Assembly (NCBI GenBank): GCA_025201345.1
Contig: JAIXMG010000005.1
Location: 310,001 to 374,000, forward strand
Reading direction: 5' to 3'
Source: Thamnidium elegans
Lineage: Eukaryota > Mucoromycota > Mucoromycetes > Mucorales > Mucoraceae
Length of the DNA: 64,000 bases
A program made the position numbers and the translations under genes. Under the pieces are notes generated by a model that was not told the origin of the DNA, did no database searches, and saw only the letters and a program-made list of their open reading frames with translations. Positions 1 to 64,000 of this stretch are shown piece by piece. Position 1 is the stretch's first letter. Each line of letters starts with the position of its first letter.

Positions 1-669
1 AAGGGGAGGACAACATTACATATTCAGAGATTTTTAATCGAGTCACAATTTCTGAGAGAGAAAAGCTAAATTACAAGTAATCATAGCTTTTTTATTTTGG
101 ATGTGTGCAGGAAGCGTGTATGAAAAAAAAAAAAGGTATGGAGTTATAAAAGATGGTGACGATAGGTAAAAAAAAGTCATAAGAGCTATGATGTAATTAA
201 ACCCCAATCATCTTGGTAAGCGCGTAATTTTTTAGGAGCGTTCTACTTTACAACGTTCAGCAAAAAAAAAGCATGATGCTTATTTAAGTATTTTTTCATG
301 CGCTCACTCAACTTCGTTTATCCGCATAAAAAGGGGGACGATGCTGCATGAATTAAGTTGGAACAATAAGTTACATAGTGTATTAATGATTAACTAGAGT
401 ACACGAAGCAAAATAGTAGTATATTACCCTACGATATGATGAGTAAGTAAAACACGTGAGTAAATAGTATCCAATCCCTCCTATAATGAATAAACAAAAT
501 AAAATGTCGTACTTTTTTTTGGATTGATCGTGTACGGTCAATAGCATTTTATCTATCAGCCTAAATTGAATTTGGCTGATGTCGTACAAATTTGAAACAT
601 ATAAATACCTAATAATTTTTTGCTGTATTTATACGCCTTTCTTTCTCCTTTTATAACTTTTTTTTTCTC
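1..669. other. Intergenic/upstream region, no gene seen
   Basis: AT-rich DNA with A and T runs. The only open frame (68 codons, minus strand) has no recognisable features. The last 40 bases before the F-box start codon are rich in T and C, as is usual for a 5' leader here. Confidence 0.6.
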
Positions 670-2457
670 ATGAGTTGTTGGGGAGATATACCTGTCGAGA
701 TTTTAGGTATTATCTTTAAATACCTTGAGCTAAAAGCGATACGACAGTATACGTCAATAAACGGTGCAGCCTATCAATCCCAGCGCATGTTGCAGTGTCA
801 ACTCGTCTGCAAGAACTGGGACACACTAGCTCAAATAAATATCTATAAACAAGTGACACTGAAAAGTACGCAGCAACTGGAGAAGTTTACCTATACCTTA
901 GTCCATAGTAATAAAGGTTCTCTGGTGAAATACATTAAGTTTCGGTTCACAGACAAAAAAGAAATACTAAATCCTTTGTTTCGACGCGTAGCTCGCTTTT
1001 GTACTGACTTACGAATGCTAGAGTTGGAACACGATGATGAATTTATTTGGGACACCATAAAAAAGGAAAGAGAAAAAGGTCACTTTTTAAAACTGGAAGT
1101 GATTCCGTTTATAAACGACCAAGCAACAAGGAATATGGTGCGAAGGTATAATTTGGCAGCTTATAGTTTACGACACTCGTTACGCGAACTTATTGTTTAC
1201 GAACTAGAGTATCCATTACGGCTTGAAAACAAGATTGTCGTACCGCATTTCCTAAAGGTAGAATTTATACACTTTCAATTTGGTGATTGTTCTGATCTGT
1301 ATACAATCGATTTTCGAGTCAAAGAGTGTCCGTCTATTAAATCGATCGATGTAATCTGTAAAGGAAGTCTACTAAGAGAAAATTCACTTGCAGACATACG
1401 CAAACATACCGTTTATGTTTTATCGCATATCAAACGACTTCGTCTTGGAATCGCCCCCTTTGGAGATAATATGTATACGTACATTATGCAAACCTTTCCC
1501 AACCTTGAAAGTATTTTCTTGGACTTTAAACCCGATCCTTACTCTATATTACATTTGATTACTAAACCAGCAGCAACCGATATTGCCATTCAGTTCCTTC
1601 GCTTTCTGATCCAAACGCCATTATATAGCATCCGGTACTTTCCTCTTAAAAGTATAGATGACGTCTTGATAGGATTTGACGACGATAAAAACATTATTAA
1701 AAATCTTCATATTGCCTATGTTCAAGGAGATCCGATAGAAGCTCTTCCGTACATATCTTTGTCGACTTACAGCAAAGTAGTAAAAACAATCAAGCTTCAA
1801 GTATGCTACGTACGCAACACTCCCTATTTTCTACCGCGACTTGGTTTAGTTGAACGTTCAGGAACTAACCTTCAACATATTAAAATAGATATGGGTGTAA
1901 AATATCGATTCGAAGAAACAATGTTAAAGAAACTATCGAACGTTACTTCCTTTTCAGATATTTTGAGTCAATGTCCGAACTTGCGCGAAATTGAAATTTG
2001 CAATACACCTTTATACAGTTTTACCTCAAAAGCGCAATACGCAAATAAATTATTGTCCTGCGATTACATATACCTGTTCGAAGCATTGATATATCCTTCC
2101 TTTCTAGCTATGCTATCATCACACGTATCTTATATTGCTAAATTTACGGTTGCCAGTTGCACATTTATTGGCAACTCAGATAATAATATCGATATGCCAG
2201 ATACAACGTTTGATCATATTGTTATTAATGGTTTTTCATGGGTACGTTCGGTTTATTTGAAATTGGAAAGAACAGGAAGTAATAGTAGTGTTACTTGTTA
2301 TACTGGTTCGGGAAATTGTTATCAAAGATGTGCAGTAAGTATGTATGAAGAACAGTTTTTCCGAAACAAACAAAATGCGTCGCTTTTTATACGATGTAAA
2401 GATGTACGTACTGTTAGTTTGAACGATATATTATATGACTTTAAAATAATTGTTTGA
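670..2457 (+). CDS. F-box domain protein
   Basis: A single-exon gene of 595 residues. The N-terminus (about residues 3-55) reads as an F-box: it opens with WGDIPVEILGIIFKYL, and after a short insert has CQLVCKNWDTLA, the usual C-terminal helix of the motif. The rest (about 60-595) has scattered leucine-rich stretches such as LRMLELEH and CPNLREIEICNTPL, which suggest degenerate LRR-like repeats that bind substrate. Known of the family: F-box proteins join Skp1-Cul1 ubiquitin ligases and select targets for ubiquitylation. The target here cannot be inferred. There is no intron, unlike most neighbours, which is common for expanded F-box families in Mucorales. The start is the first ATG, placed just before the F-box. 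Confidence 0.82.
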   Translation: MSCWGDIPVEILGIIFKYLELKAIRQYTSINGAAYQSQRMLQCQLVCKNWDTLAQINIYKQVTLKSTQQLEKFTYTLVHSNKGSLVKYIKFRFTDKKEILNPLFRRVARFCTDLRMLELEHDDEFIWDTIKKEREKGHFLKLEVIPFINDQATRNMVRRYNLAAYSLRHSLRELIVYELEYPLRLENKIVVPHFLKVEFIHFQFGDCSDLYTIDFRVKECPSIKSIDVICKGSLLRENSLADIRKHTVYVLSHIKRLRLGIAPFGDNMYTYIMQTFPNLESIFLDFKPDPYSILHLITKPAATDIAIQFLRFLIQTPLYSIRYFPLKSIDDVLIGFDDDKNIIKNLHIAYVQGDPIEALPYISLSTYSKVVKTIKLQVCYVRNTPYFLPRLGLVERSGTNLQHIKIDMGVKYRFEETMLKKLSNVTSFSDILSQCPNLREIEICNTPLYSFTSKAQYANKLLSCDYIYLFEALIYPSFLAMLSSHVSYIAKFTVASCTFIGNSDNNIDMPDTTFDHIVINGFSWVRSVYLKLERTGSNSSVTCYTGSGNCYQRCAVSMYEEQFFRNKQNASLFIRCKDVRTVSLNDILYDFKIIV

Positions 2458-2659
2458 ATCGAAAACAATAATTATGTTCGTTTCTATACGTAATAAAGTC
2501 CCCTCTTTCTCTTTATTATTATGTAAGTGACTTTTCAATAAACTATATATTATTAAGCAACTCAATATATATATAAAAAGGTCTCTGGTTTAAAAGCGAA
2601 AAATGAATAATGCTATTCTTTGTTTATTCATAAATTGTAAAATTCAGGAAATAGTTAAA

Positions 2660-4912
2660 TTAGACAGACCCAACGATTTCGTCAGCCTTTTGTAATGCTT
2701 CGATCATCTTTTTACAGTCCTTTCTTCTTTGTCTAGTGAAATCTGATTCTTGTAAGAGATCGTCTAATACATCGTGTTTATAAAGCTCAGTGAGCAATTC
2801 ACGTTGAAGTTCTTCTTTAGAGTGGTTGACCAAGTTCAACATGATTGCTTTAGGTACCATATCAACCATAGTACGCTTTACAATATTATAATAGGATTGG
2901 ATCAATAATTCTATTAAAACACATGTGATTAATTTTTTATCTTTATGTATTTCTATAATACAAACACTTACTGATAACTTCTGTTTCCATAAATTCACGA
3001 TCAGAGAGTGCGCCCGTAGCTTTTAATGTGGTAGGTGGTGCGTCCATCATAGCAGAAGCGGATTTCTTTTGTGTGGCCTTCTTTCCAGAAAAGAAACTAC
3101 CGAATAAACCGTTATTTTCAGTATTAGAAGAGGTATCAGTACCATTGGTTTGTAATGTATTAGGAGCCTTGGATTTAGTGCTGTGCTCAATTTGTTGTTG
3201 ATTCTTTTGACTGATTCTCTCATTAACGATACCGATTGCTTGATGACCGTTTAAAAAGTCGGGATGGGCTGTATTGATATAACAAGCCTCCATAGCGACT
3301 AAATCTGTCACCAACTTGGAAGTGGGTTGGATAGCTTTTTTAAAGAAGGACAAGACGACTTGGTAAAACTTTTCTTTCAAGGTAGGGAAACGTTTAAAGA
3401 ATTGCTTGGTTAATAATTGACCAAGAATACGTACGAGCTCATCGTATACCATATTGATACATTTGACACTGGGTTCTTCTAAACGCTTAATCTGTTGCTT
3501 GATAATGACTTCAAACGCAGTAGTGGCAACAAATAAGGCAGGAGATGAACCAGAAGAGTTGTACAAGATGGTACGAATATCAATATCTTTGGTTTGTTCT
3601 AAGGGATCAATGCTCTTGACACCATTTGCATACAATTCATGGAAAACAAAACTGATACGTGCACCACCAGATAGCTCAAAGCTAGAAAGATCGTTTGCGT
3701 TACCATCAATAATAGTTCTGAATTCAGTACAGAATTCAGTAATAATATTTAAAACCAAATTAGCACGGCTAGCAGAAGAACCGTCGTCCAATGGATCACC
3801 TAAAGTTAATAACTCTTGTTGGTATTTTTGTAAAGCGGCTTGAATCTTGGCCTTAATTTCGGGTAATGTATTTCTAATATGATGCATCAAAATCATGTTT
3901 AATTTACGAGCCAAGAAGGGAGTACCACAGTATTGAGCTTTAGACTTGTAAGCAGCATGGTTTTCAAAGTATTCGGATTCGTATTCTAACGCGCGCTTAA
4001 TGGACTTTTTAGACTCGATATCACGTTGACCACGATTGACAACAGGGACATAACCTAATCTTAAAGGAACCACACGACCAGCTAAAATATCAATGACATC
4101 TGTGCCTTGATCCATTAAATCTACTTTAGTCAATACACCGATGGTACGAAGCCCTTCAGGATCGACATCTCTTGCCAACTTTAAACCATCCGAGTTAGCC
4201 AAATCTGTATTAGCAGCCGTAACAGCCAAGATAATCGCATTAGGTTTTGTAATATATTTAAGAAGCATATCACGAATTTGTTTCTCGATATCCTTTGGTT
4301 GATCTCCGACAGGGACCTTTGTTAAACCAGGTAAATCAACCAAGGTCAAGGTCAAGACGTTAGGAGAAAATATACGCAAATTGATAGGTTGTGGAGAAAT
4401 ACCAAGGTTTTTACCCGTCTTTAATTCTGTATCCTTTACAATCTCTTCTCGAATCTTGTTGAAATCATAAAACTTTTGACCGGGTAAATGAAGAAACTCT
4501 CCCCATTCGTTTTGATTGTCCTTTCCTTCATCTTGCTTGTCATTTTCTTCTTTATTTTCCTCGGATGCAGGTCGATTGATTAATTGTAAAATCTAGAGCA
4601 AGGAGAAATAATAAGGATAATTGCATACACACGTTTTTTTTAATATCTTGTTTTACCAAGGGACGACGAGTAACAATACCCGTACCTCGTGGAAGAAAAT
4701 CACGTCCAACAATGTTCTCTAATACTGAACTTTTACCACTGGATTGAGAACCAATTACGGCGATTTGAGGTAAATCGACTGGATTGTGAACACCGACAGT
4801 TGCAAAAGCATCTTGGAGTTTATTGACTATTGACAACAGTTATCAGCACACTTAAAGAGATACACTTTTTTGCTACTTTACCTGTTTTAATAAGTTGTGA
4901 ATCCATACTCAT
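2660..4912 (-). CDS. VPS1: Dynamin-related GTPase Vps1
   Basis: Four exons (4912-4882, 4826-4657, 4592-2972, 2910-2660), with introns of 55-64 nt, give about 690 residues; yeast Vps1 has 704. The splices restore the family reading: MDSQLIKT joined to VNKLQDAF, then RRPL joined to ILQLINRP, then METEVI joined to KLLIQSYYN. GTPase motifs are present: P-loop GSQSSGKSS, switch [14 protein letters not shown] and [11 protein letters not shown]. The dynamin middle region follows and a C-terminal GTPase effector domain ([22 protein letters not shown]) ends the protein. There is no PH or proline-rich domain, as in Vps1. The first exon offers two in-frame ATGs, at 4912 and 4906; the second matches yeast better. 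Known role: membrane scission at the Golgi/endosome, vacuolar sorting and peroxisome division. Confidence 0.95.
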
Positions 4913-5063
4913 CTTGATGAATAAATATATAATAAAGAAGAGAAAAAGAAAAAAAAGGGGCCAAAATGATTCGAAAAAAAACTTATAGCATGACGTGCCA
5001 AGCGAAAAAAATATACGGAGTTTAATTAAAAAAAAAATGTTTATTTTTAAAACGAGAAAAAGC

Positions 5064-5334
5064 TTATCTCAAGTCTTTGACTGAACTATATTGACGAGCT
5101 CTTTGAGGGTATGCACTATTTCTATTATACCTCGACATATTACTGTATTCTTGCATTGGTTGGTTATAATAGCTCGAATTGCTTCCATAATAGTTTTCGT
5201 AAGGCACAGTACTACTATTACTATACATCCTTCCTCCTCCATTATAATTTTGTATTGGGTATTGTTGTTGCTGCTGCGTATAATAATTAGGTTGTTGGTG
5301 TAGCTGTTGTAGTCGAAGCATATTTTGCTGCTGC

Positions 5335-5370
<36 letters not shown>

Positions 5371-6179
5371 GCTGCTACCATGGTAGCCATTACAAGCATT
5401 TGCTGCTGTTGCTGTTGCTGTTGTTGCTGTTGTTGCATATGCTGCTGCATTTGTTGTTGTTGCATTTGTTGCTGTAACATCAGCTGTTGTTGATATTGGC
5501 CCATTTGTGGTTGTTGTTGTTGCTGTGGCTGCTGCCCATTCATCATTAACATCATCATGAGCATCTGTGCTTCCTGTTGTTGTTGTTGCAGTTGATGATT
5601 ATTCATTGACATCATACCTCCTCCCATACCTCCTCCATTCATTACGTTATTATTAATCATCATTTGTTGCTGCTGCTGCTGTTGTTGTTGTTGTTGCTGT
5701 TGCTGTCTCACAGCTATTTCTTCTGCAACGACAGGTGCTGTAACGGGTGCCGCGATGGGCTGTTGCTGAACAGGCTGTTGTATATTTCTCATATTCGGTT
5801 GCATCATCATTTGTTGTTGAGGATAATATAGATCGGGGGAGCCTCCTAGATTGGTAGCCAACCTTAATTTGTTCATAAATCCATTCATAAACGTAGGTCT
5901 TATGGGTAAGGGATTAATTACTGGATGAGATCCCATATGCATCGGTCTTTGTGCCATATGATTCAAGTTGCCCACCGTAGGCCCTGCTGGAACTACGGGA
6001 ACTCCCGCTGCAGGTGCTGCTGCTGCCATCTGTGCAGGAGCTGGAGCAGCAACGGGTACAGTCGGCGCGGGTGCTGGTGTTGCCAATGCCGGTGCAGCGG
6101 CTGGTGGTGCTTGGACGGGGGTTACCACTGCGGCAGCATCAGGTGGAGGAGCGACTGGTGTTGCTTCAGCTTCGGCCAT
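5064..6179 (-). CDS. Low-complexity polyglutamine protein
   Basis: A single exon of 371 residues from the ATG at 6179. An upstream in-frame ATG at 6266 would add 29 mostly Phe/Tyr residues from the leader and is unlikely. The first 80 residues are Ala/Pro-rich. A short ordinary segment (RPTFMNGFMNKLRLATNLGG) follows, then several polyglutamine tracts broken by Met, Asn and Gly, and a Tyr/Asn/Gln-rich C-terminus. No catalytic or DNA-binding domain is visible. The composition resembles prion-like or transcription-associated fungal proteins, but no function can be assigned. The CAG/CAA mixture encoding the tracts suggests selection at the protein level rather than simple triplet expansion. The expression context is unknown; the gene lies tail to tail with nothing and 150 bp from VPS1. 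Confidence 0.7.
5320..5720 (-). repeat. Clustered CAG/CAA glutamine-codon repeats
   Basis: Three main runs of CTG/TTG (on the plus strand) encode uninterrupted glutamine stretches of about 10-16 residues inside the polyglutamine gene. They lie near 5325-5370, 5400-5440 and 5665-5705. Confidence 0.85.
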
Positions 6180-7235
6180 ATTATAGGGATGATGATAATA
6201 AAAGTAATAAAAAAAAAGAGAGAGAAAAAAGAAAAAGAAAGAAAAAGATGAAACGTAAATAAACAAATGATCGAATGACTGGGACTAACAAAATTGTTCT
6301 CAATTGGGAATTAGTGAAAACAAGAACCAGTCTTTATTTGTATAAAACACAGTAATACAGTAAACTTCATTGTGATACCAAGCAGGCTCGATTGCTCTTT
6401 TGTTTTTCCAGTCAATTCCATTGGTTGGATTTTCATTATCTATTAAGCTTTTATATATATATGTACAGTATATAGGGCTGAGCTCAGATCACCTATACTA
6501 CTTTATAATTATATATATACATGTTTACTAGTTTTCGGTATAATGTATGAAATGAACCCCGGCTTTATTTTGAAGTCGTAAAATGTATAATTTTATAATG
6601 AGCAATTTTTTAAGCTCGCGTTAAGTAGATCTATTTTTGAGAATTTAACTTGTCAAATCCTAATGTTAGCGTGTCTTACAACAAAAATCCCAAAAATCAC
6701 TGATTTACCTAAATTTTATGGCTTCTTAAAAACACTCTATTCGGATATACGGTTTATACGCTTTTAAGCAAAATTTCATTTGCTATCGAATAATACCTTT
6801 TTGATTATGAAAAAATTGATAAATTTCATCAAGACTAAAACACAGTCGAACTCTTTTTTTTTAGTTATGATACATGGTAGTAAATATAGACCTATGAGAC
6901 ATTGTATTGAACCAAGTATTATTATTTTGTTACTCGCATGAATTTTCGCATATATTAAAAGTGAAATCTCTGATTCTATAACTAGATTTTTATTCCTGCC
7001 CTGGCTAACAAGACTATTAAATACATGAATAGTGACACATAATAGACACATATAGAAACTACTGGAGATAATATAAACCGTACGTAGATGAGTCCAACTA
7101 CTGATATATTTATTATTTGTCAATATTTATTATTATGCGATTATTAAAAAAGAAAGATAGACAGGAAAGGGGGGAGGGAAGGGAATATGTGTATATATTG
7201 TACAAAAAAAAACTTATTGAGAGATTATTAATATT
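6180..7235. other. Intergenic, no gene seen
   Basis: About 1 kb between the polyglutamine gene and the t-SNARE gene. It contains AT dinucleotide runs around 6450-6515 and a minus-strand open frame of 115 codons (6776-7123) with no family features and an unlikely composition. Nothing else is supported. Confidence 0.55.
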
Positions 7236-8557
7236 CTAGTTTTTTTTCTTGGGTTTTACGATTAATATAACGATCAATAACATAATGAAAAGTATTAAGA
7301 GAAGCATAAGTTTACGCTTTCTAGTCTTGTTTTGATAATTGGAGCCCTAAATAGAAGAAAAATAGGTGAGTACGATACTATTATGTTTTAAAAACGTGAT
7401 TGTACAACATACCTTGTCTAATTGTACTACAGCATCCTTTACTTGCAAGTTGGTTTGCTCAATGTTAAAATCGATACGATCCAGCATTGAGCCTTGATCA
7501 ATTACAAGTGATTGAAGATCTCTAAAAATCTCGGCCAATTGATGTATAGATTTTGCAATTTGGTTGACTTCTCGTTCTCTTTGGTCAATTGATACATTAT
7601 TTGACTCCATTACAGCTAACTGCGATTCTGTAAACCCCTTTTTATTTTATATAGTACTGTCAGTGCTGTGATATACTTTCTTATCCTTTTTATAATACTT
7701 TACCACTTGCGCATCCTCATCTAATAACAATTCAGCCGCTTCATTACTTAAAGCTGACTCAATACCTAAGATATCAGCTTTACGATTTTCCTGACCTTGC
7801 ATCTCTTTTTTTATATTAAAAAAGGTTAGCGGAGATAACAAAATAAGTTTTGCATATATAATTACTTTGTAAATAAGATGATTGTTGCTTTCGAAAACTT
7901 GAAGATACGTCCTGTACCTTTGTAGCTAAACTAGTTTGTATATTCCTAGCCAACATGTCTTCTTGATCCGAGTCGTTTGAACCCACTCGAATACGTTGAA
8001 TATCTCGCTTAATTCGGTAAAATTCCTATTATTAAAAAATAATTCATCAGCCCAATTTTTCTAAAAGAGAAACATGTTTTTTTTCATACGCCAGTAATTT
8101 CAGAAGTTAAATTATCTATAGCTGCTTCGTCAGACGTTCTATCATCAAAACCTGGTAATAAATGTTTCCGATGCATAGCTTCTAGTTTGGTGACTATTAT
8201 ATGTCGTATTAGAAAGAAGAAAAAAAGATGAACTGGATGGGAGGTATTATGAAGAGTTATAAATCTTACTCTTGTCTTTTACTACATCAAGTGCTTCATC
8301 TACTTCATCTACAATATCTACCCTACGAGATAAAAAAAGAAAGAATAATGATTAAAAAAAAGAATTCGCTTCAATGCTCATGTATCGAATATTCACCATT
8401 TAGGAGGCAATACCGACATTTCAATAACATTATCCGAGCTCTCTATTAAACCTTCCGTCTCGGATAATCCTGCTGAAAAGTGGGGTGCAGAGCCTTGTGT
8501 TCTAGCATAAGAATTTCTATACTGTAGAAATAACAGCGTTCTACTTCGCGTTGCCAT
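7236..8557 (-). CDS. TLG2: t-SNARE of the Tlg2/syntaxin-16 family
   Basis: Seven exons (8557-8397, 8322-8270, 8193-8090, 8025-7866, 7804-7704, 7619-7413, 7346-7236) give 298 residues. The N-terminus MATRSRTLLFLQYRNSYAR is typical of Tlg2/syntaxin-16 and includes the Sec1/Munc18-binding peptide. An Habc-like helical region follows, with VDIVDEVDEALDVV and FYRIKRDIQRIR. The SNARE helix (about residues 195-260) contains REREVNQIAKSIHQLAEIF and LVIDQGSMLDRIDFNIEQ, with the central Q-layer glutamine in DQGSM. The C-terminus is one hydrophobic anchor (LMLLLILFIMLLIVILIV) and a short KPKKKN tail. Known role: fusion of endosome-derived vesicles with the trans-Golgi network. The intron before the fifth exon ends in an A run, not a pyrimidine tract. 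Confidence 0.93.
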
Positions 8558-8707
8558 TGTAACAAAATAAGGTAAACAATAAGAAAAAAAGAAGGGAAGT
8601 GAGTTTTAAAAAAAAATGATTATTTTTATTTATGTTTTTAATGAAATGAAATATTTTTATTTAGCTAAAATAAAAAATGTTAGTGACATAATGATAAGCT
8701 TTTTTTT

Positions 8708-11227
8708 TTACTTACCATATTGAAGCTTCCAACCATTTAATAATTGATGACTTTGTACTTGTTCCAAGGTCATGGGAGTACCATATGTTAATGGTGCCAA
8801 GAAGATAAACATGGCCAATTGACATAAAAGTGTAATACCAACAGCAACATAAACCTTCCAAGAGACTTCAGCCTTCATACTAGTTAAACGAGTCGTCTTG
8901 GATTTTTGGCTCAAGAAGGAAACAGGCGAATCAATACCGTCAACAAAGATAAATTGATACATGGCACCTAACAATAAGTAATTGATAGTAGCTGCAGGAA
9001 GGTAATGATGAAGGAAGAGTGATCTACCCATAATGAAGAAGGGGAAATAATGAAGTGCCCAAGCGGCAAAGAAAAAACCAGAAGATTGAAGCACACGGTG
9101 ACGAACAGGTTCTTCAATGGGATCAATGCCTCTTCTACGAGCCAATACATCAGCAAGCATAATACCTGCAAATACGGCAATACCGCCTACTGATAAATAC
9201 CAGCCAAAGAGATTACCAGTCAAGTAAATTTGAGAACGAGTAGATTCTTGGGACCAATAGGAGACACCACGAATCATAAAGGGCCAAGTAATAGGGGTAG
9301 ATTGATAAGGATGAGGTTTAGTAAGACCAGCATTATGACTAATCATACGTCCTTGAAGTTCAAGGAACTTCTTAATGAATGGCATGGAACCAACTTCCTT
9401 TACAGTTTTATCAGCGTTTAATTCACTGGCATTCTTGCCACGGATCTCTTGAGCTGCCCAGTAATTGGTATTTTCTACAGCATTCTTATTACCGTTGACT
9501 TCTAATTGCTCTAAACCCCAATCAGGTAATTTCTTGTTGTGTGTCCAAATAGCTACTTTGGTGTCCTCGTGAATAAGACGGAAAGAGGTCATGTGAGTTT
9601 CTAAAGTATCTTGATCATCATCATCAAAGATAATCTTGAATAAAGTTTCAGTGTAACGAGTGCCAACAGGGACTGTAGTGACTTCTTCGTTGGTAGGCAT
9701 CCAAGGAGATGCAACATCATGAGTTAATAAATCAGTACCGGTTACTACGTGCTCCAATTGAATAACATCTCCATTTTTGACAAGACGAGGTCCTTCTTCA
9801 TTATCACCTTCTCCATTAGTAGCGGCCTTAATACGCCAGAAACAATTATCGTTTGATTCCATTACACCGGTAACTTGTTGACCTTTACTACTGACACGAC
9901 CATCTTCATATCTCAAAGGATAATGGAGGTCATGAGAGTGAAGGAACGCATTTGTGTCCTTGTGTTTTAACGTAATCTCATCACCGTAATGAATTTCTGC
10001 AGGAATTTAATAAGTAAAAAAAGTTTTTTTTTTTGGTTTTGTTTACATAATACGTTACCTAATGCAGACATTTTCAAGGGACTATTCTTGAGAGTGTCTT
10101 GGAATCTAGAAGACATGAAAGAGTCGCCAGGACCAGATTCGTTAAGAATAGCAAAATGGATATAGAACCAGAAGAGATAAATACCGATAGGTACGATGAT
10201 TAAACTAAAAGCACGGGCGTAAAAGTGTTTCATGAATTGATCCTATATAATAGACGCGTTAAGCCCCTTCTTTTTTTTCCCTTCTTTTTTTTTAATAATT
10301 ACATACCATACTTAATCCACGCTTAATATCTAAAAGAATCCATAAATCGTAAATAACAGAAAACCCAATTAAAGCAACCAAGAAGAGACCAACCATTTTA
10401 ACACTATATAAAATACCAGATTAATTTTTATCCTTCCATTATATTTCCTCTCTCTCTCTCTCTCTCTATTTACAAACCTAACAGTAAATGCCATACAAAC
10501 ACCAGTAGAAAGAAGCCAGAACCACCAACCGGAAGAGAAAGGCAAATGTCTCATTTTACGGAACTGAATATAAGTATACATGGTAGCCAACATAAAGATC
10601 AAGAGCATACTATCAAGCAAGATCAATCTGTTTTGAGTCACCATAGCATTATCAAAAATATACATGGAAGCACTTAATACACAAATAGCTAAAGAATAAC
10701 CTGATTCCTTCATAATCAAATATACCAGCGCAACACATAATACATTTAAAGTAGCAGGTAAAGCACGAAGACCAATATAAGGTACTTGATGATCCAGGTA
10801 ATTATCTCCAATATTTGCAAAATCATAATGACCATCAAACCCTAGAAGATAACCGGCGCCCGCAATCATTAATTTAGCTAATGGTGGATGTACATCGAAA
10901 TAATATGTTCTCTTCAAGTAATAACCAGCAAACTTTCCAAAGTGAACCTCATCAAACACGACTTCATCGGGATTCCAAATTTTATAAAAAGTGACAAACG
11001 TTGCTATAGTACAAAGAGTGACCAACGCAATTTGATGAGCTTTAGGACTACGTTGACTAGGTGTTGAATCCTTTCCATACTGCAAAATAAAAATACGCTT
11101 AGTACTAGTGAAAAAAGTTCTTTTTTTTTTTTGTACATACCTTTTTAGAGTCATCATAGTCTACATCTAGATGCTTTTCTGTAGTGTCATCAGACTCGAC
11201 ACGTCTTTGTCGCAGTTTAGTCGACAT
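8708..11227 (-). CDS. PMT4: Protein O-mannosyltransferase, Pmt4 subfamily
   Basis: Five exons (11227-11141, 11079-10478, 10403-10307, 10242-10059, 9996-8708) give 752 residues. The protein moves mannose from dolichyl-phosphate-mannose to Ser/Thr of secretory proteins in the ER membrane. The first lumenal loop carries the catalytic pair in VVFDEVHFGKFAGYYL, followed by DVHPPLAKLMIAGAGYL. Many hydrophobic spans flank a central lumenal region with MIR repeats (KHKDTNAFLHSHDLHYPLRYE, and HVVTGTDLLTHDVASPW). GRVSSKGQQVTG and PDWGLEQLEVNGNK place it in the Pmt4 rather than the Pmt1 or Pmt2 group. The end is ambiguous: reading through gives QYGK and a stop, while splicing a GTAAGT...TTTTAG intron just there gives QYAK and a stop. 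Confidence 0.95.
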
Positions 11228-12557
11228 TCAACAAAACTAAAAAAAAAAAGTGAAGAGAGAAAAAAGGAGAGAGAGAGGTAAAGAAGTTATAAATAAATAT
11301 AGAATCTATTTATTTATTTACAGTGCCTTCGCGCCTTAGAAAAAAAGTATGAAAATATGATTGGCTAGTTAAAAATTGTGCTTTCATAATTGACTACCCC
11401 TACTGAAAAACTTTATAAGTTAATATGAAAAAGAGAAACATTGCCCTTAATACTACATACTTCTTTCTTATTTGTCATCACGATACTAGTTTCCATGGCA
11501 ACTTCAAAACTTGTGTCAATTGTTAAACAACACTAAGCAACAGATTTAACGCTATCGGGAACACTCCAGAGAATTGGGTGATATCTCCTCTCAGAAATTC
11601 CTTGAAATAGAAAACTATAATTAAGCTTGCTTACGATAAATTTCTTTTGGTTATTCCATGTATCACTAAAATATAATAAATGATGCTTGACTTTGTGCGA
11701 CTCTTGTTTTATTGATTTAGTTTAGCTTGTTATTGTTTGAGTGGTCTTAGTAGTCAAAACGTGTTTGACAGATGAGATACAATTACATTGAAGAAGGAAA
11801 AAAAATTACAAGGTCAAATAAAAAAGAAGAAACAAAAAAAACTCCAAAGCGAGGTTCAGGTGACAGGTTCCGTGATTATGTATTATACAAACACCGCAAT
11901 TTAATTTGATCAAGACACTCAGTGTACAAATACAATATTCAGGGACAAATCGCAAAAAAAAAGAACGAGAGAAAACAATTACACCCTTTTTCATGTGTTT
12001 GTTGGCACAAAATTAATTAAACAAATAAACAAACAAAAGGCATAGCAAACTCTTTATTTACTTTTTTTTTTACAATACCAAGCAAAAATATTAGTGCAAT
12101 TGTACAAATTTGGGTTTACCCTTCGAGGCATAAATTGGATCTGAGTTCACTTGTGAATATTACTAAAATATACAAGAAAAAAAAAGTATGTGATGTGAAA
12201 AAAAAAAATGATCGAAAAAGTTATGTAAGACAGTACATCCATGGATTTAATATATCAGGAACTGACATAATCATATCATGCCATGTTTAAGTAAACATAT
12301 CAGCTTATCATATGTCCATTATTATTAAACTTGAACGGAGTTTAAGCGTTCTACCCTTTCAGGTGCGTTCTTGCCAAAAAAGAGGATTTAAAAATACAAT
12401 GCTTCGCGTTCAACAATACAAAAAAATCGATAAATTAACCTTTTTTTATTTTATGCTAACAATAAGCCTGTATTTAGATAAGTAACTTCAGCTAGATAGT
12501 GAACAAACATGTTGTAACTTTAGGCGGAATGTGTCTATTTGTATCGACACTACTTTA
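11228..12557. other. Intergenic, no gene seen
   Basis: 1.3 kb of AT-rich DNA. The upstream side of PMT4 has A-rich and (GA)n tracts. The only open frame above 60 codons (11806-11994, minus) has no recognisable features. Confidence 0.55.
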
Positions 12558-13160
12558 TCATAAGAAAATAAATGTACAAAATCGGTATCGAGATGGACCT
12601 GAATCAGCTTGTGGTACTTGACAATCAACCTCATAGCTTAGTCTATGCGTACTTTTGCTGCTTGATACAATCGGTAAGAATTGGTTTGTTTTTAAGGTGT
12701 AGGAACGTAACTTTGAGGACAGTGTCACAACCTGATATACAGTATTGGAGCTATTAGGGTCCCTTTTTTCTTCTTTACTTATACGACCCCATTCGAAAGA
12801 GGATGACTTCTTCATCCAATTCCGAAGATTTCTTACTTCAAAACAAGCGTTGGTGCCACCAGGGAGACGGTTGACATAAATATTTTCGGTATTTAAAGAA
12901 TCGTTGTCAAATATTTCTTTAAAAGGTACATTCTGTCCCAAAAAAGATATCACGTCGCTTGTATTGTTATTGCCAGTTAAGCCTCCAGTCAGTAAAATTT
13001 CAAACCTGCCGGAAAAAATAGATAGCTCAAACCAACTCTTCCCTTTTTCGTTCTTGCTCTTTACCTTCGCAATAGAGTGCTTAAGTTTTTTTTACACTTT
13101 CGATTGTCTCTCGTAAAGGCGAAGGTATCCTAATTCTCTTTTGATTACCGCTACTGTTAA
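12558..13160 (-). pseudogene. Decayed hypothetical gene with a frameshift at an A run
   Basis: An open frame from 12953 down to 12558 continues upstream without a start codon through KSWFELSIFSGRFEILLTGG, back to about 13087. There a run of eight A's (minus strand) changes frame. One base fewer would join it to an upstream stretch, IPSPLRETIESVKK, whose composition also looks coding. No start, promoter or complete domain is visible, and I do not recognise the family. Further upstream (to about 13270) another frame carries FRLFVEDVRNYTIIHHTCG, suggesting more indels. It is either a pseudogene or a gene with a sequencing error in the homopolymer. Confidence 0.5.
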
Positions 13161-13270
13161 ATAGCCTGTTTGACTTTAATATTACTGCCACATGTATGGT
13201 GTATAATCGTATAATTTCTCACGTCTTCAACGAACAAACGGAATGAGGAGCTGTATACTTTCGGTAAAAT

Positions 13271-14044
13271 AGAAAGAGGGGGATAACATTAACTCGAAGC
13301 AAGTTATGAAACCAATCACGCCCGTCCTCAATAAGCACACCCAAGTACGAGGTTTATAGCTTTAAACACTAGATAGAAAATGAATGGAAAAATCTTGAAA
13401 CGCAGTCTATTCACATAGTCAATCCGATCCCTCAGAGTGCACACTATGTACGTATCAATAGTGTAGGGAAGATAAGTTTCTATTGGAACTTGCATGTAAT
13501 ACTAAGAAAAATTAAAGTGGAAAAAAAAAGATGAGAGAAAAGAGGTTAATCAGCTTTAAAAGTTGATAAAAAAGGGATGATAGAAAAATCACTCCTTCCA
13601 AATGCTTAAACCAGTTGTTTGCTAGTTCCAATATATGCGTCTAAGTGGAAATAATACAACCGAATGAAAGCTCTACTGTCTTTTGAAAGCATTAGTTTTA
13701 TGTTTCTTCGTTAACTGAAGGTTATAGCATTTCATGTTTGGACAACACGATATAGAAGAGAGTGGTTATTGTTATTTTTATATGGCGTCCTGCAGGCAAT
13801 TTTGTACAATTTTGTAAAATTGGTCCAGGGTTAAGTAAAATTTAATTTTTTCACCTCCCAGATTCGATTTCACGACTTACGTTTTCCCCAGTAAATGAGC
13901 GGTATTTTAAAAAAATTAATAAATAATTTAATGAGCAAAGAGATTTTGCATCTTTCCCTTCTTTCATCCTTGAGGTAAAATACAATAACGTATCCATCCA
14001 TTATCCATCCATCGATATTAATTAAATTTCTATAGTAATTAACA
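13271..14044. promoter_or_regulatory. Upstream region of the eL31 gene
   Basis: About 770 bp with no convincing coding frame. The last 100 bases before the eL31 start are AT- and T/C-rich and include a repeated CATCCATTATCCATCCATC stretch around 13993-14013. No motif can be assigned with confidence. Confidence 0.4.
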
Positions 14045-14657
14045 ATGGCTAAGACTACCGCTACCCCTCAAAAGCGTTCTACCCTCGCTGATGTCGTTAC
14101 CCGTGAATACACCATCCACATGCACAAGCGTGTCTTTGGTCGTTCTTTGAGAAAGCGTGCTCCTCATGCTATCAAGTCCATCAAGGCTTTCGCTACTCTT
14201 TCCATGGGTACCAAGGATGTCCGTCTTGATCCCTCTCTTAACAAGGCCGTCTGGTCTCGTGGTGTTAAGCACATCAACCACCGTATTCGTGTCCGTATCT
14301 CTCGTAGACGTAACGATGACGAAGATGCCAAGGAGAAGCTCTACTCTTATGTCACTTTCGTTCCTTGTGTCGACTTCAAGGGTAAGTTATTTTTATTTAT
14401 TTTAAACTATCTGGCAATCCCAAAATCGCTGTCCGTGTAGAAAACTCGTTCATTTTTCTGTAAAAAGAAAGCGAACATATAGTTTTCTTCCGGCAGTTTG
14501 TGAGCGCAAGAGGTTGGAGAATAATATACCAAGGTTCAAATCATAGTTTGCCTTGGTCCTCCTATCTATGAAGCGACCAAAACCTTTTTTTATTTACCAT
14601 GTTTTTTTTATTTTAATTGTAGGTCTTAACACTGAAGTTGTTGAAGATGAGAACTAA
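14045..14657 (+). CDS. RPL31: 60S ribosomal protein eL31
   Basis: Two exons (14045-14381 and 14623-14657) give 123 residues, the normal length for eL31. The protein is basic, with the family sequences [33 protein letters not shown] and [20 protein letters not shown], and ends in [11 protein letters not shown] after the splice. It lies at the exit-tunnel face of the large ribosomal subunit. Codons are strongly biased to C- and T-ending forms (GCC, GTC, CGT, AAG), as in the aldolase gene, which fits high expression. The single intron is 241 nt, several times longer than most in this window, and contains a strong hairpin. Confidence 0.97.
14516..14562 (+). other. Hairpin inside the long eL31 intron
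   Basis: Within the intron, ACCAAGG (14528-14534) pairs with CCTTGGT (14551-14557), extended inward by CAAA/TTTG and outward across an internal loop by GGAG/CTCC. It could be an intron-encoded RNA or an autoregulatory structure. I find no clear C/D boxes or terminal ACA, so no ncRNA class is claimed. Confidence 0.45.
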
Positions 14658-15434
14658 AGTCTCCCCATTTTTTCATTATTTTGAATAAAAAATAAACATT
14701 TTTTAGTAAAAAAAATTACATATATCCCTCTATACAAAAACATTCGTGTTAGAAAGTCTTTTTATTATTGTTATGTTTCTTTTTATTATTATTATTTGAG
14801 CTGTACATGCGTTATGATATTGAATTCATGAAGTGAAAAAGTAATAATTTCGAGGTTAGGATAGCTAGACGCTGACTTGAATGTAGGATCAATCGTAATC
14901 TAAATACACTCTGGAACACTTGAATTAAACGTGTGTTCTGGATTATACGGTTCAGTTCACTCTTTGATTATTTTTTACTGCCCATAATAGCCGATATAAC
15001 ACGCACTCAACATCAAATAGTTTTTCTTTACGTGATATTAGTAAAACCCGATAATACGCGTTGCATAAAATATAAAGCATAGCTCATATTAACAGCTGAA
15101 AATGTGAGCCTATATTCTAAGATAATCTTATTGTGGGTCCTTTCCCCACAGTTTTAATTTGAAAACCAGGTTTCTTTTTTTGATAAAATATTCCAATTGA
15201 GTATTAGCTTCAAAAATCTCGGGTAACATTAAGGAAAGAAGTTGAGCTGGATCTTTTTTTACATAAGAATAAAGACCCCAAAAGTAGAGTTGGTTCGACA
15301 CACAAAATTAATTTAGGTAACGGAAGGTTAAGAATATATATAAAAAAAAAGTTTATTTTTTAAAGATAGAAGGGTTTATTTTTATATAATAGAAAAAGAA
15401 GACCCGCCCAAAAATTTTTGGGGTCAAAATAGAT
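14658..15434. other. Intergenic between convergent eL31 and INO1
   Basis: Both genes end here. T-rich and A-rich tracts follow each stop and probably hold the 3' ends. No coding frame is supported. Confidence 0.55.
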
Positions 15435-17091
15435 TTACCAAATCTTATGTTCCAAACCCATTTCATTGTTGGCAGATAAACCGACAGCAGCTCTAAAGAT
15501 ATTCTCAATAGCAGTACGTTGTCTGGACAAAGCGTTAACAACGGGGGTACCGGGAGTGACCATAGGAGCCTTAAGCATGTAAGACAAGATGGAAAGAACA
15601 CTGTGGAAAGTACTGAACTTGGTCATTTCAGCGGTCTTGTATTCAAGACGGGTCATCAATTCAGTCATAATAACCAAATCAATGATCAAAGGAGAAGCCA
15701 AGAGAGAATCTTCACAGATGTTGTACATGGAGATAGATTGACGACCACCCATAAAGATTTCACACTCGTATTCATCAAGAGCACGCTTGGAGTCACCAAC
15801 AGAGGGAACATACTTGATAACAACAGTATGATCAGGGTGTTCATCCTTAGCGTAAAGCAAATGGTTAGCAGCAACCATATCGTCAACAACAGTAGACTTG
15901 GAGATCTCCTTGGATCTGAATTGACGATGAGAAGACAAGTTCTTACCATCATTGTTACCTAAATGGTTATAAGAAGTTATGGCAACGGGCTTGATACCAG
16001 CATTGACGAGGAAATCAACAAGAGCAGACTTCATCTTGGTTTGACCAGACTTGAAATCATCACCACCGATGAAGGCCTTATGACGTTCAGCCAATTGAAT
16101 CAAACCAGGAACAAAAGTATTTTGGGGAGAACCGTTGATGAAGGGGGCACCTTCTTCAATACAAGCAAGAGCAAAGATGGAAGAGGGGGCAACTTCTTCA
16201 TGAGAGGCTTCAACAGCAGCCAAAAAGTTTTCAGCGGTATCGTTAACACCATCGATCAATTCAGCGAAACGTTCAGTGTTAGCGGTCCACATAACAATAA
16301 CCTTATCAAGGCCGTTAGTAGCCTTGAAGTCACGAATATCCTTACGGATTTGTTCGACATGAGCACGCTTGTTATTGCCAGGGATCAAGTTATCAGCACG
16401 ATCTTCTTGGTTGGCAGCAATAAAATCAGGGTAGTAAATGGAAGGAAGAGGAACCATCTTGGACATTTCATCACTGACTTGACGTTGAAGATCGTAAGCG
16501 AGAACCTTGGCACGGTCCATGGATTCAGCCAAGTTCTTACCAGAGATATCCCAACCACCAATAACCATATCAGTAGGGTTGACAAGAGGCAACATTTGGC
16601 TCAAGGGAACATGAACATCAGCACCTTCAGTATCAACACCTAAACGGACAGTAGAGGATTGAGTAACAGAACCGAAGTAGTTGGGTGAATGAACACCAGA
16701 TTTGGTACGCCAAGTAAGCTTATTCTTATGGGCAAGAATAGAAGCGGTTAAAGTGGAACCATTGTTACCGCCCCATCCAACCATCATGACACTATATAAT
16801 AATAAAAATGTGTTAACAAAAAACACATTTATACACCACCAAATAAATAAAAAAAACTTACCCAATACGAGGAACGGTACGTTCAGTCTTGAATTCATAG
16901 GCGGTTTCAGTAGGAGTAGCAATTAAGGAACCATCGGATTGCTTGGTTACCAAAGTGTTGAAGTAAGAGTACTTACTCAAGATATGCTCGTCAGTGTATT
17001 GAACGTTAGCAGAGTTTACCTTGAATAAGGGAGCGGGGAGAGAGCTATCGTTAGCGGTAGCGTTATAAAGATCAGCGTTAGGAGGGGACAT
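15435..17091 (-). CDS. INO1: Inositol-3-phosphate synthase
   Basis: Two exons (17091-16862 and 16791-15435) give 528 residues, close to yeast Ino1 (533). The enzyme converts glucose-6-phosphate to 1D-myo-inositol-3-phosphate with NAD as a recycled cofactor, in the cytosol. The start ATG precedes SPPNADLYN. The Rossmann dinucleotide loop [17 protein letters not shown] spans the splice. Later family blocks include [60 protein letters not shown] and [11 protein letters not shown]. Codon bias is strong, so expression is probably high. Inositol made here feeds phosphatidylinositol and so the IPC sphingolipids in which the nearby KEI1 homologue acts. Confidence 0.97.
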
Positions 17092-17804
17092 TTTGTTTTG
17101 TTGTTGTTGAGTATTAAGAAGATTTCTTGGGTCGATCACTGCACCGCTGATAGCCTTTGTGTGGGTTATGGGTGGAAGAGAGTAAATTTGCAAACTAAGA
17201 TGATGATGATGATGATGATGAGCTTCATTAACTTTTTTTTTTTGCTTTATTCTTTTTTTATATATAACTTACCGTTTTGAAAAGAGGGGCGTTCTGAAAG
17301 AAGTCGCGCCTCAAAAAAAATGATTAATTTTTTTGTAAAAAAGTAAAGAAGAAGAAGAAAAAAAAAAAAAAAAAAAAAAAAAGAAACATTTTTGAACCCT
17401 TTCAAAATGGTTTGTGTAACGCAAGGGATTTACGGAAGGGGACAGAGAAGACGACAGATTACCTTCGTGTACAAAGTGTAACCTAGCAGCATAGTTATCT
17501 CCGACACAATCCAGTTTTTTTTTTGTGCGCCTTTTTTTAAGGAGCAATTTAACCAATGAGTCAGCTTATATTTTGCGTGGTGTGAGAAAATAAATATATA
17601 TATAATGATAGATAACAATGAAATTAAGAGAATAGTAAATAAAAAGATGTGATTAAATATTATAATAATAAAAATAATAAAATTATTTGTTGTTTTTAAT
17701 GTACAATGGTTTGACGTACGCCCTGTGATAAAGATAGACAGGAAAAAAAAAAAAAAAATAGTATAAAATGAAGAAAACGTGGCCTAGTATGATAGGTTTA
17801 TAAA
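17092..17804. other. INO1 upstream region with simple repeats
   Basis: Holds a (GAT)n run of seven to eight units near 17200-17222, an A run near 17358-17382 and another near 17743-17758. Small open frames cover the A/T runs but have no gene-like content. INO1 regulatory sites are expected here but none can be named with confidence. Confidence 0.5.
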
Positions 17805-19126
17805 TTTTTACCAAGGTATTTTTACTAAATGATAAACGTATAATGGATTACCGTAGTTTTCTTGTAATGCCAAGGCAGCACAAAGGATATTTTCAAATTC
17901 AACAAAGCACATAGGATTATTTAACTTTGTACGAAACGAGAGTCTTTTATATCCAGGGCACTTGCAGAAAATCGACCTTAATTCATCCATCGGCAAATTT
18001 CCAACATAGAGTGTATTACAAGGAGGATTTTGATCAACGAGATCAGTCCGCCGTAAATTAGGCGTAGACGCTGAAAACACTAATTGAGATATCTTCTTGC
18101 TGCTTTAAAGGGTAAACCGTTAAGGCTTTTTTATTACCCATTCTACTCAACAGTGCGACACACTTTACAAATTAACTTTTGCACTTTCAGAATTGTTGTT
18201 TTTGAAATAAGTTGGAACGACATTTTTGGTTTGTTAAAATAAGTTGTTACGAGTTGTAGACATACTTATAAAAAAATAGCTATCAACTTATTTTATCAAC
18301 CTAAGCTATATATACTCTATAATTTTTTTTTTGAAAAAAAAAACTCTGTTCTTTCTCATTTATTTAAAAGACGTACATATAAAAAATACTTACTGGTATA
18401 CATTGTTAAAAAAAAAACCTTAACTACAACTTATATTGATTATTCTACTTTTTTTCCCAGTCTTTTTGTTTTCTTTTATATCCGTACAAAAGGATGATGT
18501 TCTTCTTAAAGTAGCAACCGTACATAAGAGCACTTGCTGTCAAAAATGCTCAAAAATGCTCCACCCGAATGTTTTATAGGAGACTACAGTAGTTTTCAAA
18601 TCTCATTACTAATATAGTTTTCTTATAGTTCCATAATATACACCACTCGTCAAAACCTTGAGGGGAGAGAATCGGTGTTCAATGACCTTCTAGTATATCC
18701 CTTGTTAAAGGCTCTTGCTGAGGTTGTTGGTAGCTATGACTCCGAGCTTGTAATGTATGAAACACCATTAATGCCTATGAAAGAGCAGCTATAATGTTAT
18801 GGGGCACTGAATAAAATGCTTCACACAGGTTTTTGTTGCAATGTAAATCCTTTTTAGACATTTCTAATTTCAAGGTACAGCCCTTTTCTTGATCGATTTT
18901 TTTTTACCGTTTATCGTTATGCGGGATACATTTTTTTATAAGTGTCCGTAACTCACTATTTGCTTACGACCATCCTCCAAAATAGTATCCGCTTAATTTG
19001 ACACTTTTAAAGTAGCCGCTTCAAAACCTGAAATTCACGTCCTTGCATATTTTCGGGAAACCCAACAACAAAGATGGTACTAGTTTCTTCTCCTGGTAAA
19101 ATTGTTTGAAGTAAACTGTGGTTCAT
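17805..19126 (-). pseudogene. Whi3/Scw1-type two-RRM RNA-binding protein, pseudogene
   Basis: Pieces of one gene lie in order on the minus strand. From 19126: MNHSLLQTILPGEETST, then IFVVGFPENMQGREFQ (start of RRM1). After a deletion and frame change comes GFEAATLKVSN, then TILEDGRKQIV, then DQEKGCTLKLEMSKKDLH (end of RRM1). From about 18080 comes [15 protein letters not shown] and [20 protein letters not shown] (RRM2), which lacks a few residues after NLP. It ends in a frame change that leaves RLSFSKN out of frame. Several independent deletions and stops make this a clear pseudogene. Living relatives bind mRNAs and affect cell size and wall growth. A plus-strand coding fragment lies inside the gap between the two RRMs. 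Confidence 0.85.
18629..18794 (+). pseudogene. Fragment of an unrecognised gene nested in the RRM pseudogene
   Basis: After a possible splice acceptor (TTATAG) an open frame runs IIYTTRQNLEGRESVFNDLL, then VYPLLKALAEVVGSYDSELV, and stops at 18794. The amino acid composition looks coding, and another frame stays open downstream. I do not recognise a domain. It is too short to be functional and is probably the relic of a lineage-specific family. Confidence 0.4.
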
Positions 19127-19261
19127 TGTACCTATTGTAGTGTAATCATAATAGTTACTTATTGGCATTAAGCCTGACATAAGTTAGAAAAGTATTTATT
19201 TTGATTAACTAAGGAGCGCTTGCTTTTTTTTTATTGTACGTCATTTTAGTTATTGTTGTCT

Positions 19262-19264
<3 letters not shown>

Positions 19265-19293
<29 letters not shown>
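19265..19293. repeat. T29 homopolymer
   Basis: An uninterrupted run of about 29 T's directly at the stop codon side of the amino acid transporter gene; in the mRNA this is an A-rich sequence just after the stop. Confidence 0.85.
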
Positions 19294-20372
19294 CACTTAA
19301 AAATGGCATCTTTGATAGAAAAATACATGACAGGAAGAGCAATACAAATAGAAAATACAGATATAAAAAAGAACTTTTTGTTGTTTAAAAGTTCGGAAGA
19401 AAACAAGTAGAGATATGCACAGCCAGGTAATAAAAAACCTATTTTAAGAGGGAGGGTGAGCCACACATATAAAAAGTTTACACACAAAGAAAAAGCCTAC
19501 CTAGAACTGTAGTAGAGAAACCACCAATCACATCAAATACTTTGCCTAATGAAGTAATGGTAGCACCAACCCACAATATCAGCGCAAACACGCCAATGCT
19601 TACAGTATAATGTTGTTTATTTGTCGAATTATGTGTATTGATTCCAAACATCATCATGACCGATTCGCGGCAAGGATGAATGCATAATCTAAGATTTAAA
19701 AGTATTTAGTACGAATAAAAAAAAGAGAAAAATATATAAATTTACGGGATAGTCAACACCATAAATAAACCTAGAGCCAATTTAACTAGTTGAATACCAG
19801 GATCATTTTCGGGAAAATTCAACAAGATATTTGCCTGAACATGTTTACCAAAGCATAAATAAGCCATAACAGCAAACACAATATTGATGACAAACGCAAT
19901 ACCTATAGCGATAGAACAAGTAAGTAACCACTTGGAAGGACGCTGGTCTTTCAAGCTTGAGTAAACACCAAACAAGTTCTGAGAACATCCAAATGCTAGA
20001 CTGATAATTGCTAGCCCTTTAAACATACTTTCGGATACAGGTACATATTCTAATTCTATTTTGTCTACAATTGATAAATAGTAGGGTACTCGAACCAGCA
20101 CCCCCAACAACATTAGCATCAATAAACAAACAGACATCGCACTCCATTTGGCAAACTGTGCAGTCGAACGAGACAGACTTAATGGCAGAGTCTAGAATTT
20201 ATCTGGATTTAGTTATATAATATAAACATCCGGTTGATCAAACTTACACACAATAATCCAAAGGCTAAAATGACATTTCTTCTATCGGAGAAAAAGGGAA
20301 CATTTGGAAATACAAGTGCTAATAAGCTAGGTAAAGTATCACCCAATACTACGTATATAGTTTAGTTTATAA

Positions 20373-20409
<37 letters not shown>

Positions 20410-20916
20410 TATAAATATATTTATATATACTTTACAGATATAATATGATACCGCAGTACCAGCAGTATGAAAAAAAATGATGAAATTAATTATACAAGCT
20501 CCAGTACGACCAATTAATGATTGGCAGAGCGATACTAAACTATGAGTTTGTGTCTTTAATCCACACAAGATGGTTATATGCATTGTCATGCAAGATATAT
20601 AAGCAATCGTAACAGAAAATAGTAAACCTAGCCAAAATCCACATAAATGTAAAGCAAGTGGCAGACCAATAATACCTGTGCCCATCATGGCATTGACTAA
20701 GTTTACAGCACCACCCATTGTAGAACACTGGTGTTGTTTTATTATAACAGCTTCTTGTTCTTCGTGAATAGAACCATACTGCGACGATTTATTATCTTGA
20801 ACAGTGATCACGGTCGTATTACTATCTACTGAAAGAGATGAGTCATATCTCTTTATTTCTGCTTCAAAACAACATGTCTTGGTGGATGAAGAAGCAGTAT
20901 CAAGATAATACTTCAT
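19293..20916 (-). CDS. Amino acid transporter, AAAP (Avt/SLC38-like) family
   Basis: Five exons (20916-20436, 20348-20248, 20191-19746, 19688-19501, 19438-19293) give 453 residues. An upstream ATG at 20967 would add 17 hydrophobic residues and is less likely. After a 65-residue polar N-terminus comes the first span with the family signature AVNLVNAMMGTGIIGLPLAL. Ten to eleven hydrophobic segments follow in total, including TAQFAKWSAMSVCLLMLMLL, WLLTCSIAIGIAFVINIVFA and YTVSIGVFALILWVGATITS. CIHPCRESV lies between late spans. Known of the family: proton- or sodium-coupled amino acid transport at vacuole or plasma membrane; substrate and location are inference. The gene is divergent from ArgRS, 296 bp away. 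The first intron holds a 34-base A run (minus strand). Confidence 0.88.
20375..20408. repeat. T34 homopolymer inside an intron
   Basis: About 34 T's on the plus strand, lying in the first intron of the amino acid transporter gene (an A run in its transcript). Confidence 0.85.
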
Positions 20917-21212
20917 TTGGGAACAAAACAACAACAACAACAAAAAGAAAGAAAAAAAGAAAGGCAAAAAAAGAGATAAGATACTTATGTTATTTATATT
21001 ACTCTATCATTATCAAAACAATACAGCAGTAGTAGTGTCCAATCATTTATTTATTTATATTCACTTGGATAGATTAAAGAGCAATTTGACGATATCATCA
21101 TCAAGTCACACATTCACGAGAGTAACAAATAATAATAAAAAACAACAATTCGTTCTCCACCCTTGTTTGTGTACGTTACTTTTTTTTTTTTTTTTTTTTT
21201 TTTTTCAAGCTA
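20917..21212. promoter_or_regulatory. Shared divergent promoter, transporter / ArgRS
   Basis: A 296-bp gap between two start codons facing apart. It has (AAC)n near 20930-20945 and a T25 run just before the ArgRS start. No specific motif is identified. Confidence 0.5.
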
Positions 21213-23064
21213 ATGACAGCACAATTGTTTAGAAGGGCCATTGCAAAGCCTTTAGCTAGTCTATCGAACCAAACCGAGCAAAAGGTTCTAGGGATACTAA
21301 ATACACCAAAAATCGCATTAAACCATCAATTTGGTATACCTGTACCCAAGTTAGCTTCTAATACTAATCCCGTTACATACTGTAAAGAACTCGCAAGCAA
21401 GGTATAATATATAAAAAACTAGACATGTCGCCAAAAAAAAACACACACACACAAAAAGTAGTAATAAACCGTTTAAAATAGTTTGAACCAAACCAATATA
21501 TCGAAAAAGTAACACCAGTAGGACAGTTTTTACAATTTGACGTACGCCCTGACAGCTATATTCGCCACACACTGAACCAAGTATACGATGAAAAAGAATT
21601 ATACGGTACCAGCAAATCGCAACAAGGCACCGTCTTGATTGATTATAGTTCACCTAATATTGCCAAACCATTTCATGCGGGACATTTAAGAAGTACGATT
21701 TTGGGTAACTTTATTAAAAATATCCATGATGCATGCGGGTACAAAACGGTTGGTATCAACTATTTAGGGGATTGGGGGAAGCAGTATGGTTTATTAGCGA
21801 TTGGATTCAACCTGTTTGGAGATGAAGCAAAGTTTAAAAGGGACCCGATTCATCATTTATATGAAGTTTATGTCAAAATAAACGTGTTGGCTAAACAAGA
21901 TCCTACCATCGACACACAAGCAAATGCTTATTTTAAAAAGATGGAACAAGGTGATCCAGAGGCCTTAAGTCAGTGGCGAAAATTTCGTGAAATCAGTATC
22001 GATACATATAAACAAATCTATAAACGATTGAACATCGATTTTGACCTGTATTCAGGCGAATCGCAAACAGAAAAATATATACCACAAATTTGCGATTTAT
22101 TAGAAAAGTACAATCTAATGGAAACTACAGAAGATGGTGCTCGCGTTATAAATTTGGAACAGTACAAGTTGGGAAAGGTTATTATTAAACGCGCCGACGG
22201 TACAAGTTTATACATGACGCGTGATCTAGCATCGTTAGCGTTACGTCGTGACATGTTTGGACAGTTTAAGAAGGCAGTGTATGTGATTGGTACGGAACAA
22301 GATCTATATTTAAGGCAGCTGTTCAAGATCAGTGAATTGATTCATCAACATGATGCTACATGGCCTACCGATTTGTATCATGCCAATTTCGGTAGAGTCA
22401 TGGGAATGTCGACAAGAAAGGGAACTGTCATCTTTTTACAAGATATATTAGATACTGCCAAAGACCAAATGTTGACAAATATTAAGGCAGGCAATCAAGT
22501 CAAAATGGAGCAATTAGAATCGATGGACGATGTGGCAGAAAAACTAGGCTCTTCTGCTGTTATCATTCAAGATATGGTGGCGAAACGTGTAAAAAATTAT
22601 GAGTTTTCGTGGGATCGAATGACAGCCGCAAAAGGATATACAGGTGTTTATTTGCAGTATACATATGCACGCATGTGTGGGTAAAGTAAAACTTTTTTTA
22701 AAAAATAATCAACAAACAAAGAAGCTCACTTTTTTTTTTTAGTATTGAACGTAATGTAGATATTTCTATTACAAAAGAGGCTGATTTATCCCTGCTAAAG
22801 GAACCACAAGCTTTCGAGTTAGCTTTAACTATTTCGCAGTTCCCTGATATCGTGCAATCGTCCTGTAAATCTATGGAACCTAGTATACTAGTGCAATATC
22901 TGTTCAAGTTGGCACATTCTATAGGCCAAGCCAACTCTACATTAAGAGTCAAAGGAGAGCATCAAAGTACAGCGGAAGCTAGATTATTATTATTCTGGGC
23001 TGCTAAAACTACTTTGGGTAATGGATTAAAATTGGTTGGTATTAATCCTTTAAACCGCATTTAA
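21213..23064 (+). CDS. Arginyl-tRNA synthetase
   Basis: Three exons (21213-21401, 21482-22680, 22743-23064) give 569 residues. A class I synthetase that charges tRNA-Arg. The HIGH-type signature is HAGHLRST in PNIAKPFHAGHLRSTILGNF. The second signature is the ArgRS form GMSTRKG in RVMGMSTRKGTVIFLQD. The N-terminal Add-1 region is reduced, and the C-terminal helical anticodon-binding domain ends in LLFWAAKTTLGNGLKLVGIN, which matches the family end. The N-terminus (MTAQLFRRAIAKPLASLSN) is basic, hydrophobic and acid-free, so mitochondrial import or dual targeting is possible; this is inference. The last intron ends in a T run. Confidence 0.96.
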
Positions 23065-23910
23065 TAATAGAAAATAGAATAAAAAATAAACTTTATTGTC
23101 ATGTGCGATATTAAATATCTCGACAAGACATAAGAGCACTTGATACCTAAAAAGCAATTATGTATCTACATGTGTATGAAACAATACTTCACCAATGCTA
23201 AAATTATAAAAAGGTAATAAAAATCTACCATTACTACTGTTTACAGTACACCGATTTCTATCAATTACGCGAATACAAAGCTGCAACTTATCTCGTCCTA
23301 TTTTCAATGGTGTCGCTATAGTATAGTACAGATGTATTTTAATATACCAAAATATAGCTAATTAAACTTTATATCTCCCGGTTTTTAAGCAACTTTAGCT
23401 AATAAAAATAAGCAGGCAGCTCATGTTTAGCTTTATTTATGGTTTTATACTTTTATGTAAAACAAGTCATATTATACTCGGATACATTTATACATATAAC
23501 TTTTGCAGAATTCATATTCGTTTTTACAAATCTAAGCTTTGTACTGGTACAAGTTCAGATCGCCTAATCTAACAAACTGCAATGATTGCTTAGAACAGTA
23601 CGCACTACTCAATACTTGTACTTTGTAGACACTATAGGTAGCTCAAACGATAGAAAATAAAACATAGCCATTTTTTTTTGGAACACCACCTGTGCCAATT
23701 TATGACGTAAATTTTTTTGGTGCATTTCCAACAATAACAGGTACTTTACATGTAAAAACGGCTTTTTTTTTCTTAATATCATGAGAAAGGATGGTTAAAT
23801 AAATCCTTTTTATCACGGCTGAATAAACCCCCTTTTTATCATGATTAAATCAACCTATTTATTCCATCCTTTTCTTTTCCTTTTTTAACAATGAATTCAT
23901 ATACAAGCAG
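23065..23910. other. Intergenic, no gene seen
   Basis: AT-rich. Near 23780-23875 two similar sentences (AAATAAATCCTTTTTATCA and related forms) are repeated with changes. No coding frame. Confidence 0.5.
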
Positions 23911-25200
23911 GTATCTTTTATATAAACAAATGTCTAAATATTTCAAAAAAAAAAAAAAAGCTTCTCTATGATATGGTGGTGTAAATGGTGGCGCACCGAG
24001 AATTAACCTATCAATAATCACCCAGTTCGTTTTCTTAATATTTCCACTTTTCTTTATCTGTAAAAAAAAAAGTTCAAGTCACCACCTAAACCATATGCCA
24101 CTATTAAAAACTATAAAATACCGGAAAGTTTAAGAGAGGCTTTAGGGATATCTTCTTATTTGTTTACTGAAGAATTGCAAAACTGGAGCAAGTCGTCTGA
24201 ATTGTTAGATGCATATTTTGATGCATCACTTGCTATTAAAAATATTGGCCATTCTCTATTCATGACCATGTCAAACTCCCTAAAGAATATTAAGGGGAGC
24301 GAAGAAGCCATTAAAGCTGTAAAAAAAATACTGCGGGCGAGCGGAGACTTATCTTGGTGGCAAATCTGGCAAAATCAATTTATGGCTTTATACAAGTTGA
24401 GAGAAATAGAATGGAGAGTGAGAAACAAAGTGAGGGCAATTTAATCTCGGAAATAAGAATCACAAGTAACGGGCCCAACTTGTCTCACAATATCGTTAAT
24501 GTTGATTACCGCGTATTTTGGATCAATCAAAGTACATAATTATCACTAAAAGGGTACAAAATGTTGGTGAACGAACCAGTAATAAAAAATCAAATAAAAA
24601 TCAAAAAATTGACGAGGTATATATATAATAAGTTTTTAATTTGACATAAATTCCTCGCAGAGAAGTACATATCAAAAGTTATTTAATGAAGAAGACAATC
24701 AGATATCAGGCAAAGGATAAAAGTAGCTTGAAGCTACTTGATGTGATTGGAAGACTGATTAACGATAAATTGGCTGTTTTTTCTAAAATAGTGCTCACTA
24801 ACATTCTCCTCCTTAAGGTTCAACAATGCCAACCTGTTATCACATACTTTAAACGATACACTATGGTTACGTTACGCTACTTTTGGCTTTTCTGTAAACT
24901 GATTCGTTGTATGTAAATATTATGGTAACTATGTTACCATATTGGGTACTGTTACCATAAGTTCCGCCGTAGTGGTACTTTAAAAAACATGAAAGTGGAT
25001 CAGACAATTTGAAGTGTTTTATACCAAGCTACAAAAATGTCTCTTATAGTACAATGAAGAAGGCCCGAGTCCACACTTGCCATATCATTCAAACCACAAT
25101 GAATCTAGTTCGATTCAAGATAGGATTTTTCGTCAGTTGGAGATGGAACCGTTGGGACTGGTCCAAGTTCCTCAAGATGAAACTGTTGCTCATTTCTTAA
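23911..25200 (+). pseudogene. Remnant of a dispersed unrecognised gene family (copy A)
   Basis: Begins with about 98 bp (23911-24008) that recur at 61772-61850. The main open stretch, about 24085-24444, includes TIKNYKIPESLREALGISSY, LFTEELQNWSKSSELLDAYF and WWQIWQNQFMALYKLREIEW, then stops. After frame changes come ISEIRITSNGPNLSHNIV and, at about 24545-24612, KRVQNVGERTSNKKSNKNQK. A plausible intron (GTATAT...CGCAG) leads into RSTYQKLFNEEDNQISGKG and a stop at about 24721. An exon-like ATG AAT TCA TAT ACA AGC precedes it at 23890. I do not recognise a domain. Several frame breaks argue for a pseudogene, although a short expressed protein from 24160 is not excluded. Confidence 0.5.
24920..24960. 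repeat. Inverted repeat TTATGGTAAC...GTTACCATAA
   Basis: The 10-bp arms are perfect, and an internal GTTACCAT copy can pair with the left arm instead, so two alternative hairpins are possible. It lies in the decayed region after copy A. Confidence 0.7.
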
Positions 25201-25480
25201 TGTAATGACGCCTGTATAAAAAATTTGTACGAAAATAAATCTGTCATTTCTTATTGTTTCTTCATTTGTTTTGTTCACCCTTTCAGTATGCTTCAATAAA
25301 GTCTTTTTCGTTACACTTCGGTGTAAAGTTGCACATCAAATTATTTTGATTTAATATTGAAGTAAAAATGCCCAAACCTCTCTATCGTCTCGTACGTTAT
25401 TTTTGTAATTAAAAAGGAGTGTGTATTATTTTATTATAGTAAAAAAAAAGTATTATATATAAAGCTTTAGATACGTAAGT

Positions 25481-26304
25481 TTAATCTTGAGCAGGTTTAG
25501 GAACAGAATCGTTTCTATTCACTGTTTCCTCTAAATCGATATTATCGGTTGCTAATTTTGAGTAATTGGATTTACTATTCACTCCCTTATAATAACGTGT
25601 AACCACCATAGCGTAGTAAAACTTTTTTTTAAAAAAAAAGAACGTAAGTCTCTTTCTTTCTCTACCATGTGATAAAAACTTACATGAATTAATCTTAAAA
25701 CAACCAATACGGCAATACTAACTTGACTTTCCATTTTGAATATCCGGTCATGTTCAGCCATTTTCTCGGGATCATCTGCTAATTCGGATAAACTGTGATC
25801 TGTATAAAGGAACCATGTCATTCCGAACCAAATGGTAGAAAATACACTGACGAAACAATCCAACCAAAAGAACATTGTAAACCAACGAAGAATACGAACA
25901 TTATCCTTTTTTATTATAATATTGAATAAATTGGGTATCATTGCAATTTGTTACATATATAAAAAAACACTTACTGTATATAGTCCATATAATCCATACG
26001 AAAAGACTACAATGGCTATTAAACAGTAAAAATAAATTACGGTAGCCATTGTATCACTGAAGTCAAACGATACAATGCCATAGAAACCAGATAACTTGTT
26101 CAACTAAGAAAAAAAAAAACGAGATGAGTAACCATAGCGACTCTATTACCGAGAAAATAAATAACTTACAATACCAAATATTGTGATAAGAATTACACCT
26201 GATAACTTTTATTTAGACTAGAATATAGACTACATTTATTCTTAGTATTTACCTGTCTTGATTGGAACTAATCCACAACAACTTTTTCCTTTTGTAAATG
26301 GCAT
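25481..26304 (-). CDS. KEI1: Kei1-like subunit of inositol phosphorylceramide synthase
   Basis: Five exons (26304-26253, 26198-26170, 26103-25975, 25905-25684, 25621-25481) give 190 residues; yeast Kei1 has 221. It has four hydrophobic segments. Recognised features are the LNKLSGFYGIV block after the first span, then FSYGLYGLYT, the long aromatic segment WFTMFFWLDCFVSVFSTIWF, and LRLIHVFYYAMVVTRYYKGV before a hydrophilic tail. These follow the order and spacing of Kei1 (DUF1753), a Golgi membrane protein needed for the activity and location of the IPC synthase catalytic subunit Aur1. Two introns end in A-rich acceptors (AAAAAAG), so RNA data should confirm them. Identification rests on pattern memory, not an alignment. 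Confidence 0.75.
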
Positions 26305-27285
26305 ATTATTTGTTTTTTTTAAAAAGATGAAAAGGTAAAAAAAAAAAAAGCCTCAAGTCCGACAATTCACTCCATTTTATCGTTTGCGGGTTGACTTTTA
26401 AATATAAAGGTTGCCAAAATATAAGTATTACCTGTCACTATGAGAGCGATTTAAAAAAGTATGGGATAGTTTGGCTTTTTTTTTACATTTAGAAATACAA
26501 AATATGTATGAAAAAAATCACTTGTCCCTTAATCAATACCGCGGTAGAGAGATGTAAGCTTACTTCCGGTTAAACAGGTAGAATCATGATCCATGACACT
26601 TATACGTAAAGTTTATTTTGACTTCTTTTGGTTTTTACAAACTTTGTAATAAATGAAGGCTTTACAAATTTCCTCACGTTTGCATTCTTGGATTTTTTAT
26701 CGTATTTGGCAACAAAATTTCTTGTTTCTTCCTACAAAGAAGCATTAATAAAAAGGAATCACTTGAAAAATATAAATTTATAGGATAAAAAAAAATAGGG
26801 GATCGCTTTACTTACGTGATATATTTACTAACTATGGCGTATCATACTACTATTTACTTCATATATTCGTATTTATACGTTAGTTGATCGTTTGCATTTA
26901 TACATATGTACTTGTTATTCCAACTTTGAATTAAAAAGTCAAATTGTTTGGTTATTAGAGTGAAATAAAGCGTTTTACGTTCTAACTGACAATGATCTCA
27001 ACACCAATTCGGCTTAGCGCCAAAAAGACAAAACTTTCGAATTGACGATCATTTTCTATCCCCTATTTTTTGAAAAACGGACAAAAATTACCAGCCACAT
27101 TGTACAAAACAATTTGATAATCATAGTTCAGATAGTAAGGAGTTCCATGTGTATTGCAACCAAAGGGAAAACCAAACTGGGTTTTAATAACCCACAAAAA
27201 AATAGGGAAAAAAAAGATGAGTACAACTGTGGTTTCTTTTTTTTATTTTTTGTTTTTCTTCCCTTTTTGTTTATACATCAAAACA
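26305..27285. other. Intergenic between divergent KEI1 and sorting nexin genes
   Basis: About 1 kb of AT-rich DNA. An open frame upstream of the sorting nexin start (27042-27356) overlaps its first exon in another frame and is a shadow. Nothing else is supported. Confidence 0.5.
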
Positions 27286-29629
27286 ATGTCCAACCTAATT
27301 CAACCGTACCTACAGTTACTAGAAACTTTTATTACCATAGACCCAGACATTTATGAATTTAAACCTACATTTACATGTTCTTTTCTTGCCATCTATTCTT
27401 TATTACTAATAACCGACGGTTACTTTTTTCTGGTCTTCCTTTTCGTTGGTTTTGCATTAGGCGCATTCTATTTCAATAATAATGATGGTATACTAACCAT
27501 GAATTACGAAAAAAATCTAGTTTATTCTGAAAGTACTCTAGAAGAGGTAAATAAAACAAGCTTTTTTTTCTCAAAAATAAAAAAATTATGCATTTTTTAC
27601 TCACTTAAAAAAAAAAGTTTAGTAATAGTCTAGAACCAACAAAGGACGTTCAATTATTTTATGCTCCTTTGACCATTGTCGTAAATCAACTACTAGACAA
27701 TGTCATGAGAGACTTTGTTTTAAGTTGGTGGACTCCTATTAACGAACACAAGGACCCTACTTTTGAAAAATTAGCTCGAGAAAGGTTAAACATTGTATTT
27801 TTAAATGTTGAAAAGATTTTATTAAATCAAGACCGTAATGATATTGTCATGTCTACTGTATACGGTGTAGCAAACACTTTAATTATTCATATGGTATTTA
27901 CACACACAAAAAAAAAAAAAAAAAAAAATCTTCACATGAAACTTGATCACTGAATATACACATAATATAGCGAGAATGTCGAGCTTTAGAAGACTCTGAA
28001 TTATCTATCGATCGTTATGTCCTCCAAAACCCCCAATCCCCTTTTTCTCAATTACTTTCAAAAGAGGAGCAACATCGTCAATTACGTACCCTCAGCCAAA
28101 CCTTTTTAAAACGAACATTACCTTCTCAGGATAGAGACTCTCTTTTACTCATGAGTTTATTTAAAGAGCTATTAGCGAATTTTGTATTTGGTAGTATGCT
28201 GGACAGTCTAAGTGATCCTGATTTCCTCAACTGTTGGATCATTGAATTACTATCCGAAAAGAAAAACAAGACGACTGAAGCAATTGCATCTGCAGTACTT
28301 GCCGATACCATTGCAGAAGAAGAAGCCACTACTTACGAAGTAACTCCACCCAACACACCAGAACTTATCCAAAGAGCAAACACCGACGTAAAACCCAGCA
28401 TGATTTTCCCTCAAGGCTCTGTTCATTTTACCATTATGGACATATCTGCTCCTCAAGAAAGCGACCAACCCCCTAATAAATCCGAACTCGTCTATATTAT
28501 TCAAATCGAGCGACCTGCAATGGAAGACCACGCTGGTTCAGAAGGTGGCGGTTATGTCATTACAAGGTCCTACGCCGATTTTGAAACTTTTAATTCCATC
28601 CTCTATGCAAGACATTCCAAGCGAGCCACCAAGCTTCAATTAAGATTACCCCTTGATACTCCTAAATCTTGGCTAAAGCCTTCTTCGCAACAAAAAAAGA
28701 GGTTCCCTTTAGAGGCCGTGGGTCAATCATTAGAGCGGTACATTGATGCCGTGGTACAAGATGGCGAGCTGGGTACGGATCCCATTATATTGCCCTTCTT
28801 ACGAAAGGAGCGACGGTCTGAAGTGGGTAATGACGGCACTGTCATACCCTTTGCACAAGAGTTTAAAGAAGAAGCAGAAACCAATGGCCGTTCCCGATCC
28901 TTATTCTCGCGTAACAGTATCAGTTCACTTAAATTAGACGACGAAAAAAACAATTCGGATCAATGGTTTACATCAAAGACAAGAACAGGTTCTATATCTA
29001 GTATTCACAGCAGTCTATCAAAACCTGATTCTCCTACAGACGAACACGAATCACCCAAACAAACCTCTGAACCAGAAGAAATCGAATCTTCAAAACCACC
29101 ATCGCGTCGAGATACCCCAATTACCAATAAAGCACTATCCGCCATGGACGTCGAACTGCTGATTGAAACAACATACGCGCTGATTGTAGAGATATTCAAC
29201 CTGACCTCTACCAACAATAAGGCATGGATGAGAAGATCCATTTTAAATTTATTACGGGAAATTGTCCGTAGAACCTATGCAGAATTTATTTCTGAACAAT
29301 ACTCTGATTTTGTAAACGAGTACATGTCTCCCGACGCCATTGTCAGCATGCTAAATAAACTAGGCGACCAATTCTGGCCTGAAGGTAAATGGATGCTGGA
29401 CGGCAAAGAACAAGCGAACCGCACAGAAGAAGATAAAGAAAAAAGTAAACAATTGGCGAGATCCATGTTGATGACTCAAGTTATTCCTAACGCTGTACGA
29501 CAACTTATTGGTGACCAAAACTGTAATACCGCCATGGATCGTATCTGGGCTAGATGTCAAAATACAGAATTAAATAGAGTTCTGATATTACAAGTCATTG
29601 AACGTATTATCAAACCCATTCTAGGTTAA
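27286..29629 (+). CDS. Sorting nexin with PXA, PX and nexin-C domains
   Basis: Three exons (27286-27546, 27618-27893, 27971-29629) give 731 residues. An N-terminal hydrophobic pair (about residues 26-65, including FLAIYSLLLITDGYFFLVFL) anchors the protein. A PXA domain follows (about 90-265: LLDNVMRDFVLSWW, LLANFVFGSMLDSLSDPDFL). A PX domain (about 335-450) has the basic/aromatic ITRSYADFETFN and LQLRLPLDTPKSW blocks; PX domains bind phosphoinositides, usually PI3P. A Ser-rich linker leads to a nexin-C domain (about 565-690: DVELLIETTYALIVEIFNL, YMSPDAIVSMLNKLGDQFWP). The order resembles Mdm1/SNX13-like tethers but no RGS domain is seen. Likely role, by inference: contact between ER and vacuole or endosome. 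The first intron uses an A-run acceptor, which is the only choice that keeps the PXA frame. Confidence 0.88.
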
Positions 29630-29737
29630 AACGCAATCATTTTTCATATATTGTATATAATAATAAAAAAAAAAAGTGAACTTATTTATCAGAATGCAAT
29701 TTTTTTAAAAAGTAAAGGTGCTTTTTTTTTTTTTTAT

Positions 29738-30528
29738 TTATTTCTTTTCATCTTCTGGTTTAATACCAGTAGAAGGAGGAGCGGTTTGAAAAACTTGTTT
29801 GTACAAGACATCTGTCTTTTCCTTTACATACTCTTTCATTTGAGCTGCTTCAGGGCCCTTTGTCCATTCAGAAGCTTGTTCAACAGTAGAGTTATACATT
29901 GGTACAACTTTCTTATCAAAGACGTACTTGGCTAAAGTTAAAAATAATAATTTAGTACTACAGAAATAATTACTTTTTTTGTACATATTTGCTTATACCT
30001 CCTACACCAGCTTCACTCCATATATTTCCAAGATCAATTGTATATTTTATCGGCGCAGTTGCAATTTTTTCATTCATGCTATTTGTAAATAAATAGGTTA
30101 GCAACACTAGATGATATACACGAGTAAAATTAATTGTACCTTTCGGATTCTTTTGCATGCTTCATTTCTATTTAAACAAGCAGTTAGCAAAAGTACTATA
30201 ATATATAATTCACTCCGCTATTTGTTTTACCGTCAATATGATTAACACACTCTTCTTTACCCTTAACAACAAGGACACTATATCCTTTAAGAGGATTCCA
30301 AGACTTTTCATCATTTAATTGATTCGTATCTTGCGCAGCAGGAGGGCCTCTAAAGCAAAACATAGAGCAATTGGGATCCTTTTGATCTTTACGAGCAGCA
30401 CTTTGCTGCTTGCACCACTGTAAGCACACTTCATCCCAATTTTCGTCTTTATTACCACTATTCATCCACTTTGAATAGAACTTTGCTGCTTCCTTTTTAT
30501 CGGAATCGTCGGTAGAACTTTGAGTCAT
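29738..30528 (-). CDS. Hypothetical protein with a CxxWC / CxxxC motif
   Basis: Four exons (30528-30231, 30167-30140, 30078-29999, 29931-29738) give 199 residues. I do not recognise the family. The N-terminal half has a conserved-looking cysteine pattern, WDEVCLQWCKQQSAAR then CSMFCFRGPP, followed by WNPLKGYSVLVVKGKEECV. This could be a small disulfide or metal-binding helical hairpin. The C-terminal half has one mildly hydrophobic segment around IWSEAGVGGAKYVFD, then an amphipathic charged helix (EAAQMKEYVKEKTDVLYKQV). No signal peptide is seen. The exon phases are all consistent, so the gene is probably real. It is divergent from CDK9 with a 159-bp gap. Confidence 0.7.
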
Positions 30529-30687
30529 AATTTTTAATTATTTAAAAAGAAGAAAAAAGGAAAAAGACTCAAAAAGCTGATTTCTCTCTTTCTTATAAGC
30601 CAAAACGGTCACACATATTGGCTGTTTAACTCAACTTTTTTTTCTCTAAAACATTTTTTTGCTCTTTTATAGCCAAATACGTATTAT

Positions 30688-32170
30688 ATGAAGCGAGCGT
30701 ATCACGATATAAAAGAAGACGATAGACGGTCCAGTATGAAGAGGAGGTACGAGGGATCGCCACTGAACAACTCTTCCCCTGCCTGGTCTGCTTCTGCGTC
30801 TCCTGCTTACCGTCCATCACACACCGCAAGAAATCAACGCAAGTTTAAAGGATGTTCAAGGATCACTGATTATGAGTTTTTAGACAAGCTTGGTGAAGGT
30901 ACTTTCGGGTAAGTCTTTTATCTCCTAAATTTCCAACGACAAAAAAAAATATATAAATTGGTTTTTATAGTGAAGTACATAAAGCAAGAGACAGACAGAC
31001 AAACAACTTGGTTGCTTTAAAAAGAATTCTGATGCACAATGAGAAAGAAGGCGTAGGGTTTTTATTATTTTTGGTTAATGATAGAAAAAACCTAATTCTT
31101 TTTTATAAATAGATTCCAATCACTGCCATTCGTGAAATAAAGATTCTTAAGCAATTGAATCATAAGAACATTGTACCATTAACTGACATTGCTGTAGAAA
31201 GAGGTAAATTTTCGTTTTATTGTGTGTACAGGACAACAGTTTATTTACTTATTATTTATAGAAAAAGGAAGTATATACATGGTATTTCCATACATGGATC
31301 ACGATTTAGCAGGCTTATTAGATAATCCTAAAGTCAGGTTGACACCACCACAAATCAAAACGTACTTGAAGCAATTATTGGAAGGAACGGCTTATTTGCA
31401 TCATGTAAAGTATATTTGTTTATTATTGGAGCTATCAAATTAATTCATTTTTTGTCTGTTTAGAACCGTATTCTTCATCGTGATATGAAAGGTAAAAAAA
31501 AAAAAGGGCATAATAAACAAGAATACTAAATGCTGTAAAAAAATAGCTGCGAATTTGCTTATCAACAACGACGGTATCTTACAAATTGCGGATTTCGGTT
31601 TAGCTCGTGGAATTGAAGATGATAACAAGGAATACACCAATTGCGTGGTTACCAGATGGTACAGACCACCAGAGCTTTTCCTTGGTGAAAAGAGATATAC
31701 CAGTGCGATTGATATGTGGGGTGTTGGATGTGTGTTTGGAGAACTATTAAAGTCACGACCCATTTTACAAGGTCAAGACGATATCGATCAATTAAAAAAG
31801 ATCTTTCAGTTATGCGGATCACCTACCAACGACAACATGCCAAACTGGGAGTCACTTCCAGATGCTAATAAAATTAAATTCGAAACAAGTCCTAGACGTG
31901 TACGCGATGAATACATGCATTTCGACCCCGTTGCTGCTGATTTAATCGATAAATTACTCGTACTCGATCCTGCTAAACGTTTAACTGCTTTGGAAGCTCT
32001 AGAACACGATTATTTTTACTCTGCTCCTTTGCCCGCTGATCCTACAGAGTAAGTCCATATATTTGCTTGTTTTGTTTTAACTAACTCTTTTTTTCTCTCT
32101 CTGTAGTTTACCAAAATATGAAGCTTCTCATGAATTCGATCGTAGAAAGACAAAACAAAGAAGACATTAA
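30688..32170 (+). CDS. CDK9: Cyclin-dependent kinase CDK9/Bur1 (P-TEFb type)
   Basis: Seven exons (30688-30908, 30971-31052, 31113-31203, 31262-31404, 31464-31491, 31547-32048, 32107-32170) give 376 residues. The kinase domain starts near residue 62 ([20 protein letters not shown]). It has the catalytic lysine in LVALKRI, the cyclin-binding helix PITAIREI (the PITALRE signature), HRDMKAANLL, DFGLARG and the activation loop threonine in [16 protein letters not shown]. Known role: with a T-type cyclin it phosphorylates the RNA polymerase II C-terminal domain and Spt5 to promote elongation. The C-terminal tail is short ([20 protein letters not shown]), unlike the long tail of yeast Bur1, so it is closer in form to animal CDK9. 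Confidence 0.95.
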
Positions 32171-32442
32171 TATTTTCTTTGTTAATTATAATAAAATACC
32201 ATATTCATGTAAAATAAAAAAAAAATAAAAGTAAAAAAAGACTATCCTTTTCACTTTTTCTAATCCTGCAACTTGTAGAAGGAAAAATCATGCAAAAAAA
32301 GGTCTACTTAATTGAAAAATACAATTACATTACACAAGTCACTTAACTGTCAGACTTTTTTGATCATTCGTTTTGTTGTATATTTAATTTTTTTTTAATC
32401 AATGGTAAATTTTCTTCTTTTTCTTTACAAAAAAAAAACAGT
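32171..32442. other. Convergent 3' region, CDK9 / NDUFS6
   Basis: AT-rich, with AATAAAA- and TTTTATT-like sequences near both stops that could serve polyadenylation. No gene. Confidence 0.4.
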
Positions 32443-33066
32443 CTAATGGTGATGACCTTCAGGCTTTTGGAAACGAATACCACCTAAATTAAAAACAAAT
32501 GAATAAAAAAAAATTTCAATCACAAAAAAATATATATCCGGTTACTTACAATAGGTACAAGCATGAGGTCCAGGTTGATCCAAGTTGATATAAATCTTGG
32601 GGTGACCTAAAGATCCACCACCTAATAATAAAAAAACCCAAAAAACATTCAATAAATATATTCCAGCTATCCTTTTAAATAACTTACCACCATCACAATG
32701 AGTGATACGTTCAGTAACAAATCTAACAGGCTCTTCGGCAATAAGTTCAATAGCAGCCATAGGGTTAGGCTACAAAAAAAAAATTTCATGTCAATTTGAC
32801 GAAAATTCCATCAATAAAAAGAGAGAATTCTTCTTCCTCATTACCTGAGCGCTGAGATCGAGTTGCTCGAAACGAGGTCCAGAGAAAGCATCAGCCTTGG
32901 AACGTTGAGACTTTGACCAGGTTGTAACACGGTTCTCAGCTTGTTGGATATCGACGCCAACAGGCTTAGAAGAAGGTTGCAGAGATGTGGTGTAAGCAGC
33001 AATGCTCTTAACTGAAGTTTTGCGAAGAGTGGTGGTACTTAAACGTTGAACTGAAAGTCTAAGCAT
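32443..33066 (-). CDS. NDUFS6: Complex I subunit NDUFS6 (13-kDa, zinc-binding)
   Basis: Four exons (33066-32845, 32769-32688, 32621-32550, 32483-32443) give 138 residues. The N-terminus MLRLSVQRLSTTTLRKTSVK is a typical basic, acid-free mitochondrial presequence. The C-terminal zf-CHCC domain has the four zinc ligands: Cys in ERITHCDGG, His in SLGHPKIYINL, and two Cys in HACTYCGIRF. Known role: a peripheral subunit of the NADH dehydrogenase module on the matrix arm, needed for late assembly. The three introns cut the zinc domain into small exons, and each splice restores a codon. Confidence 0.96.
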
Positions 33067-34862
33067 CGTGAGTTTATATTTAGTACAAGTATTTTGGAAG
33101 AAAGAAAAAAAATTCAAAAAAAAAACCCCCCTTGGTTCAGAACCTTCATATTTCCCCGCCTGATAAAGAAGAAAGATGATGTCAGCAATATAAATTTTTT
33201 GTCTTACCACCGCTAATTGAGGAGCAGATTAAAAGATTCAAAGTTTATAAATGTTAACAAGTACGAAAAAGGTTTTATTTTATCGTGGATAATGCTACCT
33301 TTGTTCGCACCAATTGATGAACAATGGAGTAGTTATAAGCTTCAGTTAAAAAAGCCTGGACAAAAAACGTCAAAAGTTTCAAGATACCGAAACACCTGAA
33401 GCTAGAATAATTTATCCACATAAAAATGAAGTTGAGTCAATCAAGTTGGAACAACAAATACACACAAGTATAGTAAAAAGGTACAAGTGAAAGTGTTGGC
33501 AGCTTATAAAAAATAATACGTCATATCTACTCAAGTACATCGGATACTTCTGGCTACCTATTTTCAATTATTTGTGTATAAACAAAAACGACCTTGAGGA
33601 AAGCATGCTTTTTATTACACAAGTATTATCTACATCACAAGTAATACTTTTCGCTTTTTTTTAAAGAATATACAAAAAATATAATCTGTATCTATACCAA
33701 TTTAATCATACCAGTTTTCCCTAGCGATAAATTGATGTATCTTTTTATTCTATGAAAAAAAAAAAAAGAGTCTTTTGTTTACATGAGCATTTATGGAAGT
33801 AACTAATTAATTGATTACATGAAAAAAAAAAAGATAAAAAAAAAAAAGAACGTACTGGAACATGTACTTTTCTATATAAAGAGTCTTTTTTCGCTTCTTA
33901 TTCTCAAAAAAAAAACTACTACTGCTTCAAAATAATCTGGTCGCTCTATATGGTTGGTCCTCTTCTTTCCTATAAGGCCTTGGTTAACTCTGCTTATATC
34001 CTCTCTTGAGAAATATACGGACTTTTAGGTATGCTACTTTTCTTTTTCTTTTTTTTTAAAAAAAACCCTTTCTCTAATACTTTCCTAGTTACTAAATGTA
34101 AAAAAAAAAAATGTTACCTTGTGGCGTACGGTCTCTCTTACTCTATACCTATGGCGTTTTCAAGTAAAAGATGTTGGCTCTGCCGTTTTGATGATGATGT
34201 CTGAAAGCACTCTGGCGACTAGGATGGTCATCATCGATCCAGTTCTTTTTTTTCTTTAAAAAAAAAAAAGTTGGGTTATAAACGTACTTGGTCCTCGACT
34301 AGCTTGGTTTTCAAGGGAAGGGTATTCTCCTCTGTATTTCGCCTATCTTTGAAACTGTCTAAAAAAAACTAGTTTGCTATCCAGCAGAATCTCATGTGCC
34401 TTCAATAATAATCATGTTTCACACTTAACACAAAAAATTAAAATTTCTTTTCTCTTTTAATAAATTTAAACTATACATTACAAAGTACCTGCTATTTTTT
34501 TCTTATAAAACAAAATAAAACGCTATTCTCTTTTGTAAATATGACCAATAGGGTTCACAATTGAAACAAAAACTCTGGTGTGAAAACATAACAGTTCAAT
34601 AGCATAACATATATATATATATATTACCATTAATGAGGATAGTTGGCCTTCAATCTGCTCTCTACAGTCGAATATGAGCTATAATAGCGGAGACGCGGAT
34701 TAAACTAGTTGTCATACAAAAGTACTGGAATAAATAAAAAAAAAACGTGTTCCTACATACTCACTTAAACTGTTTAAATATGTCATTGAAGCAACTTAAA
34801 AAACAATTATATAATAAATATATATGAACAATGTAAAAAATTTATTATTAAAAATATAATAT
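33067..34862. other. Long intergenic region, no gene seen
   Basis: About 1.8 kb. Open frames are short and without family features. From about 33900 to 34340 the sequence is less AT-rich than the surroundings, with T/C-rich stretches and a possible intron (GTATGC...TTCCTAG near 34028-34089). It could be an untranslated or noncoding transcript. No known RNA gene was recognised. Confidence 0.45.
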
Positions 34863-34875
34863 GGGGGGGGGGGGG
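34863..34875. repeat. G13 homopolymer
   Basis: Thirteen G's on the plus strand, eight bases beyond the stop codon of the TAF2-bromodomain gene. Its transcript therefore has a C13 run just after the stop. Such a run is exceptional in this AT-rich DNA. Confidence 0.85.
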
Positions 34876-34883
34876 TTTTTTCT

Positions 34884-37800
34884 TTACATTTCATTATCAA
34901 GTACTTCATTCATATCTACAGTAATCGTTCGTAACCCTCTTGCACTACACAACCTATTAAACTCGTCTTGTAAATCATGACCCATTTTAGAAACAATGTC
35001 ATCTGGTATATTAAACAAGTAACAGTTGATAAATACTTGTTTGGCATCTTTTAATAACTGATCGGCATTTGCGTACTTGTTGGTATCCAACTTTTTTCGA
35101 ATTGTACCAAAATCCATTGGCTTTTTAATGATATCAAAGTAAGTAGGGATTTGTAAAAGAACTGGATCCACAGGTACTCCAAATGCATAATAACTTGGAT
35201 GGTTTGTTAGCTTTTCAAGTACGCTCTTGTATTTACGTAATTCAGCTTTTGCAGGTGAAATCTCTTTAGGTACCTTAGTGTTGGAATGTGATTTAATGTT
35301 ACTTGTACCAGGCAAGTGCTTTGATGAGGATGGCGACGACGAGGCTGACGTTGAAGAGGAGCTAGTACCTGTTCGTAATTGTTCTTCCTTCTTTCGCAAG
35401 TTGGGTCCTTCCTTATTTAAAATACCTTCCAATACCTTGGCGTTCAAAGAAATAACATGATCAAAACCGTTGAAAGTATAGCAGTTGGTAAAAATAAGTC
35501 GCATATCACTTTCAAAATCACGAACACACTTGTATTCACCAGCCTTTAATTTCTTTTCCCTATAATAATGATAAAACTTAATAAACCTTATATTTGATTA
35601 AAATAAAAATAAAAACTTACATTGTACCGAAATCCATAGGCTTCTTAATCATCATAGGATAATGAGGAATATTTAAAGCAATAGGGTCAACCTATACAAA
35701 AAAAAAATAAAAAAAAAAATACAATTTTAGTAAATCTATTTAAAAACAATAAGAAAACACTTACAGGTTCTGTGAAACCAAATGCACATCTATGTGCTTT
35801 CATCTTGGTAAGGAAAGATTCTAATTTAGCCACCATAGCAGGATGTAACTTTTGAGGAGTTTCAAGACTAGGAGGTCTGATTGTGATGGAGTTCTTTACA
35901 GGTGCGCTACGATCTGAATCAATACCCATATTAGGAGCTTCTTCCTTTACAACAGACTTGCGATTAGACTTTTGTGCTGTATCCTTTGGAACCGCTGACG
36001 CCGTACTACTACTAGATAGCTTGACAGATTTTGAAGGAGGTTGTGGTATTTTATCAGAATACGAACTACTTAACTTTGTAGGACCTGGAGAAGCAGAAGG
36101 ACGTCTCTTTTTAGTACCAGAATTAGGAGCAGGTGAACTATTTATACGGGCTCTCATTTCTTTTCCAATATTATTATAATACACTTCCAACTTCTTTCCT
36201 TCGTCTGTCGCATACGAATTATTCAAATTATACGCGAAACAGTTTTTAAACACAGTACGGATATCATGATCGACAGCCTTCAAGCTAGAGTACTTGCCAC
36301 TTTCCAATTTCTCCCAAATTGTACGAAGATCCATAGGTTGTTTGACAATAGTCTTGTAATCCGGTAAAGATTCGACATCAACAGGTTCATTAAACAAAGC
36401 TGCTGCATCATGAAGTGTCAACTTATTAACCACTTTACTGGCAATACGTTTATCTTCTCCTTTCAAAGCGTTAGGAATAGCAAATTCTGCTGACCAAACC
36501 TGGTTAAAGAACTTTTCCATTGCCTGACATTGTTTAGCTACCCAAGATTCATGATCATTAAACCCATAACAATTCCAAAACACTTGACGGATATCTCTTT
36601 CCAACTCCCATACTGTATTATATTGATTGCCATCGTACTTTTTCTGAATAGCAGATAAATCCATAGGTCGTTTAATCACTTCGTAGTATTGCGGAATACC
36701 AAGCGCAACAGCATCCACTGGTTTACGGAAAGGTTCTGATTCTTGTAATCCCCATAATTTCTTTAATACACGGTTACATTTGACCTTGTTAACATCATTC
36801 ATCTGAGCATTGAATACCGGTCCTGTTGATTTAGGTGGCTTCGAAGAGCTTGCTGTAGATGACTTAGTAGAAGAACTTGATGTAGATGATTTAGTAGAAG
36901 AACTTGGTAAAGGTGGTGGTTTAGAAGATGAAGTGCTTGGTAAAGGTGATGGTTTAGGAGAAGATGAAGAAGCACTTGGCAAAGGCGATGATTTAGAAGA
37001 GGAAGAACTTGGTAAAGGTAATGGTTTAGAAGGAGAAACACTCGGTGAAGATGGTTTAGGAGAAGAACTTGATAAAGGTGGTGGTTTAGGAGAAGATGAA
37101 GTACTTGGTAAGGGTGGTGGTATACTTGATTTATCCATATGTTTATCTGTAGGTCTTTCATTACTATTGGACCTGTCAGTAGGTCCCTCCACTCTCTTGA
37201 TCTTAATCTTATGTTGTCCACTACTACTGCTATTATTATTACTATCACTAGAATCAGACTTTCTCTTCTTTTCTTTTCCAAAATACAATTTCCATTCCCT
37301 GTCATATGCTTCCTCCAACTTCTTTGATTCATCGTGCACATAGGTATCGGGTGGATTAAATGTATAACAGTTACTAAACATCAAACGCATATCACGATCC
37401 ATCGCTTGAGCATGAGGGTACTGGCCATTTTTAAATCGACTCTTGATTTTCCCTAAATCCATAGGATGTTTGATAATCTTTGTATATTGTGGAATGCCTT
37501 GTTTAATAGGATCAACAGGTCGTAAGAACTCAAACGCGTGAGGGTTTGCTATGGTCTTTGCAAGTACTTGTTCCATCTTTTCTCTTTCGCTTAACTTCAT
37601 TGGCTTTTCAGACATAGGTGTGATAGATTTCTTTCGTTCAGGAACCACTGGTTCTGATTGAGTCATGCTAATGGACTTTACTTTAGATTTAGGCGGTTCT
37701 GATTGAGTTATGCTGATGGACTTCACTTTAGACTTTGGTGGTTCTGATTGAGTCATACTGATAGACTTGACTTTAGGCTTTGGTGGTTCCATAACAACAG

Positions 37801-40800
37801 AAGGAGTAGTAGTATGCGGAAGAGTCGCATGTGTAATACGAGGAGTTGTAGCAGGGCTTTCAACAATCGTCATATTTTGAGTCTCCTCAGCATGTTCCTT
37901 ACCACGTAAATTCTCCAACTCCTTTTCAAATACAGCTTCCAATTCCTGCCCTTCATTATAAACAAATGTACCAGGTCCATTAAACGCATAACAGTTACTA
38001 AACATCAATCGAACATCATCTTCAAATTGACGGAACGTAGTATACTCCTTATTTTCCACTTTACGTTTAATCATACTAAGATCCATAGGTTTCTTTATCA
38101 CTGTATAGTATCCAATAGCACCATCCAAGACCTCATCTACAGGTTGAGTAAACGACAAAGCACAATGTTGTTTGTTTAACTTATTGATCACTCTACGACA
38201 CTTTTTCAATTCTTCTGCAGTGTGACTATCGACCTTCTTATGTTTTGGTTTAGGTGGTGCAACTACAATTGTAGTAGGTGTCCTTGGGGGCGGTGTTCCA
38301 TTGGCAGCTGGCGTAGGTGTTACAACACGTTGTAATGGTTCAACAATCAATGGCGAAGGTTTCTTTGGTTTTTCAATTACAGTACGGTTCTTGGGTGGTT
38401 CAACAATGGTCATGTTTTCAGGTACATCGTCAATTTCTGTAAATGTAGGGGAATCAATTGTTGGTTCAGAAGAAAGTGGTATATCTTGAGGTAATGATTC
38501 TGTTTTAACACTTAGACTATTTGACTTTTTATGCTTGGATGATTCTATTAAAAAAGAGATATAAGTTATTTATATAATACTCAACACAAAAAAAAAAGAA
38601 AGATATACTTACTTTCTTCTACTCGATGCTTGGGTTTATTAAGGCGAATAATTGGCGAGCTGGTAGGCGTAGTAGGTTCGGAAGAACTTTCATCATTTGT
38701 ACTTGAAGTAGGTACAGTAGGTACACGAATCGTAACCTTGAGTCCAATATCAATTGGCTTAAACGTATATTCACAAAACTGTAACAAATACTTGCGAATA
38801 CAATGATCTAATTTTTGATTTTCAGGTGTATTTAACAAGTTCCATAAATCCTGCTGTAATTCAACATCATTTTCAAATCTCTTTCTTAAATTCTCGATAT
38901 TTGAATGAAATTCTTGTTGTGCTGTCTTCTTGACATGGACACGATCATCATCAATGACCACTCTACCCTCTTCCTCTGCAAATTCTTCAATGTATCGTGA
39001 ATTGGTAGGCGTATCTGATTCACCCTTCATAGCTAAACCTAACCATGCCAGCATGGCCCGTGCAACATAATGAGATACAAGTACACAAGGATCTTCCTTC
39101 ATCACACTAAGCAAGTACTGGTTAAGCGTAGGATCAGAGAGTCCACACAAGATAAACAAACTATCAAAGGCAGTCAATCGAATCTCCAAGTAATTACCGT
39201 ATCGTGTATACTGCATAAACATTGGTATATTGACTGGCAACATATCTTTCAACATCAATTTGGTCATTGTTTTTAAACAAGTGACCGTAATAATATTATG
39301 ATAAGTTGGAATCACATAATCCAAAGTACGGAACCGTTCAATTTCTGCTTTCGCCGCTGCATTTACATGGTCTCCTTCAAAGTCGTCTACTGCATCATCT
39401 CTAGTAGGAATCAAAGCATCGCCTAATGAAGAAACCAACGTAGCCACATAATAACAGTCTGAAAATTCATTTCCAATATTATCGTTATACTTTAACAAAT
39501 CCAACAAGAATTGACGTACACGTACAGGGGTTAAACCACGATCATCTCTGACTTGAGAGAACGCGACCACCGAAGCCTTTTGAATGAAATAATCAGGTAA
39601 ACTAGAGAAATTATTAGGTTTGGGTATAGAAAACGTCATTGGTAATTCTTCATCGTCCATAGCTGATTGACTGAAACTGCTAACAGGGAAACAATAACGT
39701 TTATGGAACATCTTGTTCAATTGATGTAAACCAACCCAATCTAAACCAGGAATCGCACACGACGCAAGTCCATAAGCTGCTTCCATTCGAATCTTATAAA
39801 AACACTTCGGATCTAACACAGCTCGTAAGAAACTAGTAGACGTAGGTAAAGAAGGCATGTGTTTTAAAGCATCAATAGCTTCATGTTGTGCAACCACATC
39901 GCGATCCTTTGTTAATTGTGCTGCCCACATGTAATCGGGTTGTTTAAAATCACAAATACAAAGCCATTCGAATTCTGCATCGAGACGAATCCAATCAAAC
40001 ATGGCACTTGCTGCACCACTGGTATCTTCTTCATCTTGACCCCATTCAATAATACGCCAATCTTTCTTTTGTGTAGCATCTTCAAAGATGGGCATACCCA
40101 AGCCTAAACTAGGAATAATACCCAGCACCATATTTCCCTCTGTGCCTTCTTCGTTCTCTTGTTCCTCTTCTGCGACGGCTGCTGCTGCTGCTGCTTGCTT
40201 TGCTAAAAATCTCTTTGTGTTTCTTCTGATACGCTTATACTTTGTATTAAACTGTACTTCAAACTTGTGTTGTGTAGACTGAATATCCAAGATATGCTCG
40301 TAGGGTGTACCATCAGCCTCATGAATACGTACGGTTAAATTACCCGTAAATATGGGTGAAATCAATTCTTGATAATTTACAGCACTTCCATCGATTCCCA
40401 AATGTTCATAGCCAGAATACAGGGCATTATTCGTATTCTCTTGACTCATATGAATTTCAACCACCATCTTTTTACGATTGAAATGAAATTTAAAAGAGAA
40501 TTTGGGACATCCAGATTTATAAATCCATTGCTCTGCAAATACTTTGGTATCAAATCCGCTGACTTTTCTACACAGTCTTAAAAAGAAATGCGTACTGATG
40601 GCATTTTGTGCTAATTCTCCACTCATGGCAGAAACAAGTACTTTTGGTAACACGCGAGAAAGACCTAATGTTCCTCCTCCTTTACACATTCTTTTATCAA
40701 GCATATAAATGACAATAGGTGCTTTTAAATCAATAAAGTCTAAATCCTCTGGATCCAATGGGTACGGTAATGTTTGATTATAAACCGGTGGTCGATTGAT

Positions 40801-42700
40801 ATCTAACATACAGCATAATTCCATATCCTAATAATATATACATGAATAACTCCTTGTTATTATAACAACCACACGCACACACACAAATTTACCTTTTTCA
40901 GTCTTAAACGATATTCATTGTTACCCAAATGACGTTTAATAAACAACGATCCCATTAGATTAGCAATGCCACGTACAAGCCAGGTATCAGCCCAAGACTT
41001 TTGTACAATGTAAATACCAAACCATTGTCTGGCAAGAGCTTGACTTAGCTCACGTCTAGTACTGTATACTTGATCGATGATATCTTCAGGGTGTAGTAAT
41101 CGAGAGCTACAAATAGTTAATGAAGCACTCGATGCTGTATCAGACCAAGCATCTTCAACAAACACAAGTTTGTAATCTGAAAAAGGGTATGAACCATATT
41201 CCTGTGTATAAAAATGCATAGCCTAAAAAAAATTGTAAGATATACGTCCATTAAAAATAGAATCATAATATCAAAAACTTACATGCATCAAGAAACTACA
41301 ACTGACACTCAATTCTTCTTCTGATCCAGGTAAAGCAAACGCATAGATATTAGACATCATATTAATTTCAGCCATTAAACTTTGTTGTTGATTTTCATCC
41401 AAGTCAGCAGCCGTCATGACTTCTTCCTGTAGTTGCGAAGGAGATAACTTGATCATTTTGAAGGGTCCAATAGCGAATCCGATAAATGGTGCAGGTGTGG
41501 GTTCAGATAAACGATAATGTACAATTTTTTTAGTCGCATCTGTTGGATGAATGACTTGTTCTAATACTTCTCCACTACAAACAACTACCATACCATCCAC
41601 TTCATCAAACGCACCTTCTCCGTCGTATTCGGGTACAATAGCTCCCTCATCTTTACGTGGTACAATAAATTCCATATCCCAGGTACATCGATCAGCTATG
41701 TTGTCAATGCATGGTAACCATGACCGTGTTGCTCCAGGTAATGGTTGATTGACTGTATATACATGGTTCGACCGCTACATATAAAAAAAAATCAGTAAAA
41801 AAAAATGTAAACTTTATCAAGTATTATAACTTACATAGGGTGCAATTTCATCATCTTTTTGTACAAATACAACTCCATTACGTGGATCATCAAGAGTATA
41901 CTCGATACGAATAACAAGTGAAGAATACGTGGGTTCAACAGGTTCCGCCGGTTCTGTTGTCAACGTTGGTTTTTCAGGATCTGAAGACTCTACAGCTATA
42001 TTTGTTTATCAGTATATTATGAAATATTCCGATAAATATCTATCTATATACCTCTTGGTTGTGTAAATGTTGATGTATTGTTAATTAATTGGCTCGCTTC
42101 ACCTTCAGATATCTTGTTGCAGTAAAAAAAAAAATGGTTAGTTACAACAACAAGGTGAAAAATTTAAAAATGATCGTGTACCTTTTTAATACAGTCTGTT
42201 GGTAATTTGACGTTTAATTCACCTTCATCGGCATCTCTTAAAGCATTTAAATATCTACTCTTGTATACCTGATGATGAGCAATAGTTGTGTTTGAACCTA
42301 ATGTAAGATCTGATACTGCATCAACATAATCAAATTCAACAGCAATGTCGTTTACAAATGCTTTTTCGATTTCTATATATTATTAAGGTAAGTGTGATTT
42401 GTTGATAAAAAAGGATTCACAAAAAAATAAAATAGAGCTTACTGCATTGTCGACAATTAATTCGTAAATTGGTAAGTTTATTGTTTAATGGTTGAATCGT
42501 AAGTTCTGCTAAACCCTGTACGAAAGCGCGTATTCTTAGTAACTTTTTATTTTTTTTTAAGTGAGTTTTATTACCTTGATAGTTCGTTGGCTAGGATCGA
42601 CTTCAAGTACAAACCGTTCATGACTCGTATTGAAAATAAAAAAACTGTCAGTCTCACGCGAATATAATAACTCTGTCCCATTAGTAATACTTATAATGTA
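34884..42700 (-). CDS. TAF2: TAF2 (TFIID subunit 2) fused to six bromodomains
   Basis: Exons, from 5': about 42700-42575 (start codon not resolved), 42515-42443, 42372-42182, 42112-42052, 41995-41835, 41774-41283, 41222-40893, 40827-38613, 38544-35765, 35691-35621, 35559-34884. This gives about 2,390 residues. The first half (about 1,175 residues after exon 1) is TAF2. It has an M1-aminopeptidase-like fold with VHYRLSEPTPAPFIGFAIGP, and ALARQWFGIYIVQKSWAD where active peptidases have HExxHxWFG, so it is inactive. HEAT-like repeats follow. A GTAAGT...TTTAATAG intron (38612-38545) joins KPKHRVEE to KSSKHKKSNSL and on to the bromodomains, in frame. These lie near 38224-37900, 37585-37270, 36790-36480, 36470-36145, 35840-35400 and 35270-34940. 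All keep the acetyl-lysine Asn (NCYAFN, NCYTFN, NCYGFN, NCFAYN, NCYTFN, NCYLFN). Expected role: promoter recognition within TFIID combined with acetyl-histone reading. Confidence 0.88.
37649..37783 (-). repeat. Three tandem 45-bp repeats in the bromodomain linker
   Basis: The linker between bromodomains 1 and 2 repeats PPKSKVKSISMTQSE three times with few changes; the DNA unit is 45 bp. A recent in-frame tandem duplication. Confidence 0.85.
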
Positions 42701-43495
42701 AAGGTCTTTTTAAACACGTCTCTCTGCATTCTTTTTAAGTTGTTTTTTTATATATGTTGATAGCGTTTTTGTATGTATATAATAGAAAGAAAAAGTAATT
42801 ACAAAGAAAAAAAATATGTGTAAAAAAAAAGAGTGTTGCAATCCCTTCTTTATTAGTTTTTTTATTTTAGTTCTTCCTTTATACTTTTTTGGACTTCGGG
42901 AAAAGGACGAAGAAAAAAAAAAGAAAGTGTGCAAAAAAACCATTTAAAAAAAATTATCGACACGTCATCAAATTTTGCTCTTTTTCCTTCGCTTTTTATT
43001 TTTTTTAGCTTCTAATAGATATACAAACAGTTTTTAAAGCTGTATTCAAGTAAATAATAGAAAGATGATATCCTCTTTAAACAGAAAGAAGAAGAAAAAA
43101 GAATACATTAGCATCTTGAATCCTTTGAAAAAAGAAAGAATAATGAGACAAGATGAACGCATCTTTCTTCCCACACTGTTTTCTCTTTTAGGTTGTGCTT
43201 TTTACGATACGAAACAGAAAAAAAAACGAACCCTCTTCTTTTCCAATACACACTTTACTTCTTAAATGTTGTAATTTTAACCTTAAACACACTGCTGTTT
43301 TAAGGTAACCCAATCAAAAGTACGCTTCCGCGCGTCACAACCTTTTTTTTAAAAAAAGAAAATTTTTCTCACATCTTGGAAGTCTTTTTTTTTAAAACGT
43401 AATTAACATCCATCTCATTCAAAAAGGATTGATCAACACATAATCTTTTTTTTTTGAAAAAAAAAATCGTTCCATTCTTATCTTCTTTGTACAAC
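42701..43495. promoter_or_regulatory. Divergent region between TAF2 and UBE2E genes
   Basis: Holds the unresolved first exon and start of TAF2 and the leader of the E2 gene. Candidate TAF2 starts are ATGs near 42943 and 42726, but neither gives a clean splice into the first recognised exon by eye. Many A and T runs; no specific motif. Confidence 0.4.
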
Positions 43496-44410
<915 letters not shown>

Positions 44411-45073
44411 AAAAGAAATTACCTAACCCTGAACACAAAAGAAAAAAATGCCCTACTTTTCATAATTATTAGATCTCCCCTCACCCCCCATATTTTTTTT
44501 TTTTCATTATACACACACAAAACATAACACACATTATTAAAGTTTTTTAAAAAATAAAGCTGATAAAAAGATAACGATAGAAACAAAAAAATCGGATGTT
44601 AAATCAAGTACACAACTATCAACTGCCATCAATTGAGCGGGCATTTTAATTGAAACTTTTTTTCCTTTTTTTTTAGCTGTAATGAAACAATAAAAACTTC
44701 CTTTTTTGCACTGATAAAGTTACAGTCAACTCTATTTTTTTATTAGTGTACTATCGAGCAATGTATATAGAACAAAACGCGCTAGTTTACAGTAAATACG
44801 TAAAGAAAAAGAAGAAGAAAAAAAATCCCCACTAGTTTACTATGACTGCGTTTTTTATTGTAGATAACAGGGGATTCAGTTTTTTATAATACATTTTGCA
44901 ATCATACGAGTTGATCTAAAATAAACTGATCGTTAAGTTTCTACCGAATGATGTAATCTTTCTGATCAGGCGGGAAAAAAATTTCTTTGTATAAATTCCC
45001 CATTCTTTTTTCTTTCCTCTTTTTACTCTTCTTCTTCTTTATTAAATTTCATTTTAATTAAATATATATAAAA
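44411..45073. promoter_or_regulatory. Upstream region of the aldolase gene
   Basis: AT-rich. A pyrimidine-rich leader (45004-45045) and a TATATATAAAA stretch lie directly before the aldolase ATG. No coding frame. Confidence 0.45.
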
Positions 45074-46424
45074 ATGGGTCTCTTAGATATTATTCCTGCC
45101 GGCGTCGTTACTGGTGATAACCTCAAGAAGCTCTTTGATTATGGTAAGTTTTTAACGCGTCGCGCTTATTTTTTAAAGGACATTTTAAATTAATTATTTA
45201 TTATAGCTCAAGAACACAAGTTCGCTATCCCTGCTATCAACTGTACTTCCACCAGGTAAACTATCTTTTATTTTTATCATTATTACATGAATTTTGTCAC
45301 GTTGTACTATGTGGGAAAACTTGGGTAAACAATAGAATTTTCTTGAATTCTTTGGGTGAGACAATCGGAGTTGCATACCGGGTTTTAGCTCTATAGAACG
45401 ACGATTGACAGAGTTTCATATATTAAAAAAAAAATACCGTGTACTAATATTTTTGCATTAATATAGTACTATTAATGCCGCTCTCGAAGCTGCCAAGAAG
45501 TGTAACTCTCCCATCATCATCCAATTCTCTAATGGTGGTGCTGCCTATGTTGCCGGTAAGGCCATTGATAACAAGAACCAAGAAGCTTCTATTCTTGGTG
45601 CTGTTGCCGGTGCTCAATATGTCCGTTCTATTGCCAAGGCATACGGTATCCCCGTTGTCATTCACTCTGATCATTGTGCCAAGAAGCTCTTACCTTGGTT
45701 CGATGGTATGATCGCTGCTGATGAAGAATACTTCAAGGCTCATGGTGAGCCTCTCTTCTCTTCTCACATGTTGGATCTTTCCGAAGAACCCATGGAGGAA
45801 AACATTGAGACCTGTCTCAAGTATCTTAAGCGTATGGCCGATATCAACTGTTTCCTCGAGATGGAAATTGGTATCACTGGTGGTGAGGAAGATGGTGTTG
45901 ATAACTCTGACGTTGATAACGCTTCTCTCTATACTCAACCCGAAGATATCTGGGAAATCTATCGTCGTTTCTCCGAAGTTACTGACTTATTCTCTATTGC
46001 TGCTGCTTTCGGTAACGTCCACGGTGTCTATGCTCCTGGTAACGTCAAGTTGCACCCTGAACTCTTGGGTAAGCATCAAGCTTATGTTAAAGAACAACTC
46101 CACTCCAAGTCTGATACTCCCGTCTACTTCGTCTTCCACGGTGGATCCGGTTCCACTCCTGACGAAATCAAGACTGCTCTCACTCACGGTGTTGTCAAGA
46201 TGAACGTTGATACTGATACTCAGTGGGCATACTGGAAGGGTCTCCGTGACTTCTATGAAAAGAACAAGGCCTATCTCCAATCTCAAGTCGGTAACCCCGA
46301 TGGTGAGAACAAGCCTAACAAGAAGTACTATGACCCACGTGTATTCATTCGTTCTGCTGAAGTCTCCATGGTCGATCGTATCTCTGAAGCCTTTGATAAC
46401 TTGAACTCCAAGAATGTTTTGTAA
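45074..46424 (+). CDS. FBA1: Fructose-bisphosphate aldolase, class II
   Basis: Three exons (45074-45143, 45207-45255, 45467-46424) give 358 residues; yeast Fba1 has 359. It splits fructose-1,6-bisphosphate into glyceraldehyde-3-phosphate and dihydroxyacetone phosphate with a divalent metal. Metal and substrate motifs are visible: VVIHSDHCAKKLLPW, FLEMEIGITGGEEDGVDN, VYAPGNVKLHPELL, FVFHGGSGSTPDEIK and KMNVDTDTQWAYW. The end is RISEAFDNLNSKNVL. Codon use is strongly biased to C-ending forms, as in eL31 and INO1, so it is highly expressed. The two introns lie within the first 130 codons, typical for fungal glycolytic genes. Confidence 0.98.
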
Positions 46425-46734
46425 ATAACTTTTTTTTCCATAATTTCATAACCTACTTTCCCTTTTTTTTTAAAGCATCTCCAAACTATCATATTAAAAT
46501 AAAATTCATTTTTTGTTCCAAGTAAAAAAAAATATATGTATCAACTGCTCTTTTTAAGTGTAAAAAAAAGACGCTGCGAAAACAAAAGAGATATAATGTT
46601 GTCATTATTGGTAATTACTTTTGTAACCTGTTTTTTCAGTTTAAAAGATATATTAGAGCCATTACATGCAATTATGTGTAGATTGAAGGACGTAACTATG
46701 TTGTTATTGAGTATGTAAAAATCTTTGACAGCAC

Positions 46735-46767
<33 letters not shown>

Positions 46768-47353
46768 GTGGTTACTATAGAGATAAATTTTGAAAATGTT
46801 GCTCTATTCCAGAAACTTGGGATTACACCTAAAAAAAAAGTTAAGTTGTGGGGAGTAAAAAAAGCTATAGTTCTGCTTTGCATAAAAATAGATCTGAAAC
46901 ACATTTAGGTCTCTATGAGCGCACCAATTGGTTGTTACACCGATCTGCTGTATGTATGAGTGGGAAAATGACAGTCGAGCTTTTTTTCACATCTATCTCT
47001 TTTTTCCCGCAGTTATTATGTTGCTACTGAAAACTGTAATTGTTTGTAGTCAGTTATCATCATAAAAAAAAAGGGTGGTCGAATATTTTCGCACGAGTAA
47101 AACGGTATTAAAAAGAATAATTTAAATCGAAAAAATACACAAAATAATTATATTTAGATTAAATAGAGTCTTCAAAAGGCAACACGTTTAATAACTTGTC
47201 TTTTCGACAGTGAAGAAACTGTAATTGAAATGAAACCACGTGTACTCACCAATTAAAAAATGCTGTATATATAATTTTACAACAACAAAATTTCACATAT
47301 TTATATTTTTTCTGCTTTTTTTTTCTCCTTTATTTCTCCATCTTTTTTTTTTA
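46425..47353. other. Intergenic, no gene seen
   Basis: An A24 run lies near 46743-46767. Short open frames have no gene-like features. The last 100 bases before the lipase start are T/C-rich. Confidence 0.5.
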
Positions 47354-50300
47354 ATGTCACTAGAAAAAGAAAGCACTTCATCAAGAAGACTTTCACTTCC
47401 AGACCTCTCAAAGTTAAAAGAGGAATGGGATCGTAGAGAAGCTATTCAAGCAACTGCACAACTCTTGCCTGGCAAACTACAAGTAAGACAACTTTTTTTT
47501 TCTTTTGTAAATTGGAAATAAATTAAGAATATGTATACATAGATTGATTTGCTTAATGTAAGAAGTGATGTTGTCGTAAAGAGGCCTCTTATGAGACTTC
47601 GTATGGGTTCACAACATTACTTTTCTTCTCGATCGAAGCATAGTAATGGCAATTGGAATGAAGGCTTCTTATTTACAATTTCTTATCATAATCAATTGTT
47701 TGATACTATCGAAGTAAGCCCTCTTTTTTTTATTGATTTGAATAAAATATGATCTAACCTTTTAATGATAGCTTGATCTGTATGATAAAAGAAAAAAATG
47801 GAGATCAAAGACGAAACATATCGGTAAAGCTAAACTAAAAATTGCTAAGTTGAAAGATAGAGATGATGTTTTCATCACGTATGTTTTCTTGTTTGTTTTT
47901 TTTTTCTTGTGTATATATATATATTTCACATGCTAACATGTTATATTCAATAGATTTTTACCAATGTATGAATATCATGTAAAGCGTTATTTACCAGCAC
48001 ATATTCAATTACCACACACCTTTTTAAAATCACATATGCCCAACATGTCTAAATTTACACAATACGGGTACAATCACTTTAGAAACAAGGACGCAAAATC
48101 TAGTTTACATGATGGTTCAGAAGACGAACTTTATCTAGATATTCCACCAGCTTATCTTCCCCATCCGAGCCATGGTAAACATTCAATGACACCTTTTATT
48201 GGATCAATTCAAGTACGAGTTCGATATGGCTTTCAACATCCACCAGAGGATCCCGAATCAGACACATTATCTCCTTTATATTTCAATCACAAGAAATCAA
48301 CTGATAATTTTAGTTTGCTGACTACGTCCCGAAAGAGTAGTGTCTATAGCAGTTCAAGTAATGCCTCGAGTTCAACTGCATATCAACAGCAGCAAGAATA
48401 TCATGATGCGGTAGAACCAAGAATGATACTTGTTGATGATATCGCTCAAATATTAAATTCACCTGTTACACCTAAACCAAATGTACTATTAAAATCTGAA
48501 TCGACTGTAGACTTGATGTTTCATCAAAAATTAGATAACGGTCGTAGGCATATTAATTTGGAACAATATAAAGTTGATTTCCCAAAAATGGATGGTGAAA
48601 ATAAAAAAAGAGATGTTGAAGTCTCGGATAATTCTAGTATAAAGAGTCATAACTTTGGTGATAAGAACTTTGCCTTTAGATGGATAAACGAATCATTTGA
48701 AGAAGTGGCCATCTCTCATCCTAGTCTAGATAGAATGATTGGTATGGTAGTTAGTCCTCAAACTCGTATCTTGTTACGTGCTGTCGTAAAAATGTTTAAT
48801 GCTTTCGGTCAAGGTTTCAAGATTACCATTCTCCAATTAATTTCTTCCTTATCTTTATTACAAACATTTTACACTGAGATCCCAAGGTACAAGAAAATAT
48901 TATAGATCAATATTTACATCATATATTCAACTCCTTTTTTTATATATACTTAGAGCGCCACCTGCCGAAAAAATCACTGATTTGAAATTCTTGGATGAAT
49001 CATATTACTTTTTAGGCCATGCCATCATTGCTTATGTAGGGTCTTTTTTCATAATTATTTTAACTCCTTAAAAAACTAACTCCCATTGTAATATAGGGCT
49101 GGCGCGGTATTTCTTATTTAGGAGATTATGCAAAATACTTGAAAGGTAAAACCAAAAAAAAAAAAAATGAAACGAAAAAGTAATTCTAAAACGTTTCTAT
49201 TTTAGATGTTGTAAAGACTAAATCAAATAAAGAAGCTATTGTTCGTTACTTGAAGATTCCTCAAGAGGATCTTTTAGGCTACGAGTATGGTTTACGTAAA
49301 GGTGCTGTATTCCAACCTAGTTATTTTGTCTCTTATGATCAAGCACATGAAGCTGTTGTAATGGGTATTCGAGGAACTTGGGTAAAAAAAAAAATGAACA
49401 AGCAAAAAATAAATAAGGAACCCTGGTTACTAATTATAATTTTCCTGTATAATAGAGTTTATACGATTGTATCACTGATCTTGTTTGTGAATACAGACCC
49501 TGGAAAGGCGGTCTTGTGCATTCCGGTATTTTGGCATCCGCACAATGGTTTTTCACTCGTATTATTCCACAAATCTTCTTATACGTAAGCGAGCAAACCA
49601 AATCCGGCAACCGAAATATTAAATCCTTTATCATTACCGGTCACTCCTTGGGAGCTGGTACCGCTGCCGTACTAACCATGATGGTCGTCGATCACATTGA
49701 ACAACTTCGCGAGCTTTCCAACAACCCCGACTTTAAAGTTCATTGTTACAGTTATGCACCCGTTGCAAGTGTTTCACATGATTTATCAGAGAAATACAAG
49801 GACCACATTGACAGTTTTGTGTGTCACGATGATTTAGTGGCTAGACTTTCTTACGGTACTGCTTCATGCGCCAAAGAGTTAATAATGGATTCACTTATTG
49901 CTGTAGATGGGTTCGGTGGATCTGCAAAAGTTTTGTCCAACCCAGGTATACGTAAAGAATGCTTTGATATCATACAAACGCGCCGTAAGGAAATATACCA
50001 GGGGAAAGAACCAAGATACCCTCTTTTGTATGTACCAGGCTGTGTCTATCAGTTTAGAAGAGGTGGATCAAAGCAAGCCACCAAATTAGCTCAGGATATT
50101 AAATTACCGGGAACAAATCCTCAACCTGATCCTGTTATTCAAAGAAGAGCTTCGTCTTCTTCACAGAGAAGAGCTACAAACCCTCCTAAGTTTTTACCTA
50201 GCCAATCAGAACCTGTTTTACCCACTGGTGAAGAAGTAACGTTTACGTTGCATAAATCTTCCTCCATGCTTTCAGAGGAAGCTTATATCTCAAAAACTTG

Positions 50301-50547
50301 TTTAGAAGATCATATGGTGGTTACTTACTTGACTGCATTTCAAACGGCTAGACAGGATAGTATGAGACAAGCATCGTTTCGTAGAGCAACTGCAAGAAAT
50401 GGTCAATCAACTGCTTCCTTTTCTTCTTCTTCTTCTACCTTAAAGACAAATACTAGTTCTCCACCTACCTTGAATAAATCAAACTCAAAGATCAAGTTAT
50501 CGACTAACTCTACACCTTTTACTAAACTTGATCAAGAAGCTACTTAG
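47354..50547 (+). CDS. C2-domain class 3 lipase (diacylglycerol-lipase-like)
   Basis: Eight exons (47354-47482, 47543-47713, 47772-47878, 47954-48886, 48954-49035, 49097-49145, 49206-49381, 49456-50547) give 912 residues. After a charged N-terminus comes a C2-like domain (about residues 40-150: LNVRSDVVVKRPLMRLRMGS, LDLYDKRKKWRSKTKHIGKA, FIGSIQVRVRYGF), likely to bind membranes. A long linker follows, then a lipase_3 domain (about 520-760): VVMGIRGTWSLYDCITDL, HSGILASAQWFF and the serine-nucleophile elbow ITGHSLGAGTAAVLT. A second acidic stretch (FVCHDDLVARLS) probably supplies the catalytic Asp. A Ser/Thr-rich tail ends the protein. No signal peptide is seen, so it is probably an intracellular lipase acting on membrane glycerolipids; the substrate is inference. 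Confidence 0.88.
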
Positions 50548-50697
50548 AGAAAAAAAAATGACGATAGAGACCACGTGTGCGCGTGATCCTTTTTCTATTT
50601 CTTTATTTTATATACCAAACCCCCTCCTTTTTTACCACATCAAAACAATAATAGAAAAAACACTTCTTTTTCTTTTTTCTACATATACTTTTTATAC
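50548..50697. promoter_or_regulatory. Short gap before the fucosidase gene
   Basis: 150 bp, T/C-rich before the start codon, in head-to-tail orientation behind the lipase gene. Confidence 0.4.
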
Positions 50698-53149
50698 ATG
50701 ATTTATTTATACCTGATACTTTTAATTCAATATACTGTAGCTGTACAGTACAATTTCGATACATTAAATGATACATCTATTGATTTAAGCAACTATTTAA
50801 ACAATAAAGGTACTTCAGGTCCCGGATCAGATTTTGATGGTACCGGTAGTTATTTCATGTGTGATAACAACAAAGAAGATATCACCATCGGTACAATCAA
50901 CTACCAACTTATTACAGCCACCTCTCAGCGAAAATTCGATAACGTAGTAAGTCTTGGTCAAATCATACCGCTACCTACTCAACAAGTAGGCGGTATGTAC
51001 TTGCTTGGTTCTGTAAACCACGGCCCTCTGACCGCAAACATCGTTATCGTCTACCAAGACGGTTCTCAAACTTTCACTACGTTAAACATACCGGACTGGC
51101 AAGTGAAACACAAGGATCAAATCGCTCGGCTGGATATCCATTCATGTCCACTCAATACAGGTTATCACGGTCACCTGTTTTCTGTTCCACTATTAGTAAA
51201 CCCAACTTTACCTCTTTCACACCTTTTACTTCCGTACACTAACCCAATTGGCACATTTCTTCCGTCACTACATATCTTTAGTCTCACCACATTACGGGTA
51301 GCAAAAATAAAAGTCGTGGCAGTGAAAGGTACGAGAGAATGGGTATCTGAATCGAAACCATATCAAATTGTTACTATTACTGTTCAAAACACAAGTCCTG
51401 GTTGGGTCAGTGATGTGTATGTGTTTGTTACGGCTTCACTTTTAAAAACAAAGTATAGAGGAAATATTAAAAGATTGGCGCCAGGGCATCAGGTCACGGT
51501 ACAGGTAGCCATTTTATCATTACAAAAGAAAAGAGAGTTTAGACAGGTTTTGGTAGAAGTGGAAGACGCAGAAGGAGATAGTGTCTGTGAGCCAACCGTT
51601 ATGGAACAAGTTGAAATTGGGTTAGAGGATTATAAAGATACGCCAGAGTAAGGAAATTTAGTGCGTTTTTTTTTTCACTTGTGCTTACATAAAAAAAAAG
51701 ATCGTTAGGAAAGCATACGGTACCAAGTTGGTTTCAATCAGCACGGTTCGGTATTTTTATTCACTGGGGAGTATACTCTATTCCATCATGGGCACCTGTT
51801 GGTTCCGAATACGCAGAATGGTACTGGTGGAACTACAACCGAAAATACAGCTCAACCTATAACTACCATCGATCGTTTTATGGTCCCGATATAGAGTACG
51901 ATGATTTTATTCGAATTTGGACACCTACACAGTTTGATCCAAAGGTATGGCTAAACCTAGTGGAATCAAGCGGAGCTAAATACTTTGTGTTTACTGCTAA
52001 ACATCATGATGGTGTCTCTTTGTTTAATACGAAAGTCAATGATCGGTCCAGTGTTAAAATGAACCCTTATAGAGATTTTGTAAAAGAGCTTCTGGATACT
52101 GCAAAAGAATCTTTTCCTGATTTAAAAAGAGGGATATATTGTAAGTATTATTATTTTTTGTGCAAGAGGAAAATAATTTTAAATGCGAACTTTATATAGT
52201 CTCTTTACCAGAATGGTTTCATCCAAGCTACCATGACAGCTCAATTAACTGGAACGGACCACCTATAAACCCATATACAGGACACCAAATTCAATACACG
52301 GGCGCACCCGCCGTAAGCAGCTTCGTTAACGACGTTCAAGTCCCTCAAATCTTGGAACTCATTCAAGACTATAACCCAGATATTATGTGGTGTGATATAG
52401 GCGGTATCAATAACTCCACAGCTTGGCAGTCTAAATTTTTAAACAATGCCAAAGAAACCGGGAAACAAGTTGTCATGAATGATCGATGCGGAAATTCAGT
52501 TTCGGATTTTGCGACAGTAGAATATCAAGGTATAAATCATGTCCCTGAAAGGTTTTATGAATCGACTCGCGGTATTGATCCGCATTCTTTTGGGTAAATT
52601 TTATTTTTTTTATTTTTATGGTAATGTTTTTAAAAACAACTTTCTGTGTGTAGTTTTAATCATCAAACAAAATCAGATCAATATGCAACCACTAGTTCGT
52701 TACTACGAGAGCTAGTATCTACAATATCTAAAGGTGGAAACTTTTTACTTAATATTGGTCCTGAGGGTTCAGGTGCCATACCTCAAGTAATGGCAGATCG
52801 TTTACTTGACATAGGGCAATGGATCGAACAAAACCAAGAAGCTGTATTTGATACAGTACCTTATTGGGCCACAAGCTCCGATTTCCACGAATTAAGACAA
52901 CCCTTGCATTTCATGCAATCAAAAGACGGAAAATCATTTTACGTGTTTAGTTTAGAGAAACCAGCGGGTCAACGGTTAGTGATCAAATGTAGTGTACCAT
53001 TACATCCAGACGCAAAGATTTCTTTGCTATCAAAATCAGACGCATTAAAATGGAGAGTGTTCAGTAACGGAAGGTTGATTGTGGACGTTCCCGATCATGT
53101 TGTTGAAATGGAAAAGGTTTTGTGGGTTTTTAAAATAGAGGCTCCTTGA
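50698..53149 (+). CDS. Secreted alpha-L-fucosidase-like protein (GH29)
   Basis: Four exons (50698-51647, 51701-52140, 52200-52593, 52654-53149) give 759 residues. MIYLYLILLIQYTVAVQ is a signal peptide. The first 315 residues form an extra N-terminal beta-rich region (NFDTLNDTSIDLSNYL, YQIVTITVQNTSPGWVSDVY) not found in short GH29 enzymes. The catalytic barrel starts at KHTVPSWFQSARFGIFIHWG and contains EYAEWYWWN, YFVFTAKHHDGVSLF, RGIYFSLPEWFHP and YNPDIMWCDIGG; the Asp of WCD is at the usual nucleophile place. GGNFLLNIGPEGSGAIP is the usual GH29 end block, followed by a beta domain. The first acceptor is an A run before ATCGTTAGG, the only choice that keeps the frame. Likely role: removal of fucose from external or wall glycans. 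Confidence 0.92.
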
Positions 53150-54239
53150 GACGAGTTTTTAATATATTCCATCAAATTGTAGTTTCTAGTTTTTTAAAGA
53201 AATAATTAAATAAACTGCCCTTCTAAACCTCTTTACAGATCCCACACAGATTCCAATCAGATTCATCATTCAGCCACGGATGAAGGTGATGAACCTTCAT
53301 CCATGGCTGTAGGATGAAAGCAATGAACCTTCGGCCGTGTTCTGTATCCAAGTGGTATTTACTACACATTACTTAGATCTTCTTACTATTCTATATCGAC
53401 AGAATGAATGTAATAACAAGTTATTGAATTGGCACAATTAGATAAATACATCATTTCTATAATAAGATATGTTGTTATGATCAACCCACACAAGTTGTGC
53501 TCATCCATAAAAGGGTTATGTATCGTGTATGAACCCATTTAGCTTTTAATTATATTATGTTTTTAGACCTCTGTATTCGTTTCTAAAGTCTCTTAATTTC
53601 AATTAATAAACAACAACCTTTTTCGGTCTGATAAAACTTTTTTATTTTTGATATTTACTCTGAGATGTGATCAAGCATATACAAATAGATATTCTCATAT
53701 ATATTTACACATACATAATTATCTCGCACGTCTTTATCCCTTTATGACTAATTCATATTTATTTTAACTAAGCCTTGCCGACATCGTCCAGTAATAACTG
53801 TTGTCTGAGTAATGATTAGAAGATTGACCATAACTACATATCTTGACCGAAGACTAGGTTAGATAAGCACGGCTTGAAGTTATGTAAGAAAATGTGGCAC
53901 TTATTGTGATACTTAAACTCAGATATAAGAAAACTATATAAACCTGCACCTTTTTTATTTAATAAAACGATAATTCCTATGTTGCGACTGATTACTTTTT
54001 AGTAACTTTTTGGTTTTTTATTTTTTTATTTGAATCTTCACTATTTTATAGCTCGGATTCCACAATCTGTCAATATTACACTGAGGATCTTGATTTCTAT
54101 GTCCTGTGATTTTTTTAATAAGGTTTCATTTTGATACCTAACGTATGTTATGTTTATATTCGATAAACTCATCGATTATTTTATTTTATGTGTGATTTTA
54201 CCACAGAGTTAATAGTACAATTTCCAAAAAAAAAATCTT
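53150..54239. other. Intergenic, mostly featureless
   Basis: AT-rich DNA after the fucosidase gene. It contains the hairpin and duplicated unit at 53271-53345, listed separately. No coding frame. Confidence 0.5.
53271..53345. repeat. Hairpin with a duplicated unit
   Basis: CAGCCACGGATGAAGG (53271-53286) and CCTTCATCCATGGCTG (53294-53309) form a 16-bp inverted repeat with one mismatch and a 7-base loop. A diverged second copy (AGGATGAAAGCAATGAACC then TTCGGCCGTG) follows at once. Confidence 0.85.
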
Positions 54240-54860
54240 TAATGCAATCGGGCCTAACTCTGTCAACAGCTGTTACGTCGATGCATATTCGAATTATTTT
54301 GGAATGCCGTACTTCCTTTTGTACTAGTTGATATCATCGATCGTCCTAAAAATACATTCGACTATATTTTAATTCGGTCATATAAAAAAAATATAGCAGA
54401 TATATTTGACTTGGTAGGAAACGAACGATGTACTTTCGAAGCGTCCAATTTGATAAGAAACTTTGTATGGAATATTCCTTCTCGCGTAGATGATATTTCT
54501 TTGGAACCTCAATTCGTACGAGGAGAAGGCAATTGTGCAATGGAATTATTTATGGTGTTCTTTCAAAATATGTCAAACTCAAATCGTTGATTTCCGGCTT
54601 TTCTAACAAAGTCCTTACATCTTTTATCTGTTCGAACGAGGAAAATCGCTCGAGAATGGATACGAGGACTTCCCTATTATTCTGGATGTTGATAATGATA
54701 TGGGAGACTCATTTTCTGCGGAAAAGTCATTTATAGGGGGAAGGAACTAGATGAGGAGTTCCTTTACCGGACAGTCATCAGGGAGAAAAGATTTCGTTGC
54801 AGATCTCAAGATTGTGGGGGGGGGAGTTTATGACGACGAGAAATATAATCGATTCTTTAG
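54240..54860 (+). pseudogene. Broken unrecognised coding region
   Basis: Codons look translated but the frame changes. One frame reads FERGKSLENGYEDFPIILDV then DNDMGDSFSAEKSFIGG before a stop near 54750. The next frame reads GKELDEEFLYRTVIREKRFR then CRSQDCGGG to about 54830. The upstream part (from ATGCAATCGGGCC) has no long open frame. A run of eight to nine G's at 54817-54825 adds to the disorder. No domain is recognised; it is probably a relic of a lineage-specific family or of a transposable element. Confidence 0.45.
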
Positions 54861-55217
54861 ATATGCCTCCATTTTTCTTTCTTAGTGACCATACGGGCTT
54901 CATGTAAGTACAAAGAACAGAGACCAACATTTACTTGCCAGAAAAAAATCACTGTTTGTAACAATACAACCTATAAAATAATTGATAACAAAACTTTCCT
55001 TGTCCATATCGATAACTTAAATAGCAGCATACGAATCATCAGTTCTGACATGGAAAAAGCTCGCCATAGAGTAACGTTTAAAAAATTATGATATTACCAT
55101 TAAAACAGAAAACATTAAATCTATTAAATGAAAGATGAAAAAATTTAAAATTAACAATAATTTATAAAATCATTAGCTAGTTAGATGATACTGATATATT
55201 AATACATTTATGTTATA

Positions 55218-55390
55218 CAGTAGTGGCTCTATTTAAAGGTGTTCGATTTAGGGGTAGGTTCTATTTAAGGGTGAATTTCTCCAGGGCACCTTCTTCCGTC
55301 CCCCGCTTTAACACCGCTATTATCGCTAATAATCGGTTTAAGGATGGATTTCCTGAGAATTTCGGCCACCCTTAAATAGAGCTGCCACTG
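55218..55390. mobile_element. Tc1/mariner-like MITE
   Basis: A 173-bp element with terminal inverted repeats of about 28 bp. The right end, read inward on the minus strand, is CAGTGGCAGCTCTATTTAAG; the left end reads CAGTAGTGGCTCTATTTAAA. It is flanked by TA on both sides, the target duplication of Tc1/mariner elements. There is no coding capacity. A second internal TCTATTTAAGGG copy follows the left end. Confidence 0.88.
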
Positions 55391-56700
55391 TATACAATTT
55401 CTATGATTAAGTCGTTAATTAACTTAGTCATGTTTTTTTTATTTAATTTTTTAGAAGAAGAAAAAATTAGAAATACACTTATTAAAGACGTTTATATCTT
55501 CATATATACTATTGTTTTATTAAGATATAATCATTTCTCGTATACTTCGAAAATATCCAAAGACTGTATAGGCCTGTTACAAAATAAACGATAATAACTT
55601 CAAACTTCTCTCTTTCTTTCTTTCCCTTTGTTTATTTTACTTTACTACTTTTTCCAATAAAATGCAAATTAAGGTACTCTGAGTGGCTGTTTTTCATTTT
55701 TACTTTTCGGAGGTATAATTACCCAAAAAGTACAACTAAAAAAAAAAAATTACCATTAAATCATCCAACACTTTAAGGGATGAAGGTACTTATACTAAAA
55801 CTAAGCGAAAAAAAACAGGATATATAAGAACTCGATTAAAAAAAGTGCTACTTTCTCTATAAGGTATAAAACTTCTCCATTCTCTCATATACAGCTAACT
55901 ACTTTTAAAGATATTAAGCTTTAACTAACACGCGGTAAATTAATAGTTATTTAATAATTCCTTTATTGATAATTGATATAGTAAATAATTGTTCACAACA
56001 GAACGTAAGCGAAAAGTAATAATAAAAAATATTAATCCAATGTTCCAAGTGACACTCTTCTTTTTTTGGATACTTTCTGGTCAGGTTGGAAGGAGTCAAA
56101 TGAAACAATAGGAAGCTTATTATGGTTGGTATCATTTTTAATGGAGCTATGGATCTGAACTATGTGCGTTAACTCGTCCAAGAAGCTAAAAACAAGGGTT
56201 ATATCTTTCTTTGCAATTGGTGTTGTTACTGTTGCTATTTCTGTAATTGTTCGGATTGTGCTGCATTCACCTGTCATGAGGTAAAAAGAGATTTTGTTAC
56301 CTAGAAAAGAGGCAAAGTTAATATATTTCTATTATCTGTTGTGTAATTGCGATTCTATATTAACCGATTGAATAAAAAGTGAGGCATTTGTTTAACCCTT
56401 GCTTTTCTGAACCTTGTTTAGAGAAAATACAGGTTCTATAAAAGTCAAAGAGCTGACCATCAACACCAGAGGAAGATGATTTCATTTCTCCATAGCAAGA
56501 GGTGTAGCAATATTTATAGTATTTATAAATATCGACAATATAATCTACACGTTTGTTACTATTTTGTACGTTTTTGTTCTCTTTGTTTGAGCTATGGCAA
56601 TATATATTAGTGTAAATATTAAGAGCGCTATGATATGAATTTGTTTGCATTGAAATGTACATACCAATGAGATACAACGTTCTCTTTTTCAATAGCAAAC
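55391..56700. other. Intergenic, no gene seen
   Basis: Open frames on the minus strand (56032-56277; 56360-56833) are short, and the second is largely a translation of the tetranucleotide repeat. No family features. Confidence 0.5.
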
Positions 56701-56715
56701 AGCCCTTGTATGAAG

Positions 56716-56786
56716 GAAGGAAGGAAGGAAGGAATAAAGGAATGAACGAAGGAAGGAAGGAAGGAAGGAAGGAAGGAAGGAAGGAA
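56716..56786. repeat. (GGAA)n microsatellite
   Basis: About seventeen GAAG/GGAA tetranucleotide units in two blocks, broken in the middle by variant units (AATAAAGGAATGAACG). Confidence 0.9.
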
Positions 56787-57464
56787 GAACCAACATCAAG
56801 CTCATACCTAGCGGTAATGCCCAAGTCTTTCAAGCCAGGTAAGCTAAATCAAAGAATAAACACACAGTTAATCATTAAAAATATTTTCTATTTTTATATA
56901 CTTACAGAGCTTCAATGGATAATATGACGTTTTTATCAACATCGTTTGCCGTTTGACTTTCTTTTAATAACGCAATTACTAACACCGAAGTCAGAATTGC
57001 GTTATCTTTATAGTTCTGAAAAGTAAAAAAAATAAATAAGTGAGGTGGCTAATCGAGTAAAAAAATGATAAATTACATTTATCACGTCTTTGATAAATAA
57101 AAACTTCTCATTGAAACTTCTTTTTTCTGCTTGTTTATCAAGAAATGAGTTTCGGATATTTTGAATTAGGCGAGGGGAAAGATATTCTGGTAGAAAAACC
57201 AAAATTCAATATACATATCAACTGTATATCAAATTTGCTTCGCTTTGCGATATTTTGGTTTAAATATTGTGTTTATATTTAATATTATGTATCATACTTG
57301 GGATTTTTGCGTCTACGTTTAATATCATACAAAAAAAGTTACTATTTCTTGTTTAAAAACACAAAAGAAAGGTTGATCCTATTATATATACCTTTGATAT
57401 AACTAAATAATTGGCGAAAAAAGAAGGGGAATTACACTACCTTCTATTTTTATTAAAGAGGTCG
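56787..57464. other. Intergenic, no gene seen
   Basis: AT-rich with no supported feature. Confidence 0.5.
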
Positions 57465-57620
57465 CACTTGTAAACAAATGAATGTAGTAGAGTTTCAAAT
57501 TGATATTTACGCCCGATACCAATTAACGAGTCATACTTGTAAACAGAAAAATGTCGTACAGAGCTTCAAATTGATATTTACTAAGACAATATAACATGAT
57601 AACGCCCAATGCTAATTAAC
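57465..57620. repeat. Imperfect tandem duplication, about 70-bp unit
   Basis: ACTTGTAAACA at 57465 and 57535 each start a unit that continues with a shared TTCAAATTGATATTTAC. The first unit then has GCCCGATACCAATTAACG and the second GCCCAATGCTAATTAACG. The second unit carries an insertion of about 15-18 bases. Confidence 0.8.
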
Positions 57621-58151
57621 GGTAATCTATGAGCGATATATTACACATGTATATAAACAAACGTAGGAATATCTTTTGATGTTATTTACCTCAAATAATT
57701 TAGAAAAGTTTTTCCTTTTCATACCATATTTTAACTTATAGAGTTATAATAATAACCATTCACCGTCTAAACAAAGCATTCACGACGATCCTTGAAAATC
57801 CAAGGAAAAGAATAATTTTCTCGTCTAGTGGTACACATAACTGCAGACCAAAAATCCAAACAGAGCAATAGCCCTAGTAGAGCAAGACCTTTAAAGGGAT
57901 AATAAAAATAGCATATTGTGAGTTTAATATATATCGTAAAAAGTAATAAGTAATTTATCAAAAAAGTAGGTTTTACAGGTCCTTTATGATGGATGACCAC
58001 TTCCCTTTTGGGCAGTCATCTTGATAATTAGAGCCATGCACTTCTATAAATAAATAAAATTAAGTATCATATACGAAAACTATCGTTCTTATGTAAGGAA
58101 CTGATACGTACTTCTTACTTGATAAAGTACTAGAGTTATTTATTGATAATA
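57621..58151. other. Intergenic, no gene seen
   Basis: A minus-strand open frame (57767-58000) has two hydrophobic stretches but no recognisable family; not called. Confidence 0.45.
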
Positions 58152-59077
58152 TATCGGTTTTCTTTGGGACCACGGTGCAAATCATTCGGGCCACGGCGGT
58201 GTGTACATAGGGTATCTTTGGATCGGACACCCTGTGGTCCGAAAAAAAATAACTACGTGCATTCTCATGGTCTGAGCGTTATCAAATGAAACTAAAACAT
58301 TAGAGTTGTTTACTTATACACACCATAAAATATTTAAAACCATTCTTTATGTCTAGCATTCATACTATACTTCGTATTTTATTATCTTTCTCTGAAAATT
58401 TAAAGGAAATAAGGTAGATAAAATATAGTTTATTAAGAGAAAAAAAGGTATTATTCTCCATCAAAAGATTCGGTTACAACAAGCTCATCTTTTTTTGCGT
58501 CAAAAGACTTATCTTCTGTATGTTTGGGAAATTGCCAAAAGAGATTCCATGTCGATTTAAACAACGTAGCATAGGATTCGTCTACGTGGAAGTACATATG
58601 GCTAACAGAAGGATATGACATACGCCTTTTGGCCGAACTCGACAGTCACCCAGTGTGCATTTTTCATATTTTGAAGGTGGTATGGCCGTACTTTTACTTT
58701 TGATTTTACAGGAACCTTAAGTGAGCGGTCCATAAAGACGTCTTTTATTCTCGGCGTCGGGATATTTACATATAGATATGTTGTAAGTATCCGCAACAAC
58801 TTGAACACAGCCAGGATAATCAAACCAAATAGGCATGATCGTTCTTCTATACTCATACATATCTGATTTGATGTTCCTTTCTAGGCTGACAACGTCGAAA
58901 ACATAATCTTTACATACAGGTTCTTGTTGGATTCACATTCTACGAGCATATCTTTCTTTACATCCCTATACCTATCTTCATTGAGCTTTTAAACTTTTGT
59001 TTTGACGCAGTTCACGGGGTACTCGATCCAAAACACCCTATGTACACACCGCGCCGTGGTCCCTAAGAAAACCGATA
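58152..59077. mobile_element. TIR-bounded DNA transposon, non-autonomous, about 0.93 kb
   Basis: The right end (59077 inward, minus strand) begins TATCGGTTTTCTTAGGGACC and continues for about 55 bp to GGATCGA. The left end (58152-58224) begins TATCGGTTTTCTTTGGGACC and matches the same sequence, but holds an extra 20 bases or so that include a second GGGCCACGG. Inside is a broken OTU-like coding fragment and no recognisable transposase. ATA precedes the left end and follows the right end, which could be a 3-bp target duplication; this is not certain. Confidence 0.82.
58446..58990 (-). pseudogene. OTU-protease-like fragment inside the transposon
   Basis: In three overlapping minus-strand frames: LNEDRYRDVKKDMLVECESN, then (frame change) CKDYVFDVVSLERNIKSDMY, MPIWFDYPGCVQVVADTYNI and ICKYPDAENKRRLYGPLT. 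A second change leads to LQNMKNAHWVTVEF and a third to SHMYFHVDESYATLFKSTWN, stopping at 58446. A helix with a VQVVADTY core and a late NAHWVTVEF (His-Trp) resembles the second half of OTU-type cysteine protease domains carried by some DNA transposons. The catalytic Cys part is not visible. Frame breaks show it is dead. The family assignment is tentative. Confidence 0.5.
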
Positions 59078-60105
59078 ATACATAGTAGGTATGAGAAGAA
59101 GGGAACGAGAAATGTTTATACGTTGAGAGGTATGATTTATTCAGTTGATATATTCAAAATAAAAAAGAATTTCCTTCGTTATCCAATGATTGAAGCAGGC
59201 GATAAAGATAAGCGAATTAAGGCTTTCAGTTTCAGACTAAACGTGTGTACTTAAGCTTATTTTGGGATCTGGGGTTGGAAATAGTTTTGCTTCCACCTTC
59301 TCGTGGTTATTCCTGTGATTAGAAGTATAACTTCAAAACTAAGAGGTGTAATTTATTTAATTTAAATAAAGTTGTTTTTTTTTTAATTCACAGCTTAAAA
59401 ATCTAAGAAGTTTTTCGATTTGAGAGTGGAAACACTGTAAATATAATTCATCTGGTTTTCTTTTTCTGCATAAGAATGCCATTTTTTCCCGCATTTTCCC
59501 AAATTAAAATTTAAGGTTCATCTACGGCAAAAAAAAAAAAAAAAAAGTAAGGGACTTATCCCATTACATTTGTCTCAAGATTTTCCAGAAGACCCTGTTT
59601 TTTAAAATATGTTTCTAGCATATTTCCAAACTTTTAAAATTAGATGGGCGCTAATAGATAATTATTTTAAAACATAGTCGAATAGACTAAACCCGATGTC
59701 TTGATAAGAAATAGTCCGACAAAATTCAGTTATCAAAAAAAAAAAAAAATTTACTTATCGATTAAAAAACCTAGTATTTAACTAAGATAGGTATTTTTTT
59801 TTTTTTTTAAGTTTCAGGAACTGATAAGGCCCTACATTGGACCTTATCAATAAAAACTTGTTATTTGGCCATGCCTTTTATTTTAGGACGCCGTATATAT
59901 GTAAAACGGATAGGAACTTAGATTCGAAGGTTTTAGATTTTTCTCAACTTTCCGATATAACGGTTATTTCAACTACGAATAAAAAATCTCTCCATTGTTT
60001 ATTATTTGTAGTTAGCTTGCAGTTATAAAAAAGATAACTGCGAAGATCGTACCTTTAATCAAAAACATATAAACATCTCACGAAATTACATAAAGATCAA
60101 AAAAT
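59078..60105. other. Intergenic with a short inverted repeat
   Basis: TGATAAGGCCC and GGACCTTATCA near 59822-59850 form an 11-bp hairpin with one mismatch. A17-18 runs occur near 59529-59546 and 59736-59749. No gene. Confidence 0.5.
59416..59439. mobile_element. Solo mariner-like terminal repeat
   Basis: CGATTTGAGAGTGGAAACAC followed by TGTA; it matches 62553-62576 at 23 of 24 positions. Read outward it ends in CACTG-TA, the end form of Tc1/mariner elements. The other end of an element was not found. Confidence 0.6.
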
Positions 60106-60188
60106 TGCTGACTGTGAGATTCGAACTCACGCCTCTTGCGAGACCGCAACTTGAGTGCGGCGCCTTAGACCAACTCGGCCAAATCAGC
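60106..60188 (-). tRNA. tRNA-Leu(CAA)
   Basis: 83 nt on the minus strand, from 60188 to the discriminator A at 60106. The acceptor stem GCTGATT pairs with AGTCAGC with one G-T pair. The A box is TGGCCGAGTTGG and the B box GTTCGAATC. The anticodon arm is CCGCA-CTCAAGT-TGCGG, anticodon CAA, which reads UUG leucine. A long variable arm (TCTCGCAAGAGGC region) fits a type II tRNA. There is no intron, although tRNA-Leu(CAA) of many fungi has one. A T6 run four to six bases downstream (60099-60104, complement) is the expected RNA polymerase III terminator. Confidence 0.96.
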
Positions 60189-60540
60189 TTAATTGATTTT
60201 TGAGACCACACAGTTAGTTATAACTAAAACATTTACAAAAAATCACGTGTATATCACGTGTAAGCACGTGACAAAATCGCTTTCTGTGATTCTGGCTGGT
60301 TTGTACCATATTGTGTGCCCAACTAAGTGGCCATCATTTGCTGCCAAAATTGTGTTGCGTTAAACGTATGCATGATTAGATTTCGCATAAAACATGAAGT
60401 ACGATAAAGCTATATACAGTTATCCTAAAATTAGTATTTTATCACTCGGTGAGTGGATTTAGAGGGACACTTTTAAAAACAAGGAGCTAAAATAATTTCG
60501 ATACGCATTCACATGCTTAACGCTCGTTTATCAAAATGAT

Positions 60541-62464
60541 AAATAAATTGACCTATGTATTCCATCTTTTTTTAAAAGCATTTGTCTTTTTCTCTTTAAT
60601 TTTCAATTTCCTTCTAACAATAATGAATCCATTTATAAGTAAGTATATCTTATATATATATATATTAGAGCTTTAAACATAATGTAATAACAAATACAAC
60701 AGCCTTCTTATTTTATCATTTCTGATACCAAAGCATTCTAGACTATTATCTTTTATTCTCATTTTACAAAAAAGAAATCAATACGAAGATATAAACCCAG
60801 GTATTTAGCTATTGGTAAAAGCCAGATTTAGGTACACTGACACGATAAAACAAATTTGTAAAAAAAAAAAAAAAAAAAATACTGCATCGCCTGTCATTGT
60901 TGATCATGTCAAATGTTTGTGAAAGAAGGTAACCAAAATTCAATTTTAATTTTATATCCTTCTCACTAAATATCTTTTTGCTTGGCTATTTGAAGAGATA
61001 TGTTCAGCACTTTCTACAATAGTGGAAAATAATCAAGACGTTACATGGAGTAAATTTGTAAGAGTCAGAAGAACTTATTTTAAAAGAATATGATGGCTCA
61101 CAACAACCAGCGGTATATAAAGGTTATTGGAAGCCACGATTCAATGCCTCTGCCAAAATGCTAAGGCTTGATGTAAAAAGTGATTTATCTGACCACTGGG
61201 AGAAGCTTGTATCACGATTGCGCTATCAAAGAAACGTGTCCAAGAAGGATCCAAAGAGTATAAAAACTACAATAGTATCTCAGTTGCGCTCTCCTACAGA
61301 ATTATCAAGTGGCTCCTCAACCATAGGTCAAAGAAAGACTGATTCATCAATATCTACCAAGGTTAAATACATGCTATCACCTGTAGAAAAGCAGGACATT
61401 GTTGATTACCTAAAGAACTATGAAAATAAAAACAAGTGACAACTAAACAATGGCATATTTGTAGAAGACCAAATGCTTTGCTTGATCAAAAAAGCTTCGT
61501 ACGAATATCATGTACATTCACTAATCCTCGACCCAACAGACAAAATTTGGAAAAGCTACTTTAGCGACAACGAATTGAAGGAGATTCGCTGCCACAATAT
61601 TATGCTGCTTCCTGATTTAACTGAAGAGATGGAAAAGATTATCCAATGTCGTGATCTAGCACATAATTAATAAAACATAGCTTACATCATTATCAATGAC
61701 TAGTGTAAAGTATACAAATTAAACAATAAAGTAAAAGTCTTTATATAAACTACATCATAAAATGATAAAATGTACCTTTTATATAATCAAATGTCTAAAT
61801 ATTTCAAAAAGAGCTTTCCTATGATATGGTGGTGTACCAAGAATTAACCAAGAACTTGTAGTAAAAAGTTACAAGCCCGATAAAATTAAAAACTTTACTT
61901 TGCCAGTGATTAATGATGGCTTGCTTTTAACTGAAACGCGTAGATTTTGATCAAGTCCTTATGATCTAGTAACCTTCAATTTTTATAAATGAGTGTGTAT
62001 ATCCTGTACCATATTTCCCGATCAAGCAATTATAAACGATCTTAAAGATTTATTATCTCACTTTAAATTGTGGAGTTTGTATCAAGGGAATTTTCAATAT
62101 GTTTCTAACGCTTTGGCTTCCGCGCAAATGAACATCTAAAGGCGCTGTATGAAAATGGTGCATTTATCGATGGTAAGAACATATCACGGTTTCTCTTTCG
62201 ATTTTCCAAATAAAGTTTTCAAAGTCTCTGTTGAGGATGCTCTGACAGGATCAATCAAGCTTAAATTTGTCATCAATTAATGTGAGTTTTGGTCTTTGTG
62301 ATGAAGCCATAATCTATTTTTACATGTATATCAAGATTACAATAAGACATAGAGGATGTAATAATCAACAATTAAATTCGAAATTATTGGAAAAGGCTTT
62401 GAACTGTAGCATTGTTTTGGATCTTGCTCTCGACTTCAAGAGATTTGTTTCCTGTACTTTGTAA
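60541..62464 (+). pseudogene. Remnants of the dispersed unrecognised family (copy B)
   Basis: An exon-like ATG AAT CCA TTT ATA AGT at 60624 matches the start of copy A at 23890. Two open frames follow: 61158-61439 (DLSDHWEKLVSRLRYQRNVS, YMLSPVEKQDIVDYLKNYEN) and 61473-61670 (YHVHSLILDPTDKIWKSYFS, NIMLLPDLTEEMEKI). At 61772-61850 the 95-bp sequence shared with copy A appears, followed by VVKSYKPDKIKNFTLPVIND, which parallels TIKNYKIPESL of copy A. The piece after 61772 is therefore a second, more degraded member behind the first. No domain is recognised. The two open frames might be joined by an unseen splice into a living gene, but frame breaks favour decay. Confidence 0.5.
61772..61850 (+). 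repeat. Dispersed repeat, second copy of 23911-24008
   Basis: Shared core: CAAATGTCTAAATATTTCAA and CTATGATATGGTGGTGTA, then GAATTAACC. The copies differ by A-run length and a 12-base insertion, and lie 38 kb apart in the same orientation. Confidence 0.85.
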
Positions 62465-62552
62465 TATTTTGCCACATTTTTTATCAGGCAGTTTCCAGAA
62501 GTATAAAAAAGAGCGTTCCAAATTAAGTTTGAATTTAAGTTCAAAAAATGTA

Positions 62553-62576
62553 CGATTTGAGAGTGGAAGCACTGTA
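62553..62576. mobile_element. Solo mariner-like terminal repeat
   Basis: CGATTTGAGAGTGGAAGCAC followed by TGTA; twin of 59416-59439 in the same orientation. It lies just after copy B. Confidence 0.6.
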
Positions 62577-62734
62577 TAAAAAGTTTATTCTAAAATGGTC
62601 TATGAATTTGTATTGTAATGATTATGAAACGCCAAAAAGAAAGAAAGAAAAAGAGTAAGAGGGGAGGGGGGTATTTTTTTTTCTTTTTTTTTTTTTGGGA
62701 GTGGGGATGATTTGTGCAATAAAATAAATCAAAT

Positions 62735-63999
62735 TTAGATGCCGTTATGGCTCATTAAACTCAACAATTGTTCCTTTGCTTGAACACCTTGTTGACGTCT
62801 TCTTTTACCTACAAAAATAAATTAGGATGAGTAAATTTTTTCCTTGGTGTAACATTATATTATTTGTCATTCTAAATTACCTTCGATATATAACATGCTC
62901 TCAGCATATGTTCTTGGCAAGATTTCACGAACAGGTTTGTCTTGAGCAGAAAGAGAGAAGTGGAAAGTATTGGTAAGTTCAGTGGTACCTGCTTCTACGT
63001 CTGTGACCTCTGCTGATACACTGACTTGGAAAGATGTATCTTGAGAGTAAATAACTTGAGAGTGCAAGTTTAACAAAGAGCCAACAGGAACAGGCTTCTT
63101 GAAAATAATTTCGTCTAATGATAAAAGGCTAACGTTGGTCTTGGCAAAGACTGATCCAGTAGCATGAGCTAATTCGTAAGCGCGTCTCATCAAGTAACCA
63201 CCAAACACCTTGTTATGAATATTACGGTCTTGAGGTTGCATCAAGAACACACTTTGCAAGCTCATATCTTCTATCCAGACTGCATTTTCAGGTGCAACAT
63301 CTTTTTTATCAGCGTACTTCATATAAATATCGTGAAGAGTTAAACGTTCGTCAGCAGTAGGAGCGGCTTTGCTAAGAGCAGATTCACCAGCAAGTCTCTT
63401 ACGGGACTTACAGTCTTGAGCGTACTCAGCAAGCTTCTTTTCTTCTTCAGTGTTGGTGATAAGAGGGTTAACGCGTACAGATTTACCGGTAGCGGAGTCA
63501 ACAGCAACCATAGTAATACGAGCAAATAAAACTGTGTTGGGTGTAGGCTTAGCCATGAAATCTCTAGGAGGGAAAGGAGATGATTCAACAGCAGAAGGAT
63601 CGTATTGAGGAATAGTTTCCAACTTTACAAACACTAAATTATGTAAGAAAAAAAAAAGTAAGTTATACGTTTTTTTTTTTAAAAAAAAAAAGTTTATTTT
63701 CGTTATCTTACCTTCCATACTACTTTTACCAACATAGGCAACATGACCAGAGAGTTTGAAATCTTCAACAGTATTAGGCATAAGTAACTCCATACGATCA
63801 ACACTAGCAGTGACGACGGTAAGAGGAGCGCTGTTGACAAAGGTATCCATATGCTTATAAGAAATAGCACCGGCCAATGCATCTAAATCTTCAAGGATCT
63901 TGCCAATTCTAACTTTGCCACCGGTAGTAATGTATTCGTCCAACAATGCAGGTGTTGACTTGAAGGGAAGGTATTCCTCCATGTAACTATCAGCCATCG
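62735..63999 (-). CDS. Acyl-CoA thioesterase, ACOT9-like, 5' end outside the window
   Basis: Three exons are seen (from at least 63997 to 63712, 63633-62881, 62808-62735), about 370 residues. Two hotdog domains: the first begins at DSYMEEYLPFKSTPALLDEY and holds KVRIGKILEDLDALAGAISY and KLSGHVAYVGKSSME. The second holds NAVWIEDMSLQSVFLMQPQD and NIHNKVFGGYLMRRAYELAH, with the catalytic-type HNKVFGG. SGHVAYVGKSSME and YAESMLYIEG match the ACOT9 group. Known role: hydrolysis of fatty acyl-CoA, usually in mitochondria. An ATG stands at 63997, but animal homologues have a targeting region before MRDSYIE, so an upstream exon beyond the window is likely. The last exon encodes KRRRQQGVQAKEQLLSLMSH. 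Confidence 0.93.
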
Positions 64000-64000
64000 T

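Follow-up and report, generated by a model that had tools for sequence, protein, structure and literature searches.

The window, a 64,000-nucleotide stretch of the Thamnidium elegans genome, carries on its minus strand (42729-34884) a gene of 12 exons. Its spliced translation comprises 2378 residues, with TAF2 followed by six bromodomains, and is identical in every letter to the GenBank prediction BDF21DRAFT_378346 (P0001, Thamnidium elegans). The gene is organized as follows:

34884..42729, minus strand: entire TAF2-bromodomain gene; start codon at 42729, stop codon ending at 34884; translation equal to BDF21DRAFT_378346
42729-42695, 42626-42575, 42515-42443, 42372-42182, 42112-42052, 41995-41835, 41774-41283 and 41222-40893, minus strand: eight 5' TAF2 exons, with an alignment to PDB 6hqa_A residues 31-1135
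38613..40827, minus strand: large TAF2 exon with the end of the aminopeptidase-like part, the Ig-like domain PF25316, the repeat domain PF25577 (Pfam) and the first part of the linker
38722..38745, minus strand: GLKVTIRV (residues 1160-1167), right behind the TAF2 core, a predicted ET-domain docking motif of the pattern hxh[KR]h
38545..38612, minus strand: junction intron between TAF2 exon and bromodomain exon, GT-AG, 68 bases, phase 1, flanked by junction residues conserved in Mucorales
35765..38544, minus strand: bromodomain exon (926 codons and 2 bases) with linker, BD1-BD4 and the start of BD5
37907..38206, minus strand: BD1, residues 1317-1416
37289..37579, minus strand: BD2, residues 1526-1622
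36488..36781, minus strand: BD3, residues 1792-1889, modelled together with BD4 (mean pLDDT 93)
36158..36442, minus strand: BD4, residues 1905-1999, 15 residues beyond BD3
35403..35827, minus strand: BD5, residues 2110-2206, spread over three exons (introns 35764-35692 and 35620-35560)
34944..35237, minus strand: BD6, residues 2262-2359

The original prediction of an in-frame fusion of TAF2 to six bromodomains is borne out by the splice, the domains and the match to the deposited protein. Two of its measurements are corrected: the gene limit of 42700 was too short, the start codon lying upstream at 42729, and the 69 bases given as the spacing between the two parts are an intron of 68. The first intron (42694-42627) begins with AT and ends with AC. 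The other nine introns are GT-AG introns of 56-73 bases, which the junction intron resembles.

The TAF2 part matches the Pfam families PF25316 (1e-30) and PF25577 (2.5e-56), both above the curated cut-offs, and PF25577 has one match in the T. elegans genome. The aminopeptidase-like (M1) N-terminal part, by which a TAF2 is recognized, appears in the deposited protein as PF01433. The alignment with PDB 6hqa_A is collinear over residues 31-1135 (E 4.2e-135), and the nearest solved relatives of the large TAF2 exon are the Taf2 of PDB 6hqa and human TAF2. Two pieces of the tail match the bromodomain family PF00439 at 5.4e-90 and 1.6e-30; with values of this order, and that of PF25577 on the TAF2 side, a chance match is excluded.

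All six bromodomains hold the pocket asparagine (NCxxFN/NCxxYN), as had been claimed. Among T. elegans and the listed TAF2 relatives it is retained in 398 of the 431 full-length domains (out of 442 domain matches). The 33 domains lacking it are first bromodomains only, 32 from three-domain TAF2s and one from a two-domain TAF2. The bromodomains of T. elegans share 61-75% identity with those of Mucor, Parasitella or Radiomyces, against 20-49% for five of the six linkers. The contrast is smaller in more distant relatives, with 44-54% for the bromodomains and 17-40% for the linkers of Endogone, and with 49% for BD3 and 47% for the BD3-BD4 linker of Fennellomyces. The array would plausibly read acetyl-histones within TFIID.

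Between the core and the array lies the predicted docking motif, whose pattern is based on the yeast ET-docking motif described in the available portions of PMC7442819 and PMC9177701. The motif occurs in 83 of 119 fused TAF2s (28.0 expected) and is absent in 36; P0017, left with no linker, was dropped from the 120. The expectation comes from shuffling every linker or tail separately at constant composition, and the sequences are related, so that the counts are not independent. Of the 70 fused TAF2s whose core end is well placed, 56 have the motif in the stretch from there to BD1 (10.5 expected); in the 49 of 119 where the core end is poorly placed, and where the scan included part of the core, 27 have it (16.8 expected). 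Among 29 unfused TAF2s, 16 have the motif (5.3 expected), 13 of them at most 25 residues from the C-terminal end, and 13 lack it. Several of these motif-less unfused sequences seem to run into an intron. In agarics such as Sparassis and Paxillus the sequence is VTIHLP, which falls outside the pattern. The excerpts of PMC6220335 describe the yeast Taf14-Taf2 tail module and propose its equivalence to the TAF1 bromodomains.

The fusion, first taken as a peculiarity of this fungus, is common to the listed Mucoromycota, Mortierellomycota, Zoopagomycota and Basidiomycota. At least two bromodomains are found in 120 of the 120 TAF2 relatives listed (of 333 matches in a search for long proteins), and PF00439 is listed for all. 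This search covered lengths of 0.55-1.75 times 2382 residues and is biased to fused TAF2s, and hence is no unbiased census. Counted with a profile made from the same TAF2 bromodomains, the listed matches have up to six copies in Mucorales, 2-4 in Mortierellomycota, three in Basidiomycota and 3-5 in Zoopagomycota, the species being assigned to lineages by general taxonomy. Six copies occur among the listed matches in 13 Mucorales proteins and in Endogone; the remaining 16 of the 29 listed Mucorales matches have four or five, several of them in partial or shorter models. The count of seven in P0034 comes from a poor-quality model with broken domains. A second search, with a 692-residue query and a range of about 381-1211 residues, is biased to unfused TAF2s and fragments and is likewise no unbiased census; no bromodomain was found in the five named Ascomycota TAF2s among its 120 listed matches (of 138). 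The Taf2 of PDB 6hqa (1756 residues) and human TAF2 also have no bromodomain match. The Geosiphon TAF2 (P0156), a single gene model, has no bromodomain. Sampling is thin for chytrids, most Glomeromycotina and animals.

At the junction, exon end 38613 and exon start 38544 join in phase 1 to give ...RVEE-K-SSKHKKSN..., and the stop-free run that follows measures exactly 926 codons, with BD5 and BD6 finished by two further exons, just as first described. Read unspliced, TAF2 stops at the junction after ...EESKYIFLFFLC, and the earliest in-frame ATG within the tail exon lies at 38413 (codon 44), where the DNA by itself would permit a separate start. This would also fit two neighbouring genes, TAF2 and a separate multi-bromodomain gene, mis-joined by gene prediction, and the missing tail of some Mucorales models (P0121 and P0122) could be read in the same way. 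These two models, however, break off inside the TAF2 core and are therefore truncated models, not unfused TAF2s. Moreover, the exons are just 68 bases apart, and the codons from the intron to the 38413 ATG are conserved in Mucorales: the residues KSSK.HKK.NS..IKTES are kept whether that Met is present, as it is in Helicostylum, or missing, as in Mucor and Parasitella. With these junction residues conserved and the fusion repeated in all 120 listed matches, across several phyla, the two-gene reading is very improbable and is rejected. By sequence, TAF2 and the six-bromodomain array read as one gene. This gene might have two forms, retention of the junction intron giving a bromodomain-free TAF2 of about 1213 residues and splicing giving the reader form, with two kinds of TFIID as the outcome. 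The retention product, ending ...EESKYIFLFFLC, would keep the TAF2 core whole, along with the predicted docking motif, and would resemble in layout the unfused TAF2s with the motif close to the C-terminal end. On the other hand, the junction intron resembles the other nine GT-AG introns of the gene, and the existence of two forms is unlikely; were it so, one intron of the T. elegans gene could toggle between reader and non-reader TAF2.

The other candidate readers of the same genome were searched in six frames, intron-blind, so that split domains may be missed. The expectation that TAF1 lacks a bromodomain agrees with the single PF12157 match, on a contig (C16) with no bromodomain match; the T. 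elegans TAF1 frames, read by eye, finish after the zinc knuckle. The parallel expectation of Bdf1 homologues without bromodomains fails. ET matches occur in the genome on contigs C24, C8 and C4 only, and two BET loci, judged by the position of matches and not from full gene models, each have two bromodomains and an ET domain. A loss of Bdf1 in T. elegans is hence rejected and, with two bromodomain-bearing BET loci present, the fusion is no substitute for Bdf1. Among the listed fungal TAF1s (120 of 1301 matches, some of them fragments), 22 have one bromodomain, and these belong to Mortierellomycota and Geosiphon. P0314, a Mortierellomycota TAF1 from a MAG, has none. In Mortierellomycota both TAF1 and TAF2 bear bromodomains and therefore no strict either-or holds between the two subunits.

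Domain by domain, the scores indicate that the tail bromodomains are nearest to those of BET proteins (Bdf1/BRD4). A profile of the TAF2 bromodomains scores BET best among the other T. elegans domains (97-118 bits), and human BRD4 ranks first and second among PDB chains for the bromodomain exon, at about 66 bits per domain. In the bromodomain tree, several positions cluster across lineages (ultrafast bootstrap 82-100), and BD5, BD6 and the basidiomycete BD3 join BET domains at 95, the others less clearly. The TAF1 domains sit on long branches inside the TAF2-BD1 group, and support for any whole cross-phylum BD1 group stays below 80, so that BET descent is not proved. Pfam detects no ET domain (PF17035) in the tail pieces, so the gene is not classed as a BET protein. 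From the first description of the tail as polybromo-like, the six-domain count stands. A polybromo/RSC-type module, that is, a SWI/SNF reader fused to TFIID, would account for six bromodomains per chain, and human PB1 is indeed the third-ranked PDB chain, with 118 bits over five matches. Its rank as an entire chain is due to the sum of five weak matches, single PB1 domains giving at most 31 bits against the value for BRD4. Pfam finds no BAH domain in the tail, the sole BAH match of the genome lies on a contig (C37) without bromodomain matches, and the listed relatives vary between 2 and 6 copies. On the low per-domain scores and the lack of BAH, a polybromo origin is rejected as extremely improbable, PB1 nonetheless keeping its third place. 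A transfer between two TFIID subunits, with the tail derived from TAF1 bromodomains, would be in keeping with the bromodomain kept in listed Mortierellomycota and Geosiphon TAF1s, with the TAF1 domains near TAF2-BD1 in the tree and with the human TAF1 tandems in second place in the fold search with the BD3-BD4 model. However, the tree placement rests on long branches and TAF1 bromodomains reach 42-69 bits with the TAF2-bromodomain profile, compared with the 97-118 of T. elegans BET, which makes this origin improbable.

The locus as a whole is probably best explained as coding for a TFIID subunit 2 whose C-terminal tail carries a built-in array of BET-type bromodomains. By likeness to yeast and human, the TAF2 part would sit in the promoter-facing lobe of TFIID. 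From there, the flexible tail would let up to six bromodomains attach, in the vicinity of the promoter, to histones or other proteins that are acetylated, and the bound array would keep TFIID at active chromatin. The array would act in cis as yeast Bdf1 acts in trans and as the double bromodomain acts in animal TAF1. The hydrophobic-basic motif behind the core may dock an ET-domain protein, either a BET protein or a YEATS reader of the Taf14 kind, in the way that Taf14 is docked by the yeast Taf2 C-terminus. In the simplest history, an early fungus would have gained BET-type bromodomains behind this motif, and the array would later have been lost in Ascomycota and expanded to six in Mucorales and Endogone.

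These fungi may thus read chromatin via another TFIID subunit than animals. A broader proposal, possible but tentative, is that TFIID reading has moved between subunits, with a gain on TAF2, a loss from TAF1 in most fungi and the loss of the array in Ascomycota. The BET-type gain would have occurred directly behind an ancient ET-docking motif, Mortierellomycota would retain the bromodomains of both TAF1 and TAF2, and Ascomycota would have retained the docked Taf14 and the trans-acting Bdf1. If this proposal is true, intrinsic TFIID bromodomains would be the older opisthokont condition and no metazoan gain, and yeast would represent a secondary loss. Most knowledge of how TFIID locates active promoters comes from budding yeast, with no bromodomain inside TFIID, and from human, with those of TAF1. 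The TAF2 arrays in several phyla, together with the Mortierellomycota TAF1, imply that intrinsic TFIID bromodomains are not just an animal trait, and yeast is possibly a poor guide to many fungi. BET-type bromodomains in a presumably essential factor would also be relevant to BET inhibitors, which are put forward as antifungals in the available part of PMC5454392. The fusion would constitute a natural exchange of reader and subunit.

Among the known systems, metazoan TAF1 has a double bromodomain, with acetyl-lysine readers inside a TFIID subunit. The fungal TAF2 is similar in placing predicted acetyl-lysine readers within a TFIID subunit, but differs in the number of copies (2-6 instead of 2), in the subunit and, by score, in the bromodomain type. 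Polybromo also has six bromodomains per chain and is a member of another complex. The likeness to polybromo (PBRM1) is the six bromodomains in a single chain, whereas the per-domain similarity is below that to BET and no BAH was detected in the T. elegans tail. In Cryptococcus neoformans, CNAG_03273 was found by bromodomain alignment and named as a TAF2 orthologue. The available text of PMC12844337 gives it a passing mention, without architecture or function. Beyond that line, no description of a bromodomain TAF2 was found in the literature searched, which did not include the TFIID evolution review of Antonova et al. (2019). The yeast Bdf1/Bdf2 pair likewise ties BET bromodomains to TFIID and is thought, in the excerpts of PMC8266393 and PMC13373324, to help its retention on chromatin. 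Yeast Bdf1 is described there as a separate protein whose ET domain contacts Taf7, whereas the T. elegans bromodomains are part of TAF2, in a tail with no detected ET domain. A similar parallel is offered by yeast Taf2-Taf14, in which, according to the portions available of PMC6220335, PMC9177701 and PMC7442819, the C-terminal tail of TAF2 mounts a lysine-acyl reader through a similar hydrophobic-basic motif. The Taf14 YEATS reader is held there non-covalently, while in T. elegans the predicted readers are covalently part of TAF2 itself.

The TAF2-bromodomain gene of Thamnidium elegans is organized in 12 exons on the minus strand (42729 to 34884), joined in phase by splice reading and coding for 2378 codons and a stop. 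The spliced product is identical in every letter to the GenBank prediction BDF21DRAFT_378346 (P0001). A 68-base GT-AG intron separates the last base of the TAF2 exon (38613) from the first base of the bromodomain exon (38544); the gene's nine other GT-AG introns, at 56-73 bases, are similar. When this intron is retained, TAF2 reaches a stop after EESKYIFLFFLC. The tail exon has its first in-frame ATG at 38413, 44 codons in, where a separate gene might start. Sequence comparison indicates that the codons upstream of this ATG are kept in Mucor, Parasitella and Helicostylum, as expected for one protein and not for a gene beginning there. The first intron of the gene (42694-42627) has AT-AC ends (ATAAGT...AATAC), and with it spliced out the N-terminus (MQRDVFKKTFTL-SHERF) matches that of the deposited protein exactly. 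The sole RNA gene that ARAGORN and Rfam found in the window is a tRNA-Leu (CAA) at 60106-60188, minus strand.

TAF2 makes up the first 1158 or so residues. P0001 has a precomputed PF01433 match, and the large exon contains PF25316 and PF25577 (Pfam). This part aligns with the Taf2 of PDB 6hqa (residues 31-1135, 4.2e-135) and with human TAF2. The tail that follows contains six bromodomains (BD).

Bromodomains of the T. elegans TAF2 tail, numbered from its N-terminal side
BD1: residues 1317-1416; NCxxF/YN asparagine present
BD2: residues 1526-1622; NCxxF/YN asparagine present
BD3: residues 1792-1889; NCxxF/YN asparagine present
BD4: residues 1905-1999; NCxxF/YN asparagine present
BD5: residues 2110-2206; NCxxF/YN asparagine present
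BD6: residues 2262-2359; NCxxF/YN asparagine present

The predicted structure of BD3-BD4 is confident (pLDDT 93, pTM 0.85). Its best fold matches are BRD4 and the tandems of human TAF1, so the fold does not tell these families apart. A profile from the TAF2 bromodomains was scored against the other bromodomains in the T. elegans loci examined. The domains of the two BET loci (97-118 bits) and the BET-like domains of the two-bromodomain gene on contig C25 (locus L018, C25:258885-260010; 102-107 bits) scored highest; the BRD7/9-like, SNF2, BRPF-like and TAF1 domains reached 42-72 bits. No ET match was found on C25. Among solved structures, BRD4 gave about 66 bits for each of its two domains and polybromo no more than 31 for any of its own; polybromo ranked third as a whole chain through the sum of five weak matches. 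In a tree of 112 bromodomains, BD2 of Mucoromycota joins Mortierellomycota and Basidiobolus (support 82), BD4 joins Dimargaritales domains (94), BD5 joins Mortierella BD3 (98) and BD6 joins Mortierella BD4 and Calcarisporiella BD2 (100). The T. elegans BET and human BRD4 domains cluster with BD5, BD6 and basidiomycete BD3 (95). Deep support is weak elsewhere in the tree, and the position of some long branches seems wrong, including that of TAF1 among BD1. From the profile scores, the scores against solved structures and the tree, the array is on present evidence BET-type; the tail, originally described as polybromo-like, is so in number and not in type.

A search conducted with the fusion's TAF2 part and admitting long proteins only gave 333 matches. 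All 120 listed carry TAF2 with at least two bromodomains, counted with a profile built in this analysis: three in 71, four in 27, six in 14, five in 4, two in 3 and seven in one broken protein model. Among these matches, six bromodomains occur in 13 Mucorales and Endogone, four in Umbelopsis, two to four in Mortierellomycota, three to five in Dimargaritales, and three in each of the two Kickxellales and in the named Basidiomycota (Ustilago relatives, Malassezia, agarics, others). Because only long proteins were admitted, a second, short-query search was run (about 381-1211 aa; 120 listed of 138 matches), whose listing also includes TAF2 fragments and truncated models. Among its listed matches, five named Ascomycota TAF2s (Lipomyces, Schizosaccharomyces japonicus, Starmerella, Lophium, Exserohilum) and that of Geosiphon lack bromodomains; two Mucorales models without tail end inside the TAF2 core. 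The 1756-aa Taf2 of PDB 6hqa gave no bromodomain match. Two listed fused proteins each, possibly paralogues, are found in Dichotomocladium (P0022/P0027), Zychaea (P0021/P0029) and Sporodiniella (P0019/P0026); the T. elegans genome has one PF25577 match. The Mucor velutinosus TAF2-bromodomain protein P0004 is deposited under the unfitting name erg10 acetyl-CoA acetyltransferase. The Bifiguratus model P0033, also unfittingly named, has WD40 and RING besides TAF2 and bromodomains and is probably mis-joined.

Bromodomain identity of T. elegans with Mucor, Parasitella or Radiomyces is 61-75%, against 20-49% for the linkers, except the short BD3-BD4 linker (73-80%); for the more distant Endogone the values are 44-54% and 17-40%. 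The pocket asparagine is present in 398 of 431 full-length TAF2 bromodomains (T. elegans and listed relatives). Judged by these identities and this retention, the domains appear to have been kept for ligand binding. All 33 domains that lack the asparagine are BD1 of TAF2s with two or three bromodomains. In these proteins, among them those of Malassezia, Ustilago relatives, Pisolithus and Paxillus, Thr or Ser replaces the acetyl-lysine-binding Asn, and the ligand may thus be lost or changed.

The single TAF1 match of the T. elegans genome (PF12157) lies on contig C16, which has no bromodomain match; its frames, read by eye, run from an N-terminal stretch through a zinc knuckle to a stop. TAF1 of this genome showed no bromodomain in these scans. 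The proposed check that Bdf1 homologues lack bromodomains failed: a pair of bromodomains and an ET domain occur at each of the two BET loci (C24, C8). The only BAH match is on C37, a contig with no bromodomain match. Among 120 listed fungal TAF1s (of 1301 matches), a bromodomain is present in 22, of which 21 are from Mortierellomycota and one is from Geosiphon, and all of these keep the pocket asparagine; one listed Mortierellomycota MAG and the listed Mucorales, Umbelopsis, Endogonales, Dimargaritales, Kickxellales and Basidiomycota have none. By sequence, the listed Mortierellomycota thus carry readers on both TAF1 and TAF2. About 106 kb away from TAF2 in the T. elegans genome, bromodomain pieces adjoin a same-strand ankyrin-repeat frame (L019, C45:458666-460700). 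The paired PHD-bromodomain (BRPF/Nto1-like) copies (L020 and L022; C4, C1), the paired SNF2-bromodomain loci (L026 and L023; C26, C30) and the two BET loci suggest retained duplicates.

In yeast, the Taf14 ET domain binds the very C-terminus of Taf2 (motif hxhKh; PMC9177701, PMC7442819), and the Taf14-Taf2 module is proposed as a stand-in for the TAF1 bromodomains (PMC6220335). Among the matches listed, hxh[KR]h, a docking motif predicted from sequence, lies in the stretch from TAF2 core to BD1 in 83 of the 119 fused proteins, where shuffles give 28.0, the counts being drawn from related sequences. Of the 70 proteins with a well-placed core end, 56 have it (10.5 expected), 55 within 40 residues of the core; the other 49 give 27 (16.8 expected). 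In T. elegans the predicted motif is IGLKV and VTIRV, directly behind the core. Listed unfused TAF2s reaching past the core have it in 16 of 29 (5.3 expected), in 13 of the 29 at most 25 residues from the C-end. Its occurrence in both forms suggests that the motif may be ancient, the bromodomains lying behind it.

Established are one gene, its domain types, its pocket residues and its distribution among the listed matches. The TAF2 core would most likely take its usual place in TFIID. The tail, combining flexible linkers with the compact BD3-BD4 pair, would most likely read acetylated histones around the promoter and add avidity. The tail would then affect promoter occupancy, and ET docking would occur at the predicted motif. 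Some deposited proteins already bear both the name TFIID subunit 2 and a bromodomain match (e.g. P0076), and the Cryptococcus TAF2 orthologue is named among bromodomain matches in PMC12844337. In the open literature searched, whose coverage excludes the most relevant review, neither the fusion nor its distribution or connection with TAF1 is described. Yeast Bdf1 resembles the tail in its proposed role but acts from outside (PMC8266393, PMC13373324). Compared with the TFIID bromodomain reader known from TAF1, this putative one lies on another subunit, and its bromodomains are of another type.
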